Translations under genes and position numbers: made by a program
DNA from: Kofleriaceae bacterium
GTDB taxonomy: Bacteria; Myxococcota_A; Polyangia; Haliangiales; Haliangiaceae
Direction: 5' to 3'
Assembly: GCA_022842285.1 (NCBI GenBank)
Contig: JALHPV010000019.1
Span: forward strand, 1-45,679
DNA length: 45,679 nt
In this document: in pieces, positions 1 to 45,679 of the stretch
How positions within the stretch are numbered: position 1 is the first letter of the stretch
How the letters are laid out: each line of letters begins with the position of its first letter
Notes under the pieces: model-generated
Told to the model about the DNA's origin: nothing
Seen by the model: the letters and a program-made list of their open reading frames with translations, nothing else
Database searches by the model: none

Positions 1-669
1 AGCGTTCCCGCCATTGCCGCCGGCGCCGCCCGCCCCACCGCTGGAGCCGAAGCCGCCGCCGGCGCCGCCACCTGCACCTTCGTTGTCCGCCGTGGGAAGC
101 GCGGCGGTACACGCCCCCGTGCCGGCCACGATCGCCCCGGCTCCGCCACTCGACACGTCGATCGTGCCGCCGATCGTGATCGTCGTCCACGACGCGATGA
201 TGAGCGGATTCGTGCCCGTGACCTTCAGCGTCGCTCCGCTGGCGATGTCGAGCGAGTAGACCGACATGAGGGCGTAGTTGCCCGTGGGCGCCTGCGCGAC
301 CGACGCCGCGACCGTGGTCGGCCCGGTGATCGTGAAGGTGTTCGTGTTGAGCTCGTAGACGCCGCCGGGCTGGTTCAGCACGATCGCAGCGTCGCCAGGA
401 TCGCTGATGTCGCACGGGTCGAAGAGCGTCGTCTCTCCCGGCCAATCTTCCTCGCACGCCTCCGACGGGGGCGGCGCGTCGATCGTCGGTCCGCTGCTGT
501 CGGGCGTGGTCGCCGCCGGGAGGCAGTAGCCCGTCTGACACGCGTAGCCATCCTCGCAGTCGGTCGTGACCTCGCACTGCAGACCATCCGTGCGCGTCGG
601 GAAGCAGCCAGCGACCCCGCCGAGCGAGGTCGCGAGCAGGAGGGCACCGAGCGTGGGCATCGACTTCAT
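1..669 (-). CDS. Cys-patterned, Gly-rich lipoprotein (partial, runs off left edge)
   Basis: The frame is open from an ATG at 669 to the window edge (223 codons, no stop), so the C-terminus is missing. Residues 1-22 form a lipoprotein signal with lipobox GVAGC. It is followed by a Cys-spaced segment, CEVTTDCEDGYACQTGYC, of a kind common in myxobacterial surface lipoproteins, then an acidic/Pro linker (PTIDAPPPSEACEEDW). The remainder is beta-like and rich in Thr, Val and Ile (e.g. TITIGGTIDVSSGGAG), and the visible end turns into Gly-Gly-Ala runs. Its ATG overlaps the TGA of the upstream gene (ATGA, 666-669), so translation is probably coupled to the kinase operon. Export and lipidation are inferred from the signal; the function is unknown. 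Codon use matches the neighbours. Confidence 0.8.
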   Translation of the reverse strand, partial: MKSMPTLGALLLATSLGGVAGCFPTRTDGLQCEVTTDCEDGYACQTGYCLPAATTPDSSGPTIDAPPPSEACEEDWPGETTLFDPCDISDPGDAAIVLNQPGGVYELNTNTFTITGPTTVAASVAQAPTGNYALMSVYSLDIASGATLKVTGTNPLIIASWTTITIGGTIDVSSGGAGAIVAGTGACTAALPTADNEGAGGGAGGGFGSSGGAGGAGGNGGNA

Positions 670-1649
670 AGGAACCTTGCGGTGAATACCAGAGCCGCTC
701 CCCCAGGGAGTGGGGCAATGCTCACCTCCGAGTCGTCCTCGGAATCGAGGATCGGATCCCCGTCGGAGCGACCCCGGCGGGGCGGAGGCTTGCGCTCACC
801 TAGTGCACGTACGATGCCGTACGTCAAAATCGCCGCTCCACCAATCATCGCCGTGTAGGCGATTGTCGTATGCAGCTTGCCCTTGTCCTCTAACGCTATG
901 ACGGCATTGACGTCGTCGATGGTGATGATCCGGTAGTCGGCGATCTCGTTCCGGATTCCGAGCGCCGAGACATAGAACCCGACTCCCACCGCCGTGGCGA
1001 TTCCCCCACCAACGATCAGGGCGTAGGTCCCAGTCGTGATCCCGCCCTCGGGTTTGGGAGTCACGACCTCACACCCCTCGATCGTATCCTCGCAGGGTCG
1101 GCGCGGCCTCTCCGAGCTCTCGAGGGGCTTGCCCGTCTTCCGGAGCAGCTTCTGGAGGAACGAGTCGGCGCGCGACAGGAGCTCGTTCTTCGCGTCCTCC
1201 TCGTCGGTGCTGTCGAGCACGTATGTCTTCGAGTCCTTGCGCGTACCGTCGTAACTCGAGATCACGACCTTCAGCTTGCGCGTCATGTCGTTCCAGATGA
1301 TCTGGCCGTAAACGATGATGTCCGCGCCTGCGGCGTCGAGGATCTCGTCGAGGCACTTCTCGCTCTCGATCGAGCAGTCGAACTGGATCGAGAGATCACT
1401 GATCGGCGTCTTCGCGAGCTTCGCGCGGAGCGTCTTGCCGATCGCCCGGCTGAAGGCCTCCTGGATGCCGTCCTGATCCTTCGTCAAGCCCTGCGGGTCG
1501 AGGGGGAAGACACTGACTTCCATGTCTCCACCACGCCGTTCCCCTTCACCGTCATCGTCGCCGAGCTCGTCATCCTCGTCGGCGCGTGCAGTTCCGAGAC
1601 CTGCGACCACCACGGCGATCGTCAGCGCAGACACGAGGCTAAACTTCAT
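666..1649 (-). CDS. Exported/membrane protein of unknown function in kinase operon
   Basis: 327 aa. Residues 1-23 look like a Sec signal peptide ending ..GTARA, followed by a very acidic stretch (DEDDELGDDDGEGE). Residues about 40-190 form a globular domain with alternating beta/alpha pattern (MEVSVFPLDPQGL, ADIIVYGQIIWND, LKVVISSYDG) that recalls periplasmic FlgO/TolB-N-like domains; this resemblance is only by eye. Two hydrophobic spans follow, near residues 205-225 and 262-282, and then a basic and acidic tail. The ATG overlaps the last base of the upstream kinase TAA (TAATG at 1649), and its own TGA overlaps the downstream lipoprotein start. The three genes therefore form a tight operon. 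A role as partner or output of the kinase is inference from position only. Confidence 0.75.
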   Translation of the reverse strand: MKFSLVSALTIAVVVAGLGTARADEDDELGDDDGEGERRGGDMEVSVFPLDPQGLTKDQDGIQEAFSRAIGKTLRAKLAKTPISDLSIQFDCSIESEKCLDEILDAAGADIIVYGQIIWNDMTRKLKVVISSYDGTRKDSKTYVLDSTDEEDAKNELLSRADSFLQKLLRKTGKPLESSERPRRPCEDTIEGCEVVTPKPEGGITTGTYALIVGGGIATAVGVGFYVSALGIRNEIADYRIITIDDVNAVIALEDKGKLHTTIAYTAMIGGAAILTYGIVRALGERKPPPRRGRSDGDPILDSEDDSEVSIAPLPGGAALVFTARFL

Positions 1650-3829
1650 TACTCGTCTCCCAACTGTCTCAAGCGTTCCTTGATGTCCTTCGCGTCGTGC
1701 GCTTTTGGTTGGAGCTCCAAGTATCGCTTGTAGGATTTAATCGCCGCCTTCACCATCTTGCGGCGCTGGTAGATCAGCCCCAGTCCACGGTGCGCAGGCG
1801 CGTAGCGCGGATTGATCTCGAGGACCTTCTTGTAGGACTCCTCGGCCTTGTCCCAGTTGCCGGCCGCGAAGTACGCCGCTGCTTTCTTCTTGAGCTCTTC
1901 CTCGCCACCGCTCGGTGGGGCATTGCCGCTGCCGTCTTCGTCCTCGTCCTCGTTGCTGGGATCCCGCTTCGTCGGCGTGCCCTTCTCGCTCGGATCCTTC
2001 TTGTTCGTCGGTCCCGTCTTCGGCTTGGTGCCGGTCGGGGGCACCGGCGTCGGCGGTGGCTCCTCGATCTGCGTTCCGGCATCGGGCGTCACGCCCGGCT
2101 CGGGCGGCGTGGTGGAGCCGGCTTGCGTCGGCGTGACCTCGGGGCCCGGGGGCGTCGGCACCGTCGGGGGCACGGTGGGCTCGCTGGTCTTCGGCACCGT
2201 CGAGGGCGGCGGCGTCGGCTGGATCGCGTCGAGATCCTCGGGGGAGAGGATGGTGGTCCGCGGCTTCGTTGGCTTCGGCGGCTTCGCCGCGGACTCCGCC
2301 GTACTCGACGAGAGGGCCGTGAACGCGAGGATGGTTCCGACGATACCGACGAGCAGGGTCGTCGCCACGATGGCGTAGAAGCGCCAGCGCGAGCGCTCCT
2401 CGATGACGCGGCTGCCCGTCAGCGGCATCTGCCCCGGATACGCGTGCTGCATCCCGGGCGGCATCCAGCCCGGGGTGGATCCGGCCTCCGCCTGGAAGAT
2501 GTGCTGACCGTTCGGCCCGACGACGAGCGAGCCGGGCTGCTGGCTGATGCGCTGCGAACCGGGCGCCATCTGCGGATAGCTGCCACGGCCCGAGCCCGGT
2601 CCCTGCGGCGGGTACGACGCGCGCTGACTGTCGGGCCCCTGCGTGGGGTAGGGCATGATCGGGCCGGACGAGTGCCGCACCGGCGCGGGGGTGCGCTGCG
2701 ATATCGGCTGCGAGTGGCGGTGCGGCACCGGCGTGTGCTGCGGCAGGAACTCGTCGGGGACTTGCACCGCCGAGCGCTCGCGGGTGAGCAGATCGATCAC
2801 CTCGTCGAGGGAGCTATCGGTCGCAGCCGCGAGGAGCTGACGCCGCGCCTCCATGCGTTGCGTGAACAGCGAGTGCATGTACTTCTGCACGTCGCTCGTA
2901 CCGACGCGCGCCTGCCAGATCGCGTCGTCGATCGCCTTCTTCATCTCGCCCGCCGACTGGAAGCGATCGCGCGGGTCGGGCTGCAGCGCCTTCTGCGCGA
3001 TCTCGTCGAGGGCCTTGGGAACCTCGCGGTCGTAGGTCGAGGGCGGCACGCGGGGCCCACGCAGGATCTGCATCAGCGTCGCGCCGATGTTCTCCTGGTG
3101 GAACAGCCGGCGCTTCGCGAGGGCCTCCCACAGCGTCACCCCGAGCGAGAACACGTCCGAGCGCCGGTCCATCGGCTCGTTGTTGATCTGCTCGGGCGAC
3201 ATGTACCCGTACTTGCCCTTCAGCTCGCCGACCTGCGTCTCCGTCGCGCGGCCCTGTGCCTTCGCGATGCCGAAGTCCACGACCTTCACCTGGCCGTTGT
3301 AGAGGACGACGATGTTGCCGGGCGATACGTCGCGATGGACGATCTGCCGGTTCACCCCGTTGAAGTCCGTGAGCTCGTGGGCGGCGTGCAGGCCCTCGCA
3401 GGCATCGGAGATGATCTTGCCTGCCAGCGTCGGGTGGAACGCACCGCTGCCCGGCTGGATCGACTGGCGGATCACGGTGTGGAGCGACTCGCCCGCGAGG
3501 TACTCCATCACGATGTAGAAGGTCCCGAACGCTTCGCCGACCTCGTATGTGTGCACCACGTTCGGGTGCTCGATGAGCGCGGCGAGTCGACCCTCGTCGA
3601 GCAGCATGCTCACCGCGACCTCGTCGGAGGCCATGTGCGGGTGCACGACCTTGATCACGACGACCTTCTCGAAGCCGCCCGGGCCCCGCGTCCGCGCCAG
3701 GATGACGGATGCCATCCCACCCGACCCGATCGGTGCGATCAGCTCGTACTTGCCGAGCTGGGTGCCGGCAGCGAAACGAGGGTCATTGAACGCCTCGCCC
3801 CTCGGTGGATTGGGCTGGCCGAGGGCCAT
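1649..3829 (-). CDS. Transmembrane Ser/Thr protein kinase with C-terminal TPR
   Basis: Started at the ATG at 3829 (MALGQPN); an in-frame ATG at 3901 would add 24 unlikely residues. 726 aa. The N-terminal PknB-type kinase domain (about 28-300) has the Gly loop GSGGMA, Lys in VVVIKV (about residue 60), catalytic HRDVSPGN (about 165-172), DFG in VVDFGIAK, and SPE in place of APE. A Pro/Gln/Ser-rich juxtamembrane stretch leads to one membrane span (YAIVATTLLVGIVGTILAF). A long Pro/Thr periplasmic linker follows, then TPR-like helices at the C-terminus (NWDKAEESYKKVLEINPRYA and a second repeat). It is probably an inner-membrane sensor kinase with an external protein-binding TPR. It heads an overlapping three-gene unit. 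The 130 bp upstream hold its likely promoter, but no clear motif was seen. Confidence 0.93.
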   Translation of the reverse strand: MALGQPNPPRGEAFNDPRFAAGTQLGKYELIAPIGSGGMASVILARTRGPGGFEKVVVIKVVHPHMASDEVAVSMLLDEGRLAALIEHPNVVHTYEVGEAFGTFYIVMEYLAGESLHTVIRQSIQPGSGAFHPTLAGKIISDACEGLHAAHELTDFNGVNRQIVHRDVSPGNIVVLYNGQVKVVDFGIAKAQGRATETQVGELKGKYGYMSPEQINNEPMDRRSDVFSLGVTLWEALAKRRLFHQENIGATLMQILRGPRVPPSTYDREVPKALDEIAQKALQPDPRDRFQSAGEMKKAIDDAIWQARVGTSDVQKYMHSLFTQRMEARRQLLAAATDSSLDEVIDLLTRERSAVQVPDEFLPQHTPVPHRHSQPISQRTPAPVRHSSGPIMPYPTQGPDSQRASYPPQGPGSGRGSYPQMAPGSQRISQQPGSLVVGPNGQHIFQAEAGSTPGWMPPGMQHAYPGQMPLTGSRVIEERSRWRFYAIVATTLLVGIVGTILAFTALSSSTAESAAKPPKPTKPRTTILSPEDLDAIQPTPPPSTVPKTSEPTVPPTVPTPPGPEVTPTQAGSTTPPEPGVTPDAGTQIEEPPPTPVPPTGTKPKTGPTNKKDPSEKGTPTKRDPSNEDEDEDGSGNAPPSGGEEELKKKAAAYFAAGNWDKAEESYKKVLEINPRYAPAHRGLGLIYQRRKMVKAAIKSYKRYLELQPKAHDAKDIKERLRQLGDE

Positions 3830-3959
3830 GGACGTCCGATTATCACATGCCTTTTCGATTCCTGCCCGCATCTTTCCCCGTGCGGAACCACAACAGCGCA
3901 CATCGGTTTATTCCGGTTTGCGCACGGGGGTGCACAAGAATGCCCGGATCTCCGCGGAT

Positions 3960-4439
3960 CTACGTCGCAGCGAGGGTCCGCAGGGGATCCCCGGTGAGCC
4001 GCTGAACAGTCCATTCGTCCTGCGGCACAGCGCCGAGCCGCCTATAGAAGTCGATGGCTGGCGTGTTCCAGTCGAGGACGCTCCACTCGAACCGGCCGTA
4101 GTCACGCTCGACGCAGATCTTCGCCAGCGCCACCATGAGCCGCTTGCCGATGCCACGTCCGCGCGCCTCGGGGTCGACGAAGAGGTCCTCGAGGTAGAGC
4201 CCGGGCTTCGCGAGGAACGTCGAATAGCTCGTGAAGAACAGCGCGAACCCGCGCGCGATGCCCGCATCCTCCGCGAGCAGGACCTCCGCGCCTGGGCGCG
4301 GCCCGAACAGCGTCGCGGTCAGCTTCGCCTCGTCGGCGACGACCTCGTGCGCCAGCTTCTCGTACTCGGCGAGCGCGCGAATGAAGCGCAGGATGGTCGG
4401 CACGTCGGAGGCGGTGGCGACGCGGATCGCGAGCGACAT
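3960..4439 (-). CDS. GNAT-family N-acetyltransferase
   Basis: 159 aa from ATG 4439 (MSLAIRVATASD). The frame is open further upstream, but that part is antisense to the pseudouridine synthase and has no GNAT features. The protein has the classic N-terminal beta-strand (IRVATASDVPTILRFIRAL), then YLEDLFVDPEARGRGIGKRL, which is the acetyl-CoA pyrophosphate-binding motif A (R-G-R-G-I-G-K), and the motif B-like region WNTPAIDFYRRLGA. This arrangement is typical of diamine acetyltransferase-like GNATs; the substrate cannot be read from sequence. The start lies 4 bp after the stop of the upstream RluA-type gene, so the two are probably co-transcribed. Confidence 0.9.
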   Translation of the reverse strand: MSLAIRVATASDVPTILRFIRALAEYEKLAHEVVADEAKLTATLFGPRPGAEVLLAEDAGIARGFALFFTSYSTFLAKPGLYLEDLFVDPEARGRGIGKRLMVALAKICVERDYGRFEWSVLDWNTPAIDFYRRLGAVPQDEWTVQRLTGDPLRTLAAT

Positions 4440-4443
4440 GCGC

Positions 4444-5340
4444 CTATCGTAGGCGATCGACGACGGCCGTGAAGTCGGGAGGGAGCGGAGAGCTGAGCGA
4501 CACGCGGTCGCCGGTGACGGGGTGCTCGAAGCCAAGCGTGGCCGCGTGGAGGAGGAGGCGGGCGGAGGTGAGCAACTTGCCGCCCGCGGCCTCGTAGTCG
4601 CGGATGTAGACGCGTTCACCGACGAGCGGATGGCCCGCCTCGCTGAGATGGATCCGGATCTGGTGCGTCTTGCCGGTCTCGAGCCGGACGGAGCAGACGG
4701 TCGCGTGCCGGAGCGGCTCCGTCGCCTCGAGGTGCGTGACCGCCCGCTTGCCCTGTTCGTGCCGCGTGGTCGAGCCACGCATCCCGTCGCCGCGGTCCTC
4801 GACGAGGAAGCTCTCGATGCGGCGGCTGGTGACGGCGCCGTGGGCGACGCAGATGTACTGACGCTCCATCTCGTGCGCCCGCAGCTGGGCCGCGAGGCCT
4901 TGCTCGGCGCGCTTGGACTTCGCGAAGGCGAGGAGGCCGCTCGTGGCGCGATCGATGCGGTGAACGACATGAAGCGGGATCGTCGTCGCCGCCTTGCCCT
5001 GCCGGCGCCACGCGCCGCGAATGAGATCCATCGCCGTGCCGCCCTCCCGCTCCTCGTAGGGCACGCTGTTCACGCCCGCCGGCTTGTCGATCACGACGAC
5101 GTGCGCATCGTCGTAGACGAGCACACCCTCGCGTTCGGGGTCGCGAGGGCGGGGCGCGTTCACGCGGAGGTCGACCGACTGACCCGCCGCGAGGCGATGC
5201 GCGACCTCCATGACGCACGCGTCGTCGACGAAGACCTTGCCCGCCTCGATGTGCTTCTTCGCAACCGAGTTCGGAACATTGGCTCGCGCCTTCACGAACG
5301 CGGCCAGCGTCACGCCGGGTTCGTCGACGGTCCAGGGCAT
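4444..5340 (-). CDS. RluA-family RNA pseudouridine synthase
   Basis: 298 aa. The N-terminus has an S4-like RNA-binding segment (VTLAAFVKARANVPNSVAKK, GKVFVDD). The catalytic domain contains VVIDKPAGVNSVP and the hallmark HRIDRATSG (usually HRLDxxTSG), whose Asp is the catalytic residue. RLETGKTHQIRIHLSEAGHP and a C-terminal HAATLGFEHP motif also match the family. It isomerises uridine to pseudouridine in rRNA or tRNA; the target site cannot be assigned. It is divergent from the acyl-CoA dehydrogenase gene across 39 bp (5341-5379) and is followed at once by the GNAT gene. Confidence 0.92.
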   Translation of the reverse strand: MPWTVDEPGVTLAAFVKARANVPNSVAKKHIEAGKVFVDDACVMEVAHRLAAGQSVDLRVNAPRPRDPEREGVLVYDDAHVVVIDKPAGVNSVPYEEREGGTAMDLIRGAWRRQGKAATTIPLHVVHRIDRATSGLLAFAKSKRAEQGLAAQLRAHEMERQYICVAHGAVTSRRIESFLVEDRGDGMRGSTTRHEQGKRAVTHLEATEPLRHATVCSVRLETGKTHQIRIHLSEAGHPLVGERVYIRDYEAAGGKLLTSARLLLHAATLGFEHPVTGDRVSLSSPLPPDFTAVVDRLR

Positions 5341-5379
5341 GGGGCGACCTTAGTCGACGATACCGTAGTAAAGAGCGCC

Positions 5380-6525
<1,146 letters not shown>

Positions 6526-6543
6526 CCCATCGCGAGTCGGAGC

Positions 6544-7176
6544 CTACGCCCGCGGATCGCGCGGCGGCGTGGCCCGCGGCGTGAACCCGTATCCGAGGAC
6601 ATGCGTGACGCGGATGGCGAGGTCCTTCGCACGCGCCTCGTCGACCGCCCCGAGCTTGCCGTCGATGATCGAGCGAGCGAGGCCGTTGATCGCGGAGTCT
6701 GCGGTGAGGAGCAGATCATCGAGCGGAACATCCGAGATGAGGCCGCGGCGCTGGGCCTCGGCGAGGGCGAGCTTCTGCGCCTCGTACCAGGCGCGTTCCT
6801 GCTCACGGTGTGCGACCGGGGTGCGGGCGGCGAGATCGGGCAGCGAGATGACGCGGTAGTGCTCGGGATGCGCCACGGCAAACGACACGATGGCGATGCC
6901 CACCTCGCGAAAGCCTTCGAGTGGGTCGGCGGGCGCGGCCGCGATCGCGGCGGCCATCGCGGCATTCATGCGTTCGGCGCACTCGAGCGCGACGGCCACG
7001 ATGAGGTCGTCCTTGTCCGTGAAGTGCCGGTATACCGCCGGTGCGGACACCTTCGCGCGCCGCGCCACGTTGCGCAGGGAGAACTTCTCGAGGCCCTCGG
7101 CGGCGAGCTCCTTCAGCGCCGCGGCGACGAGGGCCTCCCGGAGGTTTCCGTGGTGATACGACCGCTTGGCCGGCAT
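6544..7176 (-). CDS. TetR-family transcriptional regulator (WHG-type C-terminus)
   Basis: 210 aa. The N-terminal helix-turn-helix reads YHHGNLREALVAAALKEL and then SLRNVARRAKVSAPAVYRHF, a canonical TetR DNA-binding domain (about residues 8-55). The ligand/dimer domain contains FREVGIAIVSFAVAHPEHYR, typical of the TetR subgroup with a WHG-like C-terminal domain. The gene is divergent from the carotenoid oxygenase. Two near-identical 17-bp operator-like sites (7201-7217 and 7243-7259) lie between them, starting 25 bp upstream of this ATG, so it probably represses itself and the oxygenase. The ligand is unknown; a hydrophobic retinoid or apocarotenoid would be a guess. Confidence 0.92.
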   Translation of the reverse strand: MPAKRSYHHGNLREALVAAALKELAAEGLEKFSLRNVARRAKVSAPAVYRHFTDKDDLIVAVALECAERMNAAMAAAIAAAPADPLEGFREVGIAIVSFAVAHPEHYRVISLPDLAARTPVAHREQERAWYEAQKLALAEAQRRGLISDVPLDDLLLTADSAINGLARSIIDGKLGAVDEARAKDLAIRVTHVLGYGFTPRATPPRDPRA

Positions 7177-7200
7177 CCGCGCCGTCAGCGTACCACACGA

Positions 7201-7217
7201 TGTTTACAGCGTTCACT
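7201..7217 (+). promoter_or_regulatory. Operator-like site 1 for TetR regulator
   Basis: The site reads TGTTTACAGCGTTCACT and matches site 2 at 15 of 17 positions. It is an imperfect inverted repeat built from a TGTTTAC half-site and a GTTCAC(A) half-site. It starts 25 bp upstream of the TetR ATG and is the only other copy noticed in the window. Binding is inferred from position and repetition. Confidence 0.55.
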
Positions 7218-7242
7218 TTGTGCTTGCGGGGCGGCCGCTGAA

Positions 7243-7259
7243 TGTTTACAACGTTCACA
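7243..7259 (+). promoter_or_regulatory. Operator-like site 2 for TetR regulator
   Basis: The site reads TGTTTACAACGTTCACA. Its last base is the A of the likely oxygenase start codon, so a bound repressor would cover the translation start region. It lies exactly 42 bp (about four helical turns) from site 1, so dimers at the two sites would sit on the same DNA face. This is inference from spacing; no footprint is available. Confidence 0.55.
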
Positions 7260-8644
7260 TGGTCGCAGCTATCAAGATGCCCGTCCCGGCCGGCGCCGAT
7301 GTCCAGCTCCTGCATCAGCTCTGGTCGAAGGACCTGGCGCGCGAGCATGGGTTCGAACCGCTCGAGATCGAGGGCACGCTCCCCGCGAATCTGCGCGGCA
7401 CGCTCTATCGCAACGGCCCGGGGCAGTTCGGTCAGTTCGGTCGCCGCTACGATCATCCCTTCGAGGGTGACGGTGCGATCACCGCGATTCGCTTCGATGG
7501 TGGCCGGGCGCAGGGAGCCTCGAAGCTGCATCAGACCACGGGGCTCCGGGAGGAGCGGGCCGCGGGCACGTCCCTCTACGGCATGGCCGCGCCGTGGCAT
7601 CGTCGGATCCGCAACGCGGTCCGAGGCCGCGGCAAGAACACCGCGAACACGTCGGTGATGGCGTGGCAGGGCCGCCTCTTCGCGCTCATGGAGGCCGGCA
7701 AGCCGACGGAGGTGAACCCGCTCGATCTCGCCACGGTCGGCGAGACGGATCTCGGTGGGGTCGTGCGGTCCTTCTTCTCCGCGCACCCGCACCGCGTCGA
7801 GAGCCGCAAGGCCTCCTACAACTTCGGGCTCACCTACGGCCGGCAGACTCTCCTCGAGCTCTACGAGCTGCCCGATACCGGCGCCGCGCGTCACCTCGGC
7901 AGCGTGCCGCTGGCCGGCCCGCCGATGCTCCACGACTTCATCGCCACCGATACGCACCTCATCTTCTTCGTCTCGCCGGTACGCGTGAACGTCCCGCGCA
8001 TGCTCGTGCAGGTCGGTCGCTTCGATCAGCTGTTCCAGTGGAAGCCCGAGCTCGGCACGGAGATCCTCTGCATCCCGATCGCGGATCCGGGCCACCCCGT
8101 CCGCTTCTCCGTCGACGCCTTCTACCAGTGGCACTTCGCGAACGCGTTCGATCGCGGCTCGGAGCTCGTCGTCGACTACGTGCGCTACGCGGGCTTTCGG
8201 TCCTTCAACGAAATGGCCGAGGCGCCTGGCACGAAGACCGCGCGCGACTACGACCAGGCCCACTACCACCGCGCGGTGATCGATCTCCGCGCCAAGACGT
8301 TCCGGTCCGAGCCGCTGTCCGACCGGGGATGCGAGTTCCCCACGCTCGAGCCAGGCGCCGAGGGCCGTGCCCACACGCGCGCGTTCGTCGCGCTCGACGG
8401 CCTGCGCTCGATCGGCGCGATCGACACGACCACCGGTGTGGTCACCAGCCACACGCTCGAGGCCACCGCGGTCATCAGCGAGCCCCTCTTCGTCGACGGC
8501 CACCTCGTCGCGCTCGGCCACACCCGCGACCGCGCCTTTGCGGCCGTCTACGACGCCGCACGCATCCCCGATGGTCCGGTGGCCCGCGCGTGGTTCGATC
8601 ACCACGTGCCGATCACCTTTCACGGAACCTACGTGCCGGCCTGA
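7259..8644 (+). CDS. Carotenoid cleavage oxygenase (RPE65/CCD family)
   Basis: 461 aa from ATG 7259 (MVAAIKMP). A later ATG at 7277 is possible, and the 31 codons upstream of 7259 cover the operators. Family motifs are clear: LPANLRGTLYRNGPG near the N-terminus, FEGDGAI, and four regions that supply the iron-ligand histidines, namely FSAHPHR, MLHDFIATDTHLIFF, WHFANAF and C-terminal ITFHGTY. Also present is EPLFVDG near the end. The enzyme is a non-heme Fe(II) dioxygenase that cleaves a double bond in carotenoids or other conjugated substrates to give apocarotenoids or retinal-like aldehydes. It is divergent from and probably controlled by the TetR gene. No clear Shine-Dalgarno is visible, so the start is uncertain. 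Confidence 0.93.
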   Translation: MVAAIKMPVPAGADVQLLHQLWSKDLAREHGFEPLEIEGTLPANLRGTLYRNGPGQFGQFGRRYDHPFEGDGAITAIRFDGGRAQGASKLHQTTGLREERAAGTSLYGMAAPWHRRIRNAVRGRGKNTANTSVMAWQGRLFALMEAGKPTEVNPLDLATVGETDLGGVVRSFFSAHPHRVESRKASYNFGLTYGRQTLLELYELPDTGAARHLGSVPLAGPPMLHDFIATDTHLIFFVSPVRVNVPRMLVQVGRFDQLFQWKPELGTEILCIPIADPGHPVRFSVDAFYQWHFANAFDRGSELVVDYVRYAGFRSFNEMAEAPGTKTARDYDQAHYHRAVIDLRAKTFRSEPLSDRGCEFPTLEPGAEGRAHTRAFVALDGLRSIGAIDTTTGVVTSHTLEATAVISEPLFVDGHLVALGHTRDRAFAAVYDAARIPDGPVARAWFDHHVPITFHGTYVPA

Positions 8645-8692
8645 CACGTGCGGGCCGGACCTCGCGCGGCTGGATACGACGTCGTGATCGAT

Positions 8693-8899
8693 ATGTCGCC
8701 GGCGGCGGTCGAGCGCCGGCTATGCGCGCTGTCGGAGGTTAGTGGGCTCGGACTGGAGGTCCTTCCCCACGTGGACATGTCACCGGCCGCGATCGATGCC
8801 CGGATCGCGGAGTGGGCCGAGCTAACGGCCGTTTGCCTCGAGCTCGCCGACGTGTCGAGCGCGGTCGCTCAGGTCGGATTGAGAACCGGGCCGAGGTGA
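8693..8899 (+). CDS. Small protein with duplicated DMSPAA motif
   Basis: 68 aa from ATG 8693; a GTG two to three codons earlier is also possible. The sequence contains two diverged copies of the same element: DMSPAAVERRLCALSEVSGL (the Met of copy 1 is the start) and DMSPAAIDARIAEWAELTAV. Each looks like a short amphipathic helix pair. Codon third positions are mostly G/C but less so than in the neighbours. It follows the carotenoid oxygenase by 48 bp on the same strand. Its 3' end overlaps the end of the convergent DUF420 gene by 31 bp. The function is unknown. The internal duplication is the main reason to believe it is coding; a chance open frame remains possible. Confidence 0.5.
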   Translation: MSPAAVERRLCALSEVSGLGLEVLPHVDMSPAAIDARIAEWAELTAVCLELADVSSAVAQVGLRTGPR

Positions 8900-9306
8900 T
8901 ACAGCATCAGGTAGACGATCACGCCCGTCACCGAGACGTACATCCACATCGGAAACGTGACCTGCACGAGCTTCTTGTGCCGCTCGAAGTTGCCCTTGAG
9001 CGCGTTGCGGAGCGCGCCGATCACGAAGGGCACGAGCACGACGGCCAGCACCATGTGGCTGAAGAGAATGATCAGGTAGAGCGTCTTGTCCCAGCCGGCG
9101 CCCGGGTACTTGTGCGCTCCCGTGGTCGCGAAGCGGATCAGGTACGAGACCAGGAACACCGTCGAGGCGGTGAACGCCGCGAGCATCCGCTTCTTGTGCA
9201 GCGCGGTGTCACCCCGTGCGATGGCCATGCGGCCGGCAATGAGGAGGCAGAAGCAGGTGAGGTTCAGCGCCGCATTGATAGCGGGATGAAGCTGTTCGAG
9301 GGTCAT
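8869..9306 (-). CDS. DUF420-family membrane protein, cytochrome oxidase assembly
   Basis: 145 aa with four hydrophobic spans (INAALNLTCFCLLIAGRMAI, TASTVFLVSYLIRF, LYLIILFSHMVLAVVLVPFV, WMYVSVTGVIVYLMLYHL). His residues lie at membrane edges (LHPAIN, ALHKKRM, FSHMVLA, ERHKKLVQVTFPMWMYVSVT). This is the DUF420 pattern; family members (YozB/CtaM) are needed for heme-copper oxidase maturation in Firmicutes. Its ATG overlaps the ctaB TGA (ATGA, 9303-9306), making it the third gene of a heme-A cassette. It probably acts in cytochrome oxidase assembly in the inner membrane. The family assignment is confident; its role in this organism is inferred. Confidence 0.88.
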   Translation of the reverse strand: MTLEQLHPAINAALNLTCFCLLIAGRMAIARGDTALHKKRMLAAFTASTVFLVSYLIRFATTGAHKYPGAGWDKTLYLIILFSHMVLAVVLVPFVIGALRNALKGNFERHKKLVQVTFPMWMYVSVTGVIVYLMLYHLGPVLNPT

Positions 9307-10172
9307 GCGCGACCGTCGAGGACCATGACGGTGAAGAGCACCGGCAGATAGACGATCGAGACGAGGAAGACGTTACGCGCCCACTTCGCGGCGCCCGCGC
9401 GGAGGCCGCTGAAGGCCTGCACGAGGACGAGGCCACCGAGCAGGGCCGCGGTGAGCGCGTAGATGTCGCCGGCCACGCCGAGCGGCACGAGGAGCATGCT
9501 CGCGATGACCTGTACGAGCAGGTAGACCGCGATCTCGATGCGGGCGCGCGTCCAGCCGTGGGAGCCAGGCAGCGTCTTCAAGCCGGCGGCGTCGTAGTCG
9601 CGCTGGCGGTACATCGCGATGGCGTGGAAGTGCGGCGTCTGCCACACGAACAGCACCGCGAAGACAGCGAGGCCCCCCAGCTCGATGCGGCCCATCGCGG
9701 CGGTCCACCCCATGAGCGCGGGCATCGCGCCGGGGATCCCCCCGACCCAGACGGCCCAGTGCGAACGCTGCTTCATCGGCGTGTAGACGCCCACGTAGAG
9801 GAGGAGGGCGAGGAGGCCGAGGGCGGCGGTCACGATGTTGACCATCGCGAGCGCGGGGATGGCGAGGGCGCCGAGCAGGGTGCCGAAGGCGAGCGCCGTC
9901 GAGGGCGCGATGCGGCCCTGCGGGAGGGGGCGCTGACGGGTGCGCGCCATCAGGCAGTCGATGTCGCGCTCGAGCCACATGTTGAGGGTGTTCGCCGCCC
10001 CGACGATGAGCGCGGTGCCGACGAGGAGCCAGAGCGTGACGCTCGTCGACGGCGTCACCGGCGCGAGCGAGACGCCGCCCGCGGCCGTGAGGAGCGCCAT
10101 CACCATGATGCGTGGCTTCACGAGCGACACGAGGTCGCGCGTACCGGCGAGCGAGATCGATCGGGTGTTCAT
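9303..10172 (-). CDS. ctaB: Heme O synthase (protoheme IX farnesyltransferase)
   Basis: 289 aa from ATG 10172 (MNTRSISLAGTRDL); the frame stays open far upstream over ctaA but shows no membrane or family features there. UbiA-type prenyltransferase motifs are present: LVKPRIMVMALLTAAGG, AANTLNMWLERDIDCLMART (the N-x-x-x-D-x-x-x-D Mg-diphosphate site) and RQRPLPQGRI. VWQTPHFHAIAMYRQRDYDA is characteristic of CtaB/CyoE. About eight to nine hydrophobic spans can be seen. It farnesylates heme b to heme o in the inner membrane, the precursor for heme a. It overlaps ctaA upstream and the DUF420 gene downstream by 4 bp each, so translation is likely coupled along the operon. Confidence 0.96.
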   Translation of the reverse strand: MNTRSISLAGTRDLVSLVKPRIMVMALLTAAGGVSLAPVTPSTSVTLWLLVGTALIVGAANTLNMWLERDIDCLMARTRQRPLPQGRIAPSTALAFGTLLGALAIPALAMVNIVTAALGLLALLLYVGVYTPMKQRSHWAVWVGGIPGAMPALMGWTAAMGRIELGGLAVFAVLFVWQTPHFHAIAMYRQRDYDAAGLKTLPGSHGWTRARIEIAVYLLVQVIASMLLVPLGVAGDIYALTAALLGGLVLVQAFSGLRAGAAKWARNVFLVSIVYLPVLFTVMVLDGRA

Positions 10173-11116
10173 GGGGACACCAGCGCCGGCGTGAGGGTGG
10201 CACCCGCCGAGGACGAGCGCGTGGTCGCGGACCGCGGCCGGGTGAGCAGGAGCGCCGAGATCCAGAGGGCCCACAACGCGGTCGCGCCTGCGAAGTGACC
10301 GACGGCGACGGGCACGCTGCGAAGGGTCATGACGGTCGCGATGCCGAGGGCGATCTGGCCGAGCACGAGGATCGGGGCGAGGATGGCCAGCGCCGACAAC
10401 CCGGGCCAGCTGCCGGCGGCGCGCAGGACCTGGACGGCGGCAGCGATCGTGACGAGCCCGACGATGACGCCGAACCCGCGGTGGATCATGTGGAGCTTCT
10501 GGATGCCGGCCTCGGGGAACCAGCCCCCGCCGATGTTGCACGTCGGCATACCGACGCAGGCGAGGGCGGCGCCGTGGTGCCGGACGAGGGCGCCGAGGAC
10601 GAGCTGGATCGCGACGGCCACGACCGCGACCTTGATCCAGGTACGAGTTTCTCCGAGCTTTTCGAGGCGGCGGGCGTGCTGCTGGAGCTGCACGACGCTC
10701 GGCGCCGGCCGGGTGCGGAAGGCGGTGTAGACCAGCGTCGCGAAGTAGCTCATGGCGAGCATGAGATGCGCCGTCGAGACGTACCAGGGCAGCTTGTAGG
10801 CGACGGTGATGGCCCCGAGGAGGGCCTGGGTGGCGACCATGCCGCCGAGCAGCCACGCGAGCTTCGTGAGCTCCGGACGGCGGCGGATGAGCAGGACGGT
10901 CAGGATGATCTGAAGCAATCCAACGGTCTGCGCGGCCAGCCGGTGGCCGTGCTCGTACAGGACGCCCCCCGTCATCTCGGGGAAGAACGAGCCGTTGCAG
11001 ACGAAGGTCGGCTCCTTGCACGCGAGGCTCGACCCGGTCGCGTTCACCGTCCCACCGATGATCAAAAGCAGGAACGTCGCGAAGGCGACGATCTTGCTCA
11101 GGCGGTGCTCCAACAT
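10169..11116 (-). CDS. ctaA: Heme A synthase (COX15/CtaA family)
   Basis: About 315 aa from ATG 11116 (MLEHRLSKIVAFATF); an in-frame ATG at 11152 would add a soluble 12-residue leader. There are eight hydrophobic spans in two halves. Conserved histidine motifs include YEHGHRLAAQTVG, VSTAHLMLAMSY, KLHMIHRGFGV and VAVGHFAGATALWAL. Cys pairs in the periplasmic loops (SSLACKEPTFVCNG and ALACVGMPTCN) match bacterial CtaA. It oxidises heme o to heme a for aa3-type cytochrome oxidase. It heads the ctaA-ctaB-DUF420 operon and is divergent from the kinase/pseudokinase gene; about 100 bp between them holds both promoters. Confidence 0.95.
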   Translation of the reverse strand: MLEHRLSKIVAFATFLLLIIGGTVNATGSSLACKEPTFVCNGSFFPEMTGGVLYEHGHRLAAQTVGLLQIILTVLLIRRRPELTKLAWLLGGMVATQALLGAITVAYKLPWYVSTAHLMLAMSYFATLVYTAFRTRPAPSVVQLQQHARRLEKLGETRTWIKVAVVAVAIQLVLGALVRHHGAALACVGMPTCNIGGGWFPEAGIQKLHMIHRGFGVIVGLVTIAAAVQVLRAAGSWPGLSALAILAPILVLGQIALGIATVMTLRSVPVAVGHFAGATALWALWISALLLTRPRSATTRSSSAGATLTPALVSP

Positions 11117-11219
11117 CGGCGATTGGTGGGTACCACATCTGGCCGCAGCCATAGGCGCGCCGGATGACGCTGCGACAAGACACCGCCCGGGAAGTTAGAT
11201 CCAAGAATCTCGCCGGGTT

Positions 11220-13205
11220 ATGATTTCGCCGCCGGCCCGAATGACCGCGTGGACTGAAACGACGTCGATCGGCACCCTGCGCGCCGAGGACCTGCAGCGC
11301 AAGAACCAGGTCTTTCGCTACAACCGGTATCTCTACCGGACGCTGGGGAACCACCTCGCGAGCGGCGGCATGGGCAGCGTGTTCGAGCTGGAGCGCCGCG
11401 ATGATGCGACCGGCGTCGAGGAGCCCGTCGTCGGCAAGGTCTTCCAGTCGAACTACCTCTACCAGCTTCGCACGGACGAGATCACGCGGCGCGATCACCA
11501 CAACAACCTCGCCGCGATGGCGCGCATCGCCGCGATCGAGCACCCGAACATCTTGCCGACGTACGTGTCGGCGCCGATCGCGGACAACTACCTGTTCGTC
11601 ACGCCACGCATGAGCATGACGCTCCTCGAGGCGATCCAGAAACACAACCTGACGCCGCGCTCGCGCACGAAGCTGCTGCTCCAGGCGCTCGAGGGGCTGT
11701 CGACGATGCACGCCGCGCGGCTCGTGCACCGCGACTTCACGCTGCGGAACATCCTCGTCGACGAGGGGGCCAACGTCGCCTGCCTCTTCGACTTCGATCT
11801 CGCGATGTCGCTCGATGACATCGGCACGCAGACCTATCGCAACTACTACAAGGGCCGGATCTTCGGCTCGCCTGGCTGGTCGGTCGCGCCCGAGACGATC
11901 GACCAGGCGCTGATGGACTGTCAGATCGCGACGTCGCTCGACATGTACGCGATCGGTGGGGCGATGCACGGGCTCTTCACCGAGCAGCTCCTCTACGGCC
12001 CCGCCGACGATATGTGGGCGCTCTTGATCCGCATCGCGGAGGGCATCGTCGTCGGCGGCAAGAGCAAGGTCCACTACCCCGAGGGCTTCCCGCAGCTCCT
12101 GAAGTCGATCCTCGAGGGCTGCCTCGAGCGCGATCCGGCGCAGCGCTACCCGAGCGTCGGCACGGTGGTGCAGCTCGTGAAGGGCGTCATCCGCGAGCTG
12201 CCCGACGAGCGGCCGAAGGTCCAGCGCAGGAGCACGGAGTCGGGGACCGACCTCTCGCGTCGCTCGAACCTCATGCCGGCGGCGGCCGACCCATCAGTCA
12301 CGGATGAGGTCATCCAGGCGGCGACGCATGCCGTCAACGAGTGGGGCTACACCGTCGAGCGCAGCCTCGGGCGCGTGCGTGGCCACGCGGTGTTCCTCGC
12401 CGCACCCCGCGCCGATCAGGTCGCCGACGGCTCGTTCCCCGATGCGAACATCTTCCCGAAGCTCGTCACCGTCATCGACCTGACGAAGATCGCGGACCCG
12501 CGGAAGTTCGTCGAGGACTGGCAGCAATACTTCTGGCCGATCCTGAAGCGGGTGCGCCAGGGGCTGCTGACCTCGCTCCACAAGGTCATCTACGACGCCA
12601 ACACGTCATCGCTGTTGCTGTTCACCGAGTACGTCGACGAACCGCGCTTCGGTGACCGCATCGCGGAGCTCGATCTCCACGTCGACGGCGCGCTGTCGCT
12701 CGGCTTCCTCGTCACGCGGCAGGTGGCGGCGCTCCACGAGCACGGCATGGCGCACCACAACATCTCGCCCGGCGCCCTGCTGTTCAAGGGAGCCGCCGCG
12801 ACGCGCACCGTCATGCCCGCGATGATCGGCCTCGTGGAACCGGCGATGGGCGCCGAGGCCATGGCGGAGGACTGCCGGGCCCTGGCCAGCATGGTCCTGC
12901 AGTGGCTGCGGCCGGCCCGCGTGGCCGCGCTGAACGTGCGGATCAAGCCGATCTTCGAGGCCCTCCGCACCAAACTCTCCACGTGGGCCTACGACAAGAC
13001 AGGCCCCACCCCGACCATCGACCAGCTCGTATCGCTGCTCTCCGATGGCCTCGCCCTCGTCGATTTCAATTTCTCGGTCCTCCGGGACTCCGGCGGCGAC
13101 TTGCAGGAATACACGCTCCTGCTCATCTCTTTGCGTCTCTACCACCTGCTGTGGCCCACCGCCGCGGCGCCGACATCACGTCGCGCGTCACGTGCGCCCA
13201 TGTAG
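11220..13205 (+). CDS. Soluble tandem kinase-pseudokinase protein
   Basis: 661 aa, with an alternative start at ATG 11241. The first kinase domain (about 40-330) has Gly loop ASGGMGSVF, likely ATP Lys in VVGKVF, HRDFTLRNIL (about 170-179), DFD instead of DFG (LFDFDLAM), VAPET in place of APE, and DMYAIGG. A second kinase-like region (about 345-620) keeps the fold pattern (TEYVDEPRFGDRI, ALHEHGMAHHNISPGALLF) but has HHN where HRD is expected and no DFG, so it is probably a pseudokinase. No membrane span was seen. The kinase role is inferred from motifs; the pseudokinase half may regulate the first. It is divergent from ctaA and is followed by the Bax-inhibitor gene. Confidence 0.85.
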   Translation: MISPPARMTAWTETTSIGTLRAEDLQRKNQVFRYNRYLYRTLGNHLASGGMGSVFELERRDDATGVEEPVVGKVFQSNYLYQLRTDEITRRDHHNNLAAMARIAAIEHPNILPTYVSAPIADNYLFVTPRMSMTLLEAIQKHNLTPRSRTKLLLQALEGLSTMHAARLVHRDFTLRNILVDEGANVACLFDFDLAMSLDDIGTQTYRNYYKGRIFGSPGWSVAPETIDQALMDCQIATSLDMYAIGGAMHGLFTEQLLYGPADDMWALLIRIAEGIVVGGKSKVHYPEGFPQLLKSILEGCLERDPAQRYPSVGTVVQLVKGVIRELPDERPKVQRRSTESGTDLSRRSNLMPAAADPSVTDEVIQAATHAVNEWGYTVERSLGRVRGHAVFLAAPRADQVADGSFPDANIFPKLVTVIDLTKIADPRKFVEDWQQYFWPILKRVRQGLLTSLHKVIYDANTSSLLLFTEYVDEPRFGDRIAELDLHVDGALSLGFLVTRQVAALHEHGMAHHNISPGALLFKGAAATRTVMPAMIGLVEPAMGAEAMAEDCRALASMVLQWLRPARVAALNVRIKPIFEALRTKLSTWAYDKTGPTPTIDQLVSLLSDGLALVDFNFSVLRDSGGDLQEYTLLLISLRLYHLLWPTAAAPTSRRASRAPM

Positions 13206-13275
13206 GGCATCTAGTCAGGGCGATTTTCGCGCCGATCATTCGTAAGAGCGACCTGAACCCGGGGGATGATGAGTC

Positions 13276-14547
13276 ATGGCTGAGGATCCGAAGAAGACGA
13301 TGATGGGATGGCAGGTGCAGAGCCCCTTCCCTGGAGCCGCACCCCAGCAGCCGGCGTATGGTCAGGCCCCGCCGCCGCAGCATCCGTACGGGCAGGCCCC
13401 GACGCCGCCGCAGCAGCCGGCCCCGCCGCCCTACCAGCAGCCCGCGCCCCCCCAGCAGCAGTACGGTGGCTACCAGCCGCCACAGCCGCCGACGGCGCAG
13501 AACCCGTATCCACCGGCCCCGTCGCCGCAGCCGTCCTACGGTCACGCCCCGACGGCGCAGAACCCGTATCCATCGGCGCCGCCGGCGCCACAGCCCGCAT
13601 ACGGTGGCTACGCGCCACAGAACGCCTACGGTGCGCCGGCCGCGCCGGCCGCGCCGAACCCGTACGGCCAGCAGCCGCCGACGGCGCAGAACCCGTACGG
13701 CCAGGCCGATCACGGCGCGACGGCGCAGAACCCGTATCCGCCCGCGCCCGCGTGGAACCCCGAGCCGGACTCGCAGTCCGGCGGCTTCCACGGCAAGGGT
13801 GAGCGCAAGATCGCGGGCGCCGACGCCACCGTCGGGGTCTCGAACCGCGTCACGTTCATCAAGAAGACCTACGCGCTGCTGCTCGTCTCGATCCTCGCGT
13901 TCGCGGGGCTGCTCTGGTGCTTCTTCAAGATCCCCTTCCTCTTCAACAAGGTCTCGATCCCGCTCACCGAGTTCGCGATCATGGGCCCGCGGTGGCACTG
14001 GGGCGTCGTTCTCGCCGCCTTCGTCGGCGCGAGCGCGATGGCGACCTACTTCGCCAAGCACACGCAGAGCAAGGTGGTCCAGTACCTCGGCCTCGGCCTC
14101 TACGTGCTGGCCGAGTCGATCATCTTCATCCCGCTGCTGATGATCGTGCAGCTCGTGACCGCGAACATCATCGCGAAGGGTGGCTCTGATCCGAACATCA
14201 TCCGTGACGCTGCCTTCTGCACGGTCGGCATCTTCGCGGCGCTCTCGGCCGTCGTGTTCTTCATGAAGAAGGACTTCTCCTTCCTCGCCGGCGCCCTCGC
14301 CATCGGCTCGGCGGCCGCGATGATGCTCGTCATCCTGTCGCTGATCTTCGGCTTCAACCTCGGCATCGTCTTCTCGGTGGCGATGGTCGTGCTCGCCGCG
14401 GGCTACATCCTCTTCCAGACGTCGCAGGTGCTCGCGCACTGGGAGACCACGAGCCACGTGGCCGCGGCCCTCGAGCTGTTCTCGTCGATCGCCCTGATGT
14501 TCTGGTACGTCATCCGCATCTTCCTCTCGATGCGCTCCAGCGAGTAG
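13276..14547 (+). CDS. Bax inhibitor-1 family membrane protein with Pro/Gln-rich N-terminus
   Basis: 423 aa, about twice the usual bacterial BI-1 length. Residues 1-165 are low complexity (Pro, Gln, Tyr, Ala) with four TAQNPY elements and several AYGQ/SYGH/AYGGY elements, probably disordered and cytoplasmic. From about residue 185 a BI-1/YccA domain follows with seven hydrophobic spans. It ends in the family motif ILFQTSQVLAHWETTSHVAA, then ALELFSSIALMFWYVIRIFL. The family forms Ca2+/H+-linked membrane channels in the inner membrane; the function here is unknown. It starts 70 bp after the kinase/pseudokinase gene on the same strand, so co-transcription and phosphorylation of the tail are possible but unproven. 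It converges on hrpB with 12 bp between stops. Confidence 0.9.
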   Translation: MAEDPKKTMMGWQVQSPFPGAAPQQPAYGQAPPPQHPYGQAPTPPQQPAPPPYQQPAPPQQQYGGYQPPQPPTAQNPYPPAPSPQPSYGHAPTAQNPYPSAPPAPQPAYGGYAPQNAYGAPAAPAAPNPYGQQPPTAQNPYGQADHGATAQNPYPPAPAWNPEPDSQSGGFHGKGERKIAGADATVGVSNRVTFIKKTYALLLVSILAFAGLLWCFFKIPFLFNKVSIPLTEFAIMGPRWHWGVVLAAFVGASAMATYFAKHTQSKVVQYLGLGLYVLAESIIFIPLLMIVQLVTANIIAKGGSDPNIIRDAAFCTVGIFAALSAVVFFMKKDFSFLAGALAIGSAAAMMLVILSLIFGFNLGIVFSVAMVVLAAGYILFQTSQVLAHWETTSHVAAALELFSSIALMFWYVIRIFLSMRSSE

Positions 14548-14559
14548 AACCGATCCGAG

Positions 14560-17160
14560 TTAGTCGTCCACGAGCTGCGTCGGGTCCTCGGGCCAGGCGT
14601 GCTTCGGATACCGGCGCATGAGCTGCTTGCGGAGCGCCGGATAGTGTTTGACCCAGAAGCCCGGTAGGTCCTGCGTGACCTGCACGGGGCGCTGGTTGGG
14701 GGCGAGGAGGTGCAGCACCAGCGGCACCTTCCCGTCGCCCACCGTCGGTGCGCGCGCCAGGCCGAAGAAGTCCTGCATGCGCGACGCGATGTGCGGCGAC
14801 TGGTCCTGTTCGTACGTGATCGGCGCTCGGCGCCGCCGGGGCAGGGTGAGGTGCGTCGGTGCGAGGCGATCGACGAGCGCGCGGTGCTCGCCGAGGCCCG
14901 CGTCGAGGAGGTCGAGCAGGCTCGCCGCCCGCAGCTCGCTGAACGAGATGGCGCCATCGCAGGCCCGCGCGATGACGGCGGCGAGCGCCTCGTCGGTGGG
15001 GGCGGCGATGCCAAGGTGCGGTGCGATCTTCGCGACGAGAGCGACGCGGTTGCGCCACTGCGCGAAGGCCTCCTTGTCGACGAAGTGCTCGATGCCGTGC
15101 GCGATGGCTTGCTTGGCCAGGAGCTCCCCGGCCCGGACGCCCGCGCGCCGGGCCCCGTCCACATCGCGCGACTCGTCGATGACGAGGCCGTCGTAGATCA
15201 TCTGGGTCACGCGCTCCACGCGCTGCTTGCTCGGGTTCCAGACGAGCTCGTCGCGCTCGGTGATGCGGTCCAGGTACAGGTCCAGCAGCCAGTTCGCCTC
15301 GATGGCGCTCGCTCGCCGGATCTGCACGCGGCTCTGCTGCCCCCGCGACCCGGTCTCGGCGATATCGACCGCCACCATCAGCTCGGCATCGATCACCGAC
15401 GACGTGGGGGAGAGCATCGCGCTGCCTCCGCTCGCGAGGACGATCTCGTGGCTGCGCGGCGCCCGGCGCTTCCCCACGCGATCGGGGAACCCGGTGAGGA
15501 TGGCCAGCATCAGGGCCCGGTCCAGCGCGTCGTCGGTCTTCGGTGCGGGGGCGGTATCGCGGGCGAGCCGCGCCAGCTGCTTGGCCGTCTTGTCGACGGT
15601 GTGGGCGGTGCCGATATCGAGGCCATCGCGGCGCAGGCGGTCTGCTCGCAGCCCGTGCTCGCGCGCATCGAACATCGCGTCGAGGTCATCGATCAGGTCG
15701 CTCGGCGACGTCAGCTTCGCCGTGGCATCGCGCCCGCGTCGCTCGAGGCGGAGCTCCCTTGCCCCCGCGAGCGCCGCGATCAGGCAAGCCTCGCTCGCCG
15801 CCCCGTGCTGCTCCGCCTCGCACACGATGCGCGCGAGGCGCGGATGCACCGGGAAGCGCAACATGCGCCGGCCCAGCGGCGTGATGGCGTCGGTGATGGC
15901 CCCGAGGCGCCGCAGGATGTCGTCGCCGGCCGTGACCGCCGTGCCCGGTGGCGCCTCGTACCAGCGCAGGGCGTGCATGCCCGCCAGCCCCGCGCCGTAG
16001 AGCTCGAGCGCCGCCCCGGCGAGGTCGCTGCGCAGGATCTCCGGCACCTCGAACGCACGTCGCAGCTCGAAGTCGTGCTTCGCGTACAGCCGCACCACCC
16101 GCCCGGGCCGCGTGCGTCCGGCGCGTCCCGCTCGCTGGATGCAGCTCGCCCGCGATACCGGCTCGATCTGCAGCGACGGCAACCCGGTCCACGGCGAGTG
16201 CCGCGCGATGCGAGCGAGCCCGCTATCGATCACGCACACCACGCCGTCGATCGTCACCGACGTCTCGGCGACGTTGGTGGCGAGGATGACCTTGCGCCGC
16301 TTCGCCGGCCGCACCGCGCGGTCCTGCTCCTCGGCGGTCAGCTCGCCGTGCAGCGGCAAGAGCTCGAGGTCGAACACGCTCGCCACCTCGGCGAGGTCCT
16401 CCGCGCAGCGCCGGATCTCGCCCGCGCCGGGCAAGAACACCAGGACATCTCCGTCGAGCTTATCCTGGGCCACGCGCCGCACGGCCGCTGCGACCTGCTT
16501 GCCGAGCGGCCGGTCATCCGGCTGCTCCTGGAACTCGACGGCCACCGGAAACAGCCGTCCCTCGGACCGCACGACGGGGGCCGAACGGGCCCCGGCAGCG
16601 GCGCCGGAGGGCGCTGCGGTTCGATCGATCGGCGCGTCGCCGAGAAACGCCGCCACCGGCTCTGCGTCGAGCGTCGCGGACATGACCACGAGCGCGAGGT
16701 CCGGCCGCCGCTCGCGCAGCCGCGCGCACAACGCGAGCGCGAGGTCGCCATCGAGGTGCCGCTCGTGGAACTCGTCGATCACCACGCAGCCGACGCCGCG
16801 CAGCTCCGGATCCGCGAGCAGCCGCCGCGTCAGCACGCCCTCGGTCACGAACCGGATCCGCGTGTCCTTGCCGACGGCGCGATCGAACCGGACCTCGTAG
16901 CCGACCTCGCCGCCGAGGGCACCACCGCGCTCGCTCGCCACGCGGACGGCCGCGAGTCGGGCCGCGAGCCGCCGCGGCTGGAGCACGACGATCTCCCCGT
17001 CGATGAGCGGTGCCTCGCCGCGCCTCGCATCGAAGAGCGCGCCCGGCACACGCGTCGTCTTGCCCGCGCCCGGCGGCGCCACGAGCACGCACTGCCGTTG
17101 CTCGCGCACCGCGGCCACGATGGCCGGCAGCACGTCGTCGATCGGGAGCTTCGCGAGCAC
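14560..17160 (-). CDS. hrpB: ATP-dependent helicase HrpB
   Basis: 866 aa from a GTG at 17160. The reading [20 protein letters not shown] aligns in style with known HrpB starts, supporting this start. DEAH/RHA-type motifs: [12 protein letters not shown] (Walker A), [14 protein letters not shown] (DEFH), [11 protein letters not shown] (motif III), [14 protein letters not shown] (motif V) and [18 protein letters not shown] (motif VI). The long C-terminal HrpB-specific domain ends with [18 protein letters not shown] and [20 protein letters not shown], typical of the family. It is an RNA-dependent helicase whose physiological role is poorly known. The upstream region carries two identical palindromes and is shared with the divergent thioesterase gene. 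Confidence 0.96.
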
Positions 17161-17168
17161 GGAACGGG

Positions 17169-17201
17169 CAGTGTCGCAGGGGTCGGACCCCTGCGACAGT
17201 C
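17169..17201. repeat. REP-like palindrome copy A
   Basis: A 33-bp element identical to copy B. Its core, 17172-17198, is a perfect 27-bp palindrome: arm TGTCGCAGGGGTC, one central G, then the exact complement arm. It sits about 9 bp upstream of the hrpB GTG. It could form a strong hairpin or cruciform. A REP-type repeated element is the best guess; an operator pair or a terminator-like element is possible. No T-tract follows. Confidence 0.75.
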
Positions 17202-17234
17202 CCGCCGATCACAAGCCTTCCAAGCAGATACGCT

Positions 17235-17267
17235 CAGTGTCGCAGGGGTCGGACCCCTGCGACAGTC
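17235..17267. repeat. REP-like palindrome copy B
   Basis: Identical over 33 bp to copy A, with palindromic core 17238-17264. The two copies are offset by exactly 66 bp, with a non-identical 33-bp spacer between. It ends 23 bp upstream of the thioesterase ATG. Both copies therefore occupy most of the divergent promoter region of hrpB and the thioesterase gene. Confidence 0.75.
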
Positions 17268-17290
17268 GCGTCCGCGCTACGTTCCGCGCG

Positions 17291-18187
17291 ATGTCCATCC
17301 CCGCCGTGTTCCCGGCCCCCGGCGCACCGGTCTTTCCGCCGGAGCACAGCGCGTCCGTGCCGGAGTTGCTTCGCTACGAGGACGTGGCCCAGGACGGGCG
17401 GCTCATGCCCATCGCGATGCCGTCGCAGCTCGGCGGTCTGTGGCAGCACGTCCTCGATCTGCACCCCGGATCGAAGGGCGCACTCGCGCAGGGCATCATC
17501 CCGATCCTCTCGCGCCTGACGATGCACACGGGCAACGCCCCCATCCGCGTGGACCGACCGGTCATGTCGACGAGTGGCTTCTGCCTGGCCCGCGACGAGG
17601 AACCCGGTGATCCGAAGCGCCTCTTCCTCCTCACGTGGACGGAGACGTCGGGGATCGGCGGCCGGACGGGACCGCCGCAGCCCGATGGCCCGGCGACGCC
17701 GGCCGGGCGCCTGTTCGCCGAGCACACGTTCACGCGACCCTTCGCGACCCCGGACTTCCGTCGCGTCACGCAGCTGAAGGTGGAGGGCTTCCCCGAGGTT
17801 CCGGAGCACCGGTACGCGGCCCCCGACGTGATGACGGCCTGCGAGGCGCCGGCGGGGGCGCGGTGGCGCGACGAGCTGGTGGAGGACCCGACGCCGATCA
17901 TCTTCTCGATCGACCAGACCGACTCGAACCAGCACGTGAACTCGCTCGTCTACGTACGCATGTTCATCGATGCGGCCCTGCGCCGCGTGGCCAGCGTCGG
18001 CGAGAAGACCAAGCTCCGCACCCAGGCCATCGACGTCGCGTACCGCAAGCCCTGCTTCGCCGGCGACCAGGTGCGGGCGCATCTGCGGCTCTTCGAGAGC
18101 GACGTCGGCCTGGGGGTGGCGGGGTTCCTCGCTGCTCCCGGGGACACGAAACCGCGCGTATGCGTGAGGTTGCAGCTCACCAAATAG
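17291..18187 (+). CDS. Hotdog-fold thioesterase-like protein
   Basis: 298 aa from ATG 17291 (MSIPAVFPAPGAP); the longer open frame upstream runs across the palindromes and the hrpB antisense strand. The C-terminal half contains FSIDQTDSNQHVNSLVYVRM, the D-x-x-x-x-N-x-H-V-N-x-x-x-Y pattern of acyl-ACP/4HBT-type hotdog thioesterases. It continues with AIDVAYRKPCFAGDQVRAH, a second hotdog feature. The N-terminal half (DRPVMSTSGFCLARD, LFLLTWTE) is probably a second, degenerate hotdog domain. The likely activity is hydrolysis of an acyl-CoA or acyl-ACP thioester; the substrate is unknown. No strong Shine-Dalgarno is visible. Confidence 0.75.
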   Translation: MSIPAVFPAPGAPVFPPEHSASVPELLRYEDVAQDGRLMPIAMPSQLGGLWQHVLDLHPGSKGALAQGIIPILSRLTMHTGNAPIRVDRPVMSTSGFCLARDEEPGDPKRLFLLTWTETSGIGGRTGPPQPDGPATPAGRLFAEHTFTRPFATPDFRRVTQLKVEGFPEVPEHRYAAPDVMTACEAPAGARWRDELVEDPTPIIFSIDQTDSNQHVNSLVYVRMFIDAALRRVASVGEKTKLRTQAIDVAYRKPCFAGDQVRAHLRLFESDVGLGVAGFLAAPGDTKPRVCVRLQLTK

Positions 18188-18255
18188 GGGGGCTTGCGAG
18201 CGCGCAGAGCGTGGCTATCGAGTGGGTGTCGCAACCAACCCGTTCTTCCCTACAC

Positions 18256-18261
18256 AGGAGG
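18256..18261 (+). promoter_or_regulatory. Consensus Shine-Dalgarno of the Hsp20 gene
   Basis: AGGAGG, 8 nt before ATG 18270. This decides the start in favour of 18270 over the in-frame ATG at 18222. It is the best ribosome-binding site in the window, consistent with a highly expressed stress protein. Confidence 0.85.
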
Positions 18262-18269
18262 ATTTCTCA

Positions 18270-18701
18270 ATGACGCTCGCTCTTCGCACCGGTAAGTCTC
18301 GTGATCCTTTCACCGCCATGGCCCGTGAGCTGCTCTCGTGGGACCCGCTGTTCGCCGGCCGTCCGGCCTCGGCCTTCTCGCCCGCCTTCGAGGTGAAGGA
18401 GACGACCGAGGCGTTCGTCGTCCGCGCGGATCTGCCCGGCGTCGCCGAGACTGACCTCGACATCGCTGTTCACAACAACGTGCTCACCGTCTCCGGCTCT
18501 CGCCAGTCCGAGGAGCGCAAGGACGGGGAGAGCTACGCCTTGTACGAGCGCCAGTTCGGCTCGTTCTCGCGGAGCTTCTCGCTTCCGGACCTCGCGGACG
18601 GCGAGAAGATCACGGCGCAGCTAGCGCACGGCGTGCTGACGCTGACGATCATGAAGAAGGCGGCCGCGCAGCCCCGGAAGATCGCGCTGCAGAAGCCCTA
18701 G
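18270..18701 (+). CDS. Small heat-shock protein (Hsp20/alpha-crystallin)
   Basis: 143 aa from ATG 18270, set by the consensus Shine-Dalgarno. The alpha-crystallin domain (about 35-130) includes AFEVKETTEAFVVRADLPGV, HNNVLTVSGSR and the C-terminal AHGVLTLTIMKK (G-V-L signature). The tail is short (QPRKIALQKP) and carries an I-A-L-like anchor in place of the usual I-x-I. It is an ATP-independent holdase that binds unfolding proteins in the cytoplasm; myxobacteria use relatives (SP21/HspA) during heat shock and development. The 82 bp upstream have no convincing sigma-32 promoter. It converges on a lipoprotein gene with 11 bp between stops. Confidence 0.95.
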   Translation: MTLALRTGKSRDPFTAMARELLSWDPLFAGRPASAFSPAFEVKETTEAFVVRADLPGVAETDLDIAVHNNVLTVSGSRQSEERKDGESYALYERQFGSFSRSFSLPDLADGEKITAQLAHGVLTLTIMKKAAAQPRKIALQKP

Positions 18702-18712
18702 CAGCGAGGCCC

Positions 18713-19516
18713 CTAGTCGCCCCAGGCGTGCGCGGTCACGTCGAAGAAGGCCCGGGCGATCTTGGCCAGGTCCTCCTTCGGCGCCATCGCCGCCAGGTCG
18801 GCCTTCGATGCCGGCGGGTCATCCTTGTACTGCGCGCTGACGCGGAGCTGGTTCACGCCGTTGTGGAAGTGGATGATGTAGTTGTTCGTGGTGGCGAAGC
18901 CGCCGCCCGGCTCGTTGCTCCTCACCCAGCCGATCTGGTAGCGCGTGAGCGCCTCGGCGCCGCCGCCCAGATCGAGGGTGCCGAGCTCGAGCTCGGTGTC
19001 GGGGGCCTTGCCGAGGCCACCGGACATCGCTGCCTTGAACGCATCGCCGCGCTTCAGCCACTCCTCTTTCGAGTAGCAGGTCGCCTCCTCGGCGGCCTTC
19101 TTGATCATCTCGCCCTGGGGGCAGTGCCACGCCTTGATCGTGATCAACAAGCGGGGCTTCTCCTCGGTCGCGTAGAGGACCTCGAGGGCCTTGTCCGTCG
19201 TGGCGAGGATCTCTTTCTTGAAGCCGATGTAGTCGGGCGCGGCCAGCTTCTCGTAGGTGGCCTGGGGCAGGGGCTGGTTGGGCGAATCGATGGGCTTGCC
19301 GGCCTCGTCGCCGAGCAGCTTGGGCAACACGAGAGGCTTGCCGCCCGCGACGTCGGGCGTCGCGCCCGAGCCGATCGGCTGCTCGATCGTGGCCGAGCCC
19401 ACCGCCGAGCCGGTCGCCGAGCCCGAGGGTGGATCCGCGGGCTTCGTCTGAGCGGCCTGCTTGTCCTTACAACCGAACGCCAGCGTCGCCGCCAGCAGGA
19501 ACATCGAAGTGCGCAC
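18713..19516 (-). CDS. Lipoprotein of unknown function
   Basis: About 267 aa from a GTG at 19516; ATG 19504 is the alternative and would remove the basic n-region (VRTS). The lipoprotein signal MFLLAATLAFGC is followed by a Ser/Gly/Ala/Pro linker (SGSATGSAVGSA), then a soluble domain from about residue 70 (PQATYEKLAAPDYIGFKKEI, LLITIKAWHCPQGEMIKKAA, ATTNNYIIHFHNGVNQLRVS). The pair of Cys residues in that domain could form a disulfide. No family was recognised. It lies 50 bp downstream of the thiolase on the same strand, so it may be the last gene of the beta-oxidation transcript, but a functional link is not evident. Confidence 0.75.
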   Translation of the reverse strand: MRTSMFLLAATLAFGCKDKQAAQTKPADPPSGSATGSAVGSATIEQPIGSGATPDVAGGKPLVLPKLLGDEAGKPIDSPNQPLPQATYEKLAAPDYIGFKKEILATTDKALEVLYATEEKPRLLITIKAWHCPQGEMIKKAAEEATCYSKEEWLKRGDAFKAAMSGGLGKAPDTELELGTLDLGGGAEALTRYQIGWVRSNEPGGGFATTNNYIIHFHNGVNQLRVSAQYKDDPPASKADLAAMAPKEDLAKIARAFFDVTAHAWGD

Positions 19517-19566
19517 GACCCGAGCGTAACTCGGGACGGGCCGTCCGCACGATGAACTACGGAGGT

Positions 19567-20730
19567 TCAGGCTAACGAGAACAGACCGGCCGCGCCCTGA
19601 CCGCCGCCGATACACATCGTGACGATTGCACGCTTGCCACCGCGGCGCTTCAGCTCGTACAGGGCCGAGGCGGTCAGCTTGGCGCCCGTGCAGCCGAGCG
19701 GGTGCCCGAGGGCAATGGCGCCGCCATTGACGTTCACCTTGTCGTCGGGGATGCCGAGCTCCTTCTGGCAATACACCGACTGGCTCGCGAAGGCCTCGTT
19801 CAGCTCGAACAGGTCGATGTCGCTGACCTGGAGGTTGTTCTTCGCGAGGAGCTTGCGCACCGCAGGGACGGGGCCGATGCCCATGATCTCCGGGTCGACC
19901 CCGACGGTCACGAAGCTCTCGAAGAATGCGAGGGGCTTGATGCCCAGCGCGTCGGCCTTCGCCTGGGACATCACGAGTACCGCCGCCGCACCGTCGGAGA
20001 TCGGCGAGCTGTTGCCGGCGGTGACGCTGCCCCCGACCGCGAACGCGGGGGGGAGCTTGCCGAGACCCTCGAGGGTCGTCTCGGGGCGCGGCAGCTCGTC
20101 GACGGTGAAGTCCTTGAACGTGCGGTTGCCGTCCTTGTCGAAGGCCACGGCGCGGACGGGCACGATCTCGTCCTTGAAGACGCCCTTCTCGAGGGCCGCC
20201 TTGGCCTTCATCTGCGACCGGAAGGCGAACTCGTCCTGCTGCTGACGCGAGATGCCGAACCGGTTCGCGACGTTCTCGGCCGTGATGCCCATCGGCGTGT
20301 TCGCGCCGGGGAGCTTGTCCATCAGCTCGGGCGACGCCGAGAGGTGGAAGCCGGTCATCGGCACGTAGGTCATCGACTCGACGCCGCCGGCGATGACGGC
20401 ATCACACGAGCCCGTCGCGATCGCGCCGGCTGCGGTGGCGATCGCCTGCAGTCCCGACGAGCAGAACCGGTTGATGGTCTGTGCGGGGACATCGGGACCG
20501 AGGTCCGCGAGCAGCGAGATCAGGCGCGCGACGTTGAGCCCCTGCTCACCCTCGGGCATCGCGCAGCCGAGGATGACGTCATCGATCGCCCCCTTCGCCT
20601 GCGGGACGCGCTGCATGAGCCCGCGGATCACGTCCGCGGCGAGCTCATCGGGGCGCTTGGTGGACAGCGTGCCCTTGTGGCCACGACCCACCGCCGAACG
20701 AACAGCTTCTGCAATCACGATCTTCGTCAT
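19567..20730 (-). CDS. Acetyl-CoA acyltransferase (thiolase)
   Basis: 387 aa. Thiolase signatures: NRFCSSGLQAIA with nucleophile Cys90, AGGVESMTYVPM, NVNGGAIALGHPLGCTGAK with the catalytic His, and TMCIGGGQGAAGLF with the second Cys. The N-terminus MTKIVIAEAVRSAVGRGHKG is typical of FadA/FadI-type degradative thiolases. It cleaves 3-ketoacyl-CoA to acetyl-CoA and a shortened acyl-CoA, the last step of beta-oxidation. A Shine-Dalgarno-like AAGGAA stands 6 nt before the ATG and directly after the stop of the HAD/hydratase gene (12 bp gap), so the two subunits are co-expressed. Confidence 0.96.
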   Translation of the reverse strand: MTKIVIAEAVRSAVGRGHKGTLSTKRPDELAADVIRGLMQRVPQAKGAIDDVILGCAMPEGEQGLNVARLISLLADLGPDVPAQTINRFCSSGLQAIATAAGAIATGSCDAVIAGGVESMTYVPMTGFHLSASPELMDKLPGANTPMGITAENVANRFGISRQQQDEFAFRSQMKAKAALEKGVFKDEIVPVRAVAFDKDGNRTFKDFTVDELPRPETTLEGLGKLPPAFAVGGSVTAGNSSPISDGAAAVLVMSQAKADALGIKPLAFFESFVTVGVDPEIMGIGPVPAVRKLLAKNNLQVSDIDLFELNEAFASQSVYCQKELGIPDDKVNVNGGAIALGHPLGCTGAKLTASALYELKRRGGKRAIVTMCIGGGQGAAGLFSLA

Positions 20731-20742
20731 GGTGGGTTCCTT

Positions 20743-23061
20743 TCAGTTACGGAGGGGCTTGTTGTGCTGGAGCATGTACTGCATGCGGGCCTGGCTGAGC
20801 GGCTCGCCGCAGAGGGACACGAACGCCTCGCGCTCGAGCTCGAGGATCTCGTCCTCGGTCACGGCGTGCGTCGAGCCCGAGGAGCCACCGCACAGGACGG
20901 TGGCGAGCTTCATCGCGATCTTCGCGTCGTGCTCGCTGGCGTACTTACCCGCCACGAGCGTGTTGACCATCATCTTCAGCGTCGCGATGCCGCTCTCGCC
21001 GGGGAGCTTGTAGGCGCGCGGCACGGGCGGGTGGTAGCCGCTGTTCGCGAGGCCGAGCGCACGCTGCTTCGTCTCGTAGAGATGACGCGCGCGATCGAAC
21101 GACACGCCGTCGGTGGTGCGGAAGAAGCCGAGGGCCTTGCCCTCTTCGGCCGACGTCGCGACCTTGGCGAGCGCGATGTTCTTGAACACCTGCGTGACCA
21201 CCGAGTAGACGTCGACCTCGACGCCCTCGGGGATGCCCTCGAGCGAGCGCCACAGCATGTTCAGCGTGCCGGCGCCGCCGGGGATGAGACCCACGCCGAC
21301 CTCGACGAGACCGGAGTACGTCTCCGCCGCCGCCTGGACGCTGGCCGCGCCGTAGCAGAGCTCGAGGCCGCCGCCGAGCGTCATGTTGTACGGCGCCGCG
21401 ACGACGGGCACCGTGGAGTACTTCATGCGCTGCACCGCGCTCTGATAGCCGCGCACCATCTCGCGCAGGCCGTCCCACTGCTTCTGGCCCGCGGCCATCA
21501 CGACCGCGAACAGGTTCGCGCCGACGCAGAAGAACTCGCCCTGGTTGTAGACGACGAGGGCCTTGAAGTCGCGCTCGGCGCGGTCCACGGCCTCGGGGAT
21601 GAACTTGATGACGTCGGCGTCGATCGAGTTCGCCTTCGTCTTGAGCGTCAGGCCGAGCACGCCGTCGCCGAGGTCCCACGCCTCCGCGCCCGCGTTCTTC
21701 AGCACCGGGGCGCCGCCCTTGCGCATGATCTCGAGCGAGACCTCGCGCGGATCGCTGTCACGCGGGACGTACTCGCCCTTCGCGGGCGACCAGATCTTGC
21801 CCTCGCCGTAGAAGCTGGTCGCGTTCGCGGCGCGCATCTTGTCGACCCACGCCGGCAGCTTCACGCCATCGGCCTTCATGCGGTCGACCGTCGCCTGGAA
21901 GCCGAGCGCGTCCCAGGTCTCGAACGGGCCGAGGTCCCACGCGTAGCCCCACTTCATCGCGTTGTCGATCGCCTCGATCGCGCCTTCACCCGGCGTGATC
22001 TCGGGGATGCGACGCGCGGCGTAGGCGAGGCTGCGCGACAGCACCGTCCACGCGAACTCGCCGACCTTGCCTTCGGTCGCGACGAGCTTCGCGACGCGGG
22101 CCTTCGGGTCCTCGAGCTTCGCGATGGACTTGGTCGCCTTCGCGATCGCCTCGTCGCCGCCCTTCGCGCGGTACTGGCCCGTCTTCGGATCGAGCGTCTG
22201 GAGATCCGCGCCGACCTTCTTGTAGAAGCCGCCCTTCGTCTTGTCGCCGAGCTGCTTCGCCTCGATCATCTTCAGGATGAAGTCGGGCGTCTTGAAGGTG
22301 TCGCGGTCCTCGTCGTCGGTGAGCGAGTTGTAGCAGTTCGCGGCCACGTGCCCGACGGTGTCGAGACCGACGACATCCGCGGTGCGGAACGTCGCGCTCT
22401 TGGGGTGCGCCATCGCGATGCCGGTGATGTTGTCGACATCCTCCGGGGTGAGGCCGCGCTCGAGCATCAGGTGGATCGTCGACATCATCGACTGCAGGCC
22501 GATGCGGTTGCCGATGAAGTTCGGGGTGTCCTTCGCCCAGACGATGCCCTTGCCGAGCGTCTTGCCGAAGTCCTCGCCGAGCTGCTTCGCGTCCTTGCTC
22601 GTGTCGGGGCCGGCCACGAGCTCGAGGAGCTTCATGTAGCGGGGCGGGTTGAAGAAGTGCGTCACCATGAAGTTCTGCTTGAACTGCTCGGTGCGGCCGA
22701 CCAGCATGTCGGCGATCCGCAGGCCCGACGTGTTCGAGGCGATCACGGCGTGCGGCGCCATGAGCTTCTCGAGCTTCTCGAACATGCCGCGCTTGATGTC
22801 GAGGCGCTCGACGATGGCCTCGATGATGAGGTCGCAATCAGCGACCTTTGCCAGGTCCTCGTCGAAGTTGCCCGTCTGGATCAGCAGCGCATTGCGCGGA
22901 TGCATGAGCGCCGCGGGTTTCGCCTTCCGGATCGGGTCGAGCGATGGCGTCTTGAGGTCGAGGAGCAGCACCGGGATGCCCGCGTTCGCGCAATGCGCAG
23001 CGATACCGCTGCCCATGACGCCCGCGCCGAGCACCGCCACACGGCGGATCGGATGAGTCAT
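20743..23061 (-). CDS. 3-hydroxyacyl-CoA dehydrogenase / enoyl-CoA hydratase fusion
   Basis: 772 aa from ATG 23061 (MTHPIRRVAVLGAG); an ATG 4 codons earlier (23073) is also possible. The NAD-binding dehydrogenase domain comes first (VAVLGAGVMGSGIAAHCANA, then ASNTSGLRIADM, FMVTHFFNPPRYMKLLELVA and NFIGNRIG). A second dehydrogenase C-terminal segment follows, and then a crotonase domain (about 480-700) with ALVVYNQGEFFCVGANLFAV and LGGGLELCYGAAS/GLIPGGAGT. This is the FadN-type domain order (dehydrogenase before hydratase), the reverse of E. coli FadB. It performs hydration and NAD-dependent oxidation of enoyl-CoA. It is first in an operon with the thiolase. Confidence 0.95.
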   Translation of the reverse strand: MTHPIRRVAVLGAGVMGSGIAAHCANAGIPVLLLDLKTPSLDPIRKAKPAALMHPRNALLIQTGNFDEDLAKVADCDLIIEAIVERLDIKRGMFEKLEKLMAPHAVIASNTSGLRIADMLVGRTEQFKQNFMVTHFFNPPRYMKLLELVAGPDTSKDAKQLGEDFGKTLGKGIVWAKDTPNFIGNRIGLQSMMSTIHLMLERGLTPEDVDNITGIAMAHPKSATFRTADVVGLDTVGHVAANCYNSLTDDEDRDTFKTPDFILKMIEAKQLGDKTKGGFYKKVGADLQTLDPKTGQYRAKGGDEAIAKATKSIAKLEDPKARVAKLVATEGKVGEFAWTVLSRSLAYAARRIPEITPGEGAIEAIDNAMKWGYAWDLGPFETWDALGFQATVDRMKADGVKLPAWVDKMRAANATSFYGEGKIWSPAKGEYVPRDSDPREVSLEIMRKGGAPVLKNAGAEAWDLGDGVLGLTLKTKANSIDADVIKFIPEAVDRAERDFKALVVYNQGEFFCVGANLFAVVMAAGQKQWDGLREMVRGYQSAVQRMKYSTVPVVAAPYNMTLGGGLELCYGAASVQAAAETYSGLVEVGVGLIPGGAGTLNMLWRSLEGIPEGVEVDVYSVVTQVFKNIALAKVATSAEEGKALGFFRTTDGVSFDRARHLYETKQRALGLANSGYHPPVPRAYKLPGESGIATLKMMVNTLVAGKYASEHDAKIAMKLATVLCGGSSGSTHAVTEDEILELEREAFVSLCGEPLSQARMQYMLQHNKPLRN

Positions 23062-23235
23062 GCGGCGCACCATAGCGCAGTGGGCGTCGGGGCACACGGG
23101 AGCACGCCAGGACGCAGCCTTGCGCGACCCGAATGGCGTGTCGTGTGCAATCGCCTGTCGGCCATGAAGAATCAGCCGACGTGGTGGAGTCCGCCTGTTC
23201 GGGAGTGACAGCCCGTCGTGATAGACGGGTATTCG

Positions 23236-23901
23236 ATGAGCACGGACTTCGTCCCGGGACGCATCACGTCGTTCAAGCGCGAGCAGGGCTTCGGGACGAT
23301 CACGCTCGACGATGGTCGTCAGGTCCCGTTCGACGCGGGCATCTGTCAGATGTCGCCGGCGGAGAACGACGCCGTGCTCGTGCAGGTCGGCAAGGCGAAG
23401 TGGGGCAACAAGGACAAGGCCGTGGTGGTCAAGCCGGTGGAGGCGTTCGCCCTCGGTAGCAACGCCACGCCCCTCGCCCGGGACCAGCAGATTGGCCTCC
23501 TCCAGGCGCAGCACCTCCTCGGCGGTCTGACCGAGGAGACGCTGGTGCTGATCGAGAAGGACCTCCCCGCCGACGCGCCGCTCGTCGCCGTCCTCGATGC
23601 GTACTACGACGTCGACCCCACCCACGCCATCGACGACGGCTACGTCCGCGTCTATGACCTCGCCGGCGCCCCCTCGGCCTTCCGCGAGGTGCTGCCGACC
23701 CTCAGCGTCGAGGCGGCCGACTCGATCGAGACGCTGGTCGCGCAGCTGAACGCCGCGCTCCGCGTGAATCGCGAGGCCAAGCGCATCCACAAGCTCGAGA
23801 CCGGCGCCGCCTGGAGCACCTACTACGTGCTCGCCCACGAGCAGGCCCGCGCCCTCGCAAAGGTGTTGCCCTTCGCCGCCGCGCCCGACACCATCCCCTG
23901 A
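23236..23901 (+). CDS. Protein with N-terminal cold-shock-like domain
   Basis: 221 aa from ATG 23236; a GTG at 23218 is in frame. Residues about 5-60 resemble a cold-shock/OB fold: GRITSFKREQGFGTITLDDG (compare G-x-V-x-x-F-x-x-x-x-G-F-G), then PFDAGIC and DAVLVQVGKAKWGNK. The remaining about 150 residues are helical, with Asp-rich YYDVDPTHAIDDGYVRVYDL, and match no family I recognise. Nucleic-acid binding is inferred from the first domain only. The 174 bp upstream are non-coding. A 6-bp hairpin, CCCGTC/GACGGG, at 23212-23229 sits just before the start. Its stop (TGA) overlaps the next ATG. Confidence 0.75.
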   Translation: MSTDFVPGRITSFKREQGFGTITLDDGRQVPFDAGICQMSPAENDAVLVQVGKAKWGNKDKAVVVKPVEAFALGSNATPLARDQQIGLLQAQHLLGGLTEETLVLIEKDLPADAPLVAVLDAYYDVDPTHAIDDGYVRVYDLAGAPSAFREVLPTLSVEAADSIETLVAQLNAALRVNREAKRIHKLETGAAWSTYYVLAHEQARALAKVLPFAAAPDTIP

Positions 23902-24134
23902 TGTGGTGGATCGCGGCCCTCGTGGTGGCCGCAGGGTGTGGAGGGCAGGGAGGGGAGGCGCCGACGAAACCCGTCGCGCCCGTCGCCGTCGCCCCCGTCG
24001 CGATCTCGACCGTCGGGGCGCAGCCTTCGCCTGATCACCGAGGTTCGGCGCTGACAAAAGCCCGTCGTGTCTCCGCCGGTGGTTCACCTGGCGCCCGGCG
24101 ACTTCGCCGACACATTGACGCTACCCTGCCGTCC
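23901..24134 (+). pseudogene. Lipoprotein-signal-like stub in frame with pirin
   Basis: An ATG overlapping the previous stop (TGATG) opens a frame that reads WWIAALVVAAGCGGQGGEA, a good lipoprotein signal with lipobox VAAGC, followed by a Pro/Val linker. Third positions are G/C-rich up to about 24030 and then break down (CAC CGA GGT TCG .. ACA AAA). The frame continues without a stop into the pirin gene. It could be the remnant of a lost lipoprotein gene, or a leader that exports pirin. I favour a remnant because of the codon break. Confidence 0.4.
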
Positions 24135-25007
24135 ATGGGCAGCATCGAGCTTGTCATCGAGGGCCGCGCGCGCGGCGTTGGATCGATCACCGTCGCACGC
24201 ATCCTGCCATCGCCACGTCGGCGGATGGTCGGGCCCTTCACCTTCCTCGACGTGATGGGCCCCGTCGACATCGCGCCGGGGGTTGGCTTCGACGTGGCCC
24301 CGCACCCGCACATCGGCCTGTCGACGGTGACGTACTTCCTCGAGGGCGAGAACGTGCACCGCGACAGCATCGGGACGGTGCAGAAGAACGTGCCCGGCGA
24401 TCTCAATCTCATGACCGCCGGGCGCGGCGTGGTGCACTCCGAGCGCGCCGATCCGGCGTTCCGCGCGCGTGGGGGGCGCATGCATGGCCTCCAGATCTGG
24501 CTCGCTGTGCCGACCGAGCGCGAGGACGACGAGCCTAGCTTCCAGCATCACCCGCAGCGCACGCTGCCGTCCGTCGAGCCCAGTGATGGGGCCTGCGCGC
24601 GCGTGCTGCTCGGCGATGCGTACGGCGTGCGGTCGCCGGCCACACATCCCAGCGCGCCGCTGCTCGTCGACCTCGAGCTCGCTGCCGGGGCGTCGGTCGA
24701 GCTGCCCGACGCTCTCGAGCGCGCCATCTTCGTCATCACCGGTTCGCTCGCGCTCGAGGACGCGACGCTGCCCGCCCTCCAGCTCGCCGTGCTCGCCCCG
24801 GGCCCGATCTCCGTCCGCGCGACCGAGGCCACGCGGTTCGTGGTGCTCGGCGGGGCGCCCCTCGGTCCGCGCTTCATGGACTGGAACTTCGTGTCATCGG
24901 ACCGCGACAAGCTGGTCCGTGCCCGCGACGCGTGGATCGCGCGGACGTTCCCGACGATTCCCGGGGATGACACCGAGCACGTGCCGTATCCTGGACAGCA
25001 CGGATGA
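24135..25007 (+). CDS. Pirin-family protein (bicupin)
   Basis: 290 aa from ATG 24135 (MGSIELVIEGRARG). The pirin core is clear: VGPFTFLDVMGPVDI, FDVAPHPHIGLSTVTYFLEG with the paired metal-ligand histidines, DSIGTVQKNVPGDLNLMTAG, and GVVHSERAD with the third His and the Glu ligand. A second cupin half ends in LGGAPLGPRFMDWNFVSSDR and a final RDAW..RTFPTIPGDD, as in other bacterial pirins. Pirins bind Fe; some have quercetinase activity or act as regulators, and the role here is open. The upstream frame is in phase and could add a lipoprotein leader (see the stub entry). Confidence 0.93.
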   Translation: MGSIELVIEGRARGVGSITVARILPSPRRRMVGPFTFLDVMGPVDIAPGVGFDVAPHPHIGLSTVTYFLEGENVHRDSIGTVQKNVPGDLNLMTAGRGVVHSERADPAFRARGGRMHGLQIWLAVPTEREDDEPSFQHHPQRTLPSVEPSDGACARVLLGDAYGVRSPATHPSAPLLVDLELAAGASVELPDALERAIFVITGSLALEDATLPALQLAVLAPGPISVRATEATRFVVLGGAPLGPRFMDWNFVSSDRDKLVRARDAWIARTFPTIPGDDTEHVPYPGQHG

Positions 25008-25198
25008 AGCGGCGAAGCTCGACCGGAACGGTTCACCGGCGTGGTCGAGCCGACCGCCGAGCCGAGCCGCATCGTCACCGACCCTTGAGCTCTCCGAGGT
25101 CCGCGAGGCGTGCACCCTCAGATTTTCGTGGCGTCGCCGGCTAACCACCGGTCATGGCTTGGCCACCGCGCGGCACACCCACTGCAATGTAGGTCGGC

Positions 25199-25633
25199 AT
25201 GAAGGCCCCCCTCCTCCTCGCCGCTCTCGTCACGGCTGCTTGCAGCGACACGCGCTCCGACCCGACCAGCGAGCGGGATCAGTTCGCGACCGAGATTGGC
25301 GAGAACTACGTGTTCACCCTCTCGCGGTCGTGCGAGTGCTCGGCGGAGACGGCCGGCCCGTTCCGCATCTACGTGACCGGCGACAGCGTCGACAATGCGA
25401 CCGACCTCCAGGGCAATGCGGTCGATGCCGAGATCCTCGCGCAGCTCCCGACGGTCGACGACATCTTCCAGCGCATCGAGGACGCGGAGACCGAAGGCGC
25501 GGCGTCGATCAACGTCGTCTATGACCCGGATGGCATGTATCCGACGAGCGTCTTCATCGACTACAGCGAAGAGATCGCTGACGAGGAGTACTCGGTCACC
25601 GTCAGCGACCTCGAGCCAATTCTCGCCGACTAG
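25199..25633 (+). CDS. DUF6174-like lipoprotein
   Basis: 144 aa. The lipoprotein signal is MKAPLLLAALVTAAC. The mature domain matches the DUF6174 style: YVFTLSRSCECSAETAGPFR, then TVDDIFQRIEDAE, INVVYDPDGMYPTSVFIDY and DEEYSVTVSDLEPI. The function of this family is unknown. The 191 bp between pirin and this gene carry nothing I can name. Its stop overlaps the stop of the convergent arginase-family gene by 4 bp (25630-25633). Confidence 0.85.
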   Translation: MKAPLLLAALVTAACSDTRSDPTSERDQFATEIGENYVFTLSRSCECSAETAGPFRIYVTGDSVDNATDLQGNAVDAEILAQLPTVDDIFQRIEDAETEGAASINVVYDPDGMYPTSVFIDYSEEIADEEYSVTVSDLEPILAD

Positions 25634-26742
25634 AGCTCGACGCGCAGCGTGGCGGCGATCGTCTCGCGCAGGTAGCGTGCCGCGAGGAGCGTGGTCTTGT
25701 GCGCGCCGCGCGGGATCTGGCGGAGGGGTGGCGCGACTTCCATGATGTCGCCGCCGAGGAGCCCGATCTCGGAGCCAAGGCGGCGGATGAGCTTGAAGAG
25801 CCAGTCGGGCTCGAGGCCCCAGGGCTCGGGCGTGCCCGTCGCGTCGGCCCATTCGTCGTCGGTACCGTCGATGTCGTTGGAGAAGTAGACGGCCGAGGCG
25901 TTCACCGACTTGAGATAGGCGATCACCGCGTCGAGCGATTCGCTCGGGTGGCGGCGGCACTCGTCGGCCCAGAACTGGCGGACGTTGAGCGTGCCTTCCC
26001 AGTGCTCCTTCTTCTTGCCCGAGGCGCGCGTGCCAACCTGCACGAGGCGACCGTCGCGGTTGAAGAGCTCGTTGGCGTGGAACGACCACGTCGCGAAGCA
26101 GTACTTGATGCCGAGGCGGTTCTCGAGGAGATCGGTGTGCGCGTCGGGCTGCACGATGGCCCAGCGATCCGTGCGGGCGCGGGAGAGCGCGGAGACAGCG
26201 GGCCACGCGGTCGAGTGGTCGCCGCCGATGATGAACGGCGCGATCTTCGGATTCTGCGCGAACACCAGATCGCACACGCGCTCCGCGATCGAGAGCGGCG
26301 AGACCGGCAGGTTCGCCTCGACGTGATCGGGGTAGAGGGCGCGCCGCGTGGCGAGCTTCTGCGCGTCGGAGAGCATGTCGTCGTGCAGGAGCTGCGGCAC
26401 GACGAAGACATCGCCGATGTCGATCACGCCGGCCTTGGCCATGCGCGCCCCCCAGTCAGACTCGACCTCGAGGAGCGTCGAGCGGATCACTTGCGGGCCG
26501 AGGTTGGCGCCGCGGACGAAGCCCGCGCCGACGTCTGACGGGATGCCGAGCACGAAGCCCTTCGCCGTCGGAATCTGATCGAGCTGCTCGCGAAACTTCG
26601 CGCGCACGGCGTCTTCGCTGTCGGCGCGGTAGAGCGCCTTCTGGAGCCGAAGCTGCGCGGCCTTGCCCGTCGAAACGAGATGCACGCCGCCGCCAGCGGG
26701 GCGCAGCAGCAGCTCGATCTCCTCACGCCATGTCAGGGACAT
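25630..26742 (-). CDS. Arginase/agmatinase-family (ureohydrolase) protein
   Basis: 370 aa. Metal-binding motifs of the ureohydrolase fold are intact: IIGGDHSTAWPAV, QPDAHTDLLENRLG and YFSNDIDGTDDEWAD (S-x-D-x-D). GIPSDVGAGFVRGANLGPQ is the N-terminal signature of the fold. About 65 residues precede the usual domain start. It hydrolyses a guanidino or formimino substrate using two Mn ions; which one (arginine, agmatine, formiminoglutamate) cannot be decided. It starts 15 bp after the stop of the alpha-amylase lipoprotein gene on the same strand, so the two are probably co-transcribed although the pairing is metabolically unexpected. Confidence 0.92.
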   Translation of the reverse strand: MSLTWREEIELLLRPAGGGVHLVSTGKAAQLRLQKALYRADSEDAVRAKFREQLDQIPTAKGFVLGIPSDVGAGFVRGANLGPQVIRSTLLEVESDWGARMAKAGVIDIGDVFVVPQLLHDDMLSDAQKLATRRALYPDHVEANLPVSPLSIAERVCDLVFAQNPKIAPFIIGGDHSTAWPAVSALSRARTDRWAIVQPDAHTDLLENRLGIKYCFATWSFHANELFNRDGRLVQVGTRASGKKKEHWEGTLNVRQFWADECRRHPSESLDAVIAYLKSVNASAVYFSNDIDGTDDEWADATGTPEPWGLEPDWLFKLIRRLGSEIGLLGGDIMEVAPPLRQIPRGAHKTTLLAARYLRETIAATLRVEL

Positions 26743-26757
26743 GGCGGCAACGATACG

Positions 26758-28701
26758 CTACTGCTTCACGAAGATGCAGGACGAGAGGACGGGCACGGTG
26801 CCGCCGCTGCAGTTGCCGAGGCCGTCGGTGAAGCCGGCCGGTGGGGCCCAGGTCTTGTTCGCGTCGCGGTTGATCGCGACATAGACCTCGTCGTCCTCGT
26901 ACGTGAGCTTGTAGACCCAGAACCAGTCCTCGACGAGGACGGTCGTGCGGGTGCCACGGCGCAGGGCGGCGTGCGCCGCGCGGAGGGTGCCGGCCTTGCG
27001 GGCATTGTCGAGCGAGCGCTGCTCCTCGGTCGTGAGGCCGGTGAAGCGCTGCATCTTGCGATTGTCCGGGTCCTGGTTGCCCGTCGTGCCGATGTCGTCG
27101 CCCTGATAGAGCATCGGGATGTTGCGCGGCGACGTCATGAGGAACGTCTGCGCGAGCCGCAGGCGCTCGTAGCCGCCCCCACGATTGAATGACTCGGTGA
27201 GCGCCCGCACCTGATCGTGGTTGCCGAAGAAGTTGCCCATGATGGCGCCGGCGTAGCCCCCCTGCTGCCCGAACGTCTCGCGCGACTGCGTGTACGCCGT
27301 GTCGTTCGGGATCGCGAACTCGGCCAGCTGCCGGACGCTCATGTCGAAGGTGAGCAGGGCCGCCTTCGTCTTGTTGTAGTACTCCTCGTCGACCTGGCCT
27401 TGGACCATGTCGGGGCGCACGTGGTAGCGCGCCCAGCCGCCGAGCGACTCGCCCACCATGTAGAAGGCCGTCGGCTCGAGCGCGAACGAGTGATCGCGCA
27501 CGGTGGTCTCCACCTCCTCCACGATCGCGGTCTTGAGGGCGCGCACGAACGCGTCGTCCATGTGCTTCAGCGCATCGGCGCGGAAGCCGTCGAAGTTGAA
27601 CTCCTGCACGATCCACAGCGCGTGATCGACGACGGCCTCGACCGCAGCCGGATGGCCGCCGTAGTCGAAGTCCGGCATGTCCGTCGTGAACCAGCAATCG
27701 AGCCGGCGCGCATCCCAGTTGCCGTCGCACGGGTTGTAGCCAAAGAACCACTCGGGGTGACGCTGGTAGATCTGTGCCTCGCGCTGCACGTGATTCGTGA
27801 CGAAGTCGGGGATGACGCGCATGCCGCGCGTGTGGGCCTCGTCGATCAGCTCGTGCAGCTCGGCCTCGGTGCCAAAGGCGGTCTCGATCGCGGTCGCGTA
27901 GCCCAGGTTCTCGAGGTGCGTGTAGCCCGTCGCGATCGGGTGATACGCGTGATAGCTCGCGTAGCGCTGCGTGTCGGTCGTCGAGACCGCGGGCTGCGAG
28001 CGGTGCGAGTTCAGGATCGGCGAGCTGATCCAGAGCGTGTTCACGCCGAGCTCGTCGAAGTAGCCCTCGCGGATCTTCTGCGTGATGCCGGCGAAGTCGC
28101 CGCCCTGCCACTGGCTGCGCGGGTCGGTGACCCGATCGAGGTCGTCCTGCGAGTTATCGAGGTTGTTGCTCGGATCGCCGTCGGCAAAGCGGTCAGTGAA
28201 GATCTGGTAGAGGATGGAGTCGTGCCACGTGAAGTCCGCATAGCGGACCCCCGGGCCGATCCACATCGGCACGAACAGCGGGCGGACGTCGGTGCCGGTC
28301 GTGGTCTTCGCGCGCACGAGCACGCTGTACTTCGAGGGCGCCACGCCCTCCTCGCGGATCGTGAACGTCTGCGTGGCCGCATCGAACACGGTGCTCGCAT
28401 CGAGCTCCTCGGCGTTGATGCGGAGCTGGGTCGCGCCGACGTCGAGCTCACCCGCGCCGGTGTATGTCGCGACCACGAGGTACGCGTCCTCGGTCTGTCG
28501 CCAGCAAAACTCGAACGCGCCTGCGGTCGTGTCGGGCGTGCAGGACTCGGTCGGGTCCGGGCAGTCCTCGCCCTCGCAGGGGGCGTCCGCCCCATCGTCG
28601 AAGTTCGGGTCCTGCGATCCGGGGCAGCCAGCGAGCAGGGCGGCGAGCAGGACCGGGAGGGCGCCGAGGGGGCGAATCATCGTACGCGCGCGTTGTTGCA
28701 T
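26758..28701 (-). CDS. Alpha-amylase family (GH13) lipoprotein
   Basis: 647 aa from ATG 28701, chosen over ATG 28680 because a GGA lies about 10 nt upstream and the basic n-region suits a signal peptide. The lipobox is LLAGC, followed by an acidic Cys-containing linker (DAPCEGEDCPDPTESC). An N-terminal beta domain (about 50-150) precedes the catalytic barrel. The barrel has GH13 region I VIPDFVTNHV, region II DGFRADALKH with the nucleophile Asp, region III FYMVGESLGG with the acid Glu, and region IV FFGNHDQVRA. It should hydrolyse alpha-1,4-glucans or maltodextrins at the cell surface while anchored by lipid. The C-terminal domain is short. Confidence 0.94.
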   Translation of the reverse strand: MQQRARTMIRPLGALPVLLAALLAGCPGSQDPNFDDGADAPCEGEDCPDPTESCTPDTTAGAFEFCWRQTEDAYLVVATYTGAGELDVGATQLRINAEELDASTVFDAATQTFTIREEGVAPSKYSVLVRAKTTTGTDVRPLFVPMWIGPGVRYADFTWHDSILYQIFTDRFADGDPSNNLDNSQDDLDRVTDPRSQWQGGDFAGITQKIREGYFDELGVNTLWISSPILNSHRSQPAVSTTDTQRYASYHAYHPIATGYTHLENLGYATAIETAFGTEAELHELIDEAHTRGMRVIPDFVTNHVQREAQIYQRHPEWFFGYNPCDGNWDARRLDCWFTTDMPDFDYGGHPAAVEAVVDHALWIVQEFNFDGFRADALKHMDDAFVRALKTAIVEEVETTVRDHSFALEPTAFYMVGESLGGWARYHVRPDMVQGQVDEEYYNKTKAALLTFDMSVRQLAEFAIPNDTAYTQSRETFGQQGGYAGAIMGNFFGNHDQVRALTESFNRGGGYERLRLAQTFLMTSPRNIPMLYQGDDIGTTGNQDPDNRKMQRFTGLTTEEQRSLDNARKAGTLRAAHAALRRGTRTTVLVEDWFWVYKLTYEDDEVYVAINRDANKTWAPPAGFTDGLGNCSGGTVPVLSSCIFVKQ

Positions 28702-28794
28702 GCTCTGATCCGGCCGCCAACGGAAATCTTCCGAGGCGTGGCGCGGGGTTAGCGCGGTCTCGAGCCGGTGCGTTGCCGAACGCAACCGGCCCGG

Positions 28795-28938
28795 GTGTCG
28801 CGCGACGCAACCGCCTACAGCAACCCGATGCCCTGCCGCCCCTGCAACGGCGAGCCGATGCCCCGGTTCTACGTGGGCGGCTGCCCCTGCCTGCCGCTCA
28901 AGAGCGTGAAGACCCGGGTCCCGATCGAGCTGCCCTGA
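28795..28938 (+). CDS. Tiny Cys-rich protein (CxxC..CxC)
   Basis: 47 aa from GTG 28795, or 36 aa from ATG 28828. The shorter form begins MPCRPCNGEPMPRFYVGGCP and continues CLPLKSVKTRV. It has CRPC and CPC pairs that could bind a metal or form disulfides. From the ATG on, every codon ends in G or C. That is strong evidence for coding in this genome, and the same stretch in other frames gives low-complexity Arg/Pro. No signal peptide or Shine-Dalgarno is evident. It lies between the divergent amylase gene and the SNF2 helicase. No homologue is recalled. Confidence 0.5.
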   Translation: MSRDATAYSNPMPCRPCNGEPMPRFYVGGCPCLPLKSVKTRVPIELP

Positions 28939-29147
28939 GTGGGTGAATCGGGATCGGATCGTCAAGATCTGGTCGATCCAAACGATCGGTAGTGGCCCTA
29001 CCGGGAGCACCACCACTAACGGTGGTGTGGCGCCGCGACAGGCGAAAACTGGACGGGGATCTCTCCCTTCGGCACCCTGAGTCGCAGATGTCTCTTGATT
29101 CGGGGCCGGTCCTGGGAAGCCGGCCGAATCTAGTCTCGCCCCGGTGC

Positions 29148-31382
<2,235 letters not shown>

Positions 31383-31441
31383 TTCGGTTCGGTCTCGCTG
31401 GCTCGCTGAATAGTCCCGCGCGCGGCGACGTTCCCTCTACA

Positions 31442-32194
31442 ATGGCCGAGGTGACACGCCGAACGTTCCATCGGAATGCGCTCGGCACGCTGCTCACCAT
31501 GGCCGGCGGCATGCTGCTCGTACGGGCCCTGTGCGTGTGGTCGAACAACTGGCCACTCCTGCTCCTCCAGGTGGTGGCAGGCACGGTGCTCGGAGCCTGG
31601 GTCGCCCGCCGGAGCTACCCCGAGCTGCGCGTCCCCGATACGGCGGTCGCAGGCGGACTGGCCGTGATGCTCGTCGTCGGCATCGGGCACATGGGCCACG
31701 CGACTCCTCCGCTCTCCGAGCTCGTGGCGTTCGCCCTGATCGCGGCGGCGAGCGCGGGGGGAACGCTCTTCTGGCTTCGCGGGAAGGCCGCACCGCCCGC
31801 GGGTCGGTTCCTGCGCGTCATTCACACGGGGACGATCGTGTGGGCGGCGACGCCCGCCACGGTCGCAGTCCTGACGCCCCTGACGGCGAGCGACGAGCTC
31901 GTGTTCGTCGGCATCTTCGTCGCGGGGATCGCCGCGCAGGCACTCGTCCCGGCGGCCAATGTGGGGATCGTCGTGCTGGGCTTCCTCGCCGGGTTGGTAG
32001 CACCGGCAACGTCCATCATCATCGTCACCGACGATCTCCGGCATCCACAGCTTGCCGTCCTCGTGCTGAGCCTGGTCGCCGTCGTCGGGAGCCTCGTCGT
32101 GGCCCTGGGCGCAGGGCTCGGGTCGCTCGTGAAGCACCAGCGGGCGCTCTCGGATGTCGAGCTCGTGCCACCCGCTCGGATCGAACCGCCGTGA
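31442..32194 (+). CDS. Polytopic membrane protein of unknown function
   Basis: 250 aa with about seven to eight hydrophobic spans (NALGTLLTMAGGMLLVRAL, WPLLLLQVVAGTVLGAWVA, TAVAGGLAVMLVVGIGHMG, LVAFALIAAASAGGTLFWL, TGTIVWAATPATVAVLTPL, LVFVGIFVAGIAAQALVPAA, IVVLGFLAGLVAPATSIII, LAVLVLSLVAVVGSLVVAL). Some His residues sit in loops. No catalytic motif or transporter signature was recognised. It begins 59 bp after the SNF2 stop on the same strand. It ends just before the CTAG tract and converges on the next lipoprotein gene. Confidence 0.75.
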   Translation: MAEVTRRTFHRNALGTLLTMAGGMLLVRALCVWSNNWPLLLLQVVAGTVLGAWVARRSYPELRVPDTAVAGGLAVMLVVGIGHMGHATPPLSELVAFALIAAASAGGTLFWLRGKAAPPAGRFLRVIHTGTIVWAATPATVAVLTPLTASDELVFVGIFVAGIAAQALVPAANVGIVVLGFLAGLVAPATSIIIVTDDLRHPQLAVLVLSLVAVVGSLVVALGAGLGSLVKHQRALSDVELVPPARIEPP

Positions 32195-32197
32195 GCG

Positions 32198-32267
32198 AGC
32201 CCGCCTAGCTAGCTAGCTAGATAGCTAGCTAGTGGCACCACTGCGACTTCAGGAACAGCCCGCCTAG
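32198..32267. repeat. CTAG microsatellite flanked by 11-bp direct repeats
   Basis: 32205-32232 is built from CTAG units: four in a row, a short ATAG interruption, then two more, six CTAG in 28 bp. The sequence is nearly self-complementary and places TAG stops in all frames on both strands. The 11-mer AGCCCGCCTAG occurs at 32198-32208 and again at 32257-32267; the second copy carries the stop codon of the minus-strand lipoprotein gene. The tract lies between the stops of convergent genes. Such a run is strange in a high-GC genome, where CTAG is usually rare. Confidence 0.85.
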
Positions 32268-33139
32268 TTCGCGGTGCGGCCGATGACCGGCGCGTCAGTC
32301 GCGACAGCGGCCCCGAACCAGCGCAGATTGCCCGTCTTGCGCGAGATCGCATCGCCCGTGACCGGATCGATCTCGATCAGCTTGCCGCTGCCTGCTTCGA
32401 AGCCATCGTCGACGAAGCCGTAGATCTTGCCGGCCCAGAAGCCGAGTCCGAAGATCTTGTCGAAGCCGGTGCCCTCGCCGATGAGAGTGGCCTGCCACGT
32501 GGTGGGGTCGATGCGCGCCAGGTAGTCGAGCCCGGTCGGATCGTCCTGGACGTCGACGGTGGCGAAGATGCCGAAGTCGCGCACGCCGAAGAGGTCGCCC
32601 GACGAGCGGATCTGCTTGCCGCTGATCGTGCCGTAGTTGCCGAGCAGGGTCGCGTTGCCCGTCGCATCGATCCGGTAGACGTTGCCCGCGCCGTTCGCGG
32701 TCACGAGGATATCGGCCGCGCCGCCACCTTGCGGGATGAACGAGAGGCTGGTCGCGCCCCGTGCCTCCATCGGAAGCGCGCGCACGAGGGTGGCCGCGCC
32801 AGTGGCCGAATCGATCTCGTAGATCTCCTCGGCGGTGACGCCGAGCATCCGGTCGTTGCCATCCAGGGCGAGGTCGAGGAGCTGCACCGTCTGCCCACCG
32901 CCGCCGACCGGCAAGCCCGTGATCGTGCCGACCTCGTCGGCGGTGAAGTCGGTGTCGTCCACCTGGAACAGGATGCTGCCGGTGTGCGCGAACACCCGCG
33001 ACGTCTCGTCGATCGGCACGTCGGGCAAGAGGTCGCCATCCGGGGACGCGTCAGGCTGCGACACCGGTGCGTCAGGTTGCCCTTGCCGGTCCTCAGGACC
33101 ACACGCCGCCACGAGAGTGATCGCCAGGAGGAGTCGCAT
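32264..33139 (-). CDS. Lipoprotein with beta-propeller-like repeats
   Basis: 291 aa. The lipoprotein signal is MRLLLAITLVAAC, followed by an acidic/Pro linker (DAPVSQPDASPDGDLLPDV). The mature part is a series of short beta-like units with Asp/Gly turns (GSILFQVDDTD, LLDLALDGNDRMLGVTAEE, IYEIDSATGAATLVRALPM, VYRIDATGNATLLGNYG, LARIDPTTWQATLIGEG, LIEIDPVTGDAISRKTGN). The recurring pattern of I-D-x-x-T-G/x-x-x-A-T-L suggests a beta-propeller such as those found in surface proteins of myxobacteria. The function is unknown. It is divergent from the kinase-WD40 gene across 126 bp with no promoter motif I can name. Confidence 0.85.
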   Translation of the reverse strand: MRLLLAITLVAACGPEDRQGQPDAPVSQPDASPDGDLLPDVPIDETSRVFAHTGSILFQVDDTDFTADEVGTITGLPVGGGGQTVQLLDLALDGNDRMLGVTAEEIYEIDSATGAATLVRALPMEARGATSLSFIPQGGGAADILVTANGAGNVYRIDATGNATLLGNYGTISGKQIRSSGDLFGVRDFGIFATVDVQDDPTGLDYLARIDPTTWQATLIGEGTGFDKIFGLGFWAGKIYGFVDDGFEAGSGKLIEIDPVTGDAISRKTGNLRWFGAAVATDAPVIGRTAN

Positions 33140-33265
33140 GCGGGCGGGACTCTACCCATGCTCTGTATCAAAAACAGCTCGAAACGAAAACTCCGTGTCC
33201 ACCGTCGCACTCGTATGGGAATCTCGTGCATCCCAGCCCGGTTTCTGTCGGTCTGACCACGCTTT

Positions 33266-36682
<3,417 letters not shown>

Positions 36683-37234
36683 GTTGCGCGGGGTAGGCCC
36701 CCGCCGCACAGCGATTTTCCTGCGCTCGATAGTCACGCGTGACAGCAAGGAATGCGCGCTGCTGCGCGCGTCACGCGCGAAGCGCCGAATTCAGCGTCTC
36801 CGTGCACGGGTCGCGCTGGCACGGGTGCTGCTCCACCTGCCTACGACTCGGCGATCGGAACGGACCGCCCACCCACGGATAGCCAGCAGGCGTCGTTGCT
36901 GCAAAGGAACGACAGGTCGTCACCACCTCAAATCGCCACCAGGTCATACCGAGCACCGCAAGGACAGCTTGTCCACGCATCGCATCGGAAGCACGACAGA
37001 CCACCGGCGACGGATTCAAGACGTTGGAAGCCACGGTGACGAAGACACCCTGAGATCGGCGCACACTCGCCAGTACCTTCACGCGGACGCGTGACATGCC
37101 GCAGAACAATCGACGCGATTCGACGGAACGAATCGATCCCATCTGCAAGGAGATGGAGCTGCGACGGACGGTACGAGTGACTTGAACGTGGTTGGCGGTC
37201 CATTCGGGTCGCCGAGTCTTCCATCGGAGGACGT
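36683..37234. other. Gene-poor region of unusual base use
   Basis: About 550 bp with no convincing gene on either strand. Third-position bias is lost and the sequence has more A/T-ending codons than its neighbours. It contains a perfect 12-bp palindrome GTCACGCGTGAC (36732-36743), a GCGCGC-rich patch (36753-36780) that could act as a terminator stem, and a 7-bp stem CGATTCG/CGAATCG at 37116-37135. A 29-aa ORF at 37096-37185 was not accepted. It may be a decayed gene or foreign fragment; nothing identifies its source. Confidence 0.5.
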
Positions 37235-37444
37235 ATGGACAAGCGTAGGCAGACCCCGGCCGACAGAGTTGGATACCGGAACAAGCGAACGCAGCGCCAC
37301 GACGAGGATGCCGAGCTCGAGGCTCGCATCCCACAATCCAGCCGCTGGCGGCCCTCCAACGACGTGTTCGGCGACGATCGGAGGATGAGTCGGACCGTCG
37401 ATGCGGATCTCGACTTCGAGGGCCGCTTCGGCAAGCAGCGCTGA
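37235..37444 (+). CDS. Small charged protein (69 aa)
   Basis: 69 aa, preceded by GGAGG at 37226-37230 with a 4-nt gap to the ATG. The protein is very hydrophilic and rich in Arg and Asp (MDKRRQTPADRVGYRNKRTQ, then HDEDAELEAR, ending LDFEGRFGKQR), with no Cys and no membrane segment. Codon bias improves towards the 3' end. It converges on the kinase-TonB gene (2 bp between stops). The function is unknown; a disordered nucleic-acid-binding protein is conceivable. It could still be a chance ORF. Confidence 0.45.
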   Translation: MDKRRQTPADRVGYRNKRTQRHDEDAELEARIPQSSRWRPSNDVFGDDRRMSRTVDADLDFEGRFGKQR

Positions 37445-37446
37445 GG

Positions 37447-39678
37447 CTACTCCGCCGACTTCAGGACGATCTTCACGCTGTACAGGAAGCACGCCGGCGT
37501 CACCACGCCGTCCTGGTTCTTGTAGGGCGCGTACTTCCACGTCTTGATCGCGGACTGCAGCTGCGTCGCGACGCCGTCGGGCGCCTTCTTGATGTCGACG
37601 GAGGAGACCTTGCCGCTCTCGCTGATGCAGACCTTCGCCATCACCTGACCCGAGGTCGCGCCTCCGGTGCTCTTCAGCGTCGGTAGCTCGCCCGAGAGCT
37701 TCTTCACGGCGGTTGCGGACACGGCGGCGATGGTGGGCTTGGCCGGCTGGACCGGCGGCTTGGTCGGCTGGACCGGCGGCTTGGTCGGCTGGACCGGCGG
37801 CTTGGTCGGCTGGACCGGCGGCGGATCAGGCTGCTTCACCGGCTCCGGCTCCACGGGTGGCGGCGTGACGATGGCGACCTCGGGCTTCTTGGGGGCCGGC
37901 TCGACCTTCTCGGGCTTCTTGTCGCGATCGGGCTTCCGCGGCTTGTCGGGTCGGTCCGGCTGGTCCGGGGCCTCCTTGCCGTCGCCCGGGCCGCCCGTGG
38001 CGGGCTTCGTGATCGCGGCATCGATGGGCGTCCCCGGCTGCGCGTCGGTCGTCTCGTCGGGATCGGCCACGCCCACTCCAGGCGCCACCGTCGGCTCGCG
38101 CGTCGGCGCGGGATCGCTGCTGCCACCGCCACGTTCCGGCGGCGTCTGTGTCGCCGCCGAACCAGTCTCCGTCGTCGTCGCGATCGGCTCGCTGGTCGGC
38201 TTCATCTCGTCGGAGCCCCCGCGCAGCACGACCATGGCCACGGCGAACCCGCCACCCGCGAGCAATAACAGCAGGAGCAGCAGCGGCCACATCCTCTTGC
38301 GACCGTCGGCCGTTGGTGGCGGCGCCGGAATCGGTGCGAGGCTCGGACGCGCGACCTGCGACACCGACGGCTGTGACGGGTGATGCGGAAACGGCACGAC
38401 CGGCAACGACTGCGACGAGGGCGTGTACTCGGGCGTCTGCGGTGGGGGCGTGGGCGGTACCTGCTGCACGCCGCGGACGGGCGAGGGCAGCGAGACCGAG
38501 AAGTCGAGCATCGGCATCGCGGGCGCGGTCTGGCGCGCCTGGCCCTGGACGCCCGACATGACCGCGTTCCCAGGAGTGCCCGTCGGCGTGCTCTTCCGCG
38601 CGATGGACGTCTCCGGCGGCGCCGCGAGTGGCAGCCGGTCCCGCATCGCATACGGCTGATCCGAGGGGGTGTAACCGGGCGTCGGGGGACCGCCGGTCGC
38701 CCGCGAGTTGCGCATGCTGGCGCGCCCCGAGACACGTCCGCCCTCCTCGGGCGGAATCTGCGCGAGCCAGTCCTGCACGTCACGCGCGGACCAATGCAGG
38801 CCCGCGTAGCGAGACACCTCGTCCAGCATCGAGCGGAAAGCGCCGGCACTCGGCAGGCGATCCCGTGGGTTGCGCGCAAGGGCGGCGAGCACCACGTCGT
38901 CGAGGCCGGGCGGCACGCTCGCGTTGTGATCCGACGGCCGCGGAATCGGAGCCTCGCGGATCTTCATGATCGTCTCGAGGTCTGTCGTCGCCGAGAACAG
39001 CGGGCGCAGCGTCAACATCTCGTGCGCGACCACGCCGAGCGAGAACACATCGCTCGCGGATCCCAGCGCCATCCCGGCCGCGGCCTCGGGCGCCATATAC
39101 GCGTACTTGCCCTTCACCCGGCCACCGTCGGTGTGGAGCTGCGCGCTCGACGCCTTCGCGATACCGAAGTCGATCACCTTCATGTGACCGGTGGGCGCGA
39201 CGATGAGGTTCGACGGCGAGACATCGCGGTGGACGATGTCGAGCGGCTCGCCGGTCTCGTCATCGACGAAGGTGTGCGCGTAGTGGAGGGCCTCGCAGGT
39301 CTCCGAGAGCAGCGCGAGCACGACGGGGAGCGGGATCAGCTGGCCGACCCGCCGCGCGTAGCGCAAGAGCCGCCGCACGTCGGGGCCGTCGACGAGCTCC
39401 ATCGCGATGAAGTACGTCTCGGCGACTTTGCCGAAGTCGTAGATCTGCGCGATGTTGGGATGCACGAGCATGGAGGCGACCTTCGCCTCCCGGATGAACG
39501 ACTCGACGAAGTCGTCGTCCTCCGACAGATGCGGCAGCATCCGCTTCAGAGCAACCTGCCGCTCGAACCCGGCAATGCCCTGCTTCTTGGCGCGGTGCAC
39601 CGTGGCCATGCCGCCGGCGCCCAGCCGTTCGAACACGGCATACGGACCGAACGATTCGCTCGGTCGCGCGTCGCTCAC
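37447..39678 (-). CDS. Ser/Thr kinase fused to TonB-like periplasmic domain
   Basis: 743 aa from a GTG at 39678; GGGAGG lies 10 nt upstream, directly after the receptor stop. The kinase domain (about 13-290) has Gly loop GAGGMATV, Lys45 in VALKRML, HRDVSPSNLIV (150-160), DFG (170-172) and YMAPEAA. A Pro/Ser-rich segment leads to one membrane span (about 464-485, PLLLLLLLLAGGGFAVAMVV). Next is a Pro/Lys/Glu spacer like that of TonB (KPRKPDRDKKPEKVEPAPKK, then PVQPTKP repeats). The C-terminal domain (about 660-741) contains GQVMAKVCISESGKVSSVDI, QSAIKTWKYAPYKNQDG and FLYSVKIVLK, which matches the TonB C-terminal pattern by eye. It follows a TonB-dependent receptor gene by 16 bp, suggesting that the TonB-like end contacts that receptor. 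Confidence 0.9.
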   Translation of the reverse strand: MSDARPSESFGPYAVFERLGAGGMATVHRAKKQGIAGFERQVALKRMLPHLSEDDDFVESFIREAKVASMLVHPNIAQIYDFGKVAETYFIAMELVDGPDVRRLLRYARRVGQLIPLPVVLALLSETCEALHYAHTFVDDETGEPLDIVHRDVSPSNLIVAPTGHMKVIDFGIAKASSAQLHTDGGRVKGKYAYMAPEAAAGMALGSASDVFSLGVVAHEMLTLRPLFSATTDLETIMKIREAPIPRPSDHNASVPPGLDDVVLAALARNPRDRLPSAGAFRSMLDEVSRYAGLHWSARDVQDWLAQIPPEEGGRVSGRASMRNSRATGGPPTPGYTPSDQPYAMRDRLPLAAPPETSIARKSTPTGTPGNAVMSGVQGQARQTAPAMPMLDFSVSLPSPVRGVQQVPPTPPPQTPEYTPSSQSLPVVPFPHHPSQPSVSQVARPSLAPIPAPPPTADGRKRMWPLLLLLLLLAGGGFAVAMVVLRGGSDEMKPTSEPIATTTETGSAATQTPPERGGGSSDPAPTREPTVAPGVGVADPDETTDAQPGTPIDAAITKPATGGPGDGKEAPDQPDRPDKPRKPDRDKKPEKVEPAPKKPEVAIVTPPPVEPEPVKQPDPPPVQPTKPPVQPTKPPVQPTKPPVQPAKPTIAAVSATAVKKLSGELPTLKSTGGATSGQVMAKVCISESGKVSSVDIKKAPDGVATQLQSAIKTWKYAPYKNQDGVVTPACFLYSVKIVLKSAE
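37736..37819 (-). repeat. Four 21-bp tandem repeats in the TonB-like spacer
   Basis: Four adjacent 21-bp units; the first (on the plus strand) differs by one base from the other three, which are identical. On the coding strand each encodes PVQPTKP (PVQPAKP in the variant unit). The array keeps the reading frame, so copy-number change would lengthen or shorten the periplasmic spacer by 7 residues. Confidence 0.95.
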
Positions 39679-39694
39679 TGAGCCGCCGCCTCCC

Positions 39695-42490
39695 TCACAG
39701 GGTCAGCTCGAGCTTCGTGTAGTAGAAGCCACCGTTGATGCCGAACTGACTCACGTTACGGCTATAGATGAACCGGCCATCGCTGATATTGGCTGCTTTC
39801 GTCTGCCGATCCGGAAACGTGTTGAACACGTTGTCCGCGCCGATGGTCAGGCGCGTGCGCGATCCGAGCTTTACGTCGAGGCTCACGTCGAAGATGGCTT
39901 TCGCTCCGAAGGTCTCGTCATTGGCCGAGTTGTCGGGCTCGAACTTGACCCGTCCATAGTAATTCCCACGCACCAGCGCGCCGAAGGATTTCACGGAATA
40001 GCGGATGGCGGCCGTCCCCTTCTGGCGGGGCAGGGCGTCCTCGATCCGGTTCTCGGCGAGCCGGCCGAAGAAGAACGTCTTCAACTGTTCGGAATCAGCG
40101 CCGAATCGCTCCCGCAGCGACCGCGGGATGTTGATGTCGGTCACAGTGGTCCTGGTGAAGTTGGCCGACACCGTCGTTCCCAGGGTGCCCGCGTCGCCCA
40201 GCTCGACCGAGTAGTCCGCGACCACGTCGACGCCCACGGTCTTGGTATCGATGGCGTTGGCGAAGAACTGCGCCTGACTCACTCCCGGGAAGGGCGTGAG
40301 GATGTCGGCGACGATCGGGTTCGCGTTCGTGAACTGGCTCGTGAGCACGATGCGGTCACGCAGCCTGATGTAGTAGGCGTCCGCCGTGATCGAGAGGCCC
40401 TCCTTGGGGCGGAGCGTCGCGCCGCCCGAGAAGTTGATCGCCGTCTCCTCGTTCAGGTCCGGAATGCCGAACGCCTTCGTGACGGGGCTCGAGTTGTTGC
40501 TCGTGAGCACCTGCGCCGGCTCGAGCACCCCCGTCATCGGATTCGGCAAGAACTGCGTGGCGATGTTCGAGAACCAGAGCTGGTGCAGCGACGGCGCGCG
40601 GAAGCCGGTGCTCGCCGCGGCCCGCAGCGCGAAGCCATCGAGGATCTCGACGCGGGTGGCCGCCTTGCCGATGATCGAGTTACCGAAGTCCGAGTACTGC
40701 TCGAAGCGGCCACCGAGGTCGGCCGTGATGCGCTTCGTCAGCTTGCTCTCGAAGCCCATGTACACGCCGACGCTGTTGCGGGTGCGATCCACCTCGTTGC
40801 TCGGCTGGAAGCCCGGGAACACCTGCGCGCCTGGAGCCTTGGGCTGCGGCGGATCGCCGAACGTCTCCGTGCCGAGCGAGTAGCTGGCCTCGTCGCCAGC
40901 CGTGATCTGGTAGTTCTCGACGCGGAACTCACCACCCGCGACGAACGAGAGCGACTCGAGCGCCTCCCACGGAATCGTGCGAACCACGTCGACGTTACCG
41001 AGGGTCTGAGCGAACGCGAGGGTGCCAGCCTCGAACGTCGTCGGGCTCGATGTCCCGAGCGATGCGTTGACGCTGTTGTCGATGTTGAACGCGAACTCGT
41101 TGCGGCCGTGGGTCAGGCTGACGTCGAGGTCCCAGTTCTCGCTCTTCTTGCGCCACCCGGTGGTGAGCGCGAGGTCGCGAATATTCGTCTGGATGATCGG
41201 CAGGAAGCCGTCCGGATAGAACTCGGGGACGTTCTGCGACGTCTGCTTGGGGAAGCGATAGAAGCCGCCGGCCTCGCCCCGCCGGTACGACACATCGCCG
41301 TTCGCGTAGAACGCGGCGCCGTCCTTCGTCGGGAGCTCGAGGTTGAAGCCACCCTGGCCCGCGGTGGCCTCCGCCTCGCCGATACGCATCTCGAAGTCCG
41401 AGCGCGACAGGTTGTTGTCGGCGAGGATGGCGTCATCCATGGCGCGGTCGTCGGTGTAGACCGTGCCCGTGAAGTCACCGGTGCGATTGGTCGCGCCCTT
41501 CGACAGGAACATGCCGGTCAGGTTCACGAAGCCCGACTCGCCGAGCTTGAAGCCGTAGTTCGCGGCGGTCTGGAACTGAGCGCCGTCCCCCGAGCCCGTC
41601 ACGCCCACGGTCTGCGAGAGCTCGACCTGATCGACCGCGTCCTTCGTGACGATGTTGATGACGCCGGCGATCGCATCCGATCCGTACTGCGAGGCCGCGC
41701 CGTCGCGCAGGATCTCGATGCGCTTGATCATGAACGTCGGAATCGCGTTGAGGTCGACACCGACGGTGCCGCGCCCGAACGTGCCGTTCAGGTGGAGCAG
41801 CGCGCTGCGATGGCGGCGCTTGCCGTTCACGAGGACGAGCACCTGATCTGGCCCCAGGCCACGCAGGCTTGCCGGGTCGATGTGATCGGTGCCATCGGCG
41901 ATCGTCTGCGGCGTCGCATTGAAGCTCGGCGCGAGGCGATGCAGGACGCGCGACGTCTCGGTGGTGCCCGTCCGGGCCATCTCCTGCGCCGTCACGATGT
42001 CGACCGGGACGGTGGTCTCGAGGTTGCTGCGCGCGGTGCGCGAACCGACGACGACGATGACTTCCTCGCCGCCCTCGACCTCGGTGGCCGCCACCATCGA
42101 GATGTCGAGCGACACCTCCCCACCCGCGCTGATGTTCACCGTGCGCCGCACCGTCTCGAAGCCGGCGAGCTCGAAGCGCAGCGTGTACTTGCCGGGGGCG
42201 AGCTCGAGCTGGAAGTTACCCACGTCGTCGGTCGCGACTGTCGTGGTCGTCCCGTCGACGACGACCTGCGCGCCGGCCAGGGGCGCCTCGAGCTCGGGCG
42301 AATCGACGACGCCGGTCACGATGCCGGTCGTCGGCTCTGGCTCCTCGGACGGCGCGTCCGTCGGTGGGTCCTCCACCGGTGGTGCACCATCCTCGGGCGG
42401 CATGCCGTCCTCGGGCTGTGCGCCCACCGAGGTTGGGGCCAACAACAGCGCAGCGATGCCCGCCGCAAACCAGGTGCGAATGTGCGTCAC
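39695..42490 (-). CDS. TonB-dependent outer-membrane receptor
   Basis: 931 aa from GTG 42490 (THIRTWFAAGIAALLLAP); another GTG at 42514 is in frame but spoils the signal peptide. The signal ends near VGAQ and is followed by an acidic Pro linker. A carboxypeptidase-regulatory-like Ig domain comes next (GIVTGVVDSPELEAPLAGAQ, GNFQLELAPGKYTLRFELAG). The plug has PVDIVTAQEMARTGTTETSR, ASLRGLGPDQVLVLVNGKRR and IKRIEILRDGAASQYGSDAI/AGVINIVTK. The long beta-barrel ends in aromatic FYYTKLELTL, the usual outer-membrane insertion signal. The substrate is unknown. It is first in an operon with the kinase-TonB gene. A linker before the plug (EEVIVVVGSR) may be the TonB box region. Confidence 0.95.
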   Translation of the reverse strand: MTHIRTWFAAGIAALLLAPTSVGAQPEDGMPPEDGAPPVEDPPTDAPSEEPEPTTGIVTGVVDSPELEAPLAGAQVVVDGTTTTVATDDVGNFQLELAPGKYTLRFELAGFETVRRTVNISAGGEVSLDISMVAATEVEGGEEVIVVVGSRTARSNLETTVPVDIVTAQEMARTGTTETSRVLHRLAPSFNATPQTIADGTDHIDPASLRGLGPDQVLVLVNGKRRHRSALLHLNGTFGRGTVGVDLNAIPTFMIKRIEILRDGAASQYGSDAIAGVINIVTKDAVDQVELSQTVGVTGSGDGAQFQTAANYGFKLGESGFVNLTGMFLSKGATNRTGDFTGTVYTDDRAMDDAILADNNLSRSDFEMRIGEAEATAGQGGFNLELPTKDGAAFYANGDVSYRRGEAGGFYRFPKQTSQNVPEFYPDGFLPIIQTNIRDLALTTGWRKKSENWDLDVSLTHGRNEFAFNIDNSVNASLGTSSPTTFEAGTLAFAQTLGNVDVVRTIPWEALESLSFVAGGEFRVENYQITAGDEASYSLGTETFGDPPQPKAPGAQVFPGFQPSNEVDRTRNSVGVYMGFESKLTKRITADLGGRFEQYSDFGNSIIGKAATRVEILDGFALRAAASTGFRAPSLHQLWFSNIATQFLPNPMTGVLEPAQVLTSNNSSPVTKAFGIPDLNEETAINFSGGATLRPKEGLSITADAYYIRLRDRIVLTSQFTNANPIVADILTPFPGVSQAQFFANAIDTKTVGVDVVADYSVELGDAGTLGTTVSANFTRTTVTDINIPRSLRERFGADSEQLKTFFFGRLAENRIEDALPRQKGTAAIRYSVKSFGALVRGNYYGRVKFEPDNSANDETFGAKAIFDVSLDVKLGSRTRLTIGADNVFNTFPDRQTKAANISDGRFIYSRNVSQFGINGGFYYTKLELTL

Positions 42491-42535
42491 GATCCCCGAG
42501 GTGCACGATACCACTGGGGAACCGTGGACCGGGGC

Positions 42536-43120
42536 TCAGGGAGCCGGGATCGGGGCTCCCAGCGAGGTCACGATGGGAATCAGGCCCGACCAGTGGGGCA
42601 GGACGAGGTCCTCCGCGGAGTCGACGGGCGGACCACTGCGGATCTTCGCGCTCGCCTCGGTGATGGGCACCTCGATGACAAGCGTCGCGCGGAGCTCGCT
42701 GTCGTCGGGCCCGCGCGTGTGCAGCGAGCGCTGCGGAGCCAGGCGATCGACGAGCGCATCGAGCACCGCCCGCTTCTGGTCGTGAGTGTCGACGACGCGG
42801 CCCCGCCCGAACACGACGACCGAGCGGTAGTTCATCGAATGATGGAACGCAGACTTCGCGAGCACGAGTGCATCGAGCAGCGTGACCGTCACGCAGCACG
42901 CGCCACCGGCGAGTGACCTCAGCATGTGATTCGCCACGGCGCCGTGCAGGTAGATGGCATCGTCGACGCGCACGAAGGCCGTCGGGATCACGACGGGACT
43001 CCCCTCGGCGACGAAGCCCACGTGGCAGACGTAAGCCTCGTCGAGGATGGCGTGGATGGTGGCGCGGTCGTGGCTGCCGCGATCGGCGTGTCGACGCACT
43101 CGGGTGCGGTCCGTCAGCAT
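42536..43120 (-). CDS. Pyridoxamine 5'-phosphate oxidase-family flavoprotein
   Basis: 194 aa from ATG 43120 (MLTDRTRVRRHADR); the longer frame is antisense to the MocR gene. The split-barrel FMN-binding fold is visible: AYVCHVGFVAEGSPVVIPTA, AIYLHGAVANHML, GGACCVTVTLLDALVLAKSA, then FHHSMNYRSVVVFGRGRVVD. This matches the nitroimidazole-resistance/Pyridox_ox_2-type PNPOx group, not biosynthetic PdxH. It is divergent from a MocR regulator with three GGTCC/GGACC half-sites near the shared start region, an arrangement often seen for MocR-controlled PNPOx-like genes. The reaction is unknown. Confidence 0.9.
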   Translation of the reverse strand: MLTDRTRVRRHADRGSHDRATIHAILDEAYVCHVGFVAEGSPVVIPTAFVRVDDAIYLHGAVANHMLRSLAGGACCVTVTLLDALVLAKSAFHHSMNYRSVVVFGRGRVVDTHDQKRAVLDALVDRLAPQRSLHTRGPDDSELRATLVIEVPITEASAKIRSGPPVDSAEDLVLPHWSGLIPIVTSLGAPIPAP

Positions 43121-43140
43121 GGCGTCACCTTCGTCTACCA

Positions 43141-43185
43141 ATGGACCATGCAAAAGGTCCAAGATGGAGAAGTCATGTGGTCCAT
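43141..43185 (+). promoter_or_regulatory. Candidate MocR operator
   Basis: Three related half-sites occur: TGGACC at 43142-43147, GGTCCA at 43156-43161 (the exact inverse, 8 nt apart), and TGGTCCAT at 43178-43185, the exact inverse of ATGGACCA at 43141-43148. The last lies inside the first codons of the MocR gene. MocR regulators commonly bind such sets of direct and inverted half-sites near their own start. Binding is inference; the repetition is seen directly. Confidence 0.55.
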
Positions 43186-45196
43186 CGTGCGTGCCCGTGT
43201 CCCGGTGTTCGTCCAGCTCGCCGAGGCGATCGTCGCGGACGTGCGGCGCGGCGCGTTGCGGGCCGGCGACAAGTTGCCGTCGACGCGCACGCTCGCCGCG
43301 CAGTTGAACGTGAACCGCAACACGATCGTCGCCGCGTATGACGAGCTGATCGCGCAAGGCTGGGCCGTGGCCGAGGGACCGGCCGGCACGCGCATCGCGG
43401 CGGATATCCCGGATCGGAATGCTCGTCCTCCGTCAGTGGCGACGCACATGGCGGCGCGCGCGGCGTTCGCGGTCGTCGAGGTCGAGCCGGTGGTGGTCCC
43501 GTTTTCGCTGCGGGCTCGTGCGCCCGTCGGTACGCGTGCCCCCGTCGGCACTCGTACCCCCGTCGGCACTCGTGCCCCGGAGTTTCGACGCCAAGTCGCC
43601 CCAGACGCCAAGGGATCGATGGGGCGGACGCACGACCGTGCTTCGGAGGTTGGACGCCAAGTCGCCCCAGACGCCAAGGGATCGATGGGGCGGACGCACG
43701 ACCGTGCCCCGGAGGTTGGACGCCGAGTCGCCCCAGACGCCAAGGGATCGATGGGGCGGACGCACGACCGTGCCCCGGAGGTTGGACGCCAAGTCGCCCC
43801 AGACGCCAAGGGATCGATGGGGCGGACGCACGACCGTGCTTCGGAGGTTGGACGCCAAGACGCCGTAGACGCCAAGGGATCGATGGGGCGGACCCGCACT
43901 CGTGCTTCGGCGGTTGGACGCCAAGTCGCCCCAGACGCCAAGGGATCGATGGGGCGGACCCGCACTCGTGCTTCGGAGGTTGGACGCCACGACGTCATCG
44001 ACGCCAGGGGATCGATCGGGCGGACGCACGACCGTGCCCCGGAGGTTGCTACGGCCGAGCCGCTGTATTCGCTCTCGGCGGGTGTGCCGGATCCGCGGCT
44101 CGCGCCGACGACGGACCTCGCGCGCGCGTATCGGAGAGCGCTGCGGGGGCAGGCGGGGCGCGACGCGCTGTCGTATGGCGATCCGCTCGGCGTGCCGCGG
44201 CTGCGCGAGGCGATCGCGGAGCTCGTGCGCACCACGCGTGGAATTCCGGCGACGGCCGACAACGTCATGATCGTGCGCGGCAGTCAGATGGGCATCGAGC
44301 TCGCGGCGCGCCTGTTGATCGAGCGCCCGTCGGTCGACACCGCAGCTCGGCGCGGGGGCGGTGGTCGTGCGCGCGGCGGCATCGCGGCCGTGGAGGCGAT
44401 CGGCTATCCGCCGGCGTGGCGGTCATTGGCCGGCGCGGGGGCGAAGCTGGTCGGCGTGCCGCTCGACGAGGCGGGCCTCGTCGTCGACAAGATTCCGGCC
44501 GGTGTCCGCTGCGTGTACACCACGCCGCATCACCAGTATCCGACGACGGTGACGCTGTCACCCGCGCGACGAATGGCCCTGCTCACGCGCGCGCGGCGCG
44601 ATGGCATGGCGATCATCGAGGACGACTACGACTACGAGTTCCACTTCGAGGGGCGGCCGGTGGCCCCGCTCGCGGCGACGGATCGAGGTGAGACCGTCAT
44701 CTACGCGGGCACGCTGTCGAAGACGCTCGCGCCGGGGCTGCGGCTCGGGTTCGTCGTCGCGCACGAGCGAGTCATCGAGCAGCTCGGACGGCTGCGGTTC
44801 GCGATCGATCGGCAGGGCGATCAGGTGCTCGAGCTCGCGGTGGCAGCGCTCCTCGAGGACGGCGAGCTGCAGCGGCATGCGCGCAAGCAACGACGCGTGA
44901 TCGCGGCGCGGCGCGAGGCGTTGATCAGCGCGCTCGGTAAAGAGCTGCGCGACAGCGTCGAGGTCGTCGTGCCGCCGGGTGGCATCACGCTGTGGGTGCG
45001 CGTCGCCGACGACATCGATCTCCCGGCGTGGCAGAGGAAGTGCGCGACCTTGGGCGTGGCCTTTGCGACGGGGAAGGACTACGCGCTCGACGGTAAACCG
45101 CTGCCGTTCATGCGGCTGGCGTTCGCGCAGTACAGCGAAAGTGAGCTCACCGATGCGGTGAGGCGCATGCGGCGCGCGCTATCGTCCGCCGCATGA
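43175..45196 (+). CDS. MocR-type GntR regulator with aminotransferase domain and repeat-expanded linker
   Basis: 673 aa from ATG 43175, set by GGAG 5 nt upstream. The GntR winged helix (about 1-75) includes VFVQLAEAIVADVRRGALRA, KLPSTRTLAAQLNVNRNTIV and AAYDELIAQGWAV. The C-terminal fold-type I aminotransferase-like domain (about 300-670) has YSLSAGVPDPRLAPTTDLAR, SYGDPLGVPRLREAIAEL, AIIEDDYDYEFHFEGRPVAP and GTLSKTLAPGLRLGFVV with the PLP Lys near residue 516. Between them lies an unusual linker: three APVGTR-type units, then seven 22-residue units such as RQVAPDAKGSMGRTHDRA. Typical MocR linkers are far shorter. It probably regulates the divergent PNPOx gene and perhaps itself, with PLP as effector. 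Its stop overlaps the next ATG. Confidence 0.93.
   Translation: MWSIVRARVPVFVQLAEAIVADVRRGALRAGDKLPSTRTLAAQLNVNRNTIVAAYDELIAQGWAVAEGPAGTRIAADIPDRNARPPSVATHMAARAAFAVVEVEPVVVPFSLRARAPVGTRAPVGTRTPVGTRAPEFRRQVAPDAKGSMGRTHDRASEVGRQVAPDAKGSMGRTHDRAPEVGRRVAPDAKGSMGRTHDRAPEVGRQVAPDAKGSMGRTHDRASEVGRQDAVDAKGSMGRTRTRASAVGRQVAPDAKGSMGRTRTRASEVGRHDVIDARGSIGRTHDRAPEVATAEPLYSLSAGVPDPRLAPTTDLARAYRRALRGQAGRDALSYGDPLGVPRLREAIAELVRTTRGIPATADNVMIVRGSQMGIELAARLLIERPSVDTAARRGGGGRARGGIAAVEAIGYPPAWRSLAGAGAKLVGVPLDEAGLVVDKIPAGVRCVYTTPHHQYPTTVTLSPARRMALLTRARRDGMAIIEDDYDYEFHFEGRPVAPLAATDRGETVIYAGTLSKTLAPGLRLGFVVAHERVIEQLGRLRFAIDRQGDQVLELAVAALLEDGELQRHARKQRRVIAARREALISALGKELRDSVEVVVPPGGITLWVRVADDIDLPAWQRKCATLGVAFATGKDYALDGKPLPFMRLAFAQYSESELTDAVRRMRRALSSAA
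43517..43570 (+). repeat. Three 18-bp tandem repeats at the start of the MocR linker
   Basis: Three in-frame 18-bp units, slightly diverged (for example CGTGCCCCCGTCGGCACT at 43535-43552), plus a partial fourth. They encode APVGTR/TPVGTR. The array stands immediately before the 66-bp array, so two independent repeat expansions hit the same linker. Confidence 0.9.
43587..44048 (+). repeat. Seven 66-bp tandem repeats in the MocR linker
   Basis: Seven units with exact 66-bp period (the ATCGAT core occurs at 43615, 43681, 43747, 43813, 43879, 43945 and 44011). Units 1-4 are nearly identical; unit 5 and the last unit have diverged most. Since 66 is divisible by 3, the frame is kept and each unit adds 22 residues. 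All units keep GACGCCA..GGGATCGAT. There are no unique spacers, so it is not a CRISPR array. Confidence 0.95.
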
Positions 45197-45679
45197 AGCA
45201 GCTCGTGCTGGCGGTGGCGTTGCTCGGGTGCGGTGGAAGCACGAAGCCGCCGGACACGGTCACGCCGACGGAAGCGACGGTCGCGGAGGTCGACCCCGAG
45301 CTGTCCCCCGCGCTGCGGCCGCTCGCCTTCATGCTCGGCAACTGGGCGCTCGGCGAGGAGGGCAGGGAGTTCTGGGTCGCCGCGGCCGGGGCGATGTACG
45401 GCATCGCGTTCCCTGCGCCCGGTGAGTTCGAGGTGATGATCATCGACGACGGCGACAGCGCGGCCATGGCCGATGGCGTCCTGCGCTTCATCGCGATGCC
45501 GGGCGGCACGACGCGCACCGAGTTCCGCGTGTCGAGCACGGCGGAGAACATCGCGACGTTTTCGAACCCCGAGCACGACTCGCCGAAGACGATCACGTAC
45601 GAGATGACCGACGACGCACTCGTCGCCACGCTCGATCGCGACACCGCGAAGCCGACGCGCTTCGTCTATTCGATGACGG
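45193..45679 (+). CDS. DUF6265-like lipoprotein (partial, runs off right edge)
   Basis: The ATG at 45193 overlaps the MocR TGA (ATGA), and the frame stays open to the window edge (162 codons visible). The lipoprotein signal is KQLVLAVALLGCGG (lipobox LLGC), then a Thr/Pro linker. The mature part begins LAFMLGNWALGEEGREFWVA, with AAGAMYGIAFPAPGEFEV, a pattern resembling DUF6265 proteins (L-x-G-x-W ... E-x-W-x-x-P-x-x-G). The visible C-terminal part is a beta-rich lipocalin-like stretch (TRTEFRVSSTAENIATFSNP, ITYEMTDDALVATLDRD). The function is unknown; co-expression with the regulator is implied by the overlap. Confidence 0.75.
   Translation, partial: MKQLVLAVALLGCGGSTKPPDTVTPTEATVAEVDPELSPALRPLAFMLGNWALGEEGREFWVAAAGAMYGIAFPAPGEFEVMIIDDGDSAAMADGVLRFIAMPGGTTRTEFRVSSTAENIATFSNPEHDSPKTITYEMTDDALVATLDRDTAKPTRFVYSMT

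Follow-up and report, generated by a model that had tools for sequence, protein, structure and literature searches.

A gene pair in a soil bacterium related to myxobacteria raises the question of whether a receptor in the outer membrane can signal directly to a protein kinase in the cytoplasm. In the window (the whole 45,679-nucleotide stretch of contig JALHPV010000019.1 of a Kofleriaceae bacterium), a TonB-dependent receptor gene is followed by a gene for a Ser/Thr kinase that ends in a TonB-like domain (Table 1). Activators of receptor-type Ser/Thr kinases in Gram-negative bacteria are, to our knowledge, mostly unknown. Here the way in which the sensory end of the kinase would bind is known (strand addition to a TonB box), and the adjacent gene encodes a candidate partner; activation of the kinase from the outer membrane can therefore be tested directly. 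If such signaling occurs, TonB domains serve as sensors, not power strokes.

Organization of the Locus

Both genes are on the minus strand, and the kinase gene starts 16 nt after the stop of the receptor gene, as an earlier sequence-only reading had noted; the product of the receptor gene has both plug and barrel. The putative ribosome-binding site of the kinase gene stands 10 nt 5′ of its GTG. In the receptor ORF the second GTG (42490, the coordinate used in the sequence-only reading) is a likelier start than that at 42514. The region yielded no sigma-70-like promoter, and its terminator-like matches do not outnumber those in shuffled sequences. A search of plasmid DNA returned short receptor or kinase pieces only.

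Table 1. Positions of the receptor and kinase genes and their parts in the window
Feature	Positions	Strand	Basis
Ser/Thr kinase gene with C-terminal TonB-type domain, 743 aa, GTG start	37447..39678	-	ORF list, Pfam
Kinase domain, residues 13-276	38851..39642	-	Pkinase 2.9e-35; catalytic motifs
Single membrane span, residues 466-484, without His or SHLS motif	38227..38283	-	Hydropathy and residue check
Periplasmic Pro-rich spacer, residues 485-648, 42 Pro in 164	37735..38226	-	Predicted; residue count
TonB-type C-terminal domain, residues 649-743, with C684 and C730	37450..37734	-	Profile, fold
GGGAGG, likely ribosome-binding site of kinase gene	39689..39694	-	Sequence read; function inferred
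TonB-dependent receptor gene, 939 aa; likelier start 42490	39695..42514	-	ORF list, Pfam
Receptor N-terminal extension CarboxypepD_reg, residues 66-140	42095..42319	-	Pfam
TonB-box-like segment EEVIVVVGSR, residues 150-159	42038..42067	-	Conserved in nine receptors; function inferred
Receptor plug domain	41660..42022	-	Pfam, Plug 4.1e-20
Receptor beta-barrel domain	39827..41308	-	Pfam, 1.4e-32

The Kinase and Its Membrane Span

The kinase motifs, single membrane span, and Pro-rich spacer described from the sequence are all confirmed. The protein is a Hanks-type Ser/Thr kinase with GxGGM, VALK, REAK, HRD, and DFG all present; its catalytic domain is complete and is joined to the membrane span by a Pro-rich cytoplasmic linker. 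Beyond the membrane, the spacer is 26% Pro, as in the Pro-rich spacer of a TonB energy transducer.

In TonB and TolA, an SHLS motif within the membrane span makes the contact with the motor (PMC12204202). No such motif is found in the kinase span; His is absent from the span in all ten kinases of the clade that includes the window protein (the window clade) and is present in 9 of the 13 TonB-like relatives checked. Neither exbB nor exbD is common to the loci that carry the receptor–kinase pair, and the exbB genes of the genome, which has six ExbB-like genes, lie on other contigs than the kinase. Because the span is without the motor-binding His of most related TonBs, the kinase is unlikely to energize the receptor or to be pulled by ExbBD, which limits the earlier interpretation. 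The missing motif is not decisive, since the TonB-like proteins of L109, L113, and L121 adjoin exbB and are also without the span His.

The C-Terminal Tail Is a TonB Domain

A search with the TonB_C model (PF03544), the check proposed with the sequence-only reading, gave the kinase 15.8 bits (E 0.019), below the cut-off of 24.6. The genome's own TonB (contig C121) scores equally low with this model (15.7 bits), so the shortfall of the tail is a lineage effect. A profile built from 20 kinase tails, with no TonB included, retrieved 17 PDB sequences up to an E value of 10; 16 of these are TonB (best 6.8e-06). The AlphaFold model of the tail (pLDDT 84.8), made from an alignment that contained one TonB row, has two strands, a helix, and a strand, the TonB-like fold that had been anticipated. 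Its best structural match is the receptor-bound TonB of the FoxA complex (Z 9.6, 84 residues, rmsd 2.3); FusB and E. coli TonB come next, and TolA scores lower. Foldseek places the same structures first (E ~0.002).

Relatives of the tail point the same way. A survey of the phylum found the tail also on proteins of ~240–280 residues that combine a Pro-rich region with an N-terminal span; at 18 such loci exbB and exbD adjoin the gene. The non-kinase proteins closest to the tail are TonBs encoded next to exbB-exbD. The genome of the window itself has a TonB gene of this tail type, which precedes exbB, two exbD genes, and a gene for an Oar-like receptor; this layout resembles the Ton-Oar system of Myxococcus xanthus, in which TonB C-terminal domains interact with receptor N-terminal domains (PMC6434023). 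Single-protein models are borderline, yet profile, fold, and relatives agree, and they establish the tail as a TonB C-terminal domain of a local, Cys-bearing kind.

An assignment of the tail as a gliding (AgmX/PglI) domain was rejected, since its nearest stand-alone relatives adjoin exbB and exbD; two of these relatives score above a TonB-family cut-off and none above that for AgmX/PglI. With the latter model (NCBIfam NF033768, cut-off 40), the kinase reaches 18.9 bits as a whole protein and 23.6 bits for the tail alone.

Two residues, C684 and C730, are invariant in the tails and are the only cysteines outside the kinase domain, as well as the only predicted periplasmic ones; from their strand positions, they could form a disulfide. 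The last strand is longer in the window clade, with 10–12 residues after the CF motif in 10 of 10 tails versus 7–8 in 22 of 26 compared tails without receptor linkage. TonB complexes suggest by analogy that this strand would take the TonB box.

The Receptor

TonB-dependent receptors have a plug, a 22-strand-type barrel, and a TonB box. In the window receptor, plug and barrel are recognized by Pfam, together with a CarboxypepD_reg extension, and a TonB-box-like segment is indicated by conservation (NETIVVVGSR in relatives, among nine receptors); the N-terminus is signal-peptide-like. The marks of a FecA-type signaling receptor, which are an STN domain and a neighboring FecR and sigma factor, were not found: Pfam gives no STN match in the receptor, and no FecR is among the neighbors common to the pair loci.

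Outside the genus, related receptors (identity 53% and less) were found at 80 database loci, and the window kinase is absent beside the receptor in all 80. A few of these loci, in other phyla, have a FecR-type gene upstream (L152, L174, L175, and L192) or, in some Bacteroidota, a gene for a YfiR-domain histidine kinase downstream (L151:12595-14412, also L156 and L167); one of each was confirmed by Pfam, the others by similarity. These neighbors hint that the receptor subfamily takes part in signaling elsewhere. The window's own genome also encodes, in one frame, an 879-aa receptor-like protein with TonB_C near the N-terminus and a plug (L128:4655-7291, contig C79).

Conservation of the Pair

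A receptor ortholog (E < 1e-60) is present in 9 of the 16 genomes of the genus, and the window-clade kinase is present in the same nine. In eight of these the two genes are adjacent on one contig and in the same order, with a gap of 3–24 nt measured by the first start codon; in the ninth (G012) the kinase follows a 3′ piece of the receptor, the 5′ piece of which ends another contig. Of the seven genomes without the pair, three have a completeness of 90% or more, and these three contain neither gene. The exceptions are in G015, which has one extra, unlinked window-clade kinase and one unlinked, more distant receptor.

Only the receptor and kinase genes are common to the pair loci; the flanks differ, except in the close relatives L044 and L045. 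The pair has thus been retained amid changing surroundings. The sequence-only reading had expected kinase orthologs beside receptors, and they were found beside orthologous receptors in all nine genomes; the pair is a two-gene receptor–kinase unit, linked beyond chance, since it is kept in nine genomes and its neighbors change.

Other Kinases with TonB-Type Tails

A second clade of kinases with the same type of tail is found across the family, including the window's genome (contig C137). These PEGA-domain Ser/Thr kinases share with the window kinase a homologous kinase domain, a span, and a TonB-type tail; they differ in having two PEGA domains (in the one member scanned), a mostly shorter last strand, and no adjoining receptor. 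They are never beside receptors; their conserved neighborhood has genes judged by eye to be Kbl-like and dehydrogenase-like. A kinase-domain tree separates the two clades (100/99). This sister clade shows that a TonB-tailed kinase need not have a receptor gene next to it, a second limit on the earlier interpretation; a receptor-coupled kinase is the best-supported reading of the window locus. Possible partners of the tail also include receptors other than this one and a different protein of the envelope.

A third kinase with a span and a TonB-type tail is encoded in the same genome (L129:5448-7398, contig C117), with its reading frame interrupted by a brief stretch of N; what appears to be a second, similar unit follows it. 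Another family of the class has a kinase (L231:5565-7529) with a TonB-type tail that resembles the TonBs of that family. The resemblance may reflect a separate fusion, but the support is not significant: an independent origin was set aside because the tail groups only weakly with those TonBs (83/33) and a single kinase clade is not rejected (p 0.248).

Proposed Receptor-to-Kinase Signaling and Its Alternatives

In the proposed mechanism, the TonB box of the receptor, perhaps along with the N-terminal extension, would become exposed to the periplasm, presumably in a ligand-dependent manner. The kinase, anchored in the inner membrane, would span the periplasm on its Pro-rich spacer, and its TonB-type domain would dock on the receptor by strand addition. 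Docking, or the resulting tension or clustering, would change how active the cytoplasmic Ser/Thr kinase is, and the kinase would report the state of the receptor to its targets; it probably does not power transport, given a span without the usual TonB motor-binding motif. The analysis establishes the domain identities, the fold, the absence of the motif, and the joint inheritance of the two genes, from which we infer the contact, activation, direction, ligand, and substrates of this relay.

Docking is favored by the TonB fold and relatives of the tail, the position of those relatives beside exbB/exbD, a pair kept with changing flanks, the conserved TonB-box-like segment, the longer last strand, the M. 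xanthus precedent (PMC6434023), and the FecR and YfiR-kinase neighbors of related receptors elsewhere. Against it count the same tail on a sister clade without a receptor and the unlinked kinase and distant receptor of G015. Judged from these comparisons, the chances are about even that the tail binds the TonB box of the receptor and relays the receptor's state to the kinase. More tentatively, and at somewhat less than even chances, we propose direct signaling from a TonB-dependent receptor to a cytoplasmic Ser/Thr kinase by way of a captured TonB domain without its former motor contact. Such a relay would need a single protein between outer membrane and kinase and would be separate from the FecR/sigma route.

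The main alternative reverses the direction of control: the tail, itself not energized, would compete with TonB for the TonB box, and the cell would use the kinase to gate uptake by this receptor through kinase level, kinase state, or phosphorylation of Ton components. The same anatomy and linkage, and a span without the usual TonB motif, would be expected here too, but simple competition has no need of a complete kinase, and we consider this rather unlikely. It is unlikely, too, that the two genes are merely co-regulated. In that case the tail would bind a different envelope protein, or TonB-dependent receptors in general, and the kinase would act in a process that simply calls for the same expression. 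The sister clade, with its tail beside Kbl-like and dehydrogenase-like genes, and the unlinked window-clade kinase of G015 would fit such an arrangement; however, conservation at these loci is confined to the pair, with different flanks, and receptor and kinase occur in the same 9 of 16 genomes. Very improbable is a force transducer, in which an ExbB/AglR-type motor would drive the kinase to read or control force in the manner of GltG-AglR, since all ten window-clade spans are without His and no motor gene is among those common to the loci, even though the genome has its ExbB-like genes, the exbB-linked proteins without the span His keep the missing motif from being decisive, and GltG, with FHA and TonB domains, provides a precedent (PMC3169522).

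Comparison with Known Systems

The window kinase resembles the TonB of ExbB-ExbD systems, including M. xanthus Ton-Oar, in C-terminal fold and sequence, Pro-rich spacer, and inner-membrane anchor; in contrast to TonB, a kinase replaces the short cytoplasmic end, the span is without the SHLS-type His, and no exbB or exbD adjoins. With GltG/PglI and GltJ/AgmX of Myxococcus gliding, it shares a cytosolic domain, one span, a Pro-rich region, and a TonB-like end, but the cytosolic domain is a kinase (FHA in GltG) and the gene lies beside a receptor rather than in a glt cluster. GltG, in which a cytosolic FHA domain is combined with a TonB domain and for which two-hybrid assays show interaction with AglR (PMC3169522), is the nearest precedent for a cytosolic signaling-type domain joined to a TonB domain. 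FecA-FecR-FecI likewise pairs a TonB-dependent receptor with a protein of the inner membrane that extends into the periplasm; the window pair is without STN, FecR, and sigma factor and has instead a kinase, with proposed docking by a TonB domain.

A search of open-access journal papers found no published description of a kinase with a TonB domain. The kinase span without an SHLS-type His, the sister clade that is never receptor-linked, the longer last strand, and the cysteines of the tail are new here.

Neighboring Genes in the Window

A Pyridox_ox_2 family gene (42536-43357, minus strand) ends ~45 nt before the likely receptor start and is on the receptor's strand; it is not common to the other pair loci. 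Convergent with the TonB-tailed kinase gene is a gene for a Ser/Thr kinase fused to WD40-type repeats (33266-36682, plus strand). A GntR/aminotransferase (MocR-like) gene (42926-45196, plus strand) has an in-frame repeat between its two domains, with a unit of ~22–24 residues (RQVAPDAKGSMGRTHDRAPEVG and variants).
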